Below, piece by piece: positions 1 through 64,000 of a stretch of 64,000 nt of DNA. Position 1 is the stretch's first letter. Each line of letters opens with the position of its first letter. A model generated the notes under the pieces. The model made no database searches. It saw only the letters and a program-made list of their open reading frames with translations, and was not told the DNA's origin. The position numbers and the translations under genes were made by a program. This DNA is from Pseudomonadota bacterium (lineage in GTDB: Bacteria > Pseudomonadota > Alphaproteobacteria > Caulobacterales > Aquidulcibacteraceae), in assembly GCA_020161405.1 (NCBI GenBank), contig JAIUOD010000001.1, positions 1 to 64,000 on the forward strand, in the 5' to 3' direction.

Positions 1-2
1 AG

Positions 3-620
3 CAAAACCCTCAGCCTAAGGGTGGCAATATTATCAAATCCGATTGGTTGAAATATTATGTTGAAGGCGAACAACCATCAGACTTTGAAAGGATAGTTCA
101 ATCTTGGGATACTGCCAACAAAACTGGAGAGACTAATGATTATAGCGTGTGCACAACATGGGGTATTAAAGAAAATCGTGCCTATTTATTGCATGTATTA
201 CGTCGTAAGCTTGAATACCCAGCACTTAAGCGTACCATCGTTGAGCATTCAAAGCACCACAATGCCAAAGTCATACTTATTGAAGATAAAGCCTCAGGAA
301 CCCAGTTAATTCAAGACTTAAAAGCTGACCAGCTTTACGGCCTTAAAGGTTTTCAACGGCCTGCTGGTTGTGACAAAGCCATGCGCCTCGAAGCTGCATC
401 GCTTCCTTTTGAAAATGGTGCGGTCTTTCTTCCAAACGAAGCGCCATGGCTTAAAGATTATGTTGCTGAGCTTACAGGCTATCCCGGCACCAAACATGAT
501 GACCAAGTTGATTCAACTTCTCAATTCATTGAGTGGTTCAAGGAACATGGGCGTGAGCCTGGGATTATTACCTTCTATAGAGAGCGATATGAGGATTTAG
601 TTAGGCGTGGTATGATTTGA
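3..620 (+). CDS. Phage terminase large subunit, C-terminal part (5' end outside window)
   Basis: The reading frame is open from the window edge to TGA at 618-620, so this is the 3' part (about 205 codons) of a larger gene. It carries the RNase H-like nuclease half of a terminase large subunit, the phage packaging motor that cuts concatemeric DNA. Three acidic clusters expected for the nuclease are visible: SWDTANKTGE near fragment residue 36, ILIEDKASG near residue 95 and HDDQVDS near residue 167. The ATPase half with Walker A and B would lie left of the window. A TTG at 48 is an internal leucine codon, not a credible start, because similarity to terminases (GGNIIKSDWL) begins before it. No portal or head gene follows; a decayed copy of the same domain lies downstream instead. 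This suggests a prophage remnant. Confidence 0.88.
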   Translation, partial: QNPQPKGGNIIKSDWLKYYVEGEQPSDFERIVQSWDTANKTGETNDYSVCTTWGIKENRAYLLHVLRRKLEYPALKRTIVEHSKHHNAKVILIEDKASGTQLIQDLKADQLYGLKGFQRPAGCDKAMRLEAASLPFENGAVFLPNEAPWLKDYVAELTGYPGTKHDDQVDSTSQFIEWFKEHGREPGIITFYRERYEDLVRRGMI

Positions 621-736
621 TAGCTATAAAATTGAAGATTTTATGTTATTCATATGAAATCATAAAGCACAAATTCTTTAATAGTTAAATTTAACAACAA
701 GTTCCGCCGATATTACAAGCATGCGTACTGATTTCC

Positions 737-1279
737 ATGAGAGTTGAACTCAAGGCGATATCCAAATATGGAATAAACTTGGGGCTCCGTCATTGGGCCG
801 CAGAAGCCAATGATTATAGCGATTGTACTACTTGGGGCATGAAGGATAACCAAGCTTTGCTATTAAATGAACTTCGGCGGCAAATAGAACACCTTGAATT
901 AAAACTTACAATTGCTGAATATTCCAGCCAACATAAAGCACTAGTAATTCTAATAGAAGACAAAGCCTCGGGTAATCAATTAATTTACAACTAAAAGCAA
1001 GTAATATATCAAGGGTAAAAGGTTTCCAAGTCCGGCTAGAGCGGTAAAATAATGCACCTAGAAACAACGTAATTGTCATTTAAGAATTTCCACGACTAGA
1101 CCACATGGCTTGGGACTTATAGGAGCTAGCTAAATACCTTCCCTAGCTCCATATATGATAATCAGGTCGACAGTAATTCCCAATTCATCGAACTGATGAA
1201 ACCCAATGGCATAGAGCACTGTATAATCGGCTTTTACCACGGTCAAATCGAAGTTTTGTAACGGCGGAGTATGATCTGA
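737..1279 (+). pseudogene. Decayed second copy of the terminase nuclease domain
   Basis: The frame from 737 to 994 encodes a protein closely matching the terminase fragment just upstream: EANDYSDCTTWGMKDN against ETNDYSVCTTWGIKEN, and VILIEDKASGNQLI against VILIEDKASGTQLI. At about 990 the frame shifts by one base; the next frame continues the alignment with LKASNISRVKGFQ against LKADQLYGLKGFQ, then breaks at several stops. At 1187-1279, back in the first frame, similarity resumes with DNQVDSNSQFIEL and ends in RRSMI plus stop, matching the RRGMI end of the intact copy, with an in-frame TAA in place of a leucine-valine position. The start is uncertain because the N-terminal side is also eroded. 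I read it as a diverged tandem paralogue or neighbouring-prophage copy that has lost function. Confidence 0.85.
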
Positions 1280-1437
1280 ATTCCCATAGAAAGCAAACTA
1301 AAGTGTTCAATACATTTGAACGTTTTGAAATCAATTTACGATAGAATTTCGTTTTTTAATGGTTTTCGTTTTAGATTAGAGAAAATCTCAATGTAATGAA
1401 AGAATTGGTTAATGTTAATTGCTTTTTAAGTAATCAT

Positions 1438-2307
1438 TCATGGTGTGCTTTCTCCTGACACACCAACTTCAACGACTAGCAATTTCGCGCTGGGATTTGC
1501 CGCAATTTCTACAGGATTATGGCTAGAAGAAGTGCAAATAAATAAATGCCGGCGCTCTGGACCACCGAGCATTACCGCATAAGCATGGTTATCAAGCAGG
1601 ATAGTTTCAACTACTTCACCACCTTCGCGAACACGTAAAATTGATGGACTGCCAGCAGGATTGGCGACCCAAACTGCACCTTCTCCGTCAATGCATATAC
1701 CGTCGGGCTGCACTCCTTCGGGCAATTTTGCCCAGAGGCGTCGGTTTGAAAAAGTGCCATCAGCCGCTAGATCAAATGCCGTCAAGCGATAGCCATTTGT
1801 CTCAGCGACTATCAGCGTTTTACCGTCAGGCGAGATGACCATTCCATTGGGAAAACTCAGACTCTCGGCAACTTTGGTCACTATGCCGCCCGGATCAATT
1901 AGCGTTATGACGCAACTTTCGACAGGTTTCGCATCTGGAAGCCAGAAATTATAACCAATATCGCCGACATAAGTTTTCCCATCTGGCAAGACTATGGCAT
2001 CGCTGAGGCAGAAGACGCTAGTAGATGAAATATCGGCATAATCGTGTAGCACCGATCCGTCCCACCGTTTCATTCGAAGATGGAGCGCGTCGCTGAATAA
2101 TACGCTACCATCTTCCAAAAAGCCGAGTCCATTCGGTTTGAATGGCAAGGATATTTCGGTTTGCAAGTCGCCGTTTAGGCTTACTGACTTTACTGCGGAA
2201 TCATGGATATCGATAAACCATAGTCTATTATTATGCCACCGTGGGCTTTCAGCGAAGCGAAGTCCTTTGCCAAGCCCTATTAGTTGTACTAGTGTTCTTA
2301 CAGCCAT
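1438..2307 (-). CDS. SMP-30/gluconolactonase/LRE-family protein
   Basis: This 289-residue protein has the six-bladed propeller family pattern of SMP-30/gluconolactonases, metal-dependent lactone hydrolases. The N-terminal AESPRWHNNRLWFIDI block contains the expected glutamate ligand. FPNGMVISPDGK and QPDGICIDGEGAVWVANP carry the Asn and Asp ligands. There is no signal peptide, so a cytoplasmic location is likely. It is the last gene of a seven-gene minus-strand block, with 7 nt between it and the cyclase gene upstream. In that context a lactone intermediate formed during ring cleavage is a plausible substrate, but the sequence does not identify it. The stop is followed by an AT-rich 158-nt gap before the terminase remnant. 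Confidence 0.85.
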   Translation of the reverse strand: MAVRTLVQLIGLGKGLRFAESPRWHNNRLWFIDIHDSAVKSVSLNGDLQTEISLPFKPNGLGFLEDGSVLFSDALHLRMKRWDGSVLHDYADISSTSVFCLSDAIVLPDGKTYVGDIGYNFWLPDAKPVESCVITLIDPGGIVTKVAESLSFPNGMVISPDGKTLIVAETNGYRLTAFDLAADGTFSNRRLWAKLPEGVQPDGICIDGEGAVWVANPAGSPSILRVREGGEVVETILLDNHAYAVMLGGPERRHLFICTSSSHNPVEIAANPSAKLLVVEVGVSGESTP

Positions 2308-2314
2308 AATCTAA

Positions 2315-3127
2315 TCAATTCGGCACAAAGGCAACGACACGCGATGGGGCTGCGCTGCATTTTGCAAGTTTAATAGGAAAAAAGCCAACGTGGAATCCAG
2401 TGGGCGGCAGAACTGCTAAGTTACATAACTGTTGAACAATAAAGGCTTCGCGCTTGGTAATGGCCTTATGTCCATCCCACAATAGCGACTTATCACCTTT
2501 TGATTGCCAATTGGCGTTCATTAGGCGAAATGGCAAGTCCCAGCCAACTGCATCAGTGCCAAGAATTGTAGCCCCCATATTAGTCAAGTGAAGTGTCGAT
2601 TCTGCCGACATGCCAGGTTGGTTATAGAATTGAGGGTCATCCATTGTCCATGCTTCCTGTCCAGTTCGCAACAGTACCGCATCGCCAGGAGCAACTGCAC
2701 GACCAACAGCTTTAATGGCACGGTCAAGCATATCTGGCGTGATATATTCACCGCCTTTTGCCCAAGGCCGCAAATCTAGCACCATACCAGGACGGTAGAG
2801 TTCATTCAAATCGATTTCGTCAATAGTACGGGCTGGTTTGCCCTCACAAAGTGAGCCAGAATGCAAAGGTGCATCAACATGAGTTCCACAATGGGAATTG
2901 AAATCGTTTAAGTTCTCCGAGCCCCAACCTTCACCATCTGGTAGGTCGGAGTGTGTGCAACCAAGGCTCGCACAGAATTCGTCTTTTCCAGCTTGTTCGG
3001 CAGGGTTATTATATTCAATTCGGGGTGCCACTACTCCCGCAACATGCTGTAATGCAGGCGGCAATTTTTCGCGATTGGCGGGGTCCAGCAGAACTGTAAG
3101 GTCAATAAGGCGCAAGGAATTCTCCAA
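2315..3127 (-). CDS. Cyclase-family (kynurenine formamidase-like) metal hydrolase
   Basis: A 270-residue member of the cyclase/kynurenine formamidase fold family (PF04199). The signature HCGTHVDAPLH near residues 79-89 supplies metal-binding and catalytic His and Asp residues. A second conserved stretch, GDAVLLRTGQEAW, follows near residue 148. Members hydrolyse formamides, lactones or cyclic 1,3-diketone-type C-C bonds. No tryptophan pathway gene is nearby, so a role in opening or hydrolysing a ring intermediate is more likely than kynurenine metabolism. It abuts the thiolase gene (stop at 3128 next to this start at 3127) and lies 7 nt before the SMP-30 gene, so co-transcription is expected. 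Substrate unknown. Confidence 0.85.
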   Translation of the reverse strand: MENSLRLIDLTVLLDPANREKLPPALQHVAGVVAPRIEYNNPAEQAGKDEFCASLGCTHSDLPDGEGWGSENLNDFNSHCGTHVDAPLHSGSLCEGKPARTIDEIDLNELYRPGMVLDLRPWAKGGEYITPDMLDRAIKAVGRAVAPGDAVLLRTGQEAWTMDDPQFYNQPGMSAESTLHLTNMGATILGTDAVGWDLPFRLMNANWQSKGDKSLLWDGHKAITKREAFIVQQLCNLAVLPPTGFHVGFFPIKLAKCSAAPSRVVAFVPN

Positions 3128-4366
3128 TCATTTTGTTAGAATATGAATAGCTACAGCTGCTTCTTCGACGCCAATATTGCCGCCGCCGTTTTCCTGAATG
3201 GCGTGCTTAGCGCCTTCGACTTGGCGGGCGCCAGCTTCTCCGCGAAGCTGCGTCACAAGCTCATAAAGCTGGCCAATACCGGTCGCCCCAAGTGGATGTC
3301 CCTTTGATTCCAGACCACCGGAAGGGTTGACGGGAATTCTGCCACCTAGTGTAAAGTCCCCGCGCTCAGCTGCTGGGCCGCCTTGGCCCATTTCAACAAA
3401 ACCAAGATTTTCAACTTGGATTATTTCCCCCATAGCAGCTGCATCATGAACTTCAGCTACATGCATATCTTTTGGGCCAAGGCCCGCCATCTCATAGGCC
3501 TGATTGGCCGCTAATCGGGCAAGGTTTTGCTCATGCTGGTCAATGGTTCGGCTGGTTGCGGATCTTACAACGCTTGCGGCAACTTTTATGCATCGACTGC
3601 GATCCGCGCCAATTCGCTTAAGCCCTTCTTCTGTGCAAATAATAGCGGCAGCACTTCCATCAGTAACTGGCGCACACATAGGCAATGTTAATGGGTATGT
3701 TATAGGTGGCGCGCCAAGAACTTCATCGATTGTAAAAGGCTTGCGGAACTGTGACCAAGGGTTATGCACTGAATGTTGATGGTTTTTAGCCGATACCGCC
3801 GCAATCTGACGCTGTGTAGTTCCCCATTTTGCCATGTGATTGCGGCATAGCGCTGCATATATAGACATGAAACGGCTATAAGGCTTCACAGATTCCGAAC
3901 CTTCAGGTGCGCATATTCCTTCGCCTAGCTTCACAAGGCGAGCATAGTTTTCATCCGCCCGGCTAACGTCCCAACCAGCCTCCATTAGTTTTAAAACCGA
4001 GAGTTTGTCTTCGACATTCATCTTTTCAGCACCCAATGCCAGCGCAACATCGGTTGTTCCTGCCTTGAGGCTCTGCACCGCAAGCGCAAATGCCGAACTA
4101 CCTGCGGCACAGCCATTGTCGACGTTATAGATTGGGATCCCATCAATACCAATCTTTCCCAAAATAATCTGACCCGGAATTGCATATTGACCTTGCAAAG
4201 GACCGTTAGTAATTCCTGCATAAAATGCCGTACCAATGTCTTTAGCTTTGCAACCAGAATCTTTCAAAGCCCCTCCAAGAGCTTCGCGCGCCAAGTCTTC
4301 GAGACTTCTTTCAAAATGGCGACCGAAAACGGTCATAGAAATTCCCGCTATATATATATCACTCAT
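3128..4366 (-). CDS. Thiolase-family protein (SCP-x/lipid-transfer type)
   Basis: A 412-residue thiolase. The nucleophile cysteine is in VDNGCAAGSSAFALA (around residue 84), and the C-terminal histidine motif is GGLESKGHPLGATGIGQ. The family's second C-terminal cysteine is replaced by the glycine-rich ENGGGNIGVEEA, as in SCP-x/lipid-transfer type thiolases rather than classical acetyl-CoA acetyltransferases. Such enzymes cleave beta-ketoacyl-CoA, often of bulky or branched (sterol-side-chain-like) substrates. Many work with a small DUF35 OB-fold partner; none is encoded here. The gene sits 11 nt after the acyl-CoA ligase and directly before the cyclase gene. Together with the ligase it argues for CoA-dependent chain or ring degradation, although dehydrogenase and hydratase genes are absent from this block. 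Confidence 0.87.
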   Translation of the reverse strand: MSDIYIAGISMTVFGRHFERSLEDLAREALGGALKDSGCKAKDIGTAFYAGITNGPLQGQYAIPGQIILGKIGIDGIPIYNVDNGCAAGSSAFALAVQSLKAGTTDVALALGAEKMNVEDKLSVLKLMEAGWDVSRADENYARLVKLGEGICAPEGSESVKPYSRFMSIYAALCRNHMAKWGTTQRQIAAVSAKNHQHSVHNPWSQFRKPFTIDEVLGAPPITYPLTLPMCAPVTDGSAAAIICTEEGLKRIGADRSRCIKVAASVVRSATSRTIDQHEQNLARLAANQAYEMAGLGPKDMHVAEVHDAAAMGEIIQVENLGFVEMGQGGPAAERGDFTLGGRIPVNPSGGLESKGHPLGATGIGQLYELVTQLRGEAGARQVEGAKHAIQENGGGNIGVEEAAVAIHILTK

Positions 4367-4377
4367 ATTTTATTCTT

Positions 4378-5934
4378 TCATATCTTATTGGTGTGGCTAC
4401 GCCAATAGGTTTCTCGCAATTGTTTTTTGAGTACTTTGCCAGCCGGACTACGCGGCAATTGTTCGATAAAATCAACGCTCTTTGGAGCCATAACACTGCC
4501 TAGTTGTTCTTTGCACAGTGCAATAATTTCTTCGGCGCCGACACTTTGGCCTGGGTTAAATTCAACCACTGCTTTAACTGCCTCACCCCATTTTGGATCT
4601 GGCACACCGATTACTGCACAATCGCGCACCGCAGGGTGCCCCCAAATTATCTGTTCGACTTTTGCGGGATACACATTAAAGCCGCCTGTGATTATCATGT
4701 CTTTTTTACGGTCCGTCAGATGCAAATATCCACTAGCATCTATATGGCCGATATCGCCAGTATGAAGCCACCCATCGATAATAGTCTGAGCCGTCACCTC
4801 TGGAGCATTGTAATAACCATTCATAATAAGGTCTCCGCGAACGCAAATTTCTCCGGTTTCACCACGGGCTAGAATTTGGTTTTTTTCATCCATGATTTCC
4901 ACACGAACTAATGGATTAGGACGGCCTACTGAGGATAATCGCTCATCACTTGCTAGATTACTGCCATCTATATGTTCATCAGGGCGCAAGCTGGAAATTG
5001 TCCCCATTGCCTCACTTTGGCCGTAGCCACCACAAAGAATTGGCCCCCAAAGCGCAATTGCTTTCTTTAGTTTTTCCACCGACATTGGCGCCGCACCATA
5101 AAAAAGATAACGCACGCTCGAAAAATCAATCTTCTCAATCCCAGGCGCATCAAGTAGTGCATAAATGATAGTTGGTGGCAAGAAAAATTCGGTCACACGG
5201 TGCTTTACGATAGACTTCACTAATAATGCTGGGTCGGGCTTTGTTAGCACTACCACCGTGCCTCCCTGCGCTGTGCATGGTAAAGACAGAAGCCCCGCAG
5301 TATGCGTCATCGGCGCAGCTGCAAGATTAATTGGCTTGGTGCCATCACGATAAGCCAACACAATAAGAAGATGGGCAATGCTAATATTAATTGCTCGGTG
5401 CGTATTCATAACTCCTTTTGGCGCCCCCGTAGTGCCACCAGTTGGCATTATTACAAACACGTCATCAAGGTCAGTCACAACATCAGGTTTTGTCTCTGGT
5501 TCATCACTGCACCATTTTGAAAGCAGCGGCGCATCAGACAAATCCGCATCGATGCACACCCAATGTTTCACTTTGAGAAGAGAGGGACGCAATGCAGCTA
5601 TGGTTTCTGCAAAAGATTGTTGAAAGAACAAAATTTCGCAATCAAAATTGTCTAGGATTAAGCGGTTATCTTCAACCGCATTACGTGGGTTTACCGGTAT
5701 CCATGTCATATTAGCGCGCCACAAACCTAGTGTGCAGCTCCAGCCAATCACATCGTTGGCGGACCATATTGCACCTTTGGTTCCCTTTTCAAAACCCAAC
5801 GAAAGCATCTTATTTGCAATACGGCACGAAAGAGCTCCAATTTCATCAAAAGTATAGGCTCGGTCTTCTTGTAAATAGGCAGTCTCCGCACCGCCCATAT
5901 CCCAACCTCTGTCAAAGAAATCGATAATTGCCAT
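4378..5934 (-). CDS. AMP-dependent acyl-CoA synthetase/ligase
   Basis: A 518-residue adenylate-forming enzyme of the acyl-CoA ligase type, activating a carboxylic acid with ATP and CoA. All core motifs are present in order: A3 P-loop IMPTGGTTGAPKG near residue 162, A5 GGYGQSEAMG near residue 300, A7 GWLHTGDIGHIDASG, A8 DRKKDMIITGGFNVYP and the A10 lysine in PRSPAGKVLKK near the C-terminus. Length and order are normal for medium/long-chain or aromatic acyl ligases. No signal peptide is seen. It lies between the MBL hydrolase (12 nt) and the thiolase (11 nt) in the same minus-strand block. A carboxylate released by the exported hydrolase is a reasonable but unproven substrate. Confidence 0.92.
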   Translation of the reverse strand: MAIIDFFDRGWDMGGAETAYLQEDRAYTFDEIGALSCRIANKMLSLGFEKGTKGAIWSANDVIGWSCTLGLWRANMTWIPVNPRNAVEDNRLILDNFDCEILFFQQSFAETIAALRPSLLKVKHWVCIDADLSDAPLLSKWCSDEPETKPDVVTDLDDVFVIMPTGGTTGAPKGVMNTHRAINISIAHLLIVLAYRDGTKPINLAAAPMTHTAGLLSLPCTAQGGTVVVLTKPDPALLVKSIVKHRVTEFFLPPTIIYALLDAPGIEKIDFSSVRYLFYGAAPMSVEKLKKAIALWGPILCGGYGQSEAMGTISSLRPDEHIDGSNLASDERLSSVGRPNPLVRVEIMDEKNQILARGETGEICVRGDLIMNGYYNAPEVTAQTIIDGWLHTGDIGHIDASGYLHLTDRKKDMIITGGFNVYPAKVEQIIWGHPAVRDCAVIGVPDPKWGEAVKAVVEFNPGQSVGAEEIIALCKEQLGSVMAPKSVDFIEQLPRSPAGKVLKKQLRETYWRSHTNKI

Positions 5935-5946
5935 TGCTAAGTCTCC

Positions 5947-6945
5947 TCAATATCGACCAAAATCATGTGCAAACACGACCGGCCCTTTCCATGTTTGTGC
6001 CAACTCGCCTTGCGCCGCCTTCATCCTGTCTGGAGTAATGCCTATATGAGTAAAAATTATACGTTTTACTCCCGCTTCTTGTGCCAAACGTCCAGCCTCC
6101 CTTGGACTTAGATGGTGCTGTGCGAAATGCAAACGCGCAGCCTCAAAAAATGCCTGCGGTGCTTTTGGTCTGCTAGTACGAATAGCTGCGACTGCCGCAT
6201 CAATGTCAAGAATTGATGAAACTAAGACATCTGCACCACGAGCAATTGCGATTACTGCTTCGCTCGGCCCAGTGTCGCCGGTAAATACTACGCTGCGTCC
6301 TGGCAATTCGAACCTTAATGAAAGTGACTGATCAATTTCCGGATTTAGAACTTGCCCCTGCTTAACATAGTGTGTGTTTGCAACGGCGCGCACCATTATG
6401 TCTTCAATTTTAAATTCAGAACCATCGCCAATTTCTACAACCCTGACGCTATCAGAGGGAATACGCACGGGAGCGCCAGGTAATGCAGGGCTGGTCCTTT
6501 TCAATGGTTCCATAGCTGCAAGAAGGCCATTGACCATAATTTCTGTCCCACGCGGACCGTAAATGGTAATTGGCGGATCCATCAATTGATAGCGCCTAGA
6601 AAGCAAAGCAAACAGCCCACCAACATGATCTGCGTGGATATGAGTTATAACTACATTTTTTAGTGGAACAGAATCGATTCCCGCCCGTGCCATCTGTTCG
6701 ATTGTGCCGTCGCCTACATCAACCAATATAATGCCACCAGACCAGCGCAGCATTGTTGCAGGCTGGCCGCGCAATGGGTTCGCCATCGGCCCCGCCATAG
6801 TGCCTAGTGTTATAATTTCGGATTGGGGCGTTTTAGCTTGGGCAGTGCCAATTCCGCAAACTCCGCAAATAATGGCGAAGGCAAGCATAATCGCCATTAC
6901 GGCTCCTCCCGCTACACCCCATTTAAACACTCGTTTACTGCGCAT
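5947..6945 (-). CDS. Exported metallo-beta-lactamase-fold hydrolase
   Basis: A 332-residue MBL-fold protein. The zinc motif HxHxDH appears as ITHIHADHVGG near residue 100, with later ligands in NTHY (about residue 193), FTGDTGPSE (about residue 222) and a C-terminal FTHIG. The N-terminus is basic then strongly hydrophobic (residues 12-32) ending in GTAQA, a good Sec signal peptide with cleavage near 37-38, so the enzyme should act in the periplasm. The domain resembles the RNase Z/arylsulfatase-like branch of the fold, which includes esterases and lactonases. It is 2 nt from the TonB receptor gene and 12 nt from the ligase, suggesting it processes what the receptor imports before CoA activation. 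Confidence 0.85.
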   Translation of the reverse strand: MRSKRVFKWGVAGGAVMAIMLAFAIICGVCGIGTAQAKTPQSEIITLGTMAGPMANPLRGQPATMLRWSGGIILVDVGDGTIEQMARAGIDSVPLKNVVITHIHADHVGGLFALLSRRYQLMDPPITIYGPRGTEIMVNGLLAAMEPLKRTSPALPGAPVRIPSDSVRVVEIGDGSEFKIEDIMVRAVANTHYVKQGQVLNPEIDQSLSLRFELPGRSVVFTGDTGPSEAVIAIARGADVLVSSILDIDAAVAAIRTSRPKAPQAFFEAARLHFAQHHLSPREAGRLAQEAGVKRIIFTHIGITPDRMKAAQGELAQTWKGPVVFAHDFGRY

Positions 6946-6947
6946 TC

Positions 6948-9368
6948 TTAAAAACCAACCCTAGCTGTTATACCGACTTGGCGCGGTGCACCAAGGTAGT
7001 TCTGATAGCCTGAAGTTGTTCCAAAGAAGCTTAATACGCCAGATTGTTGGACGATTGTTTTATTTGATAGGTTACTTGCCCATAATGACAAGTCGAGGCC
7101 TTTATTGAAGCGCATACCTAAACGAACATTTAAGATAGCATAAGCCCCCTGAACGTGGCGAGGGTCAAGGCTTGCGCTGTTTACATTACTCTTGCTTTGC
7201 CAATTAAGGTCTGTGCGCGCGTAAAGCTCGCCCATTGGCATGCTATGATCATATTGCAAAGCGCCGGTAAAACGTAATTTTGGCGAGAGCGGCAATTGGA
7301 AACCGGACAAATCGCAGCTTGTGAAAACTCCTGCCCCGTTTGCATTGGCATCTGGCGCGCGGCCAAACCAGCATGCTCCGCCTTTATAGGAACCATATTC
7401 GGCGTCGATATAGGCCGCCCCAAGATTCATTTTCAGGCCTTTGCCAAGTTTAAAGGTCCCCTCAGCTTCGGCACCCTTAACTTTTACGCTTTCCGCATTA
7501 TTGACTAGATATTGAAGGCCGACAAAGCCTGCATTTTGATAATTGGAATAATCTGAAAGGAACAGGCTTAGCGCAATTCGTGCGCGGCGATTTGCAAGAT
7601 CAAACTTGCTCCCCAATTCCCAATGGTCTACTGTTTCAGCACCAAATAGGCGAGTTGAGGGAATTGCGCTGCCAAATCCAATATTGTATCCACCCGATTT
7701 CGTTCCCTTTGCATAAGTCGCGTAAAATAATGTGTCAGGATATGGCGTAACGTTTGCAGTCAAGTTCCAAGTGACGTCATCATCCTTAATTGTAGGAAGC
7801 GCTCCATTTATTGGCACCCCAGCAGGGATAGTTACAGACGGCACCAAACTCGCGGTCAATATGTTGACCCCAGCTAGCGGGTGGCCTGCGGGTAAATTCG
7901 GGTTAGGAGTGAAAGTTGCCCTATTATTTATTGACGCGTTCTTAGTTTCAGCCTGCCAACGTAAGCCACCGGAAAGAGAAAGGCGTTCACTCAACTTATA
8001 TGTTGAATTGCCAAAGATGGCAAAGTATTTTGAACTTGAACGGGAATCTTGATATCCTTTGTCCCCTGGTTGTCCTTGCACGACTTGTAACGGTAAGGTT
8101 GGCGAAAGCGGAAAAAGAGCAGCCGCAGGCTGAATCTCAAACATCGCAGTTCGGCCACGGTCACCGCGTTCGAATTTTGTGTCAAGATAATAGCCACCAA
8201 TCAACCATTGAACATTTCTGTCCGATGGAGAAACCAGACGCAATTCTTGCGATATGCTTTTGCCAGCTTGCGTATCTCTGAAGGTAATTAAGGGAAGTGC
8301 CACTTGATCTATATCTGTGGCCAGCAATTCACTTTTATATTTCGACCACCCTGTAATTGAAGTCAAAGTTGCAAACCCAAGCTCGCTTGTAAGCGTTCCA
8401 GAAATCATGTCAGTACTACTATTCGAGCGATTTGGATCAGTTGTGCATATTACCCTGTTAGTTGGATTGTTATCAGGACATGCAATTACGCCGAACTTGG
8501 CATTAAGAGCGGCATTATTGTCGAGCACAAAACTAGTTTCAGGTGCAACGCCACGCGTCCAATCGGGATTTGTGCCATTGCTATCTAGCACTTCACTACG
8601 CGCTGCGGTTAGATTGAAGGTAGTCTTATCAGTAATGTCAAATTCAATTTGTCCACGCACAGCATATCGCTTCATCTCATTTGCTTGTTCAACGGCTGCT
8701 AGGTTGCGATAGCTGGGTTCCGCATCATAATAAACACCAGTTAAACGAGCGCGAATTCCTTCAGAAATTGGACCAGTAACAGAACCAGCCAGGCGAGCCG
8801 CCATTGCGTTACGGCCACCTTCAATTTGCGAAAGAGATGCCTCTAAACTTGCGCCAAATATGTTCGATGGCCTTTTTGAAAAGACACTAATAACGCCAGC
8901 GGTGGCGTTTTTACCATAAAGTGTTGACTGCGGCCCCTTAAGAACCTCTACCCTTTGAAGGTCAACCAAGTCATCGACGCCTAGCCCACTACGCGCCATA
9001 TAAACTCCGTCAATGAATAGAGCAACGCTTGGTTCAAAGGTAGGGATATTGGGGTCCGTACCAAGGCCACGAATACGATAACTCTGAGCTAAAGGCTGGT
9101 TATTTGACACTAGAGCCAAGGATGGCACCAAAGCGGCAACGCCAGCAACACCAGTTGCACCCGCATCTCGTAATGTTGAAGCACTAACAGCGGAAATAGA
9201 CATTGGAACCCGCTGCAATGCCTGTTCACGCTTCTGAGCAGTGACAATAACTACTTCTACCTCATGTGAATTAGCAGGCGCTTGCTGCGCGATTGCAGAA
9301 GTTGTTAACAATACTGTTGCGATTGAAATACCGCTCGTACTTACTAGTCTAAATTTACGCTTTTCCAT
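6948..9368 (-). CDS. TonB-dependent outer-membrane receptor
   Basis: An 806-residue receptor from the chosen ATG at 9368. That ATG has a GGGAG ribosome site 8 nt upstream; an upstream TTG at 9374 is less likely. A signal peptide ends near TTSAIAQ. It is followed by a TonB box-like VEVVIVTAQKR, the plug domain with RIRGLGTDP, FIDGVY and VEVLKGPQSTLYGKNATAG, and a long beta-barrel ending in the aromatic-terminated ARVGF. The pattern matches the sphingomonad/caulobacter-type receptors that import organic nutrients as well as siderophores. No siderophore gene is near; the flanking genes are catabolic, so a carbon substrate is likelier. It is transcribed with the downstream MBL gene (2 nt gap) and follows the tetR gene on the same strand. 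Confidence 0.92.
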   Translation of the reverse strand: MEKRKFRLVSTSGISIATVLLTTSAIAQQAPANSHEVEVVIVTAQKREQALQRVPMSISAVSASTLRDAGATGVAGVAALVPSLALVSNNQPLAQSYRIRGLGTDPNIPTFEPSVALFIDGVYMARSGLGVDDLVDLQRVEVLKGPQSTLYGKNATAGVISVFSKRPSNIFGASLEASLSQIEGGRNAMAARLAGSVTGPISEGIRARLTGVYYDAEPSYRNLAAVEQANEMKRYAVRGQIEFDITDKTTFNLTAARSEVLDSNGTNPDWTRGVAPETSFVLDNNAALNAKFGVIACPDNNPTNRVICTTDPNRSNSSTDMISGTLTSELGFATLTSITGWSKYKSELLATDIDQVALPLITFRDTQAGKSISQELRLVSPSDRNVQWLIGGYYLDTKFERGDRGRTAMFEIQPAAALFPLSPTLPLQVVQGQPGDKGYQDSRSSSKYFAIFGNSTYKLSERLSLSGGLRWQAETKNASINNRATFTPNPNLPAGHPLAGVNILTASLVPSVTIPAGVPINGALPTIKDDDVTWNLTANVTPYPDTLFYATYAKGTKSGGYNIGFGSAIPSTRLFGAETVDHWELGSKFDLANRRARIALSLFLSDYSNYQNAGFVGLQYLVNNAESVKVKGAEAEGTFKLGKGLKMNLGAAYIDAEYGSYKGGACWFGRAPDANANGAGVFTSCDLSGFQLPLSPKLRFTGALQYDHSMPMGELYARTDLNWQSKSNVNSASLDPRHVQGAYAILNVRLGMRFNKGLDLSLWASNLSNKTIVQQSGVLSFFGTTSGYQNYLGAPRQVGITARVGF

Positions 9369-9386
9369 AGGCAATACTCCCTCGCT

Positions 9387-9403
9387 CTCGCTGATTCAGC
9401 GAG
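9387..9403. promoter_or_regulatory. 17-bp palindrome before the TonB receptor gene, candidate TetR operator
   Basis: Perfect 8-bp arms CTCGCTGA and TCAGCGAG surround one central T. It lies 19 nt upstream of the receptor ATG, between tetR and the receptor gene. Size and symmetry fit a TetR-family operator. The centre is GATTC, a GANTC site of the kind methylated by CcrM in many alphaproteobacteria. Binding is inferred; it could instead act as a hairpin in the mRNA. Confidence 0.5.
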
Positions 9404-9442
9404 CTAATTTAACTATTTATTTGTTATTTTCTCTGAGCTACC

Positions 9443-10090
9443 TCATTCGCCTGATCCTTCAGGCTTAGTGAGGTCAAGCAGCACTAGGCGTGTAACCGAT
9501 ATTAGCATTGCCCTAAAATCAGCCCGCGTTAACCGCTTGTTTTCGAGTTTTTGTTCGGCGTGCACGCCAACCATCATTGCTAAAATCGAAGATGCAGCAA
9601 TATAAGCACGACGCTCCGTAGCGCCTGTTTCACTAACCAACTCGTTTGAAATCAACTGACGCAAATGCTCGTGAAAATCAGCATAGACCGGACGAATTGT
9701 TGAATTGTCACTAAATTCGACCAACATCCGAGCAAATAAATCCGCGGTTGCCGAATTATCGAAAGCCCGGTCCAGTCTTTGTATAAAATCAATAGTGCCG
9801 GAATTTTCTGAAAGTATCAAATTTGCTTTAGAACGAGCCAAACCCTCTTCCAGGCAAGCTTCGAGTAAACCCAATTTGGTTTTGAAATGAAAAAAAACTG
9901 TGGCTTGACCATATCCTGCCTGCTCAGCAATCTCTTCAGTTTTTGCATTGGCAAAACCATACTTACCAAATACCAAAGTAGCCGAATCGATAATCTTGCG
10001 CCGCGCAAGCATGGAATTTTTAGAAACGCCTCTAACACGGGCTTTTGAAGGCTGTTTCTCTGTAGTTTCAAGGTTGCTAACTATTTTCAT
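9443..10090 (-). CDS. TetR/AcrR-family transcriptional regulator
   Basis: A 215-residue regulator. The N-terminal helix-turn-helix spans about residues 30-75: ARRKIIDSATLVFGKYGF, then TEEIAEQAGYGQATVFFHF, the typical TetR DNA-binding helix with the conserved aromatic-His-Phe end. The C-terminal half is variable, as expected for a ligand pocket. The gene is first in the minus-strand catabolic block and in the same direction as the receptor gene 74 nt downstream. Palindromes lie both upstream of tetR (10127-10156) and before the receptor gene (9387-9403), so autoregulation and control of the block by a pathway compound or its CoA ester are likely. The ligand cannot be read from sequence. Confidence 0.9.
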   Translation of the reverse strand: MKIVSNLETTEKQPSKARVRGVSKNSMLARRKIIDSATLVFGKYGFANAKTEEIAEQAGYGQATVFFHFKTKLGLLEACLEEGLARSKANLILSENSGTIDFIQRLDRAFDNSATADLFARMLVEFSDNSTIRPVYADFHEHLRQLISNELVSETGATERRAYIAASSILAMMVGVHAEQKLENKRLTRADFRAMLISVTRLVLLDLTKPEGSGE

Positions 10091-10126
10091 TTCCTATTGC
10101 TATCACAATTATTTTATCTGAGCAAC

Positions 10127-10156
10127 AACTTAATTGATTCATGGCTCAATTAAGTT
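10127..10156. promoter_or_regulatory. 30-bp inverted repeat upstream of tetR, candidate autoregulatory operator
   Basis: Perfect 11-bp arms AACTTAATTGA (10127-10137) and TCAATTAAGTT (10146-10156) are separated by 8 nt. It lies 36 nt upstream of the tetR start codon, where a promoter-overlapping operator would be expected. The left arm runs into TGATTCA, the same heptamer as the centre of the palindrome before the receptor gene. Function is inferred from position and symmetry. Confidence 0.55.
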
Positions 10157-10285
10157 ACAAATCAAATTGTTCTCAGTTTGTGCATAACTTTTTGCCCCCT
10201 TAAAAATCCCATTCTAGTTAACGAGGTGCAAAATTGCGCAAGCGTATTTTTGATAATTAAGCCAATTGGCGCCAAATTTAATGTA

Positions 10286-10303
10286 ATGCGCAAATTTGCG
10301 CAT
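10286..10303. repeat. 18-bp perfect palindrome ATGCGCAAATTTGCGCAT
   Basis: A perfect self-complementary 18-mer in the non-coding gap, about 195 nt upstream of the tetR start. A related TTGCGCAA occurs at about 10234-10241. It could be a regulator site or part of an old recombination or attachment region. No protein is assigned. Confidence 0.5.
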
Positions 10304-10580
10304 AAGAAATTGAATTATCTACAGCCAAAAATCGCCATTTTTGTTAAACTATAATTATAATTATTTACCTGCTCAGAAACAATATTTCCCTGATAATTTA
10401 TTAGGAAATCTTCCTCGTAAGCCTCTGTAAATATTTAGCTTTACAAGTCTAAAACTTTAATATCCAGCCTGCAAAAATAGAATTTCACTGTTATGTAGCC
10501 CCTATTAGGGAATATTTAATTGAGAGCTATGATACGCCCTATAAACACACCACCATTTTTAGTTTGCGTTCATAAAAACA

Positions 10581-10607
10581 CCTTGGCAAAGCCAAGGTTT
10601 TTTCTTT
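10581..10607. terminator. Bidirectional-looking hairpin terminator
   Basis: Stem CCTTGGC/GCCAAGG with an AAA loop at 10581-10597, followed by a T-run to 10603. On the minus strand the stem is followed by a shorter, T-rich stretch. It lies about 200 nt beyond the stop of the minus-strand histidine kinase gene and could end that transcript. No plus-strand gene precedes it. Confidence 0.5.
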
Positions 10608-10808
10608 GGCGCCACGCAGGCTGGCTCGCTCAATGCTCGCGCTCACTTCGCTCGTATGGTTCGAAGTTTCTCCCCTTATGTCCACCATTTTTTCCCTCAA
10701 ATTCCCACCTTCGGCCTGCGGCCTCACTCTGGAATTTGGATTATAGTTGCGAAAAATTTTCGAAAAGCGTGGTTTTCGAAAATTGTTCACTTTGTTTTAT
10801 TAATGTTA

Positions 10809-12698
10809 TTAAGCCGCATTTGCGCTTGGGAGGGTGATTTTTACTTCGGCGCCTTGGTTTTTGCCTTGGCTTGAAAGTTTAATTTTGCCGCCTAATGAAT
10901 TTACAGTATTTGCGCACCAATGAAGGCCAAGGCCACCAGATTTGAAATCACGTGTTGAGAAACCGCGTTTAAACAAATTATCTAAATCGTATTTTTCAAT
11001 GCCATCGCCATTATCTTTAATTGATATTTCAACCATATCGCCATTTTCATCATTCACTGGGCTGATTTTTATATCTATTAAACCATTATCATTATGAGAT
11101 GTCGCAATAGCTTCGACAGCATTTGTGATTAAATTATCAAACAATTGCCCCATAATTATGCGATTGGCTTTTACGAAATATTGCGCATCCTTATCAAAAT
11201 TAATTGCCATAGGAATTTCATTGTGGCGCGCAATACTTAGTGCATTGTCAACAACATTAGAAATATTGCAACTTTCACCAAAATTTGTATTGGCGCTTTT
11301 ATTCTGCCCATTTGATATTGCCTGCACAATCATATCTAAATTTTCTTGTGCTTTACGGATTAAATGTTTGGCCTCTTCGGTCTTATCATCACTGGCATTT
11401 AAATAAGATTCCAAATATTGGAAAAGCTTTTTACGCCTTGTTTCATCAATATCATTGTTCTTTAGTTCACTTATTGCACGATAAACATTAGGCTGTATTA
11501 CTTCAATTTTATCGACAATTTTGCTAGTGATAACCCTAAAAGGGCTTAATGTATTTTTGACATTATGCATTAGGTCAATTTGGTTTTGAACTTTGCCTAA
11601 TTGATAAGATTCACGTTCTAATTCTGATTGAAGGGTGTTTAACCGACCAATCATACTATCAAACGCCTTAGCAAGTGCGCCAATTTCATCATTCCTGTCT
11701 TTGATACCTATTTTACGCATTTCACCATCTAATGAAATTTCGCGTAAATGGTTTACAATTTTATCAATCGGAAAAATAACAATTGATTGTATCTTTGAAT
11801 ACAAAAATAATACACCCGCAATCATCAAAAGCGATGTACCAAGGGCAATTGTCCACCAAAGTGACATTTTCACACTATTCAAACTTCTTGGATAGGAAGT
11901 TGTAAGGCGACCAATCGTAATATTATCAATACCCTTTATCGCCACACTTGTATAAACTACATCAGGTGTATAGTGAAATTTGAAATTTTCTTTTTGACGC
12001 ATCAAGTCGATTGTAGTTGGAAAATGAAGGCTATTTTGAATATCTTCGGCCGTGATTTTTTCTATAACAACCATATAACCGTGAACGGGCCCTTTTTTCT
12101 TACTTGTAAGAATTTGCGCGGCGCTAAATGAATATAATTCATTTTTTATTCTTATAAAGCCCTGAAAATTTGGGGTTTTTCGAATTTGCGATTTCATTTT
12201 CTCTGAAAGCATTAATTCTTTTAATTCATTGGTTTTATCTTGATTTAATTTCTGTGTTTCTTTGTCATAAACATAAGTTGTGATGCGATTATTTTCGAGG
12301 TTTGCAACCCCAATCCCACTTAGGCCAAAGTCATTAATAGGTTCAAAGCTGTAGTTTTTATCAGCAAAGACTTCGCCAAATTCTGTTGCATATTTATAGG
12401 TCTCATCCCAAATTGACCAATCAAGGCTTTTGTCTTTCACAACAGTTTTCACATCATCCAAATAAGATTGTAATTGCGAAGCGTGATGATTTAATTGTTC
12501 ATTTTCAAGGCGATCAAGGCGTGCGTAAACTGTGGTCTTAACGAATAATACCAACATAACAAACCCGCAAAAGCCCCCAATTAACAAAGCAAGGCTTAGC
12601 TTTTCGCCAATTTGTAAATTATCATAATAATCGATTTTATTTTTTAAAATAAATCTTCTAATCGCTTTTTTTATGGACAAATTAACTTGCCTTTGCAT
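10809..12698 (-). CDS. CHASE4-HAMP sensor histidine kinase
   Basis: A 629-residue membrane sensor kinase. TM1 is near residues 35-57. It is followed by an extracytoplasmic domain containing DWSIWDETYKYATE, a CHASE4 hallmark. TM2 lies near 282-303, then HAMP (IDKIVNHLREIS, NDEIGALAKAFDSMIGRL) and a catalytic ATPase domain with NLITNAVEAI (N box), IKDNGDGIE (G1) and GGLGLHWCANTV (G2). The phosphoacceptor region is unusual: instead of HExRTP it reads LMHNVKNTLSPF near residue 372, with the His as candidate acceptor. The gene overlaps the end of the upstream response-regulator gene by 17 nt, implying translational coupling. The kinase most likely phosphorylates that regulator and so controls its diguanylate cyclase/phosphodiesterase module. 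Confidence 0.88.
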   Translation of the reverse strand: MQRQVNLSIKKAIRRFILKNKIDYYDNLQIGEKLSLALLIGGFCGFVMLVLFVKTTVYARLDRLENEQLNHHASQLQSYLDDVKTVVKDKSLDWSIWDETYKYATEFGEVFADKNYSFEPINDFGLSGIGVANLENNRITTYVYDKETQKLNQDKTNELKELMLSEKMKSQIRKTPNFQGFIRIKNELYSFSAAQILTSKKKGPVHGYMVVIEKITAEDIQNSLHFPTTIDLMRQKENFKFHYTPDVVYTSVAIKGIDNITIGRLTTSYPRSLNSVKMSLWWTIALGTSLLMIAGVLFLYSKIQSIVIFPIDKIVNHLREISLDGEMRKIGIKDRNDEIGALAKAFDSMIGRLNTLQSELERESYQLGKVQNQIDLMHNVKNTLSPFRVITSKIVDKIEVIQPNVYRAISELKNNDIDETRRKKLFQYLESYLNASDDKTEEAKHLIRKAQENLDMIVQAISNGQNKSANTNFGESCNISNVVDNALSIARHNEIPMAINFDKDAQYFVKANRIIMGQLFDNLITNAVEAIATSHNDNGLIDIKISPVNDENGDMVEISIKDNGDGIEKYDLDNLFKRGFSTRDFKSGGLGLHWCANTVNSLGGKIKLSSQGKNQGAEVKITLPSANAA

Positions 12699-14529
12699 TA
12701 GTAGCTGTGGCTATTTCATTCATTTTATCAAGAACCATTAAAGAAGCATCATGTGCACTTATAGCAGGCCCAAATAAATATCCCTGAAGATGCGAACATC
12801 CAAGCAAGCGCAAGGCTTGGCATTGCATTTCATTTTCAACACCTTCGGCAACAATGTTTATACCAAGGCGTTTTGCAAGATTTGTAAGCGAATGAACAAT
12901 TGCATCTGAATGTTTTTCAATGCCAATTTTATCAACAAAACTTTTATCTATTTTGATACAATCAAGGTCAAAATTCTTAACGCTAACAAGGCTTGAATAG
13001 CCTGTACCAAAATCGTCAAGTGCGATTTTAAACCCTAAATCATGAAGCTTGCGAAGTAGTTTTTGGGCATTCTCAATATTATCGAAAATCGCGGTTTCGG
13101 TAACCTCAATTTGAATTCTATCAAAACTTACGCCGGCGGAATTTGCTTCTTCACAGAGGAATTCAACGAAATTTGGCCGTCTAAATTGCTTTGGTGAGAA
13201 ATTAATTGACACATAATGATTAGGCCAATTTTTACAATCATTAATCGCGTTTTTAATTACCCAATCACCAATATCATAAATTAATTCTGAATCCTCAATG
13301 ATTGGAATGAATATTCCCGGTGATATAGGGCCAAATTCTTTACTATTCCAGCGAAGAAGCGCCTCGAAACCAACAATTTCCAATTCATCACGGTCAACAA
13401 TAGGTTGATAGAAGTTTGCAATTTCACCTGATTTAATCGCACTTTCAACGCTCGAAATAACCATTCGGCGAAACTTCGTACTCTCGTCTAGTTTTTCATC
13501 AAAAATTGCATATTGATTACGGCCATTATTTTTAGCAAAATTAAGCGCGGTATCAGCCATACGCATTTTTTCAATAGGCTCTAAGTCACAACAAGATTTG
13601 CAAACAAATAAACCAATAGATGCGCTTACTTGAATATCTTTATCAAGAATTTTTATAGGGCGCTTTATAATACTTAATAATTTTTCGCAATTTTGGCGCG
13701 CTTTTTCTTCGCCACAATCATGAAAAATAAGACCAAATTCATCAGAACCTAGGCGCGCAATAAATGTATTTGGTGGCATTTGTGTTGTGATTTCATTGTA
13801 AATTTTCTTTATCAAATCATCACCAGTAATATGACCAAATGCATCATTCACCAATTTGAATTTATCAACATCCAAGATTGCAAGCGAAAAATTATTTGTA
13901 TTTTCTTGGCTTCTAATCGATAGTTCACGCATGAAATACATACGATTTGGTGCGCCAGTTAAAAAATCGTGATTTGCAATTTGCGTTGCCCTTGCTTCAC
14001 TTTCAGCAAGCTCCAAAACTTTTTGTTGTAAGGCTTTGATTTGTAACGCATCATATTCCCAGCGTGAAACTAATGCATTTGCCAGTTGTGAAATTTCTTC
14101 ACTTGAAAAGGGTTTTGGCACAAAAAATAATTTATGCGCGGGCCCTGCCTCTGATAAAATTTCACCTATATGTTTATCAGCATAAGCAGAAACAATTACA
14201 ATATTCACATCAGGATCAATCTTGCGAATACGCATTGCCGTTTCTTTGCCATCAATGCCTGGTGGCATTCTATAATCAACGAAAACTATTTGGAAAGGCT
14301 GCCCATTATCTTTGGCTTGCTTTACTAGTGCAACACCCTCTTCGCCTTGAAAGGCATAAGAAAGATTTGCGCGAGGTAATAGCGAAATTACATCATCACT
14401 TACGTTTTCACCAAATAAATCTTCCTCAAGACTTTGCACCAGCTTCATTTTTTGATTGTCAGACTTGGCAAAAATATGCCCATAAGCCTCATGAAGTGAT
14501 TGTTCGTCATCTATAATTAGAATATTCAT
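12682..14529 (-). CDS. Response regulator with GGDEF and EAL domains (c-di-GMP turnover)
   Basis: A 615-residue protein. The receiver domain spans residues 1-150, with acidic pocket IIDDEQ, phosphoacceptor Asp85 in VFVDYRMP and Lys139 in VPKPF. A GGDEF domain (about 185-345) has the signature RLGSDEF, a one-residue change from GGDEF, and a normal HDFLTGAPNR start. The EAL domain (about 365-610) keeps the catalytic set: GFEALLRW, SINFS, IEVTETAI, LDDFGTGYSS, KIDKSF, AEGVE and QGYLFG. It is therefore predicted to be an active phosphodiesterase; cyclase activity with GSDEF is uncertain and that domain may be regulatory. The downstream gene overlaps by 17 nt and encodes the probable cognate kinase. 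A divergent kinase gene starts 308 nt upstream. Confidence 0.92.
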   Translation of the reverse strand: MNILIIDDEQSLHEAYGHIFAKSDNQKMKLVQSLEEDLFGENVSDDVISLLPRANLSYAFQGEEGVALVKQAKDNGQPFQIVFVDYRMPPGIDGKETAMRIRKIDPDVNIVIVSAYADKHIGEILSEAGPAHKLFFVPKPFSSEEISQLANALVSRWEYDALQIKALQQKVLELAESEARATQIANHDFLTGAPNRMYFMRELSIRSQENTNNFSLAILDVDKFKLVNDAFGHITGDDLIKKIYNEITTQMPPNTFIARLGSDEFGLIFHDCGEEKARQNCEKLLSIIKRPIKILDKDIQVSASIGLFVCKSCCDLEPIEKMRMADTALNFAKNNGRNQYAIFDEKLDESTKFRRMVISSVESAIKSGEIANFYQPIVDRDELEIVGFEALLRWNSKEFGPISPGIFIPIIEDSELIYDIGDWVIKNAINDCKNWPNHYVSINFSPKQFRRPNFVEFLCEEANSAGVSFDRIQIEVTETAIFDNIENAQKLLRKLHDLGFKIALDDFGTGYSSLVSVKNFDLDCIKIDKSFVDKIGIEKHSDAIVHSLTNLAKRLGINIVAEGVENEMQCQALRLLGCSHLQGYLFGPAISAHDASLMVLDKMNEIATATNAKAS

Positions 14530-14837
14530 AGCCCACCATTTTTGACGTATGGTAAACTAAAAAGATTAAAAAATTGCAATTATAGGTTGGAAACACCATT
14601 ACATTCAATCTATTATTGCTATTATTTTATATTTATGCATTTTTTATGGATAATGAAAAATTAATTTGCAAACGATTATTTTGACATCGAAATTTTTATA
14701 ATCTTCAAATTACCTAGAAAAATACCTAAAAAAAACCTACCCATATTAGTAGTGATAAAATATTCTATCTTAAGTGGCTGTTAAAATTTATGATGTTAGA
14801 TTCCTAATTTACTTAATATCTGGGCCTTAATCATAAT
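14530..14837. promoter_or_regulatory. Divergent intergenic region between the two kinase loci
   Basis: A 308-nt AT-rich gap between the REC-GGDEF-EAL gene (leftward) and the GAF-PAS kinase (rightward), so it must hold promoters for both. A TTGACA at 14681-14686 and a TATAAT at 14697-14702 are both present but only 10 nt apart, too close to form one standard promoter. No gene or strong hairpin is seen. Confidence 0.55.
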
Positions 14838-16508
14838 ATGTATGCTCAAACAAATATTTGTGACAATCTGCGAGTAAATAAACTCAAAGAATTGGAATTA
14901 TTGGATACTGCACCAGATCCAATATTTGACTCTGTCATTGAGCTTGCAAAGCAACATTTTGATGTGCCTATCGCCCTTATTTCGCTTGTGGATGCTAACC
15001 GCCAATGGTTCAAATCAAAAATCGGGCTAGAAGTGAATGAAACACCACGCAATATTGCATTTTGCGATCATACAATAAAAAGTGATAAAATTTTTGTGGT
15101 TGAAGATGCCACTAAAGATCAAAGGTTCTTTCAAAACCCACTTGTATTAAATGCCCCAAATATTAGGTTTTACGCTGGCGCGCCTTTGAATGTTGACGGG
15201 CATTTTATAGGAACAATATGCATTATTGATAATAAACCAAAGTCATTTTCAAAAAATGATGAAAAATATCTCTCACTACTCGCACGGAATATTGAAAATT
15301 GTATAAGCCTTCATGTCTTATTGAAAAATGAAATTAAATATAAAAACATATTAAGAGAAAATACAAATAAAGAAAAACGCGCCGAGCTTATTTTGCAAAC
15401 CATGCATGATGGTTTGGTTTTGCAAAATTCGCAGGGCAAAATAGTATTTTCAAATCCACGTGCATGCGAAATTCTTGGCTATACGAACGATGAATTACTA
15501 AACGCAAGCTCGCAAGATGAAAGCTGGGAAGCGGTAAATGAAGCAGGAATAAAAATTGGTTGGAGTGAGCATCCATCAATGAAATGCCTTCATTCAAACA
15601 AAGCGGTAAATGATGAAGTATTAGGTGTCAAACGCCCTGACGGGGAACGCATTTGGCTTTTGGTGTCTGCCAAACCGCTCAATATTGATACAGAGGTATT
15701 TCCGCAACATGTTGTTGTAAGTTTTGTTGATGTTACCAATGAAAAAAAGGCGTTTGAAAACCTCGAAATACTTAAAACACTTGCGCAAAGTGCGAATGAT
15801 GCAAAAAACGCATTTCTTTCAAATATTAGCCATGAAATCCGCACCCCACTTAATGGCGTAATTGGCTGTGCGGAGGCAATAAAAGGGACAAATCTTGACG
15901 CAACCCAAACCTCATTAATCGATATAATTTGCCAATCTGGGCGCGAACTTGAAAGTGTTATGAAAGATATAATCGAACTAAGCGCATTAGAATTGGGAAC
16001 AACTGCGCTTGAATGTGATGAAATCGAAATTAAAAAATTATATTATTCAATTTATAATCACGCAAAGTCAAACGCGCAAAAAAAAGGGCTAGTTTTTGAA
16101 AATAAGTACCATTGTTCGCATGATTTGTATTTTTTTGGTGACTTCAAACGTATCTTACAAATCGCGGAAAACCTTTTATCAAATGCAATAAAATTCACGC
16201 ATTCCGGCTCTATTAGTCTTGAGATTTATATTGATAAATTCAATAATTTAAACCTAATAGTTGAAGACACGGGTATTGGTATAGAGGATGCGCATAAAGA
16301 TATAATCTTTAAAAGTTTCACGCAAATTGATGCATCTATAACACGCCAATATGGTGGCACTGGCATTGGGTTATCATTGGTTGCAGATTTGGTGAACCTT
16401 ATGCAAGGAGAGATAAAACTATCAAGCAATTTAGGAATCGGCAGCAAATTTCACGTAATTTTACCCCCTATTTTTGAAATGCATAAAATCGCAAGCGTTG
16501 GCAAATGA
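14838..16508 (+). CDS. GAF-PAS sensor histidine kinase (no receiver domain)
   Basis: A 556-residue kinase without membrane segments, so probably cytosolic. The GAF domain covers residues 15-160, including FCDHTIKSDKIFVVEDA and FYAGAPLNVDGHFIGTIC, the pattern common in sensors with the KLKELELLDTAPD start. A PAS domain lies at about 180-305. HisKA has phosphoacceptor His332 in NISHEIRTPLNGVIG. HATPase has NLLSNAIKFT, VEDTGIGI and QYGGTGIGLSL. All catalytic motifs are intact and the protein ends right after the ATPase domain, so the partner receiver must be separate. The adjacent divergent REC-GGDEF-EAL protein is a candidate, making this a possible second input to the same c-di-GMP switch. aroA follows 38 nt later on the same strand. 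Confidence 0.92.
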   Translation: MYAQTNICDNLRVNKLKELELLDTAPDPIFDSVIELAKQHFDVPIALISLVDANRQWFKSKIGLEVNETPRNIAFCDHTIKSDKIFVVEDATKDQRFFQNPLVLNAPNIRFYAGAPLNVDGHFIGTICIIDNKPKSFSKNDEKYLSLLARNIENCISLHVLLKNEIKYKNILRENTNKEKRAELILQTMHDGLVLQNSQGKIVFSNPRACEILGYTNDELLNASSQDESWEAVNEAGIKIGWSEHPSMKCLHSNKAVNDEVLGVKRPDGERIWLLVSAKPLNIDTEVFPQHVVVSFVDVTNEKKAFENLEILKTLAQSANDAKNAFLSNISHEIRTPLNGVIGCAEAIKGTNLDATQTSLIDIICQSGRELESVMKDIIELSALELGTTALECDEIEIKKLYYSIYNHAKSNAQKKGLVFENKYHCSHDLYFFGDFKRILQIAENLLSNAIKFTHSGSISLEIYIDKFNNLNLIVEDTGIGIEDAHKDIIFKSFTQIDASITRQYGGTGIGLSLVADLVNLMQGEIKLSSNLGIGSKFHVILPPIFEMHKIASVGK

Positions 16509-16546
16509 AACATTGTTAAAAAGACTTTATATGCTAATAAGCACGC

Positions 16547-17812
16547 ATGATATCAAGCAATGCAAATGCCGTAATTTTGACGCCGCCGCAAACTAAAATC
16601 GCGGGTAAAATTGCCCTTCCAGGGTCTAAATCAATTACTAATCGGGTTTTATTATTGGCGGCCCTAGCCAAGGGTAAAAGCCACATTAGCGGTGCCCTAA
16701 AAAGTGATGATACAAAATATATGGCGCAGGCATTACGCCAATTAGGTGTCAAAGTTGATGAAACTGGCGACACCGAATTTCTGGTATCAAGTGATGGTGT
16801 TTTAAAACCAAGCGAAAGTGAATTATTCCTTGGCAATGCGGGTACGGCGGTAAGATTTCTTACGGCGGCAGCAGCAACAATTGATGGCACAACCATTCTT
16901 ACGGGCGATGAACATATGCAAAAGCGCCCAATCGCGCCATTAATTGCCGCACTAAATGATGCAGGAATAGACGCAAAAGCCCCAACAAATTGCCCACCTG
17001 TTACAATAAAAAGCAATGGCAGTTTTAAAAACCGCAATATAAAAGTTGATGCAAGCCTTTCATCGCAATATGTTTCGGCACTTTTGATGGCGGCAAATAA
17101 GGGCGAAAACCCGTTTAGGCTTGGCGTTAAAGATGGTGATATTGGCGCGCTTGGCTATATTGATATTACGCTTGAATGTATGCGTGCCTTTGGGGCAGAG
17201 GTTAAAGAAATTGGCAAACTTGATTGGGAAATTGCCAATTCACCCTATATTGCACGCGATTATTGGGTTGAACCCGATGCATCGGCGGCAACCTATATTT
17301 GGGGCATAAATGCTTTATTGGGCGCAAATATCGATATTGGAATTGCGCCTGATAAAATGATGCAACCCGATGCCAAAGCCTATGATTTCATCTCCCAATT
17401 TCCAAATTTACCCGCAATAATTGATGGCAGCCAAATGCAAGATGCCATCCCAACCATTGCGGTTTTGGCGGCATTTAATAAAACCCCAGTTCGCTTTGTT
17501 GGTATCGCCAATTTACGCGTCAAAGAATGTGATAGGATTAATGCGGTTTGCACCGAATTAAACAAAATCAAAAACGGCCTTGCCCAAGAAATTGGCGATG
17601 ATTTATTAATCACCCCCGATACTTCATTAATCGGCACAAAATCAAATGCCCAAATCCACACCTATCACGACCACCGCATCGCAATGTCCTTTGCCTTGGC
17701 TGGCTTGGTAATAGAAGGCCTAAAAATCCAAAACCCCGCCTGCACCGCAAAGACTTATCCAAAATATTGGGATGATTTGGGAAGTGTTGGTATTGGGATG
17801 GTGTTTGAATAG
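16547..17812 (+). CDS. aroA: 3-phosphoshikimate 1-carboxyvinyltransferase (EPSP synthase)
   Basis: A 421-residue EPSP synthase, the sixth step of the shikimate pathway, joining PEP and shikimate-3-phosphate. It has the N-terminal PEP/S3P loop LPGSKSITNRVLLLAALA, the ELFLGNAGTAVRFLTAA loop, DEHMQKRPI, DASLSSQYVSALLMAA, RVKECDRI and DHRIAMSFAL. Length is normal. One point is notable: in the GNAGTAxRP motif of the E. coli type enzyme the Pro (Pro101 in E. coli) is Phe here (GNAGTAVRF). It starts at ATG 16547, 38 nt after the kinase gene, so it may share a transcript with it. No other shikimate gene is nearby. Confidence 0.94.
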   Translation: MISSNANAVILTPPQTKIAGKIALPGSKSITNRVLLLAALAKGKSHISGALKSDDTKYMAQALRQLGVKVDETGDTEFLVSSDGVLKPSESELFLGNAGTAVRFLTAAAATIDGTTILTGDEHMQKRPIAPLIAALNDAGIDAKAPTNCPPVTIKSNGSFKNRNIKVDASLSSQYVSALLMAANKGENPFRLGVKDGDIGALGYIDITLECMRAFGAEVKEIGKLDWEIANSPYIARDYWVEPDASAATYIWGINALLGANIDIGIAPDKMMQPDAKAYDFISQFPNLPAIIDGSQMQDAIPTIAVLAAFNKTPVRFVGIANLRVKECDRINAVCTELNKIKNGLAQEIGDDLLITPDTSLIGTKSNAQIHTYHDHRIAMSFALAGLVIEGLKIQNPACTAKTYPKYWDDLGSVGIGMVFE

Positions 17813-17866
17813 TTTTTCTTGAAAAATTATAATTTTATAGCATAATAACCAAGTGGAACATAATAT

Positions 17867-18172
17867 ATGTCAAATACTTGGTTAAATTTTTTATTGATAG
17901 CTATTTTCATTACTTGCATAATGCCAAACATAGTTTCAGCGCATGGCGGCGGTCTTGATAAAAATGGATGTCACAACGATTATGTTCATGGCGGATACCA
18001 TTGCCACCGCCCACAAAAAACAAGCATTGCAGACCTTAATGGGCGAGTAAAACCATCATACAAACCAAGAATTGGACTAGGTTGCAGTTGTGCTGCGCAA
18101 AAATATTGTACTGGCCCACGCGGCGGTCGATATTGCATTAATGGCAGCGGCCGAAAAACTTATCGCCACTAA
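17867..18172 (+). CDS. Small secreted YHYH-type protein
   Basis: A 101-residue protein with a clear signal peptide (hydrophobic residues 5-23, cleavage after VSAHG or just before). The mature part starts with a His/Cys-rich motif, [20 protein letters not shown], typical of YHYH-domain small proteins. A basic C-terminal piece contains [18 protein letters not shown], resembling the PRGGRY-type basic adaptor motif. The His/Cys spacing suggests metal binding in the periplasm, but no function is established. Its stop codon overlaps the end of the convergent deaminase gene by 4 nt. It follows aroA by 54 nt on the same strand. Confidence 0.78.
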
Positions 18173-19179
18173 CCCAATGAATAAACATCAATATCCCCGC
18201 AATGCACATCAATTTCTTGTTGGCTTAAAAACGAGCCTTTGAAGGAATTCTTTGCCAATGTGATTAATTCATCGCGGGTAAGATTAATTGCTTTTTGGGT
18301 TTCGATATAATTCTTATTGAGATAGCCGCCAAAATAAGCGGGGTCATCGGAATTTATTGTTGCCTTCAGCCCCTTAGCAAGCATGACTTTCAATGGATGT
18401 TGCGTCAAATCTTTCACCACGCAAAGTGATAGATTTGATAATGGGCAAACCGTAAGTGTAAGACCTTCTTCAATAATTCGCGCCACCAATTTTTCATCTT
18501 CAAGGCAGCGATTACCATGATCAATTCGGTCAATTTGCAATATATCAAGGGCTTCATAAATATATTCTGGCGGGCCTTCCTCACCTGCATGGGCAACGAT
18601 TTTAAGCCCCAAATCACGTGCCGATTTAAAGACATTGGCAAATTTTGATGGCGGATGCCCGACTTCTGATGAATCAAGTCCAACACCCTTGACTTTCGCC
18701 AAATGCGGTGTTGCCATTGCAAGGGTTTTAAAGGCTTCTTCTTCGGGCAAATGGCGTAAAAAACACATAATAAGGAAACTTGAAATTCCCAATTCTTTTT
18801 TACCATCTTCAAGCGCGCGATTTATGCCATTTATTACAATATCAAAATCAATCCCTCTATCGGTATGGGTTTGCGGGTCAAAGAAAACCTCAACATGTTT
18901 GCAATTATCAGCTTTCATGCGGGTTAAATATGCCCATGTTAAGTCGTAGAAATCTTGTTCATTTATAAGGACTTGTGCACCTTGGTAATAAATATCCAAA
19001 AATTCCTGAAGGTTGGAAAATTTATAGGCCGCCCGTACCGCTTCAACACTGTCAAAAGGAATTGAAATATTATTACGTTTGGCAAGTTCAAACATTAATT
19101 CAGGCTCTAATGAGCCTTCAAGATGAAGATGCAATTCCGCCTTTGGAAGGCCATTAATAAATTTCTCAAGATTTGACAT
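18169..19179 (-). CDS. Adenosine/adenine deaminase family protein, probably adenine deaminase type
   Basis: A 336-residue metal-dependent purine deaminase. The N-terminal [17 protein letters not shown] has the HxH zinc motif. Later come [23 protein letters not shown] (His and catalytic Glu), RIDHGNRCL and [14 protein letters not shown] (Asp zinc ligand). The [11 protein letters not shown] and [10 protein letters not shown] wording is what I associate with the bacterial/fungal adenine deaminase branch rather than classical adenosine deaminase, so adenine to hypoxanthine in purine salvage is the preferred reading. No purine gene is adjacent to support it. Start at 19179 ([15 protein letters not shown]) gives the usual family N-terminus. 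Convergent with the YHYH gene. Confidence 0.85.
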
Positions 19180-19247
19180 TTTTACCCCGCTTTGAAAATT
19201 TATAGCGCGAAATTTTGATTTCGCAAATGCGGTAAAGTGGTAAAATT

Positions 19248-19670
19248 TTATGTTTGGTTGGGTTCAATTTTATCCTTTGGCTTATATAAAATCATGAAAG
19301 CATAAATAAAAACCAACATAAATTCTTGCATTCCAAAATGATAAATCCGCGGAATGCCTAATATTTTGTCTAATTTTCGTGTAAAGAATGTGCCAATAAA
19401 TAAAAACATAATTGCTAAATATTTATAATAATATTTGTCAGTAAGTGGCTTTTGTTCAGCAGGTTTTGAATTTATAAAATCTTCATCCCTCAAAACTTTT
19501 ATTGATGATATAAATGAAAATAATATAAAAAAAATACAGAAAATTTGAAAATTTATTTCAGAACTTCCTTCCAAAATGCTTTTATTAAATGCAATCCAAC
19601 AATCATATGTCATTTTGAAGAATAAAAGATAAACTATATATAATTTAAGAAAATATATCCCATTAAGCAT
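19248..19670 (-). CDS. Uncharacterised membrane protein
   Basis: A 140-residue protein that I do not recognise. It has about four hydrophobic segments: residues 5-20, 42-57, 84-97 and 116-130. A charged loop ([24 protein letters not shown]) precedes the third. It lies between the nnrD and deaminase genes on the same strand. A hairpin terminator separates it from nnrD, so it probably has its own promoter. The low G+C content matches its neighbours. Confidence 0.55.
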
Positions 19671-19675
19671 TGTAT

Positions 19676-19697
19676 AAAACCTAATAAATTAGGTTTT
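19676..19697 (-). terminator. Hairpin overlapping the nnrD stop codon
   Basis: Stem AAAACCTAA/TTAGGTTTT (19676-19684 and 19689-19697) with a 4-nt loop. The A/T-rich flanks give a short U-tail on both strands. The nnrD stop codon (19689-19691) is inside the right arm. It likely ends the trmN6-like/nnrD transcript. Confidence 0.6.
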
Positions 19698-20537
19698 TTT
19701 ATAATATTGATTCAATATTTCTGCAATCTCTATTGGTAAATCTTGCGCCATTAATCCTGCACCAAGCGAAATGCCTGCTTGCGAATGAATGAATACTGCG
19801 ATTTGGCAGGCAATAAATTCATCAAGCCCTTGGGCAATAAGGCCGCCAATAAGGCCGCTTAATACGTCTCCTGTTCCTGCACTTGCCAAAAAGGGTGTCG
19901 ATTTTTCTAAAATTGCGCATTCGCCATCAGGTGTTGCAATAATTGTTTGTGCGCCCTTATGAACTATTGTTGCACTCGCCATATTTGCCGCATCAATTGT
20001 CTGTTTAATTTTTTGGTCGAAATTGTTGGCTTGTTCGAATTTAAACAACCGATAAAACTCACCCGAATGCGGGGTCAGAACCACGGGCGCGCCGCGTTCT
20101 TCAAATATTTCAAAGAAATTCCCATTTTGCGAATTGGCAATATAAGTGATTGCATCGGCATCCAAAACAATTGGCACATTTGTTTGACACAAATTGCGCA
20201 AATACGCATATTTTGCACCATCAAAACCCAAAGCAGGGCCAATTATTAGCGCGCCATAATCTTCAATATCTTTTGGAATATAGCCATCATATTTAATTGC
20301 TTTGACCATTATTGAAGTTTCATGGCCTGCAATAATCTTGGCGGCATCAAATGGCGCATGGATAACAACCCAACCCGCCCCAATTCTCGCGCCCGCATTG
20401 GCTGCAAGGCGAATTGCGCCAGTGTGCAACTCATCCCCTGAAAAAAGCGCCAATCGCCCACGCGAGTGTTTATTGGCATCAATATCAGGCCAAGGAAATT
20501 GCGACATTATATTCTTATCAATTGCATGCACTTTCAT
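19689..20537 (-). CDS. nnrD: ADP-dependent NAD(P)H-hydrate dehydratase
   Basis: A 282-residue stand-alone carbohydrate kinase-like domain of the YjeF C-terminal type. It dehydrates damaged (S)-NAD(P)HX back to NAD(P)H using ADP. Recognised features are the N-terminal HSRGRLALFSGDELHTGA with AARIGAGWVV following, the VLTPHSGEFYRLF motif, and the catalytic SAGTGDVLSGLIGGLIAQG near residue 225. The usual N-terminal epimerase domain (NnrE) is not fused, so the epimerase must be elsewhere. The start codon overlaps the stop of the upstream methyltransferase gene by 4 nt (ATGA), so both are in one operon. Confidence 0.88.
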   Translation of the reverse strand: MKVHAIDKNIMSQFPWPDIDANKHSRGRLALFSGDELHTGAIRLAANAGARIGAGWVVIHAPFDAAKIIAGHETSIMVKAIKYDGYIPKDIEDYGALIIGPALGFDGAKYAYLRNLCQTNVPIVLDADAITYIANSQNGNFFEIFEERGAPVVLTPHSGEFYRLFKFEQANNFDQKIKQTIDAANMASATIVHKGAQTIIATPDGECAILEKSTPFLASAGTGDVLSGLIGGLIAQGLDEFIACQIAVFIHSQAGISLGAGLMAQDLPIEIAEILNQYYKKT

Positions 20538-21310
20538 TCGGACAGCCCTTTTAATTCATCTAATTGACCACCTTTGCAAAATTCATCAATGATTGGGAAA
20601 TAATCCTTGTCATTATCACTATCACGCAGAAAAATTGGTGGTAAAATTTGAGTTGGCGCTTTTGATGATTTTTTGGCACTTATTAAAACCCGATTGGCAT
20701 TTTCGCGGGTTTTGGGATGGATAGGAAGAATTCGTATATCCCCCGCACGCCCTTGTAAGGCATCAATAATATCATACATTCTATCAGCACGGTGAATAAG
20801 CAATAATCGCCCATTGGCCTTTACCAGTCTTATCATTGCCTTTATCCAATTTAATAAAGGCGCACCAATAACATAGGCTTGATGGCGGCTTTCGTGTGGA
20901 TTACGTATTTTTGAAAAATCATCAAAATATGGCGGGTTTGAAAAAACTAAATCAAATTTATTTTCATAAGGCGAATTTGGTTTTAGGCCATCAATATTCA
21001 CGATTGCTGCTATATCAGTAAATCCATTTTTATTCGAATTTTGCGCAAATAATGCCGCCGCATTTTCATCGATTTCAAGTGCTATGGCTTTTTGTGGTGG
21101 ATTTTTATTATCCATTCTTCGCGCAAGACAGGTCAAAGTTGCAACCCCAACCCCACTTCCAAGTTCGCAAATATTTTTAGAATCAAAATTTGCCGCCGCA
21201 CTTCCAAGCAAAAGCGCATCAATTCCCGCGCGATAACCCTTTTTGGGCTGCAAAATCTCAAGGCGCTGCCCTAAGAAGAAATCGCATGTTAATTCGGCAT
21301 TATTTGTCAT
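20534..21310 (-). CDS. tRNA1(Val) (adenine37-N6)-methyltransferase-like protein
   Basis: A SAM-dependent methyltransferase of the TrmN6/SmtA type, 258 residues from the chosen ATG at 21310. The family start TCDFFLGQRLEILQPKKGYRAG follows just after it. The SAM loop is CELGSGVGVATLTCL, and the catalytic NPPY motif is in FDLVFSNPPYFDDF, typical of N6-adenine methylation. An earlier in-frame start at 21430 would add 40 residues that do not look like family sequence and would run into the ispB promoter. No clear ribosome site marks either start. The gene overlaps nnrD by 4 nt and is divergent from ispB. Confidence 0.82.
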   Translation of the reverse strand: MTNNAELTCDFFLGQRLEILQPKKGYRAGIDALLLGSAAANFDSKNICELGSGVGVATLTCLARRMDNKNPPQKAIALEIDENAAALFAQNSNKNGFTDIAAIVNIDGLKPNSPYENKFDLVFSNPPYFDDFSKIRNPHESRHQAYVIGAPLLNWIKAMIRLVKANGRLLLIHRADRMYDIIDALQGRAGDIRILPIHPKTRENANRVLISAKKSSKAPTQILPPIFLRDSDNDKDYFPIIDEFCKGGQLDELKGLSE

Positions 21311-21499
21311 ATTCGCAACACATATTAGAAAATGCATATCTACATATTGTAATTGTTCACTAAATGCTATTGGCAACACGCATTTGAACATGTAATCCAA
21401 GATTGTGGTGGGGTTGATTGGAATGCGCAATTAACACCCAAATGCTTGCGCTTTTGAAAATAATCAATATCAAGCAAATCAAAATTGGAGAGAATTCTT

Positions 21500-22522
21500 T
21501 TGAACGCACCGTTAAAGTCAGCTGAACATGCAAATATGCATGAATTGCCCAATCCGCTTGAGCAATTGTCTGCACTCCTAAAAACGGAGTTGTTGGACAC
21601 TGAAGTTGAAATAAGTGCACAAATGGTTTCTTCAGTTGGCCTTATCCCCGATGTTGCGCATCATTTGGTTGACGCCGGCGGTAAAAGGCTTCGTCCTTTA
21701 TTATGCATCGCCGCTGCCAAGGCCTGTGGTGAGGTTAGTCGCCCTGCGATTAAACTTGCTGCTGCGGTTGAATTTATTCATTCGGCAACATTGTTACATG
21801 ATGATGTGGTTGACGCTTCTAACCTTCGCCGCGGGCTTAAAACTGCCAATTTGATTTGGGGTGATAAAGCAAGCGTTTTGGTTGGTGATTTTTTATTCGC
21901 CCGCGCCTTTAATATGATGGTTGCCACTGGCTCTATGCGTATTTTGGATATTCTTGCCGAAACCTCAAGTATAATTGCCGAAGGTGAAGTTTTACAACTT
22001 GCAAGCACAAATCGTGGCGATATTGATCGTGATACTTATTTCAAAGTAATTTCATCAAAAACTGCGGCATTATTTTCTGCGGCATCTGAATGCGGCGCTA
22101 TTTCAACTGGCGCGGATGAAAGCATTGTAAGTGCATTTAAAACTTATGGTCAAGAACTTGGCCTTGCTTTCCAACTTGCCGATGATGCGCTTGATTATGG
22201 TGGCAAAACCCAAGAATTAGGTAAAAAAGTTGGCGATGATTTCCGCGAGGGTAAACCAACTTTGCCAATGATTATCGCAATCGAACGCGCCCAAGAAGAT
22301 GAAAAAGAATTCTGGCAAAAAGTTTTGGCGCGCAAACATAATGATGAAGATTTAAAAACTGCCATCACTATTTTGCGCAATCGCGGTGCAATCGATGAAA
22401 CATTAAAAGTTGCCCAAGAATGCGCTGAAAAGGCAAAATTGGCATTATCCATTCTTGAAGAATCAGAACTTAAAACTTGCCTTATAAATATTGCTGATAT
22501 GGTTGTTGCGCGCGCTAATTAG
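21500..22522 (+). CDS. ispB: Polyprenyl diphosphate synthase (octaprenyl/decaprenyl type)
   Basis: A 340-residue trans-prenyltransferase making the long isoprenoid tail of ubiquinone. Both aspartate-rich motifs are present: LLHDDVVDASNLRRG (first DDxxD type) and QLADDALDYGG (second). Also present are GGKRLRPLL at the N-terminus and GDFLFARAF. I chose the TTG start at 21500 because GGAGAG lies 7 nt upstream of it. The in-frame TTG at 21485 comes before that ribosome site. The 3' end overlaps the convergent WecA-like gene by 8 nt. ispE, another isoprenoid gene, is nearby but on the opposite strand. Confidence 0.9.
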   Translation: MNAPLKSAEHANMHELPNPLEQLSALLKTELLDTEVEISAQMVSSVGLIPDVAHHLVDAGGKRLRPLLCIAAAKACGEVSRPAIKLAAAVEFIHSATLLHDDVVDASNLRRGLKTANLIWGDKASVLVGDFLFARAFNMMVATGSMRILDILAETSSIIAEGEVLQLASTNRGDIDRDTYFKVISSKTAALFSAASECGAISTGADESIVSAFKTYGQELGLAFQLADDALDYGGKTQELGKKVGDDFREGKPTLPMIIAIERAQEDEKEFWQKVLARKHNDEDLKTAITILRNRGAIDETLKVAQECAEKAKLALSILEESELKTCLINIADMVVARAN

Positions 22523-23549
22523 GAATTTCTGCCAACAGCTTAGGCCGCATAATTTTTGCGCCAATTCCATAGACCAAAACCAAAATAACAAAACCAAACA
22601 AAATATATTTTGGTGCAATCGTATCAATAATATTGGCTATCACAACACATATTAATGTCATAGCCCACCAAATTGATGCCACATAAAGATGGGGCTTTCC
22701 GCTTCGGGCAATGATTTGATATAGATGTTTATTATGTGCCGAAAATATATTTTCGCCCAATTTTATGCGGCGCAAGATTGTAAAAATTGTTTCGCTAATA
22801 ATTGGCAAAACACAAAGCCCAATTGCAAAAGGTGAAACCCCTGCACGCACCGCATAAAGCCCCATTATTGCAAAAGTCCCGCCATAGAAATATGAACCGC
22901 TATCACCTGCGAAAATACTGCCTTGAACCACATTATAAACCAAAAACCCAAGCCCCGCGCAAGCAAGGCAAAGCATCATTACACTTGAATTAAGATCACC
23001 ATGATGAAAAGTTAAAAATGCAAGTCCAAAAAATGAAACCGCCATTGAACCAAGGGAAATACCATTAACACCGTCCATGAAATTTACGGCATTAATCATA
23101 TAAACTATCCAAAGGATGGTTCCAAAAGCGCCAAAAATCATCCCCAAAGGCAAAATAATATTTTCCCATAAAATGATTTTTTCAACCCTTAAATTTGTTC
23201 CCGCAACACATGCCGCAATAAAAATTGCCAAAACCAATCTTATGCTTGTTTTTAAAGTAAATAAGTCATCCAATAGGCCAATTAAGCCAAAGCAAGCCCC
23301 AATTCCAAGCGTAATGTAAATCTGATTATCAACCATAATACTGGTATTTATCAGCATATAAATAGTTGAAACCGCAAATCCAAAAATTATTGCCAAACCG
23401 CCCGATGTTGCCTTATGGTCATTATGAAGCTTACGTTTGTCGTCAGGGCTATCATTAAGATGGGCGGTAATCAAAAGGCGTGTGCATAAAAATGAACACA
23501 CAAAGGCCGTTAAAATTGCAATTTGAATTGGCGTAAAATCTGTTTCCAT
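22515..23549 (-). CDS. WecA/MraY-type polyprenyl-phosphate sugar-1-phosphate transferase
   Basis: A 344-residue integral membrane protein with about ten or eleven hydrophobic segments. It belongs to the family that transfers a sugar-1-phosphate from a UDP-sugar to undecaprenyl phosphate. Diagnostic cytoplasmic motifs are GLIGLLDDLFTLKTSIRL (Asp pair), NAVNFMDGVNGISLG and IFAGDSGSYFYGG. The dedicated mraY is elsewhere in the window, so this is a WecA-like enzyme for a surface polysaccharide. No glycosyltransferase cluster accompanies it. It is the last gene of a minus-strand operon, overlapping the start of ispE's stop region by 1 nt. Confidence 0.87.
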   Translation of the reverse strand: METDFTPIQIAILTAFVCSFLCTRLLITAHLNDSPDDKRKLHNDHKATSGGLAIIFGFAVSTIYMLINTSIMVDNQIYITLGIGACFGLIGLLDDLFTLKTSIRLVLAIFIAACVAGTNLRVEKIILWENIILPLGMIFGAFGTILWIVYMINAVNFMDGVNGISLGSMAVSFFGLAFLTFHHGDLNSSVMMLCLACAGLGFLVYNVVQGSIFAGDSGSYFYGGTFAIMGLYAVRAGVSPFAIGLCVLPIISETIFTILRRIKLGENIFSAHNKHLYQIIARSGKPHLYVASIWWAMTLICVVIANIIDTIAPKYILFGFVILVLVYGIGAKIMRPKLLAEIPN

Positions 23550-24445
23550 TATTCACCTAAAAAACAACATGATTTGGCCCAAATCTTTTGACCATTTTGC
23601 TTGTAAAGTGAATTGATTTTATCAGATGCAATTTTTGATAATTCTAAACTTTCATAAAGCGCAAAACATGTTGCGCCCGAGCCTGACATTCGCACCAATG
23701 ACGCATTAGTTTCATTTTCAAGGAATGAAAGAAGCTCACCAATTTGTGGGCAAGTTTTTATCGCAGCTTTTGTTAAATCATTTGATTGCGATTTTAGCAT
23801 TGCAATCAAATTTTCAAAACCTTTGCAATCATTATATTCAAAGCCAAAATTTTGGCTAAACTCACCTAATTCATCAAAAGTCTTGTAAACTAAAGGGGTT
23901 GAACATTCCAAAAGTGGATTAACCAAAATTGCATTTATATTACGTGGTAAAATTGGTGCAGGCATTAATTCATCGCCAATACCCCGCATAATTGTTGGCT
24001 TCTTTTTTATACAAACCCCAATATCAGCGCCAATTTTATTGCCAATATTTATTAATTCATCAATAGATAGGCCCAATTGCCATATTTCATTAAGTGCAAT
24101 TAAACTTGCGGCGCAATCAGAGGAACCACCGCCAATTCCCGATGCAATCGGAAGGTTTTTATAAAGCGTGACCTTTATTTTTTTATCAGATTTACAATAT
24201 TGATTAAGCGCATTTATCGCTTTGAAAATTAAGTTTTTGGAAACATCATGACCAATTAATTCAGTCGCAAATTCACCCTTTATTTCGATTGAATTTTCAT
24301 CTTCCAACTCAAAAAATAACTCATCGCCAAAATCAGCGAAAACCACCAATGAATCAAGATTATGATAATCCTTAAAGCGCCCATCCTTAATTGGGGCACT
24401 AACGCCAAGGCTTAGATTTATTTTAGCAGGTGCAAGAATTCGCAT
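23549..24445 (-). CDS. ispE: 4-diphosphocytidyl-2-C-methyl-D-erythritol kinase
   Basis: A 298-residue GHMP kinase of the MEP isoprenoid pathway, phosphorylating CDP-ME at the 2-hydroxyl. It has the N-terminal PAKINLSLGV, the ATP-binding PIASGIGGGSSDCAASL near residue 100 and the C-terminal SLVRMSGSGATCFALY. Length is normal. It sits in the middle of a tightly packed operon (1-nt overlaps with the TPR gene upstream and the WecA-like gene downstream), so it is probably translationally coupled to both. Confidence 0.93.
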   Translation of the reverse strand: MRILAPAKINLSLGVSAPIKDGRFKDYHNLDSLVVFADFGDELFFELEDENSIEIKGEFATELIGHDVSKNLIFKAINALNQYCKSDKKIKVTLYKNLPIASGIGGGSSDCAASLIALNEIWQLGLSIDELINIGNKIGADIGVCIKKKPTIMRGIGDELMPAPILPRNINAILVNPLLECSTPLVYKTFDELGEFSQNFGFEYNDCKGFENLIAMLKSQSNDLTKAAIKTCPQIGELLSFLENETNASLVRMSGSGATCFALYESLELSKIASDKINSLYKQNGQKIWAKSCCFLGE

Positions 24446-26178
24446 TATTGTGATTGCGCAACAATTGCCTTAGCCGCAGGAATATCAATACCCTTAAGCA
24501 TTTTTGCCGTAATACGCGCTTTATCATCGCTAGATTTGGTTAAACTTACGGCTTTTGACCATTCAAGTTTTGCCTCTTCTTTGCGGTTTGTTGTCCAATA
24601 TGCATCGCCCAAATGTTCGGCAATTTCGCCAACATTTGGCGAAAGCATCATAGCAAATTCAAGCCTGTCTATTGCTGCCTCATAATCACCTTGGCGGAAC
24701 ATAAGCCACCCTAAACTATCGATTGTTTCGCCAGATTGTGGGCGCATTTGTACCGCTTTTTCCAATAATTTACGCGCTTCATCAAGCTCTACATTATTGT
24801 CGGCCAAAATATAGCCAAGACTATTTAGCAAAAGCGGGTTATCAGGTTCTAAATCATTGGCAGCACGCAAATCCTTTATCGCCGCTTGCGGATTTTTTAG
24901 ACCTGTGAACGCATTAGAACGCCCAAAATATAATTGCCATTTTTTTGTTCCCATAGCCTGTTCACTAAGGCCTTTGCTCTGTTCGATAAGTTTATCATAA
25001 AGCAATTGGGCATCTTTGAATTTTTCGGACGCAACATAATAATTGGCAAGGCTTGATAGATTAAAGAAGTTCGGGCGATTTTTCGCACTTTTTTGCAAGT
25101 TTTCAATCGCCGCTTTTTCATTTTTCGGATATAAAAGCGCCGAATTAATAGAAGATGCAATATCCCCATAAACCGAATTTTTATCAATATTTGCAAGTTG
25201 TGTATTGGCATCATCTTCAAGCTCTAGGGCGTTTTGAAAACGTGCAATATCAATTCTTATTATTTGCAAATCCTTGTTCAAGGCAAGTGACATAGCTAGT
25301 TCGCCAAGTGGCGAACCAGATTTATTGTCATAGGCAATGGATTGCGCAATATTGGCAAGCGCCAAAGAAGCCATATTTTTTCCATTAGGTTTTGAAACTT
25401 TTGAAGAATTTTTTATTTCATCATAAACGTCATTAAGAACAATTACATCCGAAACATTGTCAGTTGCACGCAATATATCAAGCGCATCATCCTTATGACC
25501 CGTTTGTGCAAGGAAACGCGCATAATTGGTAACGCCAATTATTGTTCGCCCACCAAGACCATAAGCCGTTTCATAGGCTGATTTGGCCCCTTCATCATCG
25601 CCCAAAAATTGAAGCATAATGGCGCGTGAAAAATAGGCGTTTTTATCAATATTTCTTATACCGCTTTTTTGCGCGATCGCATCAATTGCGCCAGTTTTAT
25701 CACCCGATAAAGCCAAGGCCCATGCTTTTAAATGGCGCGCATAAAGCGCGCGGGCTTCAGATAATTCAACATAATTTTCATAAGCAAGAATAGGTTTTAA
25801 ATTGCCTTTTTTGAATTCATCATTGGCAATCACCAAATCAGCATCAGAGCCACGAAGTTTTTGATTGCCCATTTTTGCAAGCTTTAGTGCCTTATCCAAA
25901 TCACCAGCAATTAAATATGCTTTGATGGAATTTTTAAACGCATTATAATTGCCACGATCATTAAGCCATGCAAGTTCAAACGCGCGCGCCGCCATTTTAC
26001 TATCGCCAATTTTAACCGCATAAGAACCCGTAAGATTTGCCGATAAAACCTCACCAAAACCACGATCAATAACAACAGGTTTTGCATCTAGCGCATTTGC
26101 ATTTTGACTATTTACAAAAGGCGCGCAAATAAAAGACAAACAAACAGCACTTAAGACATGGCTTTTTAATATTTTCAT
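24445..26178 (-). CDS. Exported tetratricopeptide-repeat protein
   Basis: A 577-residue protein with an N-terminal signal sequence (hydrophobic residues 7-22, cleavage near VNSQNANA). It is followed by many TPR-like helices across the rest of the chain. The clearest are near residues 430-500, for example LEPDNPLLLNSLGYILAD and RPQSGETIDSLGWLMFRQG. TPR arrays act as protein-protein scaffolds in the periplasm or at the outer membrane. No catalytic domain is visible. It is the first gene of the operon with ispE and the WecA-like gene. The alphaproteobacterial pairing of a TPR lipoprotein-like gene with ispE is familiar, but no mechanistic link is known to me. Confidence 0.85.
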   Translation of the reverse strand: MKILKSHVLSAVCLSFICAPFVNSQNANALDAKPVVIDRGFGEVLSANLTGSYAVKIGDSKMAARAFELAWLNDRGNYNAFKNSIKAYLIAGDLDKALKLAKMGNQKLRGSDADLVIANDEFKKGNLKPILAYENYVELSEARALYARHLKAWALALSGDKTGAIDAIAQKSGIRNIDKNAYFSRAIMLQFLGDDEGAKSAYETAYGLGGRTIIGVTNYARFLAQTGHKDDALDILRATDNVSDVIVLNDVYDEIKNSSKVSKPNGKNMASLALANIAQSIAYDNKSGSPLGELAMSLALNKDLQIIRIDIARFQNALELEDDANTQLANIDKNSVYGDIASSINSALLYPKNEKAAIENLQKSAKNRPNFFNLSSLANYYVASEKFKDAQLLYDKLIEQSKGLSEQAMGTKKWQLYFGRSNAFTGLKNPQAAIKDLRAANDLEPDNPLLLNSLGYILADNNVELDEARKLLEKAVQMRPQSGETIDSLGWLMFRQGDYEAAIDRLEFAMMLSPNVGEIAEHLGDAYWTTNRKEEAKLEWSKAVSLTKSSDDKARITAKMLKGIDIPAAKAIVAQSQ

Positions 26179-26251
26179 GCCCCAAGTCTATAATGAAGCC
26201 CCACCCAATGCAAGCCAGTTTCCCAATCAATAATAAATGAAAAACTGACTT

Positions 26252-26372
26252 ATTTATTCGAATAGGTGGGTTTTGGCTAAATAGTGCTGTTAAGCCCTCG
26301 CAGCAAATAGTGAACTATTTGCGAGAAGGCTTGGCAGCAATATAACGCCAAAAATCACATATTCGAATAAAT
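26252..26372. repeat. Nested inverted repeats at the 3' end of the ETF-QO gene
   Basis: Outer arms ATTTATTCGAATA (26252-26264) and TATTCGAATAAAT (26360-26372) are perfect 13-bp inverse complements; the right arm covers the last codons of the ETF-QO gene. Between them lies a second stem-loop, 26292-26332, with paired AAGCC/GGCTT, CTCG/CGAG and CAAATAG/CTATTTG. No T-run follows, so it is not a classic terminator. It could protect the mRNA end or reduce read-through into the TPR operon. Confidence 0.65.
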
Positions 26373-28016
26373 CGGGCCTTCGGCGCCTTGGGGCGTAGTC
26401 CAATTTATATTTTGGTTTGGATCCTTAATATCGCAAGTTTTACAATGCACGCAATTTTGGGCGTTTATTACGTATTTCATTGCGCCATTTTCTTCGACCC
26501 ATTCATACACACCTGCTGGGCAATAGCGTGTTGATGGCCCGCCAAAAACCTCAAGTTCTGATGTTTTTTGCAATTCTGGATTTTTAAGTTTTAGGTGAAC
26601 TGGTTGATCTTCTTCATGGTTTGTATTTGATAGAAAGACTGATGACAATCTATCAAATGTGATTTTTCCATCTGGTTTTGGATAGGTGATTTTTTCGCAT
26701 TCTGACGCTGGCTTTAAGCAATCACTATCTTTTTTGCCATGCGCCAAAGTGCCAAAGAATGAAAACCCGCCAAAAATTGTATTGACCCACATATCAAGGC
26801 CGCCCAATGGCACCCCAATCATTGTGCCAAGTTTTGTCCAAAGTGGTTTAACATTGCGCACTAATTTCAATTCTTTTTTGATTGAAGAATTTTCATATGC
26901 ATCTTGGTATGATGTCAAAGTTTTTGGCGCATCTTCACTAAGTGCTTTTGCAATTGAATTTGCCGCCAAAATCCCCGATTTAATGGCATTATGTGAGCCT
27001 TTAATACGCGGCACATTCATAAAGCCCGCCGAACACCCGACCAAAACCCCACCAGGGAATGCAAGTGTTGGAACCGATTGATAACCACCCTCTGTTAAAG
27101 CGCGTGCGCCATAGGCAATGCGTTTTGCACCTTCAAAAGTATCGACAAAAAACGGGTGGGTTTTGAATTTTTGGAATTCTTCAAATGGTGAAAGATATGG
27201 GTTTTTATAATTCAAATGAACAACAAAGCCCACTGAAACATAATTGTCGCCCCAATGATAAAGGAATGCGCCGCCATTGCCATCTTTATCATTCAAAGGC
27301 CAACCAAATGAATGGCGCACCAATCCTTTTTTATGTTTGCTTGGGTCGATTTGCCAAAGTTCTTTGATACCAATTCCGTATTTTTGAACATCATGACCAT
27401 CTTCAAGATTGTATTTTGCGATTAATTCTTTTGATAATGAACCACGTGCACCTTCGGCAAAAATTGTATATTTGCCATGTAGTTCAATACCTGGGGTAAA
27501 GTCTGATTTTGGTTCACCATCACGGCCAATACCCATATCACCAACTTGAACGCCCTTGACCGAGCCATCATCATTATAAACTAGTGCAGATGCAGCAAAT
27601 CCAGGATAGATTTCAACACCAAGATTTTCGGCAACCTGCCCCAAATAGCGGCAAACATTGCCCAAAGAACCAATATAATTGCCATGATTATTCATCAAAG
27701 GCGGCATTAAAAATGTCGGCAGGCCAATTCCACCCGCTTCACCAAGAATGTAAAATTCATCTTTGGTAACTTTGGTTTCAAGTGGGCAATCAGATGCATC
27801 GCGCCAATCAGGAACTAATTCATCAAGTCCGGAAGGGTCAATAACCGCGCCCGATAAAATATGTGCGCCAACTTCGGCAGCTTTTTCCAATATCGCAATA
27901 TTAATATCAGGATTGATTTGCTTCAATCTTATTGCCGCCGCCAAGCCAGAAGGCCCCGCACCAACAATAACAACATCATATTCCATAGATTCGCGTTCTA
28001 TTTCGATATCAGACAT
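26355..28016 (-). CDS. Electron-transfer flavoprotein-ubiquinone oxidoreductase
   Basis: A 553-residue enzyme passing electrons from ETF (fed by acyl-CoA and amino acid dehydrogenases) to ubiquinone at the membrane. The FAD-binding motif VIVGAGPSGLAAAIRL is at the N-terminus. The ubiquinone-binding/FAD region is in the middle (GCSAGFMNVPRIKGSHNA). The C-terminal 4Fe-4S cluster has CPAGVYEW and CVHCKTCDIKDP. The ATG at 28016 (MSDIEIERES) is preferred over the in-frame ATG at 28052: a GGGGAAG stretch precedes it and the extra residues (KNIIIFLGKK) look like untranslated leader. It is divergent from the UDG gene. The 3' end carries nested inverted repeats. Confidence 0.93.
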   Translation of the reverse strand: MSDIEIERESMEYDVVIVGAGPSGLAAAIRLKQINPDINIAILEKAAEVGAHILSGAVIDPSGLDELVPDWRDASDCPLETKVTKDEFYILGEAGGIGLPTFLMPPLMNNHGNYIGSLGNVCRYLGQVAENLGVEIYPGFAASALVYNDDGSVKGVQVGDMGIGRDGEPKSDFTPGIELHGKYTIFAEGARGSLSKELIAKYNLEDGHDVQKYGIGIKELWQIDPSKHKKGLVRHSFGWPLNDKDGNGGAFLYHWGDNYVSVGFVVHLNYKNPYLSPFEEFQKFKTHPFFVDTFEGAKRIAYGARALTEGGYQSVPTLAFPGGVLVGCSAGFMNVPRIKGSHNAIKSGILAANSIAKALSEDAPKTLTSYQDAYENSSIKKELKLVRNVKPLWTKLGTMIGVPLGGLDMWVNTIFGGFSFFGTLAHGKKDSDCLKPASECEKITYPKPDGKITFDRLSSVFLSNTNHEEDQPVHLKLKNPELQKTSELEVFGGPSTRYCPAGVYEWVEENGAMKYVINAQNCVHCKTCDIKDPNQNINWTTPQGAEGPIYSNM

Positions 28017-28104
28017 TTTCTTCCCCAAAAAAATTATAATGTTTTTTGCCATTATGATTTCGCAATTGCAATAGGATTTGGCTTTTATTCTTACTTATGT
28101 TTAT

Positions 28105-28923
28105 ATGAGAATGACGATGACACAGGCGACAGAAAAAATTTCAAACCTTGATTCAGGGCAGATTGTTACCTTTCTGCTCGATTGGTGGCGTGAAAATGGC
28201 GTAGAAGTGCTTGAAGCCCCTAGGGCAAGTGCGCAGCAAACGCCAAATCCTGTAACAAAGGCTGAAAATATTGCCCGCCCTTCTGCTGCTTCTATCATCA
28301 ATCCAAATAATGCAGTTGATGAAGCCAAAGAGATTGCAAAAAGTGCAAATTCACTTGCCGAACTTGCGCAAAAACTAAAAACTTTCGAAAATTTTCACCT
28401 TGTCAAAACCGCAAGCCAAATGGTTTTTTGCGATGGCATCGAAACTGCCGAGATTATGGTAATCGGCGAAGCCCCAGGACGGGAGGAGGATGAGCAAGGA
28501 AAACCTTTCGTTGGGCAAGCAGGGCAATTATTGGATGCAATGCTTGGTTCAATTGGACTATCACGAAAAACCAACTTTTATCTTACCAATACGATTAATT
28601 GGCGCCCCCCTGGAAATCGCACACCAACCAAGGATGAAATTGCAATTTCATTGCCGATAATTAAAAAACATATCGAATTAAAAGCCCCAAAATTCATTAT
28701 TTTGGTTGGCGGGGTTGCGGCATCTTCCATACTTGAAAAAAGCGATGGCATAACCAAACTTCGCAAAAATGCACATAAATATATTTTGGATAATGGAACT
28801 GAAATTCCAACCTATTGCATCTATCACCCCGCATTTTTATTAAGACGACCAGAGCAAAAGCAAGATACTTGGCGCGATTTATTGGCAATTAAAAATGTGC
28901 TTTCGCAAATGGGGCTTTCATAA
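28105..28923 (+). CDS. Family-4-like uracil-DNA glycosylase
   Basis: About 272 residues, with the glycosylase core in the second half. Motif 1 is EIMVIGEAPGREEDEQGKPF, a typical family 4 active-site loop. The alphaproteobacterial block NWRPPGNRTPT follows, and motif 2 is YHPAFLLRRP. The enzyme removes uracil from DNA in base excision repair. The cysteines that hold the 4Fe-4S cluster in classical family 4 enzymes are not seen: the region before motif 1 reads TFENFHLVKTASQMVFCDG, where C-x-x-C would be expected. The first ~90 residues are low-complexity linker. Start is uncertain among ATGs at 28105, 28111 and 28117; none has a strong ribosome site. Confidence 0.86.
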   Translation: MRMTMTQATEKISNLDSGQIVTFLLDWWRENGVEVLEAPRASAQQTPNPVTKAENIARPSAASIINPNNAVDEAKEIAKSANSLAELAQKLKTFENFHLVKTASQMVFCDGIETAEIMVIGEAPGREEDEQGKPFVGQAGQLLDAMLGSIGLSRKTNFYLTNTINWRPPGNRTPTKDEIAISLPIIKKHIELKAPKFIILVGGVAASSILEKSDGITKLRKNAHKYILDNGTEIPTYCIYHPAFLLRRPEQKQDTWRDLLAIKNVLSQMGLS

Positions 28924-28972
28924 ATTATTAAGCAAACAAGCCCAAAATTAACAGATAGTTAAATGGGTTTTT

Positions 28973-30664
28973 ATGCTTAAAGAATATAAGCGAGTTTCGG
29001 TTTTGGCGCTTGCGGCTTTTTTGTTGCCGTTAAATTCCCATGCGCAAAATTCGCCGCAAGGCACCCAAGCAAAAATTCAAATCACACGCGCTGATGAAAA
29101 TCAAAATTATCAAAATGCCCTTAAATTTGCGCGCCTTGGTGATGAAATTAAAACCCAAGAATATTTGGCAAAAACTTATGACAAAAGCCTTACACCAATT
29201 ATTTTGCGCGAATTAATTCTTAGTCAAAAATTCCAAGATAAAAACCTTGTTACTTCATGGCTTGAAAAATATAATGGATTTAATGGTGCACAAACAATTT
29301 ATGAAATTGCGACCCGCGCCAATATTACCAATCTTAAACAGCCTATTGAAATCCCTAATCACGCAAAATTTGCGCAATTAAAACAACCCAAAGAAATTAC
29401 CAATCAACGCGCACCAAATGCCACAAAGCAAGAAGCGCAAAATTTAAAAATGATTGCCGCCCTTTTTCGCGCCAATCGTGATAATGAGGCTGCAAAACTT
29501 GCGCTTTCGCAAATTAATGGTTCTTATGCAGGGCTTGCTGCGTGGTATGGCGGTTTGGCGGCCTACCGAAGCGGTGATTTTGATACGGCTTTCATACTTT
29601 TTTCCATTACAGCCCATTGGCAATATGGCGATGATTACACCCATTCCCAAGGCGCATTTTGGGCCGCAAGAACCGCACAAAAACTTGGAAAAAAAGATTA
29701 TCAACAATATTTCCTACAAAAAGCTGCCAATTCACCATTAAGTTTTTATGGGCAATTGGCATTGATGGGTTTGGGCAAGTGGGATGAACTTCCTGTTCCA
29801 ACCTTATTTGATGAGGCTAATGGCGCAAAAAAACTTATCAATAATGATGGCAATGTTAAAAATGCGCTTTGGCTTTATGAATTGGGTGAAACCAATCTAT
29901 CAAAGGACGAGCTTGAATTTGCGTGGCGCAAAAATACAGATACCAATGATCTTTCCTTTCTATATCTTGCAAATGCATTGGGTTTTGATGAACTTGCAGG
30001 CAAAATTGCGGGCAATAATGATTTTGGCGCAATTTCACGTGCTTATCCAATTGTTGATATTACGCCAAACGGTGGCTCATTCGTTTTAGATAGGGCATTG
30101 ATTTTTGCAATAATGCGCCAAGAAAGTCGCTTTAATGCTAATGCCATATCTTATGCTGGGGCGCGTGGTCTTATGCAATTAATGCCGGCAACAGCGGCAT
30201 GGCTTGCAAAAAGCCCATCTTTAAAATCAAACCCTAATATACTCCATAATCAAAAGCTTAATGTGACTTTGGGTGAAAATTATCTTGAATATGTTTTAAG
30301 TTTAAACGTAACCGATGGTTCGGTGGCACGCGCTTTAATGGCTTATAATGCAGGCCCTGGGAATGTGAACAAGTGGAAAAACCGCGCCGAGAATTCCGAA
30401 GATACTTTAATGTTTATAGAGGCCACGCCAAACCAACAAGCGCGTGATTATGTTAAAAAAGTTATGACTAATCTTTGGATATATCACAAACGTTTGGGGC
30501 AAAATGCGCCGACATTGGAAAAATTGGCCTTTGACAAAGCGCCAATTTACGAACCCCAAGATAATCCACGCCAATCACAAAAACAATTCAACTTTTGGCA
30601 TCAAGCACAAAATAATTTATGCTTGGTAATACTTGTTTGCTTCTTAAATCTTGTCTATCCTTGA
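28973..30664 (+). CDS. Soluble lytic murein transglycosylase
   Basis: A 563-residue exported protein. The signal peptide (residues 8-24) ends in NSHAQ. A long helical superhelix follows, and a C-terminal SLT domain at about 365-500 has catalytic Glu in AIMRQESRFNANA, then GARGLMQLMPATA and RALMAYNAGPGNVNKW. It cleaves peptidoglycan to 1,6-anhydro-muropeptides, the class of molecules sensed through AmpR-type regulators such as the one encoded at 49504-50376. The extreme C-terminus ends in a hydrophobic stretch (CLVILVCFLNLVY) that overlaps the leader of the next gene; this tail may be a membrane anchor or a drifted stop. It follows the UDG gene by 49 nt. Confidence 0.9.
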   Translation: MLKEYKRVSVLALAAFLLPLNSHAQNSPQGTQAKIQITRADENQNYQNALKFARLGDEIKTQEYLAKTYDKSLTPIILRELILSQKFQDKNLVTSWLEKYNGFNGAQTIYEIATRANITNLKQPIEIPNHAKFAQLKQPKEITNQRAPNATKQEAQNLKMIAALFRANRDNEAAKLALSQINGSYAGLAAWYGGLAAYRSGDFDTAFILFSITAHWQYGDDYTHSQGAFWAARTAQKLGKKDYQQYFLQKAANSPLSFYGQLALMGLGKWDELPVPTLFDEANGAKKLINNDGNVKNALWLYELGETNLSKDELEFAWRKNTDTNDLSFLYLANALGFDELAGKIAGNNDFGAISRAYPIVDITPNGGSFVLDRALIFAIMRQESRFNANAISYAGARGLMQLMPATAAWLAKSPSLKSNPNILHNQKLNVTLGENYLEYVLSLNVTDGSVARALMAYNAGPGNVNKWKNRAENSEDTLMFIEATPNQQARDYVKKVMTNLWIYHKRLGQNAPTLEKLAFDKAPIYEPQDNPRQSQKQFNFWHQAQNNLCLVILVCFLNLVYP

Positions 30665-30680
30665 TTTATGGAGTTTTGGT

Positions 30681-31610
30681 ATGCGTGAAGATGACATTGA
30701 AGATTCGTTGAATATTGAAGATCGACGTGGCGATTCAGGTGGTTTTGGCGGCGGTTTTGGCGGCGGCGGATTGCCTGTTAGAACTGGCGGCGGATTGGGT
30801 ACAATCATTGTCATTATCCTTGTTCTTATATTCGGCGGTGGAAAAGGACTTATAAGCTCTTTACTATCTGCGGGCGGTGGTTCTTATTCAAACCAAGGTT
30901 ATCAATCGCAATCATCGGTGGACACACAAGGTTTGAATGATGCCAATAATCAAAGCGATACAGATACAAAAACCGCGCACCATATTGCAAAAGTATTGCG
31001 TTCAACCGAACTTTATTGGGGAAAATATTTCCAAGATAATGGCGGTCGTTATAATGAACCAACATTAGTTCTTTTCCGCAATGAAACCCAATCAGCATGT
31101 GGTACTGCGTCCCAAGCATCAGGGCCATTTTATTGCCCGTCTGATGGTAAAGTTTATTTAGATACTGGCTTTTTTGATGAAATGCGTCGCTCCCTTGGTG
31201 CAAGTGGTGATTTTGCCGAAGCCTATGTGGTCGCCCATGAAATTGGTCACCATGTTCAAGATGAATTCGGCATTTTGAAAAAAGCCCATTCTGCCATGGC
31301 GCGCTCAGGTGAGGATAAGGGCGCGGATAGTTTGGCGGTACGCATTGAATTACAAGCCGATTGCTTTGCAGGTACATGGGCAAAAGCGGCGGTTGCAGAT
31401 ACTGGAAGGCTTGAACAAGGCGATATAGAAGAAGCAATGCAAGCAGCAAATTCGGTTGGCGATGACCGTCTTCAAAAACGCGCCCAAGGCTATGCAGTTC
31501 CCGATAGTTTCACCCATGGCACAAGCGCACAACGCATGAAATGGTTTAATATCGGCATGAATTCTGGCGACCCAGAAAAATGCGATACTTTCAACGCCAC
31601 TAATCTATAA
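30681..31610 (+). CDS. Neutral zinc metallopeptidase (YpfJ/KPN_02809 family)
   Basis: A 309-residue protein starting at ATG 30681, which has GGAG 7 nt upstream; an in-frame TTG at 30651 lies inside the transglycosylase gene and is rejected. The N-terminus is short and cytoplasmic, with a Gly-rich stretch. One membrane helix follows (GTIIVIILVLIFGG, about residues 40-57), then the catalytic domain with VVAHEIGHHVQDEFG (HExxH) and the third-ligand segment ELQADCFAGTW. The domain should face the periplasm. The family (YpfJ-like) has no firmly known substrate. It is on the same strand as slt and the toxin-antitoxin pair that follows. Confidence 0.9.
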   Translation: MREDDIEDSLNIEDRRGDSGGFGGGFGGGGLPVRTGGGLGTIIVIILVLIFGGGKGLISSLLSAGGGSYSNQGYQSQSSVDTQGLNDANNQSDTDTKTAHHIAKVLRSTELYWGKYFQDNGGRYNEPTLVLFRNETQSACGTASQASGPFYCPSDGKVYLDTGFFDEMRRSLGASGDFAEAYVVAHEIGHHVQDEFGILKKAHSAMARSGEDKGADSLAVRIELQADCFAGTWAKAAVADTGRLEQGDIEEAMQAANSVGDDRLQKRAQGYAVPDSFTHGTSAQRMKWFNIGMNSGDPEKCDTFNATNL

Positions 31611-31631
31611 TTAGCTTCAACAAATTTAAAA

Positions 31632-31660
31632 TTGACTTATACGCCATTGGCGTATATAAT
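31632..31660 (+). promoter_or_regulatory. Toxin-antitoxin promoter with palindromic operator in the spacer
   Basis: TTGACT (31632-31637) and TATAAT (31655-31660) are separated by exactly 17 nt. The spacer is filled by the perfect inverted repeat TATACGCC-ATT-GGCGTATA (31638-31656), the expected place for autorepression by a toxin-antitoxin complex. The toxin ATG at 31666 is only 5 nt after the -10 box, so the transcript should start at or beside the start codon (leaderless). Confidence 0.82.
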
Positions 31661-31665
31661 GTAGC

Positions 31666-31977
31666 ATGGAATTTGTTGAAACGCCGACATTTACAAAACA
31701 AATAAATGAATATTTGACTGACGTTGAATATTCAAACTTGCAAATTCTTTTAAGCGAAGCCCCAGAGACTGGGGCGCTTATTAAAGGTGGCGGCGGAATT
31801 CGAAAAATTCGTGCGGCAATTGGAAACAAAGGTAAGAGCGGCGGAATTCGTGTTATTTATTATTATATAAACTCACGAAATCAAATTTACATGTTGCTTG
31901 CATACCCTAAATCCAAAAAAGATAATTTAACTGCACAAGAAACTGCAATTTTGGCGCAATTGGTCAAGGATATTTAA
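31666..31977 (+). CDS. Type II toxin, RelE/HigB family
   Basis: A 103-residue RelE-superfamily protein. It has the HigB-2 like pattern: an N-terminal helix pair (FTKQINEYLTDVEYSNLQ), GGIRKIRAA, the central beta sheet GGIRVIYYYINSRNQIYMLL, then the YPKSKKDNLTAQE tail. The conserved basic residues (KIRAAIGNKGKSGG, YPKSKK) fit mRNA cleavage at the ribosome, shown for relatives but not testable here. Toxin precedes antitoxin with 1 nt between genes, the HigBA/NadS-style order. The promoter places the likely transcription start at the ATG. Confidence 0.88.
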   Translation: MEFVETPTFTKQINEYLTDVEYSNLQILLSEAPETGALIKGGGGIRKIRAAIGNKGKSGGIRVIYYYINSRNQIYMLLAYPKSKKDNLTAQETAILAQLVKDI

Positions 31978-31978
31978 A

Positions 31979-32272
31979 ATGGAAAAAGAATTATTCAATG
32001 ATTTAGTCAAAAGCCTAGAAGAAGCACGTGATATTTCAACGGGCAAAAGCAAGCCGTCACGCAGTTTTAAAGTCGAGAGCCAATCTGTTCGTGAAACACG
32101 TGAAAAAATTGGCCTTACACAAGTTGAATTTGCAAGCCTCCTTCGTGTTAGTATAAAAACCCTTCAAAATTGGGAACAAATGCGCAGAACGCCAACAGGC
32201 CCTGCCGCAGCTTTATTACGAATTGTCGCAAACGACCCCCAACTTGCAATAAAATCATTGCGAAGTGCTTAG
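31979..32272 (+). CDS. Antitoxin, NadS/HigA-like helix-turn-helix protein
   Basis: A 97-residue protein with a C-terminal XRE-type helix-turn-helix at about residues 40-70: RETREKIGLTQVEFASLLR, then SIKTLQNWEQ. The preceding residues (KPSRSFKVESQSV) match the NadS family linker. It should neutralise the upstream toxin and repress the shared promoter through the palindrome at 31638-31656. The end overlaps the stop region of the convergent YcgN-like gene by 4 nt. Confidence 0.9.
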   Translation: MEKELFNDLVKSLEEARDISTGKSKPSRSFKVESQSVRETREKIGLTQVEFASLLRVSIKTLQNWEQMRRTPTGPAAALLRIVANDPQLAIKSLRSA

Positions 32273-32718
32273 TCACCTTCCCCCGGCCAAATTTTTATTC
32301 TTCGCGGAAGGTTTCGCACTTTTACGTGAATTTCACTTGTGGTCATATGGGCGATGGACATATTGGCATTATGCACTGTGTCCTTATCCCCGCTAATAAG
32401 ATAATGCCAATCAAACAAAGGCTTGTTTTCTGCAACAAGGCGATAGGCGCAGGTTTTTGGAAGCCATGAAAGTTCATAAATATTTTCGCGGGTTAATTGA
32501 ACACAATCTTCAACATAATCACGGCGATTTTCATAATTTGTGCATCGGCAATTTGCGCCATCTAATAATTTACAATGCACGTCAGTATTATATATATCGC
32601 CCGTATCCTCATCCTCAAGACGGATAAGGCAACATTTACCACAGCCATCACAAAGCCCTTCCCATTCCTTATTAGTCCAATCATTTATGGGAAGATTTTT
32701 CCAAAAGCCGTCGCGCAT
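32269..32718 (-). CDS. YcgN-family (UPF0260) cysteine-cluster protein
   Basis: A 149-residue protein of the YcgN/UPF0260 family. The conserved cysteine cluster starts with CDGCGKCCLIRLED (near residue 22) and continues with DVHCKLLD and CRCTNYENR, then DWHYLISGDKDTVH. The cysteines suggest a metal or Fe-S site; the biochemical role is unknown. It is the last gene of a five-gene minus-strand operon and overlaps the methyltransferase gene by 1 nt. Confidence 0.9.
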   Translation of the reverse strand: MRDGFWKNLPINDWTNKEWEGLCDGCGKCCLIRLEDEDTGDIYNTDVHCKLLDGANCRCTNYENRRDYVEDCVQLTRENIYELSWLPKTCAYRLVAENKPLFDWHYLISGDKDTVHNANMSIAHMTTSEIHVKVRNLPRRIKIWPGEGD

Positions 32719-33947
32719 TATTTTACAAAAAACCCCATCATTTCAACATGGGTTGAAAAGGCAAATTGATCAAAGCCTTTGACTTCTTTTAATTTATAAC
32801 CTGCATCAATAAGAATTTTGGCATCGCGTGCAAATGAAGTTGCTTCGCATGAAATATAGATAATTTTGGCAATTTTTGTGCGCGCCAATTGCTTAACCTG
32901 CGCCTCCGCGCCTGCGCGGGCGGGGTCAAGAACCACCAAATCAATATTTTTTAATTCAAGTGGCGAAACTGGAACACGGAATAAATCGCGCGAAAAACCC
33001 TGTAAAGTGCGCCCACCCGCCATTGCTTTGGCAGCTTTATTTAGTGCTACAATTGAAGGCTGATGAATTTCATAAGCATTAGTTTGCGCAATTTCTTTAA
33101 GACGAATTGAAAATGTGCCAATGCCTGCGAATAAATCAACGGCGCGTTTAACGCCTTTTGACCATTTCAACATGGTTTCGCCAATTAAATCTTCACAAGT
33201 TTGCGTGGCTTGCAAAAATGCGCCCGCAGGTAATTCAACATTTGCCGCACCAATTTTTATAAAGGGATGGGCGCGGAAAAACGCATCTTCGCCATCAATT
33301 GTAAGGCGGGCAATTCCCGCAATTTCACAGGCACGCGCCAAATTTTCCAATTCACCACGATTGAATTTGGAAATCGCCTTAAGCCCAGTGATTTCAACAT
33401 CAATACCATTGGCGCAATCAGTTACCAAAACCCCCAATTCTTCATTACCTTGGGTCAATGAACGAACAAGTTCGCGGATTTTTGGAATATGATTAGAAAG
33501 ATTATTGGTAAGGATTGGACAAGCATCAATATCGATAATTTCATGGCTTCGCGCGCCAACAAAGCCAAATTGCAATTCGCCTTTTATGCGTTTTGCGCTA
33601 AATTTTGCGCGTCTGCGCCCACTTTCATAGGCAGCCTCTACTTTAATATCATCAATATTAATGCCAGTGCGTGAAAGTGCGCCCTTTATTTGTGCGCCTT
33701 TCCATTCAAGAACTTTATCTTCGCGCCAATGTTGCAATGAACAACCGCCACAAATTTTATATTTTGGGCAAATGGGTGCTATACGCTCTTCAGACAAAGT
33801 TATAATTTCATTGGCAATGCCGCGATTGCCCGAAACCTCAACTTCTATTTCTTCACCTGCCAATGTATAGGGGATATAAATGATAGCATCATTATCAAAG
33901 GCAATCCCATCACCTTCATGGCCAATTCTGTCTATTTTTAAGCGCAT
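32718..33947 (-). CDS. Class I SAM-dependent RNA uridine-5-methyltransferase (RlmD/TrmA-like)
   Basis: A 409-residue protein with an N-terminal TRAM-like region (residues 1-55). An Fe-S motif PKYKICGGCSLQHW lies near residue 63-72. The methyltransferase domain has the SAM loop VDLFAGIGTFSIRL, VLDPARAGAE and the catalytic cysteine in IIYISCEATSFARD. This layout is that of m5U methyltransferases acting on 23S rRNA or tRNA. Which RNA is modified cannot be told from sequence. It lies between the 2-hydroxyacid dehydrogenase (10 nt) and YcgN-like genes. Confidence 0.88.
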   Translation of the reverse strand: MRLKIDRIGHEGDGIAFDNDAIIYIPYTLAGEEIEVEVSGNRGIANEIITLSEERIAPICPKYKICGGCSLQHWREDKVLEWKGAQIKGALSRTGINIDDIKVEAAYESGRRRAKFSAKRIKGELQFGFVGARSHEIIDIDACPILTNNLSNHIPKIRELVRSLTQGNEELGVLVTDCANGIDVEITGLKAISKFNRGELENLARACEIAGIARLTIDGEDAFFRAHPFIKIGAANVELPAGAFLQATQTCEDLIGETMLKWSKGVKRAVDLFAGIGTFSIRLKEIAQTNAYEIHQPSIVALNKAAKAMAGGRTLQGFSRDLFRVPVSPLELKNIDLVVLDPARAGAEAQVKQLARTKIAKIIYISCEATSFARDAKILIDAGYKLKEVKGFDQFAFSTHVEMMGFFVK

Positions 33948-33957
33948 TTTTCTATTT

Positions 33958-34884
33958 TCAAATTATTCTATGAAGCAATTCTTCGCCCTTTAAATAGCGC
34001 AAAATGTTATCAAATGTTATCATTAAAGCAGTTTCACGTGCTGCGCGTGTTTTTCCCGAAAAATGCGGGGTTATTACAACATTGCTTATGTTTGCCCATT
34101 TTGATCCATCAGTTGGTTCGGGGTCAAAAACATCAAGGCAACCACCAAGAATGTCACGATTTCGCAAAGCATTCACCAAATCATCTTCAACAATAATTGC
34201 ACCGCGTGCGATATTTACAATTACCCCATCTTTGCCAAGTGCGGACAATATTGTTTTATCAACAGAATATCGCGTTTCATCATTGAGTGCGCAAGCGACC
34301 ATCAAAATATCGCAATTTTGCGCAAGTTCTAATAATGTTGGCACATATTCAAAGGCGATTTCTGGCTTTGGTCTTGGGCCATGCCATGAAATTTCAAGGC
34401 CAAATGGTAATGCACGTTCGGCAATTGCCTGCCCGATTGCCCCCATACCATAAATACCAAGTTTGCGCCCCCTAAGGCGGAATGATGGTATTAGTTTTTC
34501 AGCCCTTTTCCATTCATTATTGCGAACCAATCTATCGGCTTCACCAATATTTCTTTCACCCGCAATCAAAAGCCCCATTGCCAAATCTGCCACATCATCA
34601 GTATTAATGTTTGGCGTATTGGTAAGCATAATGCCTTTTTGGCGAACCATATCAAGATTTAAGGCATCATAGCCCACCGCCGAAACAAAAATCACGCGCA
34701 AATTTGGCAATAAATCATAATATTTATCATCAACATATTCGCCGCCATTAGCGATTATGATTTGAAAATCATCAAGTGAATAATTTTGCGGATTTTCCAA
34801 AACTTCCCAACCGAAAAATGTGGGCGCGATTTCTTCAAATCGCGCCATGTCATTTTCATGAAATCTATGTGCAAGAATTATCAT
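33958..34884 (-). CDS. D-2-hydroxyacid dehydrogenase
   Basis: A 308-residue NAD(P)-dependent dehydrogenase of the D-isomer family. The Rossmann motif is LGIYGMGAIGQAIAERA near residue 145. Catalytic residues are the Arg in VNIARGAIIVEDDLV and the His in ITPHFSGKTRAARE, with a Glu/Asp in DVFDPEPT. Substrates in this family include glyoxylate, hydroxypyruvate and other 2-ketoacids; specificity is not predictable. It overlaps the MBL gene by 4 nt (ATGA), and a glyoxalase-like hydrolase next to a hydroxyacid dehydrogenase would make sense for 2-hydroxyacid handling. Confidence 0.88.
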   Translation of the reverse strand: MIILAHRFHENDMARFEEIAPTFFGWEVLENPQNYSLDDFQIIIANGGEYVDDKYYDLLPNLRVIFVSAVGYDALNLDMVRQKGIMLTNTPNINTDDVADLAMGLLIAGERNIGEADRLVRNNEWKRAEKLIPSFRLRGRKLGIYGMGAIGQAIAERALPFGLEISWHGPRPKPEIAFEYVPTLLELAQNCDILMVACALNDETRYSVDKTILSALGKDGVIVNIARGAIIVEDDLVNALRNRDILGGCLDVFDPEPTDGSKWANISNVVITPHFSGKTRAARETALMITFDNILRYLKGEELLHRII

Positions 34885-35549
34885 GTACCAATTGCCTTGT
34901 CCGAAACATACGGATTATTTGCACGCTCTATACCAAAAGTGGACATTGCGCCATGCCCCGGAACAAATTGAATATCCGCGCCATAGGGCCAAAGTTTTTG
35001 GGTGATAGAATTTAGCAAATCTTGATGATTGCCTTTTGGAAAATCAGTGCGCCCAATCGAACCTTGGAACAACAAATCACCAACAAAGGCAAGTTTAAAT
35101 TCACGGTTTATAAAGGCCACATGCCCCGGTGTATGCCCAGGGCAATGAACAACTTCAAATTCAAAATTGCCAAGTTTTACTTTATCACCATCCTTAAGCC
35201 AAATATCGGGAATGCAATCTTCGCCCATATTTTTATAGCCATATTTTTCCCAAGAAGCGCGAATTTGATCAAGCCAGAATTTATCATCCTCATGCGGCCC
35301 AATGATTTTAACCCCAAGTTTGCGCGCAACTTCCATAGCGCCCCCCGCATGGTCAAGATGACCGTGGGTTATCCAAATTTCTTTGATTTTAACATTATTA
35401 TCTTGCGCAGCCTTGATTAATTTGTCCGCCTCACCGCCTGGATCGATAAATACACCCTCATTATTCGTGGTTTCCCACAAAAGGGTGCAATTTTGCTGAA
35501 ACGGTGTTACGGGAATTATTGCCGCATTAATTGGTGGAATTTGGGTCAT
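34881..35549 (-). CDS. MBL-fold hydrolase, glyoxalase II-like
   Basis: A 222-residue MBL-fold protein with no signal peptide. Zinc motif THGHLDHAGG is near residue 60; further ligands are in HCPGHTPGHV, FVGDLLFQGSIGRTDFP and FVPGHG. Length and motif set match the YcbL/glyoxalase II-like cytosolic thioesterases. It overlaps the genes on each side by 4 nt, so it is firmly within the five-gene operon headed by the M28 peptidase. Confidence 0.9.
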   Translation of the reverse strand: MTQIPPINAAIIPVTPFQQNCTLLWETTNNEGVFIDPGGEADKLIKAAQDNNVKIKEIWITHGHLDHAGGAMEVARKLGVKIIGPHEDDKFWLDQIRASWEKYGYKNMGEDCIPDIWLKDGDKVKLGNFEFEVVHCPGHTPGHVAFINREFKLAFVGDLLFQGSIGRTDFPKGNHQDLLNSITQKLWPYGADIQFVPGHGAMSTFGIERANNPYVSDKAIGT

Positions 35550-36877
35550 TTTTTTACTGGCGTCAAATCTTCAGGCGCATTGGCAACTTCTTTTAACATG
35601 AAAGTCCATGCATCGACATTTTGCTGTAAAGCGGCGGGGTCAATTTTGTCCAATGTATCATCTGGTGTGTGATGAAGGTCAAAATAATGTGTACCATCTT
35701 GTTTTAAATCAATAACAGCAGCGCCATTTTCGATGATTTTTTCAACATCGGCGCCGCCATTTGCCGCACCCCTATCATAGACAATACCCATATTGGCAAA
35801 GCCTTTTTGCAATCTTTCGCCCAAGGCCTTGGCACTTTCTGGAAGTTTATATGCAAATGCCCAAACGCGGTCGGCACCAAAATCAGATTCAGATGCCATA
35901 ACAAAATTCTCATTTTTATGAGCTTCATAATATGCATCAGAGCCAAAACCACCAACTTCTTCTGAACCCATCCAGATAACGCGAATTGTGCGTTTTGGCT
36001 TTCCCATATCCATGATATTTTTGGCGGCGGCGGCAACAATTGCAACACCTGCTGCATCATCAATTGCGCCAGTTCCCAAATCCCATGAATCAAGATGCCC
36101 AGCGACAACTATAATACCTGCTTTTGGGTCTGTCCCCTGAACCTCGGCAACTAGATTGCCTGATTGCTGCATACCAATTTGTTTAGGGGTAAGGGTAAGG
36201 TGAATTGTTAAATCGCCTTTTGAACGCTTTAACATTCTATCCAAATTTTCGGCATCAGGAATTGAAAGTGCTGCAGACGGAATTGGCAAAACACCATCCT
36301 CAAACCTTGTAACGCCCGTATGTGGCGAACGTTTATTATCAGTACCGAGAGAGCGTAAAAGATAAGCCGCCGCCCCCTTTTTTGCCGCAATATTTGGCCC
36401 AACAAATCTTGCAGGACCAAAAGCGCCATAGCCTGAACCATTTTGCGTGGCCTTCATATTATGGGTCACATAAACAATCTTACCCTTTACCACTTCATCA
36501 GGAACAAGTTTTAAAGCCTCTAATGATGAAAAACCAATAACCTTCGCGCTTAAACCTTGCGTCGGTGTTGCCGCAGAATTTCCAAGCGCGGTAAGCATAA
36601 GTTTTTGATTATAAGGCGTTACAACTTCGCCAGTTTCCGCGCCGCGCACCCATGTTGGCATATCATAAGTTTCAATATGAACATTTGAAAAACCAAGGGA
36701 TTTTAGCTTTTGCGCACCCCAAGCCCTTGCCTTAGCCTCACCTTCTGTGCCCGCAAGACGTTGACCAACTTCGGTGGTTAGACCTTCAACAATTTCATAA
36801 GCAAGATTTGTATTTTGCGCATGAGCGATAGAGCCACAAAGGGCGAATATAGAGATAAGGGGGAATAGTTTTTTCAT
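35546..36877 (-). CDS. Exported M28-family zinc peptidase
   Basis: A 443-residue peptidase with a signal peptide ending SIAHAQ. A PA-like insert (residues 110-220) separates the two parts, as in carboxypeptidase Q-like members. Two-zinc site residues are in VVAGHLDSWDLGTGAIDDAAG, WMGSEEVGGFGSDAY, ESDFGADRV and HYFDLHHTPDDTLD. It probably releases amino acids from peptides in the periplasm. It is the first gene of the operon leading to YcgN; its promoter must lie in the repeat-bearing gap between it and murC. Confidence 0.9.
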   Translation of the reverse strand: MKKLFPLISIFALCGSIAHAQNTNLAYEIVEGLTTEVGQRLAGTEGEAKARAWGAQKLKSLGFSNVHIETYDMPTWVRGAETGEVVTPYNQKLMLTALGNSAATPTQGLSAKVIGFSSLEALKLVPDEVVKGKIVYVTHNMKATQNGSGYGAFGPARFVGPNIAAKKGAAAYLLRSLGTDNKRSPHTGVTRFEDGVLPIPSAALSIPDAENLDRMLKRSKGDLTIHLTLTPKQIGMQQSGNLVAEVQGTDPKAGIIVVAGHLDSWDLGTGAIDDAAGVAIVAAAAKNIMDMGKPKRTIRVIWMGSEEVGGFGSDAYYEAHKNENFVMASESDFGADRVWAFAYKLPESAKALGERLQKGFANMGIVYDRGAANGGADVEKIIENGAAVIDLKQDGTHYFDLHHTPDDTLDKIDPAALQQNVDAWTFMLKEVANAPEDLTPVKK

Positions 36878-36941
36878 TTGGTAAAGCTAAAGCGACAATT
36901 TAATTTGGTCAATTATTAAATCTGCACAATCTAACATTTCT

Positions 36942-37104
36942 GCTCCCCTGCAAAGCGGGGGAGCTGTCACGATTTATCGTGACTGAGGGGGCGCGAGTGA
37001 AACGAGCCTTAGCTATTTAAACAATGACAGCAGGCTCGCTTTGCTCGCTGCCCCCTCCGTCTCGCTACGCGAGCCACCTCCCCCGCTTCGCAAGGGAGGG
37101 AGGA
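36942..37104. repeat. Palindromic intergenic repeat between murC and the M28 gene
   Basis: A run of paired G+C-rich arms: GCTCCCC/GGGGAGC (36942-36948, 36958-36964), then a perfect stem GTCACGA/TCGTGAC with a 4-nt loop (36966-36983), then GAGGGGGC near 36986 pairing with GCCCCCTC near 37050, and CTCCCCC-type arms up to the murC stop. The composition is unlike the neighbouring sequence. It resembles dispersed REP-like elements and would form a strong structure ending the dcw transcript. Its other genomic copies cannot be checked here. Confidence 0.7.
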
Positions 37105-37105
37105 A

Positions 37106-38512
37106 TTAACCTTTCAACTTCGCTTCTAACCCATTTGCCCAATTGGTTATATCACCTGCGCCCAAGCAGACGAAAATATCGCCTGATTGGCAATTATCTT
37201 TCAAAAACTTCGGTAAATCATCGGGACTATTAAGTTTTGATACGTTTTTATGTCCGTGATTTCTTGCGCCTTCGACGAATGTGTCGGCGCTTATTCCTTC
37301 TATTGGTTGCTCACCTGCAGCGTAAACATCGGCAATGGCGACAATGTCGGCATCATTTAGGCATTTGCAGAAATCTTCGAATAGGTCGCGCAACCTTGTA
37401 TAGCGATGCGGTTGCACCACTGCCACAACTTTGCCTTTTGTAACTTGGCGCGCCGCCGCAAGAACGGCCTTTATCTCAACGGGGTGATGACCATAATCAT
37501 CAATGATGCGCACACCATTATATTCACCCGCAAGGGTAAAGCGGCGTTTTACGCCAGCGAAAGAAGAAAGTCCTTTTTGAACCTGCTCATCACTTGCGCC
37601 CAATTGCACGGCAACGATTATTGCCGCAAGTGCGTTTTGAACATTGTGCATTCCTGCCATTGGCAGATGAAGCCCTTTAATTTCGCGCACTTCTTGCCCG
37701 CGCTTTTCACGGAAAACCACATCAAAATGCGAGCCATCAGCCTGTGCATCAAGATTTATTGCGCGAACATCGGCCTGTGGGTTGAAACCATAAGTATAGA
37801 CACGGCGATCACTAATGCGTGACACCAAACCTTGCACGCTTTCATGGTCAAGGCAAAGAACCGAAAAACCATAGAATGGTACGCTTTCAACAAAGGTTTC
37901 AAACGCCTTTTCCATGGCATCCTTTGTGCCATAAAAATCCAAATGTTCAGGGTCCATATTGGTGACAATTGCCACATTCGGGCGAAGTTTGGTGAATGTG
38001 CCATCTGATTCATCGGCCTCAACAACCATCCAATTGCCAGAGCCGACGCGGGCATTCGTGCCATAGGCATTAATAATGCCGCCATTGATAACTGTTGGGT
38101 ATATGCCAGCGGCGTCAAGTAAGGTTGCAACCATTGAAGTGGTAGTGGTTTTGCCATGTGTGCCGCCAACCGCAATCGTCCAACCTAATCGCATTAATTC
38201 CGCAAGCATTTCGGCGCGGCGCACAACGGGAATGCCATGTTCACGCGCCGCAACAACTTCAACATTATCGGCCTTTACCGCCGATGAAATCAACACAATA
38301 CCTGCATCTTTGACATTATCGCCATTATGCCCAACGAATGTTATAATTCCCGCTTTACGAAGGCGTTCAAGATTTGGGCCATCTTTGGCATCCGAACCTT
38401 GCACCTTATAACCCCAATGCGCCAAAACCTCGGCAATGCCAGACATTCCAATGCCGCCAATTCCGACAATATGGATATTGCCAATTTCAAGTGGGATATT
38501 TGGCCTACGCAT
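37106..38512 (-). CDS. murC: UDP-N-acetylmuramate--L-alanine ligase
   Basis: A 468-residue Mur ligase adding L-Ala to UDP-MurNAc. Motifs: [18 protein letters not shown] at the N-terminus, ATP P-loop [25 protein letters not shown], and [14 protein letters not shown] in the C-terminal part. Last gene of the dcw cluster in this genome; it overlaps murG by 8 nt. In most alphaproteobacteria murB, ddl, ftsQ, ftsA and ftsZ follow, but here a palindromic repeat and an unrelated operon follow. Confidence 0.96.
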
Positions 38513-39596
38513 TATTTACACCTATTAAATCAAGAATTTGAATTGCCATATCATGCGCCGCATTTGGCCTGCCTGCCGCTTTAATTTCTTCGGCACGCTC
38601 AATTAATTGGTTGGGGCGATTTAGGCGCTCATCCAATAGGTCTTTCATATTGGCGATTGAAAGCTCACTTTCGCGCATAACATCCGCCCCGCCCGTTGCT
38701 ACAACAGCGCGCGCATTATAAGTTTGATGATCATTCATCGCGCTTGGCAATGGAATAAAGATTGCAGGACGCCCAACAATTGCCGCCTCGGTAACTGAGC
38801 TTGCGCCCGCGCGGCCTATTACTAAATGCGCCTTGGCAAAGCGTGCCGCCATATCTTTGAAGAAAGGCCAAACTTCGGCCTGTATGCCCGCATCTGAATA
38901 AAGTTCGCGCACTTCATCGCATTGTTCTTCGCGCACTTGATGGGAAATAAAAAGGCGGTGGCGCATATTTTCATCAAGTTCAACAATAGATAATGCCATT
39001 GCATGACCCAAAGCGCGCGCCCCTTGCGAGCCGCCAGTTATCAAAATGCGAATTTCACCCTGTGGCTTTAATTCGGGATATGGTTGGTCGCGCAATGCCA
39101 CAAGTTCGGAACGAACAGGATTGCCAACAAAAACCTGCTTTGATTTATCTTTTAAACCTTCAAGATCTTTGAAACCTGAAAATATTTTGGCGGCTTTGTC
39201 TTGGAAAAATTTATTTACGCGACCCAAAACCCCATTTTGTTCATGAATAATAATCGGGCATTTGGCACAATATAAAGCGGGCGCAGTTGGATAACCACCA
39301 AACCCAACCACCGCAGCAGGGTTATGCGATTTCATAAAAGGCGATGTTTTTTGAACAGCCTGTAAAAGTGAAAATGCGCCCTTGATTTTGCCAAATATCC
39401 CGCCTTCTTCTGCATTGGTCACAGGCAAAATTAATGTATCAATTGCAGGAAAACCATCGGCGTATTTTTTACCGCGCGGATCAGTGATTAAAACAATATC
39501 ACACCCCTGTTTTACCATTTCATCGGCAAACGCCTTGGCAGGAAACATATGCCCGCCCGTGCCACCCGCGGCAATTAAAATCACTGGCTTTGTCAA
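38505..39596 (-). CDS. murG: UDP-GlcNAc:lipid I N-acetylglucosaminyltransferase
   Basis: A 363-residue GT-B transferase converting lipid I to lipid II at the inner membrane face. Motifs: N-terminal [59 protein letters not shown] and the donor-site [15 protein letters not shown]. It overlaps murC by 8 nt and follows ftsW by 70 nt. Confidence 0.96.
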
Positions 39597-39666
39597 AATA
39601 TATACCCTTTAAAATCTTATGATTTTATTATCGGGTTCGTTTTGATTTGTCGAACCAATTTGTAAG

Positions 39667-40803
39667 CTATATTCCCAATATGCTTGAAACTGGCCTTCTG
39701 CGGGTCAATGCAATCGCCAAGCCCATTGTAATTGCTGAACCCAAAAGCGAAGAACCACCATAAGAAATAAAGGGCAATGTCATGCCTTTGGCAGGGATTA
39801 TGTTTAGATTTACCGCCAAATTAATGCCAACTTGAAGGCCGAAAAGTGTATATATTCCAATTCCAGCAACTTGGGCGAAGGGGTCGGGGTTTTTGCTGGC
39901 AATATGAATGCCGCGAATAACCAAAATTGCAAATAAAGATATTAAAACCAAAGCCCCAAGAAAGCCCCATTCCTCGGTCGCAAGGGAGAAAATGAAATCG
40001 GTATGCGCATCGGGTAAAAGATGTTTTATTACGCCCTCACCTGCGCCTTTGCCAAAAAAATCGCCGTTTGAAATGGCGTCTAGGGCGCGTTCGACTTGGT
40101 AATTATCATTATTATTGGGGTCGATGAATTTGTTCCAGCGTGAAATAACGTGTGGCATAAAGCTAAAGAGTGCGATGACACCCGCCATTGCAACGCCGCT
40201 TATTCCAATAATCCATTTAATGCCAATTCCTGCAATCCAAAATGTTGAAACAAAAGCAATTGTCAATAAAAGGGTTTGCCCAACATCGGGCTGTAAAAGG
40301 AAGATTGAAATTGGTAAGGCCACAAGCGCAATTGCCAATAATTCACCCTTAAATTCTTTATCATAAATGCGGCGCGTTAAGACCCATGCAACCAAAACAA
40401 TGGCGCATGGTTTTATTATTTCAGACGGCTGAAGGCCAAAACCACCAATTTTAAGCCACCTTTGCGCGCCTTTTGCACTATGACCAAAAACCAAAATCGA
40501 AACCAAAATTGCAAAGGCAATTAGATAAAGAATTATTGTGGTGCGCCTTATATTATCGATTGATAGATTTGATAGAAAAATCAAAATCGAAAAGCCAATT
40601 AAGGCAAAGGCGGTTTGTTTATAAACAAAATAAAATTGGTTTTGGATATGTAAATCTTCGGTTGCCGTGACCGATGAGCCAAAGGATAAAATCACGCCAA
40701 TTGAAATAAGAAGGCAAACCAAAATGAATGACACATGGTCAATATTATCCCACCATTGTTTTATTTTTACGCTTAACCCAAAAGGTGAAATTTTGCCGCT
40801 CAT
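39667..40803 (-). CDS. ftsW: Septal peptidoglycan glycosyltransferase/SEDS protein
   Basis: A 378-residue SEDS-family membrane protein with about ten hydrophobic segments. It polymerises lipid II at the septum together with FtsI. Conserved motifs: GAQRWLKIGGFGLQPSEIIKP, LLQPDVGQ, and PAKGMTLPFISYGGSSLLG near the C-terminus. It is between murD and murG in the standard dcw order. FtsI, its partner transpeptidase, is encoded upstream in the same cluster. Confidence 0.95.
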   Translation of the reverse strand: MSGKISPFGLSVKIKQWWDNIDHVSFILVCLLISIGVILSFGSSVTATEDLHIQNQFYFVYKQTAFALIGFSILIFLSNLSIDNIRRTTIILYLIAFAILVSILVFGHSAKGAQRWLKIGGFGLQPSEIIKPCAIVLVAWVLTRRIYDKEFKGELLAIALVALPISIFLLQPDVGQTLLLTIAFVSTFWIAGIGIKWIIGISGVAMAGVIALFSFMPHVISRWNKFIDPNNNDNYQVERALDAISNGDFFGKGAGEGVIKHLLPDAHTDFIFSLATEEWGFLGALVLISLFAILVIRGIHIASKNPDPFAQVAGIGIYTLFGLQVGINLAVNLNIIPAKGMTLPFISYGGSSLLGSAITMGLAIALTRRRPVSSILGI

Positions 40804-40840
40804 AACCTAAATCCTTAGGTCATCATTGCCGCAAATATGG

Positions 40841-42280
40841 TTAAAGAGTGGTGAAAGGAATTACATTTTCACCTAAATCAGACGCAGATTCAGATGCAAT
40901 TTGTGTTACAACATCAATGAAATCATCACCGCGCGCCTCAAAATCCTTATATTGGTCAAAACTTGCACAGGCGGGGGATAGAACTACCAATTCTTCGTTT
41001 GGATAATTTGCTTTGGCGTCTTCAAATGCCGCGCGAACCGCAGCTTTCATATCGCCGCATTTTTGGTGTGGAACATCTTTTAGGGTTTTGGCAAATCTAT
41101 CACTTGCCGCGCCGATTAAATAGGCTTTGGTGATTTTATTGAAATATGGGATTAGTGGGTCAATGCCATCAGTTTTAGCCTCCCCGCCAACTATCCAACG
41201 TAATTTATCGAATGCTTTTAATGCCTGCAATGAAGCATCGGCATTTGTGGCTTTGGAATCATTATAGAATTTCACATTGCCAATTTTATCAACTTCTTGA
41301 AGGCGATGTTTAAGGCCGCCAAAGTTCATTATTGCTTGCACAATTATTTCGGTCGAAAGGCCAAGCGCCTTACATGCCGCATAGGCTGCCGCCGCATTTT
41401 GCCCATTATGTGCACCAGGGAGTGCCTTGGCAAGGCGAAGGTCGGCAACCTCTTTGGCACGGCCTGTTCCTGCATCCCACAAAACACCACTAACGGCACA
41501 AACACCAGGGCTTACAAATTGCCATGATGATATTGGAACGATGAAACGATTACCGGCGGCTACAAAATTTGTACATTGCGCCTCGCCCCATTCATCATCA
41601 ACGCCGATGATTGCGGTGTCCAATTTGGTTTGATTGGCGAAAATATTGCGCTTTGCGGCAACATAGCGTTCCATATTTCCATGACGCTCAAGATGGTCTT
41701 CGGAAATATTAAGTTGAACTGCAACATCAAGGCGAAGGCTTTTGGCTAAATCCAATTGATAAGATGAAAGCTCAAGCACATAATAAGCGCCAGCACGCGG
41801 CGGATCTAAGGACAGGATGCCTGTGCCAATATTACCGCCCATGCGCACATCTTTGCCCGCAAATTGTAAAATATGTGCGATTAATGCGGTTGTGGTTGAT
41901 TTGCCATTCGTGCCAGTTATGCCAATAGTTTTTGGGGCGCTTTCAGGTGGTAATATATTAATTTCGCGAGCAAAAATTTCAATATCGCCAATGATTGGCA
42001 CATTTTTTTCAACCGCTTTTCTTGCCGCCCAATGCATTTTCGGGCCATAAATTGGCACCCCAGGGCTCATGACTAGTGCATAGATTTCGTCAAAATCAAT
42101 TTGGTTTAAATCACCAAGATTTACGCCAAGATTTGCGGCATTTTCGCGGGTCTTTTCATTATCATCCCATGCATAAACAATTGCCCCACCTTCTTGCAAA
42201 GCCAAAGCGCATGGGTTTCCAGTTCGGCCAAGCCCAAACACCGCAACTTTTTTATCTTTGAAAGTGGTGATTTTGAACAT
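40841..42280 (-). CDS. murD: UDP-N-acetylmuramoyl-L-alanine--D-glutamate ligase
   Basis: A 479-residue Mur ligase adding D-Glu. Motifs: VAVFGLGRTGNPCALAL at the N-terminus, the P-loop GITGTNGKSTTTALIAHIL, ELSSYQLDLAKSL, HNGQNAAAAYAACKALG, KFYNDSKATNADA and the C-terminal LSPACASFDQYKDFEARG typical of MurD. It lies 11 nt after mraY and 37 nt before ftsW. Confidence 0.95.
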   Translation of the reverse strand: MFKITTFKDKKVAVFGLGRTGNPCALALQEGGAIVYAWDDNEKTRENAANLGVNLGDLNQIDFDEIYALVMSPGVPIYGPKMHWAARKAVEKNVPIIGDIEIFAREINILPPESAPKTIGITGTNGKSTTTALIAHILQFAGKDVRMGGNIGTGILSLDPPRAGAYYVLELSSYQLDLAKSLRLDVAVQLNISEDHLERHGNMERYVAAKRNIFANQTKLDTAIIGVDDEWGEAQCTNFVAAGNRFIVPISSWQFVSPGVCAVSGVLWDAGTGRAKEVADLRLAKALPGAHNGQNAAAAYAACKALGLSTEIIVQAIMNFGGLKHRLQEVDKIGNVKFYNDSKATNADASLQALKAFDKLRWIVGGEAKTDGIDPLIPYFNKITKAYLIGAASDRFAKTLKDVPHQKCGDMKAAVRAAFEDAKANYPNEELVVLSPACASFDQYKDFEARGDDFIDVVTQIASESASDLGENVIPFTTL

Positions 42281-42291
42281 GGCTTAAAAAC

Positions 42292-43377
42292 CTATCGTAA
42301 TTTAAGGGTTGCCAAGCCAATAAGTGCAAAAATCGTTGCCATAATCCAGAACCGAATAACGATTGTCGGCTCTTTCCAATTAAGTTTTTCAAAATGGTGA
42401 TGTAATGGCGCCATTAATAAAACGCGTTTTCCCGTTAATTTAAATGATGTAACCTGTGCAACCACGCTTAAAAGTTCCATCACAAAAACAAAGCCAACGA
42501 TTGCCAAAACAAATTCATGCTTGGCGGCAACCGCAACAACACCCAAAGTTCCACCTAAAGATAAAGATCCTGTATCACCCATAAAAATTTGCGCAGGCGG
42601 GGCATTATACCACAAAAACCCAAGGCCAGAGCCAAGAACAGCGCCCATTATTACCGCTACCTCACCAACATCTTTAACATGGTGCAAAGTTAGATATTCT
42701 GAAAATTTATAATTACCCACCAAATAAACAATCAGGCCAAAAGTTGATGACGCAATCATAACAGGCATAATTGCCAAGCCATCAAGACCATCGGTAAAAT
42801 TAACCGCATTACCAAAGCCAACAATAACAATAAGGCCAAATAAAAATACAAATGGCCCAACATCCCAAAGAACATTTTTCAAAAATGGAAAGGCAATTGA
42901 ATAACCCAAATGCGGGCTTTCAGTTGAGGTTGAATTTTGCCATTGAGCAATGAAATAACAGGCGACAAAGGCAATCACAAACTCGCCCAAAAGACGCATT
43001 TTTGAAGAAAGGCCATCTTCATGTTGTTTTTTAACTTTGCGATAATCGTCAATGAAACCAATTATGCCAAAACCAAACATTACGAACATAACAATTTGCA
43101 AATAATGATTTTTCAAATCACCCCAAAGAAAAACCCCAAGGCCGATAGCGCCCAAAATCATTGCGCCGCCCATTGTTGGTGTGCCTTGTTTTGCAAAATG
43201 GCTTTCTGGCCCTAGTTTTCGAATTGGTTGACCGCGACCCTGTTTAACGCGCATAAAATCAATAATATGACCGCCAAAAACCAAAATCACAAAAGCCGCA
43301 GTTGCAAGCGCAAGGCCAGTTCGGAAAGTGATGTAATTTAAAAGATTGAACTGATTGTGGAATAATTCATAAAACAT
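42292..43377 (-). CDS. mraY: Phospho-N-acetylmuramoyl-pentapeptide transferase
   Basis: A 361-residue membrane transferase forming lipid I from UDP-MurNAc-pentapeptide and undecaprenyl phosphate. Motifs: [24 protein letters not shown] (Asp pair), [13 protein letters not shown], and [12 protein letters not shown], ending in [12 protein letters not shown] use the ATG at 43377 (MFYELFHN), the common MraY start; an in-frame start at 43443 would overlap murF and add non-family residues. Confidence 0.95.
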
Positions 43378-43411
43378 CTTTGTTCCAAACCCTTTTATTC
43401 GATATTTTTGC

Positions 43412-44818
43412 TTAATGTTTAAGCGAACCAAGTGCGGCCACAATCACATTCATGTGCGAACCATTTGAACCTTTAACCATGATTACATCGTCTGGTAAAA
43501 TAGCTTCACACACAAAAGGTGCTAATTCCTTTGAATTTTGTGCATAAGCGCCGCGCATTTGTTCAGGAATGACATCCCAAAGATGCTTCATGCGGTTTCC
43601 AGATAGGAAAACTAAATCAGGTTTTGATGCCAAAATTGGTTCAACCAAGCCTGCATGATATTCGTTTTCTTTTTCACCAAGTTCAAGCATATCACCCAAA
43701 ACCGCAATTCGGCGGCTTCCTTCGCGGTGTGATAACGCGCTTAGAGCGCCCGCAACAGATGTCGGATTTGCATTATAAGCTTCATCGACAAGGGTAAATT
43801 CACCGCCTTTGGCAAAGGCAATTTTTTTAACCGCACCGCGACCATCCAGTGCGCCAAAGTTTGACAAAACGCTTGCCGCCGCCTCAATCTCCCCACCTGC
43901 GAGGGCAACTAGGGTAAGGGCGCAAAGGCCGTTTGAAATCCAATGATCACCAGGTTCGGTTATTTGCCATTCCACATTCTCACCCAAAATATTTGCGCGA
44001 ATATGGCGGATTTTATTATCCGTACGCACATCAATAATATGGGCATCGGCATTATCGGCCTTACCAAAAGTAAGTGCTTTAATGCCATCAATATCTTTGG
44101 CGCGCGCCAATAATCTTGAAGTCATTGGATTATCAGCAGGTATAAGAACAGACCCGCCATGTTCAACACCCAAAAAGATTTCTGCCTTTGCATCGGCAAT
44201 TGCTTCAAGGCTTCCGAAATGTTCGATATGAACAGGGGCAACAGTTGTTATTGCTGCGACATGTGGGCGAACTTGGGGGGAAAGCCTTGCGATCTCACCT
44301 GCATGGTTCATACCAATTTCAAAAACCCCAAACCTTGCATCTTGTGGAAGGCGCGCAAGTGTAAGCGGAACACCCCAATGATTATTATATGATTTAACCG
44401 ATTTATGGGTTTTACCAGACGCCGATAAAGCCGCCGCAGTTAATTCTTTAACCGTAGTTTTGCCAACCGAACCAGTAACCGCAACGCGTTTTGTTATTGT
44501 GGCGCGTCGGCGTGCATAAGCGCCCATATTTTCAAGGCCAAGCATTGTATCTTGGCACAGGACTGCACCTTGAGCATTGTGAACTGCGCCTTTGTGATGA
44601 ATTAAAGCGCCACTTGCGCCTTTTTCTAATGCCATTTGCACAAAATCATGACCATCACGTTCAACTTTAAGCGCAATGAATAAATCATTGGCACTAACGG
44701 CACGTGAATCGATTTCAACGCCATTTGCACTAAAATCACCAATAATTTGACCATTGGTTGCTTCGGCAATTTCTTTGGCACTCCAAAGCGGGTTAGACAA
44801 TTTGACCCCCATTTGCAT
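43412..44818 (-). CDS. murF: UDP-MurNAc-tripeptide:D-alanyl-D-alanine ligase
   Basis: A 468-residue Mur ligase. Motifs: [17 protein letters not shown] at the N-terminus, P-loop [67 protein letters not shown] and [12 protein letters not shown] at the end. Its start overlaps the murE end by 26 nt; an ATG 6 nt downstream is also possible. Product is the UDP-MurNAc-pentapeptide that MraY uses, and that is known as a co-repressor of AmpR in other bacteria. Confidence 0.95.
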
Positions 44819-46271
44819 TCAAATAATCAATTGCCGTTTCTTGGTCAGAGAATGGAAGGATTTTATCCATTACAATCTGCCCTGTTTCATGGCCTTTACC
44901 CGCGATAATTACGGCATCACCAGCTCCCGCCATTTTTATTGCGGTTTCAATTGCCGTTTTTCTATCGGCGATTTCTTGGGCTTGGGGCACTGCAACCATG
45001 ATTTCGCGGCGAATTATCTGGGCATCTTCGGTGCGCGGATTATCATCGGTTACAATTATAATATCGGCATGTTTTGCACCAATTGCACCCATTTTAGGGC
45101 GCTTTGTCTTATCCCTATCACCGCCGCAACCAAAAACAAGAATGATTTTGCCCGGCGCATGTGGGCGAACCGCGCGTAATAAAACATCCAAACCATCAGG
45201 CGTGTGTGCATAATCAACAAAAATATGCGCGCCTTCTTTGGTTTGACCAATATGTTCCATACGCCCCTTAACAGGCCTTAATTCAGTTAATGCTTTAAAC
45301 ACATTCTCTGGCTTTTCACCCAAAGAAAGCGCAAGGCCTGCTGCCATTGTGGCATTCAATGCCTGAAACTCACCAATAAGGGGGATTTCAACGGGGTATG
45401 TTTTATTTTCAAAGCGATAATCAACGCGTTGTGACGCAGGCTTTGGCCATAATTCTTGAATTTTTAAATAATTACCGCGCCAACCAACAAGCTTTAAATC
45501 AAGCCCTGAATTAATTGCCGCCTCTTCATATTTTGGTGCATATTCAGCATCAGCATTCACCACCGCAGGCGATGATTTTGGCAATAAATCAGTGAATAAA
45601 AGCATTTTCGCTTCGGCATAAGAATCCATAGTTTCATGGTAATCAAGGTGATCTTGGGTAAGGTTTGAAAAACCACCCGCCTTTAATTTCACGCCATGCA
45701 TACGTTTTTGCACCAATGCATGTGATGATGATTCCATTGCAACATGGGTAATATTTCTTTGCGCCAAATCCTCTAAATTGGCATGTAATGATATTGGGTC
45801 AGGTGTTGTAAAACCAAGATTTACCGAACCTTCAGGGGTAATTGCACCAAGCGTTCCAAGTGATGCTGCGCGATGTCCACAGGCCGCCCAAATCTGCCTT
45901 AAAAAATCAACCGTAGAGCTTTTACCATTCGTGCCAGTAATTGCGATTATTGTTTCAGGTTGCGCAGGATAAAAGATTGCCGCCGCATGTGATAATGCAT
46001 CGCGCGCATCTTTTACAATGATTTGCGGTATTGATACGCCATCAACATTCACTTCTGAAACAATTGCCGCCGCGCCCGCAATTTGCGCAGCTTTGGCAAA
46101 ATCAGCACCATTTTTAAGAACACCTTGAAGGGCAAAGAATAAATCACCGTTTTTGACTTTGCGGCTATCAGATGCAAGGCCGCTTATTTTAATTGCGCCA
46201 TATTCATCATTAATCGGGTTGGAAAGAAGCTCTTTTAAGTCGTAACTTTTATCTTGGGTCATTTGTAACAA
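44793..46271 (-). CDS. murE: UDP-MurNAc-tripeptide ligase, meso-diaminopimelate type
   Basis: A 492-residue Mur ligase. Motifs: SGLASDSRKVKNGDLFFAL, P-loop AITGTNGKSSTVDFLRQIW, MESSSHALVQKRM, FSNLTQDHLDYH, VDYAHTPDGL and TDDNPRTED. The DNPR sequence is the marker of meso-diaminopimelate-adding enzymes, so the cell wall peptide should be of the Gram-negative DAP type. It lies 20 nt after ftsI. An ATG at 46262 (MTQDKS) is an alternative start. Confidence 0.95.
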   Translation of the reverse strand: MLQMTQDKSYDLKELLSNPINDEYGAIKISGLASDSRKVKNGDLFFALQGVLKNGADFAKAAQIAGAAAIVSEVNVDGVSIPQIIVKDARDALSHAAAIFYPAQPETIIAITGTNGKSSTVDFLRQIWAACGHRAASLGTLGAITPEGSVNLGFTTPDPISLHANLEDLAQRNITHVAMESSSHALVQKRMHGVKLKAGGFSNLTQDHLDYHETMDSYAEAKMLLFTDLLPKSSPAVVNADAEYAPKYEEAAINSGLDLKLVGWRGNYLKIQELWPKPASQRVDYRFENKTYPVEIPLIGEFQALNATMAAGLALSLGEKPENVFKALTELRPVKGRMEHIGQTKEGAHIFVDYAHTPDGLDVLLRAVRPHAPGKIILVFGCGGDRDKTKRPKMGAIGAKHADIIIVTDDNPRTEDAQIIRREIMVAVPQAQEIADRKTAIETAIKMAGAGDAVIIAGKGHETGQIVMDKILPFSDQETAIDYLNANGGQIV

Positions 46272-46291
46272 AGTACCTTGTATGACCGAAG

Positions 46292-48097
46292 CTATCGTGC
46301 CCCTATACTAATTGGCTTGGCAATTTTGGTATTAGGCAAATTTGCTTGCGGTGCGCTTGATTTGGTTTGCACATCCATAGCAGAAGTTTGCGCTTGCGCA
46401 ATAACGCGCTGCGGCGCAATTTCCAAAATTGGTCCTATTCGTGCAATTATTTTTGCAACATAAGGCGCAGCAACAATTGCCGCGGTCGCAGGACCACCAT
46501 CAATTGACTTTGGTTCATTCACCAAAACCAAAATTGCATATCTTGGATTATTTGCAGGGAATACACCCGCAAATGATGAAACCCTTTTATTAGTTTCATA
46601 TCCACCCTTACCCGCGACATCGGCGGTACCGGTCTTTCCGGCAACTGGATAGGCAGGGACATCGGCGGATTTACCTGTTCCGCTTGTAACAACACCGCGC
46701 AATAATTCAAGGATTTGGCGCGATGCCTCCGGCGAAATAACGCGCGTTGCTTTAAGTGGTGTTGCAGGGTCACGAACCAAGAAAGTTGGATCAATATAAT
46801 TGCCACCATTGGCAATCGCGGCATAAGCGGCAATTACCGCCAATGGTGAAACCCTTATACCTTGCCCAAAGGCAATAGTTGCGGTTTCGGTTGAAGCCCA
46901 TCTTTCAGGTGCAGAAGGGTTTGATGCCCCATAAAGCCCGCCGCTTATTTTTTTCAAAAGCCCCAAATCATTAAAGAAGGTTTTTAATCTTTGTGAACCA
47001 ACAAGACGTGCAATTTGCACCGTTCCTATGTTTGAAGATTCCGCCAAAATTGTGCGCGCATCAGCGATAGTTCCGACGGAGTGCAAATCAGAAATATCAA
47101 AACCGCCAACATTAATTGGCTGGCTTACATTAAAGGTTGAATTTGGTGTGATTTTTCCATCATTTAAAGCCACCGCAAAGGTGAATGCTTTAAAAGTAGA
47201 ACCCATTTCAAAAGTATTAGAAAGGTAATTATTCTTCTGCGAATCAATACCTTTTGCGCCAAATTTATTGGGGTTTAACGTTGGGTTTGACGCTGCTGCC
47301 AAAATCTCACCATTGGTGATATCCATTATTAATGCAGCGCCAGATGTTGCGTGATATTTTGTAACCGCTTGGGCAAGTTCTTGCTCAACTATATATTGAA
47401 CACGGCTATCGATTGAGGTTTTTAACGGCTCTTGGCCTTTATTTTCCAATTGCGCTTGATAGGTGTTTTCAAGGCCAATAATGCCCTTACCTTCGCCATT
47501 ATTGCCGCCCAGCAAATGCCCCGCAAGTTCACCATTTGGATATATGCGGCGGGTTTCTTGTTCAAAAGCGAGGCCAGGTTGACCTAATTCCCAAATTTGT
47601 TGTTTTTGTTGCGGTGTAAGGCGGCGCTTTATCCAAACCAATGGGCGGTTTTTATTTGATAATTTCGTTATCAAATCTTGTTCATTAAGGTCGGGAAAAA
47701 TACTTCGGATTGCAATTGCGGTTTCGCGTGCATCCCAAATTTCGCGTGGATTGGCATAAAGCGCAAAACTTGCCAATGATGTTGCAAGTAAAACCCCATT
47801 TCTATCGACAATATCGGCGCGCCCAGTAATTCTTTGGGTTTCGGCGCGTGCCGAAGATCTTGCTTCATCAAATGGTCTGAATAAAGTTACATAGGCTAAT
47901 TTTGCACCAATTAATGAAAATCCGCCCAAAAATACCAAGCCCAAAAATTGGCTTTTTAGCATGGGGCGGAGGGTTGCAGTCTTATCAACAAATTCAGAAT
48001 CTTTTGCATCCTGCGCATCAACAAAATCTTTGCTTTTGTTTTTTGCTTTGGCAATCATATTCCCAAAAAAATCAAATGGCTTTTTGCGCGCGCTCAT
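46292..48097 (-). CDS. ftsI: Division-specific peptidoglycan transpeptidase (PBP3)
   Basis: A 601-residue class B penicillin-binding protein. A cytoplasmic N-terminus and one membrane anchor (LGLVFLGGFSLIGAKLAYV, about residues 51-70) lead to the pedestal domain (RADIVDRNGVLLATSL). The transpeptidase has catalytic Ser in MGSTFKAFTFA, SSNIGTVQIA (SxN) and VAGKTGTADV (KTG). It cross-links septal wall with FtsW and is a beta-lactam target; a beta-lactamase gene lies just beyond the cluster's other end. It overlaps ftsL by 4 nt. Confidence 0.95.
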   Translation of the reverse strand: MSARKKPFDFFGNMIAKAKNKSKDFVDAQDAKDSEFVDKTATLRPMLKSQFLGLVFLGGFSLIGAKLAYVTLFRPFDEARSSARAETQRITGRADIVDRNGVLLATSLASFALYANPREIWDARETAIAIRSIFPDLNEQDLITKLSNKNRPLVWIKRRLTPQQKQQIWELGQPGLAFEQETRRIYPNGELAGHLLGGNNGEGKGIIGLENTYQAQLENKGQEPLKTSIDSRVQYIVEQELAQAVTKYHATSGAALIMDITNGEILAAASNPTLNPNKFGAKGIDSQKNNYLSNTFEMGSTFKAFTFAVALNDGKITPNSTFNVSQPINVGGFDISDLHSVGTIADARTILAESSNIGTVQIARLVGSQRLKTFFNDLGLLKKISGGLYGASNPSAPERWASTETATIAFGQGIRVSPLAVIAAYAAIANGGNYIDPTFLVRDPATPLKATRVISPEASRQILELLRGVVTSGTGKSADVPAYPVAGKTGTADVAGKGGYETNKRVSSFAGVFPANNPRYAILVLVNEPKSIDGGPATAAIVAAPYVAKIIARIGPILEIAPQRVIAQAQTSAMDVQTKSSAPQANLPNTKIAKPISIGAR

Positions 48098-48489
48098 TTT
48101 TTTGCCTCATTTTCAGGCTTTGGGGCAATTTCATCTTTTGTGGTAGGCGGATTTGTAGGATTTGGCACTTGTTCTTGATGAATTGGGGCATAATTATCAA
48201 TTTCATTCATATCAATGAATTGACTTGCATCTTGCGCAACAAGGCCAAGATTTTCTTTGGCAGTTTTTTCAATCCGCTCATAAGTATTTAAATATGCAAG
48301 TTCGGCCTCAAGGGTGTGGATTTCTTTTTGTTCTTTGGCAACATCAGATTGTAATTGTTGCATATGGTCGCGCATTTTATCGGCTTCGGCTTTGGCCCAA
48401 TAAAGTGGAACCAAACATGCCAAAAACCCAAAACCCAAAAGAAAATGCTTTTGCTTAACCAAAGCGTGCCCCAAACTACCTATATTCAA
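48094..48489 (-). CDS. ftsL: Cell division protein FtsL
   Basis: A 131-residue bitopic protein. There is one hydrophobic segment (HFLLGFGFLACLVPLYWA, residues 15-32) and then a coiled-coil/leucine-zipper-like helix (KMRDHMQQLQSDVAKEQKE to ELAYLNTYERIEKTAKENLG). The Pro/Glu-rich tail is disordered-looking. Short size, topology and place between rsmH and ftsI identify FtsL, although sequence conservation in this family is weak. The start is TTG at 48489 with no clear ribosome site; a downstream TTG is possible. Confidence 0.85.
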   Translation of the reverse strand: MNIGSLGHALVKQKHFLLGFGFLACLVPLYWAKAEADKMRDHMQQLQSDVAKEQKEIHTLEAELAYLNTYERIEKTAKENLGLVAQDASQFIDMNEIDNYAPIHQEQVPNPTNPPTTKDEIAPKPENEAKK

Positions 48490-48548
48490 AAATGCTTGAG
48501 CTGATTATGCTTAAATAAAGGTAAAAATCGGGTTACCAATATGTTAAT

Positions 48549-49478
48549 TTATAATTTTATAACTGCACGTAATTTTGCACTGCGCGAACGCGGGTTTTCC
48601 GATATTTCTTTATCGGATGCAATAACAGGTTTGCGATATAATAATTCCAATGTTGGCTTTATTTCTTCTAATACTGGTGCAAAGCGTGAACCTTGGGAAA
48701 TTTTGGCGCGCTCATTAAAAAAGTTTTTTACAATTCTATCTTCTAAAGAATGGAAAGTTACAATAACAATGCGCCCATTAGGTTTTAAGATTTTATAAGC
48801 GCCATCAAGGGCACGCTCCAATTCACCCAATTCATCATTAACATAAATTCTTAAGGCTTGGAAAACGCGGGTTGCAGGGTGGATTTTTTCTTTTTTATGG
48901 CCATAAACCCGCTCACACAATCCAGCTAATTGCAGGGTGGAAACAAAGGGTTTTTCATCCCTATCATTCACAATTGCGCGCGCAATGCGGCGGCTATTTT
49001 TTTCTTCGCCATAATCCCAGAAGATTTTTGCAATTTCGGCCTCACTACGTGTTGCCAAAACTTCGGCGGCGGTTTCGCCATCGCCCATGCGCATATCAAG
49101 TGGGCCGTCTTTATTGAATGAAAAGCCACGCTCTGCTTGATCAATTTGGTAAGATGAAACACCAATATCCAAAACCACCGCATCAATTTCCCCCAATTCA
49201 AGATTGGCAATTTCGCCGAATTGGGTTTGAATTAATGAAAGCCGCCCATCATAATTTTTGGCAATTTCATTACCACGTTCGATTGCGCTTTTATCCCTAT
49301 CAAGGCCAATGACTTTGCAATTTGCGCATTCTAATATTGCACGGCTATAAGATCCGCCGCCAAAAGTGCCATCAACAATCACCTGCCCGTCTTGCGGGTT
49401 TAATGCCGCCAAAACCTCTGGCAGCATAACGGGATAATGACCCTTTGTATGTTGGAAATTTTCAATCACGCCTGTCAC
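48549..49478 (-). CDS. rsmH: 16S rRNA (cytosine1402-N4)-methyltransferase
   Basis: A 309-residue methyltransferase (MraW). Motifs: HYPVMLPEVLAALNPQDG, DGTFGGGSYSRAIL (SAM loop), VVLDIGVSSYQIDQAERGFSF, GPLDMRMG, HPATRVFQALRIYVNDEL and FHSLEDRIVKNFF. The start is a GTG at 49478 with no obvious ribosome site, only 25 nt after the stop of the AmpR-like gene on the same strand. It is the first dcw gene here; mraZ, which usually precedes it, is absent. Confidence 0.95.
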   Translation of the reverse strand: MTGVIENFQHTKGHYPVMLPEVLAALNPQDGQVIVDGTFGGGSYSRAILECANCKVIGLDRDKSAIERGNEIAKNYDGRLSLIQTQFGEIANLELGEIDAVVLDIGVSSYQIDQAERGFSFNKDGPLDMRMGDGETAAEVLATRSEAEIAKIFWDYGEEKNSRRIARAIVNDRDEKPFVSTLQLAGLCERVYGHKKEKIHPATRVFQALRIYVNDELGELERALDGAYKILKPNGRIVIVTFHSLEDRIVKNFFNERAKISQGSRFAPVLEEIKPTLELLYRKPVIASDKEISENPRSRSAKLRAVIKL

Positions 49479-49503
49479 TAGTAATTTTCACAACTTAAAT
49501 CAA

Positions 49504-50376
49504 TTAAAAATGCGCACATTCTTTCATTATCCAATCAGCAAAAACATTCATTGCATCACTCATTGGGTTTTGCACTAAATGGGTTAGGTAATATGAACCT
49601 GCATCAACACATTGATCAAATGGGCGTATTAATTTGCCTGCCTCTATTTCAGATTGGAATAATTTATATGGCAAAAGGCCAATTCCAATGCCGATTGCGG
49701 CGGCATCACCGATTGAGCGCGAATTATCAAAAATTGGCCCCTGCGCCTGAATATTTCTAATGCCACATTCGCCAAACCATTTTGTCCATTCAAGTTTTCG
49801 GTAAGAGCGCAAAAGTTCAAAATTCGCCAAATCCTCTGGCTTTCGGATTTTTGCGGCGATTTGCGGGCTGCATAATGGCGTCATTGGCGCTTTCATTAGA
49901 AAATGGGCGCGTAATGAATGCCATGCCCCTTCCCCAAATCTTATGGCAAAATCCAGATGTTCGTTTAATAAATCAGGCACATTATTATTCACATGAAGCC
50001 TTATTTTAATATCGGGATATTTTGTGTGAAAATCTTCAAGCCTTGGCATTAAAAAGCCAATTGCAAATGTGCCAACCACACCAATATGCAAAACCTCTTT
50101 GCGTGCATCGCCCTTTATCATTTCAAGTGCATTGCCAATATCTTCAAGTGATTTGGCAATGATTGGCGCAAGATTTGCCCCCGCATCGGTAAGGGCAAGC
50201 CCACGCGCAAGGCGGTTAAATAAAGGCTTTTCAAGATAGTCTTCTAGTGCCTTAACTTGGTGTGCCACCGCCGCCTGTGTTACAAATAATTCCTTGGAGG
50301 CAGAGGTGAAATTCAAATGCCTTGCGGATGCATCAAAAGCACGTAAAACATTAAGCGAAATTTCCGTAAGCGACAT
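49504..50376 (-). CDS. ampR: AmpR-like LysR-family regulator
   Basis: A 290-residue LysR regulator. The helix-turn-helix is at residues 18-60 (FTSASKELFVTQAAVAHQVK). The effector domain matches AmpR wording closely: HIGVVGTFAIGFLMPRLEDF, LDFAIRFGEGAWH, LCSPQIAAKIRKPEDLANF and LLRSYRKLEWTKW. AmpR senses cell-wall muropeptides and UDP-MurNAc-pentapeptide and induces a divergent beta-lactamase, and a class A beta-lactamase gene is indeed divergent here. Unusually, the same gene is also directly upstream (25 nt) and in line with rsmH and the whole dcw cluster. GcvA-like relatives share the N-terminal helix wording but not the effector part. Confidence 0.85.
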   Translation of the reverse strand: MSLTEISLNVLRAFDASARHLNFTSASKELFVTQAAVAHQVKALEDYLEKPLFNRLARGLALTDAGANLAPIIAKSLEDIGNALEMIKGDARKEVLHIGVVGTFAIGFLMPRLEDFHTKYPDIKIRLHVNNNVPDLLNEHLDFAIRFGEGAWHSLRAHFLMKAPMTPLCSPQIAAKIRKPEDLANFELLRSYRKLEWTKWFGECGIRNIQAQGPIFDNSRSIGDAAAIGIGIGLLPYKLFQSEIEAGKLIRPFDQCVDAGSYYLTHLVQNPMSDAMNVFADWIMKECAHF

Positions 50377-50390
50377 TTTATACCATAAAA

Positions 50391-50422
50391 AAAGTATTAG
50401 CTAATCAAATTAATAATACTTT
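50391..50422. promoter_or_regulatory. Inverted repeat between ampR-like and bla genes, candidate LysR operator
   Basis: Perfect 9-bp arms AAAGTATTA (50391-50399) and TAATACTTT (50414-50422), with an internal 10-bp palindrome ATTAGCTAAT (50396-50405) that fits the T-N11-A style of LysR sites. It starts 15 nt upstream of the regulator's start codon and ends about 50 nt before bla, the usual layout for AmpR-controlled divergent promoters. A TACAAT at 50447-50452 is a candidate -10 box for bla. Confidence 0.6.
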
Positions 50423-50473
50423 TACAATAGGGCAAATTCAAATTATTACAATGGGAATAGTTGAGAGGTTCAA

Positions 50474-51403
50474 ATGTCACAAATTAATTTATCAAAACGC
50501 GATTTTTTAGGCGCATCACTTTTATTTTCTGCCGCACCAATTTTGCAGGGTTGTGATGCATTCGCAAAGCCAGAAGTTAAAAAGCTTGATACGAACTTTC
50601 CTGACTTTGCCGCACTTGAAAAAGAACATGGCGGAAGGCTTGGGGTTTTTATTATTAATAGCCAAACCCAAAAATCAATTTCTTACCGCGCTAATGAAAG
50701 ATTTGCCATGTGCTCGACCTTTAAATTATTTTTGGCGGCAATGATTTTGCAAGATGTCGATAAAGGCAAACTTAAATTAGAACAAGAAATTCCGATTAAA
50801 GACACTGGCCTTAGATTTTATAGCGATTATGCAAAAGAAGCCGCAAAGAAAGGTAAAATCTCAATTTATGAGGCCGTTAAAGCAATAATTGTATTTAGCG
50901 ATAATATCACAACAAACGCACTTTTGCCTTATATTGGTGGGCCAGCAGGATTTACAAAATGGATAAATAATATTGGCGATAATATAACAAATCTTACCCT
51001 TGATGAGCCAGGCATGAGCCTTGTTTTACCAAATACAATTGAAAATACGACTTCGCCATTGGCCTTTGCGGATGATATTAAGAAAATCCTTGAACCCAAT
51101 TTTTTAAGCGAAAAATCACGTAAATTATTAATCCAATTTATGATTGAATGTGAGACGGGCCAAAAGCGTATAATTGCAGGTTTGCCAAAAGATTGGACTT
51201 TTGGTCATAAAACTGGAACGGGGCAAGATGAAAAAATGGCCAATCAATATAATGATATTGGAATAATTTGGCCCAAAAACAAACCCGCCCATATCATTAC
51301 TTGCTTTTATCAGGCCGATAAATATTATGATGATATGCGCGCCATTGACGAATTAGTCTTGCAAAAAGTCGGGCAAATTGCCACAAAATGGATAATAGCA
51401 TAA
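50474..51403 (+). CDS. bla: Class A beta-lactamase, predicted lipoprotein
   Basis: A 309-residue serine beta-lactamase. The catalytic motifs are all present: S81-T-F-K84 (SxxK), S142-D-N144, E178 in the omega loop (DEPGMS) and K246-T-G248. The position equal to Asn170 in class A numbering is Ser (E-P-G-M-S). The residue before the catalytic Ser is Cys (MCSTFK), but the usual partner at 238 is Gly, so the carbapenemase-type disulfide is not expected. The N-terminus has a twin-arginine-like SKRDFLG followed by a hydrophobic stretch and the lipobox-like LQGC (Cys27), suggesting a membrane-anchored, possibly Tat-exported enzyme. Divergent from the AmpR-like gene, so probably inducible by wall damage. 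Substrate spectrum cannot be inferred. Confidence 0.92.
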   Translation: MSQINLSKRDFLGASLLFSAAPILQGCDAFAKPEVKKLDTNFPDFAALEKEHGGRLGVFIINSQTQKSISYRANERFAMCSTFKLFLAAMILQDVDKGKLKLEQEIPIKDTGLRFYSDYAKEAAKKGKISIYEAVKAIIVFSDNITTNALLPYIGGPAGFTKWINNIGDNITNLTLDEPGMSLVLPNTIENTTSPLAFADDIKKILEPNFLSEKSRKLLIQFMIECETGQKRIIAGLPKDWTFGHKTGTGQDEKMANQYNDIGIIWPKNKPAHIITCFYQADKYYDDMRAIDELVLQKVGQIATKWIIA

Positions 51404-51413
51404 GGGATTGAAA

Positions 51414-52469
51414 ATGCGTAAAATATTTATGGCTTTGGGTTTGATTTGTTTTCCAAATTTGGCGCATGCCGCCTGTTTGAAAGTGCAAGATGATAGCAAA
51501 ATCATACTTAGCGATGAAACACTTGCCCCACTCAAAGCCATAAATTATGGGCGTAAAGAATTATTTGACGCTTTATATCGCACTTCTTTGTATGAAACCA
51601 ATGGTTGCTGGGCAACGCCCGTTGGTAATTTTGATGCGCAAACCCTATCAGTTGGGGTTTTGCAATGGAATTACGGGCAAAATTCATTGCAAGATTTATT
51701 CATAAGATATCGCGCCAAATTCAAAACCCAAGAGGAATTTGACCAAAATATTCAAAGCATAATGCCGCAATATGGCAAATTGGCATTTTCATCTGATTGT
51801 TTGAATAATCCTGTTGCCCAAAGCTGCAAAGATCAAATCCTTGCCGCGCATGATGAGAAAGGGAAATTAAACCCAATCATTGATGGCGAATATCAGGCGC
51901 TTTTTAATTCCCTTACAATGCGCCAAGTGCAGACCGAAAAATTCATTGATTTTCTAAATGACCTTGCGCCAAAACTTAACGCCCTTTTCCCAAGTCCAAG
52001 CGATAAGCAGGTTAAATGGGGCATTGATTTGGCAATTCAACAAGGGTTTTTGAAATATAATAATCAATATTATCTTCTTAACCCTGCCGATGTAACCACA
52101 ATTCGCAAACTCTATCTTGGCCTTGATGCACAAAAGAAACGTGGGCGCGCCTATTCAATTTTACATTGGTATGGCGGGCTTTGTGGTGGTATTTATCAAG
52201 GTGTTAAAACTGAACAATGCAATTTCAACATTCAAAAATGGTGTTCGAGCATTAAACACGGCCTTAATGAAGAAGATTTTGACCTTTTAAACCTTACCTA
52301 TGTTCGCTCCCGCATTGCGCAGGGGCAATCGGGGCGTTGGCAAGCCAATGCCTTTGCACGGCGCACTAAATTAGTATTGCAAACAGGTTGGATTGGCGAT
52401 GACAAACAAGATTTGCCAGAGGGTATCAAAGACAATGGCAATTGCGATGTTTTCAAAGTAGTTGAGTGA
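51414..52469 (+). CDS. Exported lysozyme-like protein of unknown activity
   Basis: A 351-residue protein from ATG 51414, with AAGGGA 6 nt upstream. The signal peptide ends LAHAAC. The stretch YETNGCWATPVGNFDAQTL followed by SVGVLQWNYGQNSLQDL resembles the entry of lysozyme-fold/chitosanase-like domains (a Glu near the start, then GNFD..T.S.GVLQWN.G). The Glu in YETNG is a candidate catalytic acid. Ten or so cysteines suggest disulfides in the periplasm. I cannot place it in a named family with confidence. It starts 10 nt after the bla stop and is likely co-transcribed, so it may remodel or sense peptidoglycan under beta-lactam stress. Confidence 0.72.
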   Translation: MRKIFMALGLICFPNLAHAACLKVQDDSKIILSDETLAPLKAINYGRKELFDALYRTSLYETNGCWATPVGNFDAQTLSVGVLQWNYGQNSLQDLFIRYRAKFKTQEEFDQNIQSIMPQYGKLAFSSDCLNNPVAQSCKDQILAAHDEKGKLNPIIDGEYQALFNSLTMRQVQTEKFIDFLNDLAPKLNALFPSPSDKQVKWGIDLAIQQGFLKYNNQYYLLNPADVTTIRKLYLGLDAQKKRGRAYSILHWYGGLCGGIYQGVKTEQCNFNIQKWCSSIKHGLNEEDFDLLNLTYVRSRIAQGQSGRWQANAFARRTKLVLQTGWIGDDKQDLPEGIKDNGNCDVFKVVE

Positions 52470-52478
52470 TAATCTTAC

Positions 52479-52576
52479 TGTCATCCCCGAATTTTTATGC
52501 AATAAAAATATCGGGGATCTCGTGGGTTATTCGACAAGATCCCCGATAAATTTCTTTGAAATTTTCGGGGATGACA
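52479..52576. repeat. Nested perfect inverted repeats (bidirectional terminator or mobile palindrome)
   Basis: Outer arms TGTCATCCCCGAA (52479-52491) and TTCGGGGATGACA (52564-52576) enclose inner arms ATCGGGGATCT (52510-52520) and AGATCCCCGAT (52537-52547). All four arms share the CCCCGA/TCGGGG core. It fills the gap between the convergent lysozyme-like and msrA genes and could stop transcription both ways. The design resembles the dispersed palindromic elements seen in alphaproteobacteria. Confidence 0.8.
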
Positions 52577-52582
52577 ATCTCA

Positions 52583-53206
52583 TCAATGCGGCGCTTTATC
52601 GCCCCAAATTTTCTTTAAGGCATTATCGCGCCCACAGCCAACACGATATGAATTATAAGCAAAAGAATTGGTTTTCCAATAATGTTGGTGATATTCCTCT
52701 GCGGCAAAAAATGGAAGTTTCACACTGCTTGAGGCCACAATTTCGGTGACAATTGGTTTTGTCAATTGCTTTTGGGTTTCTTCTTTTGATTGATTGGCTT
52801 GCTTTAATTGCTCATCCGAATAAGTGAAAATCGCGGTTTCATATTCGGGGCCAAAATCACAAATTACGCCATTTTCATTGGTTGGGTCGGTTGAATGCCA
52901 ATAAGTATCAAGCAATTGATTGAAACTTACTTTTTTGGGATCATAAAAAACCTCCACGGCCTCTTTATGGCCTGTGGTTTGGCTTGAAACATCGTCATAG
53001 CTTGGGTTTTCAACATTACCGCCCATAAAGCCCGCGCGGGTTCGAACCACGCCAGTGACATGGTCAAATGCCTTTTGGGTTGACCAAAAGCAACCACCCG
53101 CAAAGACCGCTTTTTCAAGACCATCAGGATTAAAAATTGGTTCGGCACTGGTTTTCGTGCAAGCGCCCAAAATCAGAATTGGTAATAAAAAATATGTTTT
53201 GCGCAT
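52583..53206 (-). CDS. msrA: Peptide-methionine (S)-S-oxide reductase, predicted lipoprotein
   Basis: A 207-residue MsrA repairing the S-epimer of oxidised methionine. The catalytic motif VFAGGCFWSTQKAFDHV is near residue 35, followed by TRAGFMGG, PSYDDVSSQTTGHKEAV and YHQHYWK. The N-terminus is a lipoprotein signal (ILILGACTK, Cys at about 16), so the enzyme should be periplasmic or membrane-anchored instead of cytosolic. msrB starts upstream on the same strand with 1 nt between them, and the DipZ-like reductase gene precedes both. Confidence 0.94.
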   Translation of the reverse strand: MRKTYFLLPILILGACTKTSAEPIFNPDGLEKAVFAGGCFWSTQKAFDHVTGVVRTRAGFMGGNVENPSYDDVSSQTTGHKEAVEVFYDPKKVSFNQLLDTYWHSTDPTNENGVICDFGPEYETAIFTYSDEQLKQANQSKEETQKQLTKPIVTEIVASSSVKLPFFAAEEYHQHYWKTNSFAYNSYRVGCGRDNALKKIWGDKAPH

Positions 53207-53207
53207 T

Positions 53208-53687
53208 TTACACCTTTTGCGGAATAAATTTCAAAACCGCACCATTTGAACAATATCTTAGACCTGTTGGCTCGGGCCCGTCAGGGAAAACATGACCATG
53301 ATGACCACCGCAATTGGCGCAATAATATGCGGTTCGTAATTCGCCAATTAACATATCGCTTTTCTTGCCCAATGCGCCTTTGATTTCATCATAAAAACTG
53401 GGCCAACCTGTTCCTGAATCAAATTTTGTATTTGAAGTGAATAATGGATTATCACAGCCAACACAGGCAAAAATTCCTTTGCCATGCTCATCCAAAAGTT
53501 TTGAAGTAAACGGCGCTTCTGTGCCTTCGTGGCGCAAAATATTATATTGTAGCGGCGTAAGGCGTGCTTTCCATTCTGCATCCGATAGTTTAAATGGTGC
53601 ATCAATTTCTTTTTGTGGTTTTGCCTGACATGCAGATGCTGCAAAACTTGTGAAAATCATATTGGCAAGAAATAATCGACGGTTCAT
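53208..53687 (-). CDS. msrB: Peptide-methionine (R)-S-oxide reductase, exported
   Basis: A 159-residue MsrB repairing the R-epimer. Two zinc-binding CxxC pairs are present (FACVGCDNP, YYCANCGGHHGHVF), with FDSGTGWPSF and the catalytic Cys in LRYCSNGAVLKF. An N-terminal signal with a lipobox-like SACQ (Cys near residue 20) points to export. It lies 1 nt from msrA and 48 nt from the DipZ-type gene, giving a compact three-gene unit. Confidence 0.94.
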   Translation of the reverse strand: MNRRLFLANMIFTSFAASACQAKPQKEIDAPFKLSDAEWKARLTPLQYNILRHEGTEAPFTSKLLDEHGKGIFACVGCDNPLFTSNTKFDSGTGWPSFYDEIKGALGKKSDMLIGELRTAYYCANCGGHHGHVFPDGPEPTGLRYCSNGAVLKFIPQKV

Positions 53688-53735
53688 TATACTCTCCTTA
53701 CCTACTATACGTTTTGAAATGCCATTTGGTTACAA

Positions 53736-55427
53736 TTATCCAAAAGTGAATGCATAGGCTTTCGCGCCTTTTTCTAAGAATTGAATTTCAAAATCATGTT
53801 CGCCAATATCGCCTTGGATACGGATTAATTGATAAAGGCGCTCATCAGTGATTGTGCCATTGCCATTTTCATCAATATCAAGGCCGTGATTTGCAATTGG
53901 TGGTTTTCCATCAATCAAAACTTTAAATCTTATTGGCTTGCCCTTTTCACTTGGCCCTAAAACCAGATGAAGATCGCGCGCTTTAAAGCGATAATATATT
54001 GAACCTTGGTGCGAATTTAAAGTTGCGCTTTGGCCTTCGATTGTCCAATTTCCTGCAAGGCTTTGGGAATTTAAAATACTTTTGCCGCGCGTGTAATTTT
54101 GGGCTTCGTCTTGTTTTATATTTTGTGGTGAATTGAAATTTTCGCTTCTTTCATAGCCAATATAGGTTTCAGGCGAACCAATTTCATCTTCCTTGGCCTG
54201 TTTACCAATATCATTGGCATTGATTTTGGTTTCGCCAAATTTTGGGTTTTTGCCGGTTTCTTTCAAAAGCATTTGGATGATTTTTTCGCTTTCATCATAA
54301 TTCCCCTCACCAAAATGATGGGCGCGAATATTGCCATCTTTATCGATAAAATAATGCGCAGGCCAATATTGATTATTGAATGATTGCCAGATTGATAAAT
54401 CATTATCCAACACAATAGGATATTTTATACCTAAATCTTGAACCGCCTTTTTCACATTTTCATAATTTCTTTCGAATGCAAATTCAGGTGAATGAACGCC
54501 GATAATGACCAAGCCATCTTTGGCATATTTTTCATTCCACGCTTTCACATAAGGCAAAGTTCGTAGGCAATTTATGCATGAATAAGTCCAAAAATCTATT
54601 AAAACCACTTTGCCTTTTAATTCTTCATTCGTAATTGGTTTTGAATTTAACCATGCGCCAGTGGTTTGAATTGATGGCATTTTGCCTTCAAAATCCGCCA
54701 TTTTTTTGACTTTATTATCTTTTGAAAACCTATCCAAAAGCGCTTGTTCAATTTTATTGGTATTTGCTGCCGAATATTGGGTAAGGATTTTTCTGTCAAA
54801 ACCCGTTGCGATTAGGCCAACGCCAATTAAAACTAAAACCCCAAGTGCTTTTTTGATATTTTCACCAATCCCAAGACCTTTTTTCAATGCGCCAAAAACT
54901 TTGCTTCCCGCAAATAAAGCTATTGCAATTGAACATGCCGCGCCAAGCGCGTAGAGCGAAAGCGCAATGAACAGAACAAAATTTGCACCATTTGTTGCGG
55001 CGCTTACCAATACAATCCCTAAAATCGGCCCAGCGCAAGGTGCCCATAAAAGCCCTGTTGCAACACCAATTAAAAACGAACCACCAAATCCACCACCCGA
55101 AATATTTGATATTTTTGAACCAAGTCGAACAAATGGGCGCATCACATATTCTGATAATTGGGGTAGCAAAAGCAAAATCCCAAAAATTGCAAACGCAAAA
55201 AGGGCAATATTACGCGCAATCTCATTTGCGCTTTGTACCCATGCCCCACCAATTGCCGCAAGTGATGAGACTAAAACAAAGCTTAAAATAAGCCCCAAAA
55301 GAATTGGAAATTGCGATTGCCAAAATGATCTATCAGAACGCGCAAATACGAATGGTAAAATCGGCAAAATACATGGGCTTAAAATTGTTAATGCGCCGGC
55401 TAGGAAATATAGAAAATAAAATAACAT
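53736..55427 (-). CDS. DipZ-type membrane thiol reductase (CcdA-like plus thioredoxin-like domains)
   Basis: A 563-residue fusion. The N-terminal CcdA/DsbD-like membrane part (residues 1-240) has about six helices, with the cysteines SPCILPILPF and WAPCAGPILG carrying electrons across the membrane. A thioredoxin/TlpA domain (about 255-390) has the active site TYSCINCLRTLPYV (CxxC). A C-terminal beta-rich domain (about 430-563) is typical of DipZ proteins. It should pass reducing power from cytosolic thioredoxin to the periplasm. The next genes on the strand are exported msrB and msrA, whose catalytic cysteines need such reduction, so a dedicated role is likely. Confidence 0.9.
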   Translation of the reverse strand: MLFYFLYFLAGALTILSPCILPILPFVFARSDRSFWQSQFPILLGLILSFVLVSSLAAIGGAWVQSANEIARNIALFAFAIFGILLLLPQLSEYVMRPFVRLGSKISNISGGGFGGSFLIGVATGLLWAPCAGPILGIVLVSAATNGANFVLFIALSLYALGAACSIAIALFAGSKVFGALKKGLGIGENIKKALGVLVLIGVGLIATGFDRKILTQYSAANTNKIEQALLDRFSKDNKVKKMADFEGKMPSIQTTGAWLNSKPITNEELKGKVVLIDFWTYSCINCLRTLPYVKAWNEKYAKDGLVIIGVHSPEFAFERNYENVKKAVQDLGIKYPIVLDNDLSIWQSFNNQYWPAHYFIDKDGNIRAHHFGEGNYDESEKIIQMLLKETGKNPKFGETKINANDIGKQAKEDEIGSPETYIGYERSENFNSPQNIKQDEAQNYTRGKSILNSQSLAGNWTIEGQSATLNSHQGSIYYRFKARDLHLVLGPSEKGKPIRFKVLIDGKPPIANHGLDIDENGNGTITDERLYQLIRIQGDIGEHDFEIQFLEKGAKAYAFTFG

Positions 55428-55656
55428 GCTTTGTCTTTCTTGATGTTATCTTATACGAAATTTAATCGCTTTGGTTACAATTTGTCGTGTTTTTATATTA
55501 TTATGGGGAAAGTTTTCATTTTATAGCATAAAAAGGGCAAGTTTTTAGACGATTTTAAAAGAATCTAATTGAAAAAGTTCAAAAATTGTGCATATGCAAC
55601 ATTTTACGGCAAGATTAAAAATATTGCTTGATAAAATATAGGTTTTGGCAAATTTT

Positions 55657-57072
55657 ATGAATGTTGATTTGAAGAGTGGAAAATTGGAATTAGTGGAAAA
55701 ATATTTTACGCTATATAAAACGCAAATAACTAATTTTGCGGTGATTTTTGCTTGCGCATTAATCTTGACCATTCCTGCTTTTTACAATGGTTATGTTTTT
55801 CTTTTTCAAGATTCAGCTGATTATCTTGCAAGTTGGGTAAGATTTTATCGCCTTCCAGTTTATGGGAATTTCACTTTAATTGGGCGCATATTTGGCACGC
55901 CATGGCCAATTGCAATTGCGCAGGGTCTTATTGTTGCCCACCTTATATATTTGGTGAATAAAATAAGCTTTGGCAAAGTTAACCTTAAACTTTATACCTT
56001 GCAAATCATAGGCCTAACATTATTTTCAAGCCTTCCATATGTTAGCGCACAAATTATGGCGGATATTTTTACCCCAATCATGTTTTTGGGACTTTATATC
56101 CTTTTATTCCATCGCAAAAAAATAAGCATTTTAGAAAAAAATTATCTTAAAGTTTTGGTCGTTTTTTCGGCAATGGCACATATTACCAACATTTATCTTG
56201 GTGTTGGTTTGGTGATTTTTAGCGCATTCGTAATTCTAATTCGCGCCGAAGATACAAAAGCAAATTTAAAAACTCTTGGTCGTGGTCTTGGGCTTTTGGC
56301 ATTTGCGGCGGCTTATGTTGTTGGTCTTAACGCATATTATTATAAAACATGGAAATTATCGCCTGCATCAAGTGTTTTTGCACTTGCTAATTTAATACAA
56401 AATGGCACGGCAACACTTTATCTTGAACAGGCATGTTCAACCCAGCAGCTGAAAATTTGTAAATTTACGCATGCAATTCCAAACTCATCAGATTTTTTCC
56501 TTTGGTCACGAAAAAGCCCATTAGATAAAAGTCTCGGAAGTTTCCGCGGCTTTAGCAATGAGGCGCAATTCATCGTGCGTGATACTATTGCAACCTATCC
56601 AAAAGACGTTGCCATTCATGCATTCAATGATTTTAAACGAACCTTTGTTGTTCATGCGCCGGCAAAAGAATTAAATTCGTCTGTGGCAAGAAGTTCGGTT
56701 CGTGGGGTTTTACGTATTTTTTATGGAATGAATGCCCGCGATACTTTCTTTAAAACCAAACAGGCGAATGATGCTTTGCCATATCAATTACTGGCTAATA
56801 TTGATAATATTGTGTTCCCATTATCATTGATTTTAGTGTCTCTATTATCAATTTTATCACTAATGAATTTGCGCGACAATAAAAGTCTTCTGCCATTATT
56901 TACAATTGTATTTTTGCTTGGGAATAACTTCCTATGCGCTTTAGGTTCTGGTGTTTTTGATAGATATCAGGCACGCGTTTCTTGGCTTTTGGTTTTCGCA
57001 TTAATGATTGGAATTGGAACAATTATTTCGCAAAGAAAACTTATAAAAGCACCAATAAAAATCAATGAATAA
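55657..57072 (+). CDS. Uncharacterised polytopic membrane protein (GT-C-like)
   Basis: A 471-residue protein from ATG 55657 (an in-frame TTG lies 12 nt earlier). About ten hydrophobic segments are seen, the first near residues 26-45. The loop after it reads FQDSADYLASWVRF, reminiscent of the D-S-x-Y loop of GT-C type membrane glycosyltransferases. A long periplasmic segment lies at about residues 255-375, before the last helices. I do not recognise the family. It overlaps the end of the convergent small membrane protein gene by 11 nt. It is separated from dipZ by a 229-nt divergent gap. Confidence 0.65.
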   Translation: MNVDLKSGKLELVEKYFTLYKTQITNFAVIFACALILTIPAFYNGYVFLFQDSADYLASWVRFYRLPVYGNFTLIGRIFGTPWPIAIAQGLIVAHLIYLVNKISFGKVNLKLYTLQIIGLTLFSSLPYVSAQIMADIFTPIMFLGLYILLFHRKKISILEKNYLKVLVVFSAMAHITNIYLGVGLVIFSAFVILIRAEDTKANLKTLGRGLGLLAFAAAYVVGLNAYYYKTWKLSPASSVFALANLIQNGTATLYLEQACSTQQLKICKFTHAIPNSSDFFLWSRKSPLDKSLGSFRGFSNEAQFIVRDTIATYPKDVAIHAFNDFKRTFVVHAPAKELNSSVARSSVRGVLRIFYGMNARDTFFKTKQANDALPYQLLANIDNIVFPLSLILVSLLSILSLMNLRDNKSLLPLFTIVFLLGNNFLCALGSGVFDRYQARVSWLLVFALMIGIGTIISQRKLIKAPIKINE

Positions 57073-57511
57073 GCTTTACGCTAATTAGGGTCATTATTGG
57101 ATTTATGCGCAAATATAGAATTTTATAGACGATTAAATTAATTATTATTGCTACAAAAACCGCAATAAAAATATAGTTTCTCGACACAAAGCCTTTTTTC
57201 TCAAACATTGCAAAAAACGTTTTTCTTAACATACGAAGCTTTGTCCACCAAATTAAATTCTGGGTATAATGGGACACAATCGCACCAATGAATTGGCAAA
57301 AAATTACAAGTAAAATCGCGCCATAAAAAATTACAGATATTTTTTCAGGCGCCGTAATTGCGACATGCAGTAAAGCAAAACAAATCGAAAAACCTAATGA
57401 AATTAATATAATTGTTGCCGCTAAGATTAGCGCTTCAAAATTTCGCGATACAAATAAATTATCATTTGATTTTGCATCTTCAATAACAGCTCTAGGCGAA
57501 TTTTCTTTCAT
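57062..57511 (-). CDS. Uncharacterised small membrane protein
   Basis: A 149-residue protein with three or four hydrophobic segments (about residues 27-50, 60-85 and 112-130) and a basic cytoplasmic loop (TKLRMLRKTFFAMFEKKG). Family not recognised. The gene is convergent with the GT-C-like gene. A strong terminator lies just upstream of its start on the same strand, so it needs its own promoter in the 30-nt gap or beyond. Confidence 0.55.
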   Translation of the reverse strand: MKENSPRAVIEDAKSNDNLFVSRNFEALILAATIILISLGFSICFALLHVAITAPEKISVIFYGAILLVIFCQFIGAIVSHYTQNLIWWTKLRMLRKTFFAMFEKKGFVSRNYIFIAVFVAIIINLIVYKILYLRINPIMTLISVKLIH

Positions 57512-57538
57512 GCTTACTCAATTTTAAACTTAAAAAAG

Positions 57539-57581
57539 AGCCGCGCTTCAAGTGGTAAGGAAGGGAACAAGAAGCACGGCT
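57539..57581 (-). terminator. Rho-independent terminator on the minus strand
   Basis: On the minus strand AGCCGTGCTT pairs with AAGCGCGGCT (10 bp with one G-U pair) and is followed at once by CTTTTTT. No intact minus-strand gene precedes it closely; the nearest is the decayed CPBP gene ending at 57805, about 220 nt upstream. Confidence 0.7.
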
Positions 57582-57804
57582 AAGTTAAAGCAAAAAACAA
57601 TTTGAAAAGGCAAAATAATTTGCCGATTTTCACCAAACTGTACCCATAGGTTATCCATTATTTTCGCGATGGGTTGTGTAAAAATGTTTACATATAATGC
57701 ACAAAAGCCGCGATTAATTAGATTAATTTTTTTTAAGGATGCAAAAAAAAGAAAAATTATCAATTTTGCTAATGATTAAAATTTAACACAATGATTTCAG
57801 AACT

Positions 57805-58515
57805 TTACATAATGACATAAACAATAGCACAAAGCAGAATTACACCCTCAACACCATGAACTATTAAGGCGAAATAATTGCTTTTATATCTTTGCGAGGT
57901 ATAGGAATATGAAATATTACTTATGATAATTGACGGCAATCGCCACACTAAATGCAGAAGGTAAAGACCAAAAATTATGGCATTTGCAAGCATGCCCATT
58001 TTCCAAAAACCCCACGCATTTTCGAAAGCAAAACGCCATGAAATCATAATGTATCAAACTTCTTATATCCATATATTCTGGAACGATGAAATTTGGGAAA
58101 GCTAATTGAGAAATTCCATCAATATAATCAGAGAATATTTCTCTGGTAATTAAATTGAATAATAATGCCGAAATTAGCATTATCATTAGATTAGGCATAT
58201 ATTCCCGATTTTTCTCATCTCACGGCATATTAAGCCATAAACGCGCTCTAAGGCTTTTTAAAGTCCAATCGTTTCTTTCACTAAGAAAAAGACAATAGAA
58301 ACAAGGAATTGCCGCGCCATTCCTATTATCATAAGCCATCAAAAAATTATGCTAGGTATTTGTTTTGTATTTATCGCAATTTTGGGCATCAAAACCCATG
58401 TAAAATAATAAATTGGCAAAGTGGCGATTATAAAAATCATTATATTTTTCGCCAAACTATAATGGCCATCTGATTTTAAATTTTTATTCGGTGATTTATA
58501 CCTATTCAGAAAACA
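57805..58515 (-). pseudogene. Decayed CPBP-family intramembrane protease gene
   Basis: Reading the minus strand, one protein can be followed through several frames. It starts near 58515 with membrane segments (IMIFIIATLPIYYFTWVLMP, then a TGA at 58339-58341, then LMIIGMARQFLVS). After a frame change come SERNDWTLKSLRARLWLNMP, a TGA and DEKNREYMPNLMIM. After a second frame change near 58045 come SWRFAFENAWGFWKM, LANAIIFGLYLLHLVW and IVHGVEGVILL. The RLWLN-P and NA-IFGLYxLH blocks match CPBP (CAAX protease/bacteriocin-processing) proteins by eye. At least two frame changes and two stops make it non-functional. Exact limits are approximate. Confidence 0.7.
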
Positions 58516-58544
58516 AACATTTCAATAATTTTGCTAGTTTAAAA

Positions 58545-58584
58545 CCAGCCAAGCGCAAAATAAGGTGGGGGTGCGCTTGGCTGG
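58545..58584 (-). terminator. Terminator of the MipA/OmpV gene
   Basis: Perfect 13-bp arms CCAGCCAAGCGCA (58545-58557) and TGCGCTTGGCTGG (58572-58584) with a 14-nt loop, followed on the minus strand by TTTTAAA. It begins 63 nt after the stop of the outer-membrane protein gene. Confidence 0.75.
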
Positions 58585-58647
58585 CTAAATTGCGAATATG
58601 CTTGGGTAAGGGGCAAGCGCTAGGATTCGCAAAATTTGAATTCAAAG

Positions 58648-59406
58648 CTAAAATTTATAAATCACCGCAAGCATTGACCCGATATTGGTTTTCTTATCAA
58701 TAATGCTATTTCTAGTGATATCTTTTGGTAAAAACTCAAAGGAATTGATGCTTACTAAATCAATATTTTCTTTTACGGGATAGCTTATTTTAAGGCCCAA
58801 ATTCGGTATAGTTGCATCACCAACAACATATTTTGCCCTATTAGCTTTTACTTCATTTGCGCGCACGCCATAATAATAATCCGCTAATTTTGAACTTTGC
58901 CAAGTTACGCCCACAGAAGGCATCACACCCAATTTTCCAACTTCAAATGGGAATGTATAATTGGCACTTACTTGCGAGCCTTTGTGAACCGAAAGCGCAT
59001 CTGTAACGATATCAACATTGAAAGCACCAAAATCTGATTTCAATGCCGCAGATACGCCAATATCAACACTTGATTTACGTTTTGACATGCCGGTCATAAA
59101 TGTTGAATCTTTTGGATCGATTAATTGAAATCTTGGGCTTGCAATTGCAGAAACTGAAAAATTTTCATCGCCAAAAACACGATATGATAGGCCAAGTATG
59201 CTTGCGCTAAATTTTTCGCCTTCATAACCAATATATGGCAATGGAACAGTTTTATTTTTTGCGCCTTTAAATGGGGCAGAAAAATATGCAACGCCACCAC
59301 CAACAGACCATTTGGTTTCAACATTTTGCGCATTGGCGCAAGTCGCCATAAGCGCAAGTACTGAGCTTATAATTGCGGCTATTTTTAGATTTGGATTATT
59401 ATTCAT
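58648..59406 (-). CDS. MipA/OmpV-family outer-membrane protein
   Basis: A 252-residue beta-barrel protein. The chosen ATG at 59406 has GGAG about 8 nt upstream, inside the longer alternative that starts at 59418. A signal peptide ends in CANAQ. The mature chain has the MipA/OmpV pattern: WSVGGGVAYFSAPFKG, VPLPYIGYEGEKFSASILG, then alternating strands (YYYGVRANEV, LGLKISYPV) ending in the aromatic-terminated LAVIYKF. The family is linked to scaffold or porin-like roles at the envelope. Single gene with its own terminator; divergent from crp. Confidence 0.85.
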   Translation of the reverse strand: MNNNPNLKIAAIISSVLALMATCANAQNVETKWSVGGGVAYFSAPFKGAKNKTVPLPYIGYEGEKFSASILGLSYRVFGDENFSVSAIASPRFQLIDPKDSTFMTGMSKRKSSVDIGVSAALKSDFGAFNVDIVTDALSVHKGSQVSANYTFPFEVGKLGVMPSVGVTWQSSKLADYYYGVRANEVKANRAKYVVGDATIPNLGLKISYPVKENIDLVSINSFEFLPKDITRNSIIDKKTNIGSMLAVIYKF

Positions 59407-59584
59407 TATTTTCTCCATTTTGTTTCAGGAAGGAAGGCCTTGCTTTAAAAGTTTCGCCAAAAATTTTATGCAAAGCGCTTTACACAAAAAGAAAATACGT
59501 ATAATCAAGATTAAATTGAATGATATTTTTTGCGTTATTAATTATAAAAATAGCGTATAAATCATTGTTTATATTTATTTTTTT

Positions 59585-59598
59585 CTGATAAGAATCAA
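59585..59598 (+). promoter_or_regulatory. FNR/CRP-like half-site palindrome upstream of the Crp gene
   Basis: CTGAT-AAGA-ATCAA matches the TTGAT-N4-ATCAA consensus at nine of ten fixed positions. It is centred about 33 nt before the GTG start of the Crp-family gene, so autoregulation is plausible. The recognition helix of that protein differs from both E. coli CRP and FNR at the key Glu, which weakens the link. Confidence 0.4.
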
Positions 59599-59624
59599 AT
59601 ACTAATTATATAGGGTATTATAAA

Positions 59625-60332
59625 GTGGCGCTTTCGTTGAATGAGTTCTTTTCTAGCAATCCCATTTTCAAAGATGTTTCGAACCATACACGTGACTACA
59701 TTAGCAAAATGGCACTCTTTAAGACGCTAGAGCCAGGCCAGATTCTTTTCCAGCATGGCGATGCAGCCAATAGCCTATACTTTATTTTAGAAGGTGATTT
59801 ATCGGTTTGTCTATTTGCAAATGACGGACGTCAATTAGGATTAAATGTTGTTTCCGAGGGCAACCTTCTTGGTGAGATTGCCGTACTAGATAATGGGCCA
59901 CGTTCGGCCTCGGCAATTGCAATTGCAAAATGCCAAGTGGCAAGCGTTACAAGTAATAATTTTAGAAATTCAATCAAAAAAGACGCCCAATTATCACAAA
60001 ACATAATAAATTTTTTATGCGCGCAAATTCGCCGCGTTAGTGACCGCATCATTGACGCAAACGCATTACAACTTGAATCAAGTATCGCCAGAATACTTAT
60101 AGAAGCAGGACAAAATTCATCTTCAGGCAGTAAGCAAAAGAAAGTTGTCCGCATCAAGCAAGAAGAAATTGGTTTCATTGCCGGCGTTTCAAGGGTAACA
60201 ATAAATAAATACCTCAACAATTGGGCACGAAAAGGGATAGTGAGCATATCGCGGGGTAAAATTATGATTGAAAATATAGACATTCTATTCGCAATTATTG
60301 ATGACGATAGAGGCAAAGTGATAAAAAATTAA
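59625..60332 (+). CDS. Crp/Fnr-family regulator, cAMP-binding type
   Basis: A 235-residue regulator starting at GTG 59625. The N-terminal cyclic-nucleotide domain has the phosphate-binding cassette LLGEIAVLDNGPRSASA, with the Glu84 and Arg93-Ser94 that contact cAMP in CRP. No N-terminal cysteine cluster of FNR is present. The C-terminal winged helix has EEIGFIAGVSRVTINKYLN; the recognition helix carries Val where E. coli CRP has Glu181. The gene is directly followed by a cyclase remnant and a class III cyclase, so cAMP made next door is the probable ligand. Confidence 0.9.
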   Translation: MALSLNEFFSSNPIFKDVSNHTRDYISKMALFKTLEPGQILFQHGDAANSLYFILEGDLSVCLFANDGRQLGLNVVSEGNLLGEIAVLDNGPRSASAIAIAKCQVASVTSNNFRNSIKKDAQLSQNIINFLCAQIRRVSDRIIDANALQLESSIARILIEAGQNSSSGSKQKKVVRIKQEEIGFIAGVSRVTINKYLNNWARKGIVSISRGKIMIENIDILFAIIDDDRGKVIKN

Positions 60333-60521
60333 ATGAAAATACAAAAGCTTGTATCAAATAATGATAGCAACCTGATTGAAACCGCTCAATTGGATGCGCA
60401 AATTATAATAAGCAATTATCTATATCAGGCGTTGAAAAATAAAAATATTTTTGAAGAAAATGGCTTTTCGGTTAGCTTACAAAAGACTATACTCAAGGGT
60501 ATCGATGAACAAAATATTTGA
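60333..60521 (+). pseudogene. Remnant of a class III cyclase C-terminus
   Basis: A 62-residue frame starting at ATG right after the crp stop. LDAQIIISNYLYQALKNKNI and FEENGFSVSLQ align with the C-terminal tail of the neighbouring cyclase (FEADIILSNDFYNSLKNKCI, FTENGYEIYSQ). The catalytic part of the domain is missing. It is therefore most likely the leftover of a duplicated or older cyclase copy, not a real small gene, although translation coupled to crp cannot be excluded. Confidence 0.75.
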
Positions 60522-60560
60522 GCAATTAAAAAGGCCTAATGTAACCATGATTAAACGCAT

Positions 60561-61973
60561 ATGAATATGGAATTGGTCAAATCTACAAAACTAGGCGAAA
60601 AGCTGGGTTTTATTTCAAAAAGCAAAACTCCCGAACAAAAGGAGTTTGATAAATTTCTTGTCAAAAGCCAAGACCACTGCCTCCTGCGCGAAATATATTT
60701 AAGGCTTACCTTTATCTCTATATTATTCACCAATGATCTTATTGCCCTTTTTGTAAATAAAAATTTTGGCGGCAATAATGATGTAGCGTCTAACAAAAAC
60801 CAAGATATTTTATTTACGATTAGTTTTCTTCCAATTGGCCTTGCCCAATTATGGATTGCGAAAACTGGGCGCTATAAACCTTGGATGAAATATCTTTTCT
60901 TGTTGATTGATGTTTTGTGGCTTGGCGCATATTTGGCTTTACCAAATTTATTGCAATATTCGTTTGGCTCCAAAGAATTCACGCTTGAATTTTTACGTGC
61001 CTATAATGACCAAAAATTAAAATGGTTATTCATTATTTATTCTTTGACCACTTTATATTTTTCTACAAAATATGTTCGCGCTTTGGGTGCTTATATTTCA
61101 TTATTTTGGGCAATGTCATATATATATCTGTCTTATTTAAGCGTTCATCATCAACTTGGGCTGAATGTTGATTTTAAAATTGCACTTGAAAATATTGCCC
61201 TTGCAATTCTTATGACAATTGGTTTCACGATTGTTGCAAATTACCATTATAATATGGTCACTCAATTCCTTACACTTGAACAAAAGAAGACTTCTTTATC
61301 AAGGTTTTTTTCGCCCAATTTACTTGAGATTTTGTCAAATAATAAAATCACCAACAAAAAAAACACTATTGATGCCGCAATTGCCTTTGTTGATATAAAG
61401 AACTTTACCACCCACTCACAAGGAAAAGAGCCAGAGGATGTATTAAAAATCCTTCAAGATTTCCATTCAATCATTGAAGATGAAGTTTTCAAGAAAAATG
61501 GAACTTTGGAAAAATATATTGGCGATGCAGCAATGGTTGCATTTGGCGCACCAATTCAATCCAAATATGATGCCGATAAAGCGGCAAAATGCGCAATCAA
61601 TTGGATGGAATCGCTAAGAATTTGGAATAAAGAAAGAAATTCAAACAACGAAGAAAGTATCAATATTGGCATTGGCCTTGATTATGGCCCTGTTACGTGC
61701 GGCACAATCGGGAAAAACCGTAATATGTCATATGTAATAGTGGGTTCAACCGTAAATCGCGCAAGCCGCCTTGAAGGCCTTACGCGTGAGTTTGAAGCCG
61801 ATATTATATTAAGTAATGATTTCTACAATTCCTTGAAAAACAAGTGTATTTTCACTGAAAATGGCTATGAAATCTATTCACAAGTTGCACCTGTAAAAAA
61901 CCTTAAAAATCAATTGGTTTGGGTTGTTTGCAAGAAAAACATTATGAAAGACAATTTGAAAGCGGTAATATAA
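60561..61973 (+). CDS. Membrane class III adenylate/guanylate cyclase
   Basis: A 470-residue protein. The N-terminal half holds about six membrane helices (residues 45-65, 85-102, 110-130, 153-168, 173-192 and 210-235). The catalytic domain (about 265-445) has metal Asp residues in AIAFVDIKNFT and YIGDAAMVAFG, the LEKYIGD lysine region that helps pick the base, and the transition-state motif STVNRASRLEG (Asn and Arg). The base-specifying position before the second motif is Val (SYVIVGSTVN), where adenylate cyclases usually have Asp or Thr, so product identity is less certain. It follows crp and the cyclase remnant on the same strand, which favours cAMP. Confidence 0.88.
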   Translation: MNMELVKSTKLGEKLGFISKSKTPEQKEFDKFLVKSQDHCLLREIYLRLTFISILFTNDLIALFVNKNFGGNNDVASNKNQDILFTISFLPIGLAQLWIAKTGRYKPWMKYLFLLIDVLWLGAYLALPNLLQYSFGSKEFTLEFLRAYNDQKLKWLFIIYSLTTLYFSTKYVRALGAYISLFWAMSYIYLSYLSVHHQLGLNVDFKIALENIALAILMTIGFTIVANYHYNMVTQFLTLEQKKTSLSRFFSPNLLEILSNNKITNKKNTIDAAIAFVDIKNFTTHSQGKEPEDVLKILQDFHSIIEDEVFKKNGTLEKYIGDAAMVAFGAPIQSKYDADKAAKCAINWMESLRIWNKERNSNNEESINIGIGLDYGPVTCGTIGKNRNMSYVIVGSTVNRASRLEGLTREFEADIILSNDFYNSLKNKCIFTENGYEIYSQVAPVKNLKNQLVWVVCKKNIMKDNLKAVI

Positions 61974-62020
61974 TACCACATGTCTAACCCATTGTTTTTA
62001 AACCAAAAACAGTAGGTGTG

Positions 62021-62049
62021 TTGACAAAAAACCAACTTTAGTGTCTATG
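62021..62049 (+). promoter_or_regulatory. Candidate promoter of rplM-rpsI
   Basis: A perfect TTGACA at 62021-62026 and, 17 nt on, the weak -10 TCTATG at 62044-62049. It lies 61 nt before the rplM ATG, which has AAGGA about 8 nt upstream. Strong -35 with a loose -10 is common in alphaproteobacterial ribosomal promoters. Confidence 0.55.
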
Positions 62050-62109
62050 CGCGCCACGTGCCGTAATTTATTGATTGCGGCCTTTGTTTTTAACTAATAA
62101 GGACGCCAT

Positions 62110-62586
62110 ATGTCTAGTTCATATACTAAAAGCGCAAAAACAGCTGATGCTGACCGCAAATGGATTGTGGTTGATGCAGAAGGTGTTGTTGTTGGCCGCC
62201 TTGCTACTTTCATTGCAAAGCGCCTTCGCGGTAAACACCGTGCAGATTTCACCCCACACGCTGATGTTGGTGATTTCGTTGTTGTAATCAATGCCGATAA
62301 AGTGAAATTCACTGGCAAAAAATTGACTAATAAAGTTTATTATCGCCACACTGGTCACCCAGGCGGCATTAAAGAAACTACACCTGCTAAAATCCTTAAT
62401 GGTCGCTTCCCTGAGCGCGTTTTGGAGCAAGCGGTTCTTCGTATGCTTCCAAAAGAAAGCCCATTGGCGCGTAACCAGTTCAAAAAACTTCACGTTTATG
62501 CTGGCACAAACCACCCACATGAAGCACAACAACCAACTGTAATTGATTTCAAATCAATGAATTCTAAAAACGTAAGGGCTGCATAA
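62110..62586 (+). CDS. rplM: 50S ribosomal protein L13
   Basis: A 158-residue L13 with the characteristic [19 protein letters not shown] start, [13 protein letters not shown], and [20 protein letters not shown] followed by [13 protein letters not shown]. Together with rpsI it forms the conserved L13-S9 operon; the two genes overlap by one base (TAATG). Confidence 0.97.
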
Positions 62587-63068
62587 TGACTGATACAGTT
62601 AATTCTCTTGAAGATTTGGCAGCTTTGGGCACAACTGAGAAAGTTGTTGAAGTTGTTGTTCGTGAACCACAAATCGATTCTTTGGGTCGTTCTTATTCAA
62701 CTGGTAAACGCAAAAATGCGATTGCACGTGTTTGGGTAAAACGCGGTTCTGGTAAAATCACTATCAATGGCAAAGATCAAGAAGTGTATTTCGCACGTCC
62801 TGTTCTTCGCATGGTTATCAACCAACCAGGTCAAGTTACAAACCGCACAAGCGAGTTTGACGTTATCGCAACTGTAAAAGGTGGCGGCCTTTCTGGTCAA
62901 GCGGGCGCAATCCGTCATGGTATCGCAACTGCTTTAACCCGTTTTGAACCTGCGCTTCGCCCAGTATTGAAACCATTCGGTTACCTTACACGCGACAGCC
63001 GTGTTGTTGAACGTAAAAAATACGGCCGCGCAAAAGCACGTCGTTCATTCCAGTTCTCAAAACGCTAA
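62586..63068 (+). CDS. rpsI: 30S ribosomal protein S9
   Basis: A 160-residue S9 with an N-terminal extension of about 35 residues typical of alphaproteobacteria. The family core follows: [38 protein letters not shown] and the basic C-terminal end [16 protein letters not shown] that reaches the P-site tRNA. Start overlaps the rplM stop by one base. Two terminators follow. Confidence 0.97.
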
Positions 63069-63075
63069 AATTTCT

Positions 63076-63103
63076 CACCCCCAAACTCGTTTGGGGGTGT
63101 TTT
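63076..63103 (+). terminator. Rho-independent terminator of rplM-rpsI
   Basis: Stem CACCCCCAAA/TTTGGGGGTG with a CTCG tetraloop, then TTTT. It starts 7 nt after the rpsI stop. Confidence 0.9.
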
Positions 63104-63162
63104 CATATCGACAACAAAAAATCAAAAAGCGTGGTTTTTGCTTTTTTGTTGGCATATATTTC

Positions 63163-63196
63163 AAAAAACGCCCAATGTTACCTTTGGGCGTTTTTT
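63163..63196. terminator. Second, bidirectional terminator after rpsI
   Basis: Stem AAAAAACGCCCAA (63163-63175) and TTGGGCGTTTTTT (63184-63196) with an 8-nt loop. The A/T ends give a six-base U-tail in both directions. It insulates the ribosomal operon from the last gene. Confidence 0.85.
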
Positions 63197-63285
63197 AATT
63201 AATTTGAGTTTATTTCGATTATACTTAAAATCATGCCATTACCATGTTACTAGTAATCATTAATAATTTAATATAAAAAGTAGCA

Positions 63286-64000
63286 ATGTCTAAAAATCAA
63301 AACCCATTGTTGTATAGTGAACGAAACGGCTTTAAAAGAAAATTTAAAAGTCTACCACTAGAAACAATCAAACCAATATTAAACAAGAAAATATTAGAAT
63401 TTGAAGAAAAAGGCTTGTTTGCTGAATATTTCGGTTTTTATCACCCCGATTATAAAGATGATAGACTAAATGGTATAGCTGGCGAGGACATCCCAACCTA
63501 TCTTTTATTGAATGAAATGAAAGACAACCTATGGCCATTTTCAAATTTTATAAATGAACATGACGAAATTGACCTCTTTGATACGATTGAAATTCTATTC
63601 AAATATGTAAGCTTGCCACTAGAAGCTAATTATGTGACAACTTTTGATGGCGGTTATATTTATTTTAGCAATTTTGATTCTAAGCAGGGGCAATTATTGT
63701 TTAAAGACGAAATCAATAAAATTATTTCAAAATATAAAGATGGATATGAATTAACAACTTATGGTGAAATAGTTGAAATAGCACCAAGTGAATTTACAAC
63801 ATTACTGGATGCTAAAATACTCTCGAATGACGATAACCTAATTTCTAAAATTGAAAACGCTAAAAGAAAGTATCGGCACCGCAATTCAAATGCAATAGAC
63901 CGTGACGATGCCGTAAGAGACTTATCTGATGCCTTGGAAATACTAAGGCCAAAAATAAAAAAAGTCCTTATGAGCAAAGACGAATCTGACCTTTTTGATA
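63286..64000 (+). CDS. Unrecognised protein, N-terminal 238 codons (3' end outside window)
   Basis: An open frame from ATG 63286 runs without a stop to the window edge. The translation is highly charged, with no signal peptide or membrane helix. It starts MSKNQNPLLYSERNGFKRKF and includes FGFYHPDYKDDR and, near the end, a helical stretch KRKYRHRNSNAIDRDDAVRDL followed by SDALEILRPKIKKVL. The late part is reminiscent of helical HEPN-like domains found in abortive-infection and toxin proteins, but I cannot confirm the motif, and the critical part may lie beyond the edge. It sits alone behind two terminators with an AT-rich promoter region, as accessory genes often do. Codon use is A/T-rich. Confidence 0.75.
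   Translation, partial: MSKNQNPLLYSERNGFKRKFKSLPLETIKPILNKKILEFEEKGLFAEYFGFYHPDYKDDRLNGIAGEDIPTYLLLNEMKDNLWPFSNFINEHDEIDLFDTIEILFKYVSLPLEANYVTTFDGGYIYFSNFDSKQGQLLFKDEINKIISKYKDGYELTTYGEIVEIAPSEFTTLLDAKILSNDDNLISKIENAKRKYRHRNSNAIDRDDAVRDLSDALEILRPKIKKVLMSKDESDLFD

Follow-up and report, generated by a model that had tools for sequence, protein, structure and literature searches.

It has been established that hydrolysis by an enzyme of the cyclase family can break a C-C bond in a cyclic 1,3-diketone (PMC10470551). In the anaerobic phloroglucinol cluster of Clostridium scatologenes, a cyclase-family manganese hydrolase opens the cyclic 1,3-diketone and the resulting keto acid is taken down to acetyl units (PMC10470551). 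The locus described here, a block of seven genes in an analysed stretch of 64,000 nucleotides (the window), can be likened to that cluster by description: the cluster unites phloroglucinol reductase (PGR), DPGC, a dehydrogenase and a BKACE lyase, of which our block has a cyclase-family gene and no other, with a ligase and a thiolase instead. The sphingomonad Rhizorhabdus wittichii MPO218 degrades ibuprofen by the ipf pathway, whose thiolase is encoded by ipfDE on a plasmid (PMC9195938). Unlike the ipf cluster, with which the comparison is also one of descriptions, our block contains no dioxygenase. The ipf thiolase is reportedly of the SCP-x type and paired with a CoA ligase, and the pathway is said to need a ring dioxygenase.

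Three Streptomyces plasmids (L057, L082 and L083) carry an uncharacterised cyclase-FAH-thiolase-ligase set, in which the cyclase is 57% and the thiolase 48% identical to the window proteins. As in the window, the ligase is adjacent, a TetR gene lies alongside and oxidising genes are not adjacent. The differences are an FAH gene instead of the SMP-30 and metallo-beta-lactamase (MBL) genes, the lack of a TonB system, another gene order and a ligase that is only 34% identical; with the ligase and the thiolase this far apart, the two sets may serve different pathways. The Embleya cyclase is found with FAH, ligase, MBL, TetR and a Liv-type transporter and there is no thiolase within 10 kb; that of genome G495 has no partner gene beside it.

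The ligase-thiolase pair is adjacent, and in the same order as in the window, in about 25 Burkholderiales loci (L020-L043), with about 66% (ligase) and 76% (thiolase) identity. In the annotated examples (L058 and L059), genes for an acyl-CoA dehydrogenase and for a DUF5938 oxidoreductase precede the pair, and the operon differs from ours by these oxidoreductases and by having no TonB receptor, MBL, cyclase or SMP-30 gene. Ligase and thiolase form a unit of old standing. The Burkholderiales pair is uncharacterised, sometimes occurs twice per genome and possibly belongs to another catabolic route. On a MAG contig labelled Rhodoferax (L019), the pair is accompanied by an SMP-30 gene (6294-7154, 55% identical) about 5 kb off, in a different arrangement.

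For the receptor, the comparable systems are catabolic plasmid clusters of the sphingomonads Croceicoccus (L089) and Sphingomonas aliaeris (L086), where a TonB receptor lies beside an exported MBL protein about 43% identical to ours and beside further hydrolases, including an FAH hydrolase in one of the two. They differ in their LysR control, in their sugar or glycoside enzymes and in having no cyclase or thiolase.

Organization of the block

The features are collected in Table 1. Seven intact open reading frames without internal stops, each assigned to a Pfam family, follow one another on the minus strand in the order tetR-tbdR-mbl-acs-thl-cyc-sgl. A preliminary description of this DNA had proposed seven genes of these families on a single strand, with gaps of 0-12 nt in the enzyme part; the coordinates and Pfam scores agree with each of these points. 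From SGL through cyclase, thiolase, ligase and MBL to the receptor, the gaps are 7, 0, 11, 12 and 2 nt, and 68 nt separate the receptor gene from tetR.

Table 1. Coordinates of the operon and flanking features in the window
Feature	Position	Strand	Evidence
Terminase large subunit (phage-type), C-terminal part, island cargo at contig end	48..620	+	PF17289, TIGR01630
Second terminase copy, decayed, several in-frame stops	800..1276	+	tblastn 48% identity over 164 aa to the 48-620 copy
SMP-30/gluconolactonase-like hydrolase	1438..2307	-	PF08450 (SGL) 134.7 bits; 71% to L017
Cyclase-family metal hydrolase (isatin hydrolase/kynurenine formamidase-like)	2315..3127	-	PF04199 98.1 bits; 90% to L017
SCP2-type thiolase	3128..4366	-	PF22691 (Thiolase_C_1 125 bits)/PF00108; 6hsj SCP2-thiolase E 3.6e-67; 90% to L017
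Acyl-CoA ligase (AMP-forming)	4378..5934	-	PF00501 222.8 bits, PF13193 71.2 bits; 77% to L017, about 66% to Burkholderiales
MBL-fold hydrolase, S4 arylsulfatase-like, predicted N-terminal export signal	5947..6945	-	PF12706 (Lactamase_B_2) 76.6 bits
TonB-dependent outer-membrane receptor	6948..9374	-	PF00593 barrel 110 bits, PF07715 Plug 67.7 bits; 73% to L017
TetR-family regulator (first operon gene)	9443..10090	-	PF00440 (TetR_N) 47.3 bits; 67% to L017
Predicted TetR operator AACTTAATTGA-N8-TCAATTAAGTT	10127..10156		37-66 nt upstream of tetR start; perfect 11-nt arms
Sensor kinase gene, first chromosomal gene right of island	10809..12698	-	synteny with sister genome G200

Conservation and predicted operator

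GTDB contigs were scanned with the thiolase as query and 36 loci were fetched. All seven genes were found in the same order, strand and spacing in L017, a contig of a MAG labelled Sphingomonadales (cluster G+C 64%), so that the search for the gene order in other genomes, suggested in the preliminary description, ends with the same seven-gene order in a distant genome. Protein identities between the window and L017 are 67-90% and dN is 0.07-0.25, with stops absent; synonymous sites are saturated, so dS has no numerical estimate. In L018, a further copy, the four distal genes are present at 74-92% identity. At this identity and on a contig of 4.7 kb, we doubt its label, Flavobacteriaceae; like L017, it is a short contig from a MAG. 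The association of cyclase and thiolase extends over the window, L017, L018 and the three Streptomyces plasmids.

A block of 39 nt around the palindrome of Table 1 is identical at 34 of 39 positions to the same position upstream of the L017 tetR, while 60 shuffled pairs of upstream regions gave at most 23 identical positions. In its own genome, the palindrome has 0 mismatches at this site (2 on the other strand), and the sole other match has 3 mismatches. Without a second good copy in the genome, the regulator is probably local. TetR would bind at this conserved, essentially unique site. The same genes in the same order in distant L017, together with the conserved and nearly unique palindrome, mark the block as a selected, dedicated operon; from the sequence comparison, the block is under purifying selection as one unit. 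No paper on this set of genes came up in a search of the literature. Each of the sub-modules is familiar, and the combination appears new to us.

Receptor and enzymes

The receptor has no relatives on plasmids at E 1e-60. For the MBL protein, the nearest solved structure is 8gyg, a Pseudoalteromonas arylsulfatase (phmmer E 1.5e-57, 292-aa alignment), which we take to be of the S4 type; it is also rank 1 in Foldseek (TM 0.76, 36% identity). The motif HIHADH fits HxHxDH and is kept in L017. This motif and the full-length similarity, seen in pairwise alignment and in fold, are the marks of AtsA-type proteins; the protein fits the S4 arylsulfatase family and may be a sulfatase. With an enzyme of this type closest among the solved structures, sulfate esters or other esters are likelier targets than a lactone. 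The exported MBL hydrolase and periplasmic hydrolysis proposed earlier stand as far as a hydrolase with a predicted export signal is concerned. According to a survey, the S4 family is a neighbour of RNase Z, its natural substrates are unknown and its members were assayed with an artificial substrate only (PMC5066984).

The thiolase has the nucleophilic Cys (NGCAAGSS) and the His of the GHP motif (SKGHPLGATG) in the window and in 14 relatives. The second catalytic Cys, that of HDCF, is absent: the motif is HDAA in the window and HDAA-, HDAS- or HDAT-like across the clade. The benzoylsuccinyl-CoA thiolase BbsB, with HDAF, likewise lacks this Cys.

In the cyclase, the metal motif HxGTHxDxPxH is complete (HCGTHVDAPLH in the window, L017, L057 and L081; variant HCSTHVDAPYH in L064) and is common to the Streptomyces, Embleya and G495 relatives. 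For its gene, the TTG at 3115, which has GGAGA upstream and matches the ATG of the L017 homologue, is the likelier start codon. The solved relatives are isatin hydrolases of low similarity, and a structure predicted from three sequences (pLDDT 41) was too poor for a fold search. The clade is rare: at E 1e-60, it was found in the own genome and one other among 385 genomes of the class, and no further genome was added among 398 of the phylum. Viral contigs contained no relatives. By analogy, retro-Claisen C-C cleavage by this enzyme is possible. At L064:9503-10480, another member of the clade (about 56% identical) stands alone, with neither a thiolase nor a ligase gene near it.

The SMP-30 protein matches PF08450 over 245 of 246 positions and its nearest solved structure is 7plb, an SMP-30 (E 1.6e-17); the metal-binding Glu, Asn and Asp were read by eye only. 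Judging from these matches, it is an ordinary relative of the SGL-fold lactonases.

Proposed pathway and alternatives

We read the block as a substrate-induced, mostly hydrolytic catabolic operon for uptake, periplasmic de-esterification, ring opening, CoA ligation and thiolysis, carried on a tRNA-Ala island, and give this reading a probability of roughly 0.55. The operon would probably import one specific compound and degrade it into ordinary metabolic building blocks. Seated on the palindrome, TetR would keep the operon silent until it binds the substrate or the CoA ester of the substrate. Import of the scarce compound would fall to the TonB receptor, and in the periplasm the exported MBL enzyme would cleave off a sulfate or another ester. 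Hydrolytic ring opening may then be the task of the cytoplasmic SMP-30 and cyclase-family enzymes, by lactone hydrolysis and/or by a retro-Claisen reaction on a cyclic 1,3-dicarbonyl; the cyclase step is modelled on the cyclase-family dihydrophloroglucinol cyclohydrolase, and the order of these two steps is guesswork. The ligase would then load the keto acid on CoA, and the thiolase would cut the CoA ester into acetyl-CoA (or propionyl-CoA) and a shorter acyl-CoA for central metabolism. We infer this chemistry throughout. The Embleya and G495 neighbourhoods, and the acyl-CoA dehydrogenase genes next to the Burkholderiales pairs, count against this reading. The earlier proposal of a catabolic operon on one strand, with TetR control and TonB uptake, is supported; its views of the hydrolysis step and of the adjoining phage DNA are revised.

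Oxidising steps had been described as missing, and none is indeed found in the block, but their absence need not be a gap: in the Streptomyces relative, too, no such genes are adjacent, and the host has such enzymes elsewhere. A polyketide-like substrate, with its beta positions already oxidised, would make dehydrogenase genes needless. A wider proposal, which we hold to be doubtful, is that natural products with a cyclic beta-dicarbonyl or a lactone, possibly supplied as sulfate esters, are degraded by a redox-neutral route of cyclase opening, CoA ligation and thiolysis; it would have the same cyclase-thiolase core in Actinobacteria and Alphaproteobacteria, and mobile islands would spread it. 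Should the operon reading hold, this is a new catabolic operon with its own operator, which can be cloned in one piece and whose substrate can be found by screening. It would also give functions to a rare cyclase clade common to sphingomonads and Streptomyces, and would connect exported MBL enzymes of the S4 type with a natural substrate, where the survey cited above has an artificial one only.

Elsewhere in the host genome there are six acyl-CoA dehydrogenase and six crotonase loci, and the operon could be a peripheral funnel that takes in an aromatic, terpenoid or fatty-acid-like substrate: it would itself perform uptake, de-esterification, CoA activation and the final thiolysis, with chromosomal beta-oxidation enzymes dehydrogenating and hydrating between ligase and thiolase. 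The closest ligase-thiolase pairs (Burkholderiales, Azoarcus and a P. aeruginosa plasmid) do adjoin acyl-CoA dehydrogenase and DUF5938 genes. However, the pair in the window and L017 has hydrolases in place of these oxidising neighbours, and the Streptomyces set is likewise without them. As the oxidising enzymes are available in trans, this explanation is nearly as good as that of a polyketide-like or cyclic beta-dicarbonyl substrate, and we regard it as possible, if only tentatively. An unlikely explanation is the inactivation of a signal or toxin, in which the hydrolases would break an antibiotic or a lactone or amide signal (e.g. an N-acyl-homoserine lactone) and the ligase and thiolase would recycle the 3-oxo acid. 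A 3-oxoacyl chain would suit the thiolase, lactonases and amidases are found among proteins with the MBL, SMP-30 and cyclase folds, and TetR scores, weakly, with ScbR-type autoregulator receptors. On the other hand, the MBL protein aligns best to the arylsulfatase and RNase Z families while the AidB lactonase is marginal (25.6 of 360 bits), and N-acyl-homoserine lactones usually need no TonB import.

Steroid degraders carry an SCP-x-like thiolase and an acyl-CoA ligase together with TonB uptake, and a side-chain module for steroids or bile acids could thus look similar. We consider it very improbable here. The ligase reaches 219 bits in the steroid-24-oyl-CoA synthetase model, whose cut-off is 750 bits, and dehydrogenases are absent from the operon. 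The steroid aldolases Ltp2 and Sal are marked by a YDHF or YDCY motif, the loss of the nucleophilic Cys and a DUF35 partner (PMC12329534). In contrast, our thiolase has HDAA at this motif and keeps the Cys, and DUF35 has no match among the seven proteins of the operon; a thiolase without the HDCF Cys in an operon without the DUF35 hydratase partner argues against a steroid side-chain system. The steroid and terpenoid substrates guessed at in the preliminary description have found no specific support.

Genomic island and base composition

The thiolase is absent from the four other species of the genus (0 of 4), and the scattering of the genes in close relatives, named earlier as what would speak against a catabolic island, was not found. 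Synteny with the sister genome G200 resumes at window position 10810 (L070 3821), with 83% nucleotide identity over 7.0 kb. G200 keeps the sensor kinase and its partner gene, and a tRNA-Ala(GGC) 300 nt from the kinase takes the place of the operon, i.e. the site is empty. Base 1 of the window is the end of contig C5, and the neighbourhood on that side was therefore sought on contig C6. The tRNA-Ala of the own genome is on C6, where homology to G200 stops just past the tRNA 3' end, to resume at window position 10810. After the tRNA, C6 carries Avs2, caspase-like, Aga-type nuclease and McrBC-like pair genes and a serine recombinase (L080:3948-5504), followed up to the contig end by DUF2924/DUF3489, a DNA methylase and DUF5681; the Avs2-type gene (L080:11783-16360) is split in two ORFs of 319 and 1167 aa. 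The simplest reading is that the operon lies on one tRNA-Ala island of about 28 kb or more, from the tRNA-Ala to the kinase, with the C6-C5 join taken from synteny. Insertion at a tRNA 3' end and an empty site in a relative are both seen, and the recombinase with its DUF2924 and DUF3489 neighbours is tied to the operon by synteny only. By synteny, the catabolic cargo would thus share its tRNA island with Avs2, McrBC-like and caspase-like defence genes. The empty site in the sister species, together with order, operator and frames conserved in a distant genome, supports horizontal acquisition.

The G+C values sampled in the preliminary description are correct (58.3% at 3241-3300 and 36.7% at 24301-24360). 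Over the whole block G+C is 47.2%, compared to 39.4% for 10091-64000, and the other stretches of 8,653 nt in the window (91 tested) reach at most 44.0%. The excess falls partly on codon positions 1 and 2. At the third position, G+C is 0.38-0.41 in the cluster genes (0.40 overall), near the mean of 0.32 in 21 other genes and far from the 0.73-0.83 of L017; the genes have therefore long resided at low G+C. The idea of recent phage cargo was set aside on the same values. That the block borders phage DNA holds for the terminase frame and its decayed copy (Table 1), but the island itself is, by synteny, an integrative tRNA-Ala island rather than phage DNA.

The L017 operon adjoins a tyrosine integrase gene, and an AbiEi gene lies about 3 kb downstream. 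The sensor kinase right of the island forms a sensor kinase/response-regulator GGDEF-EAL pair (10809-14529); of the genus's four other species, just one was found to have the second gene of this pair.
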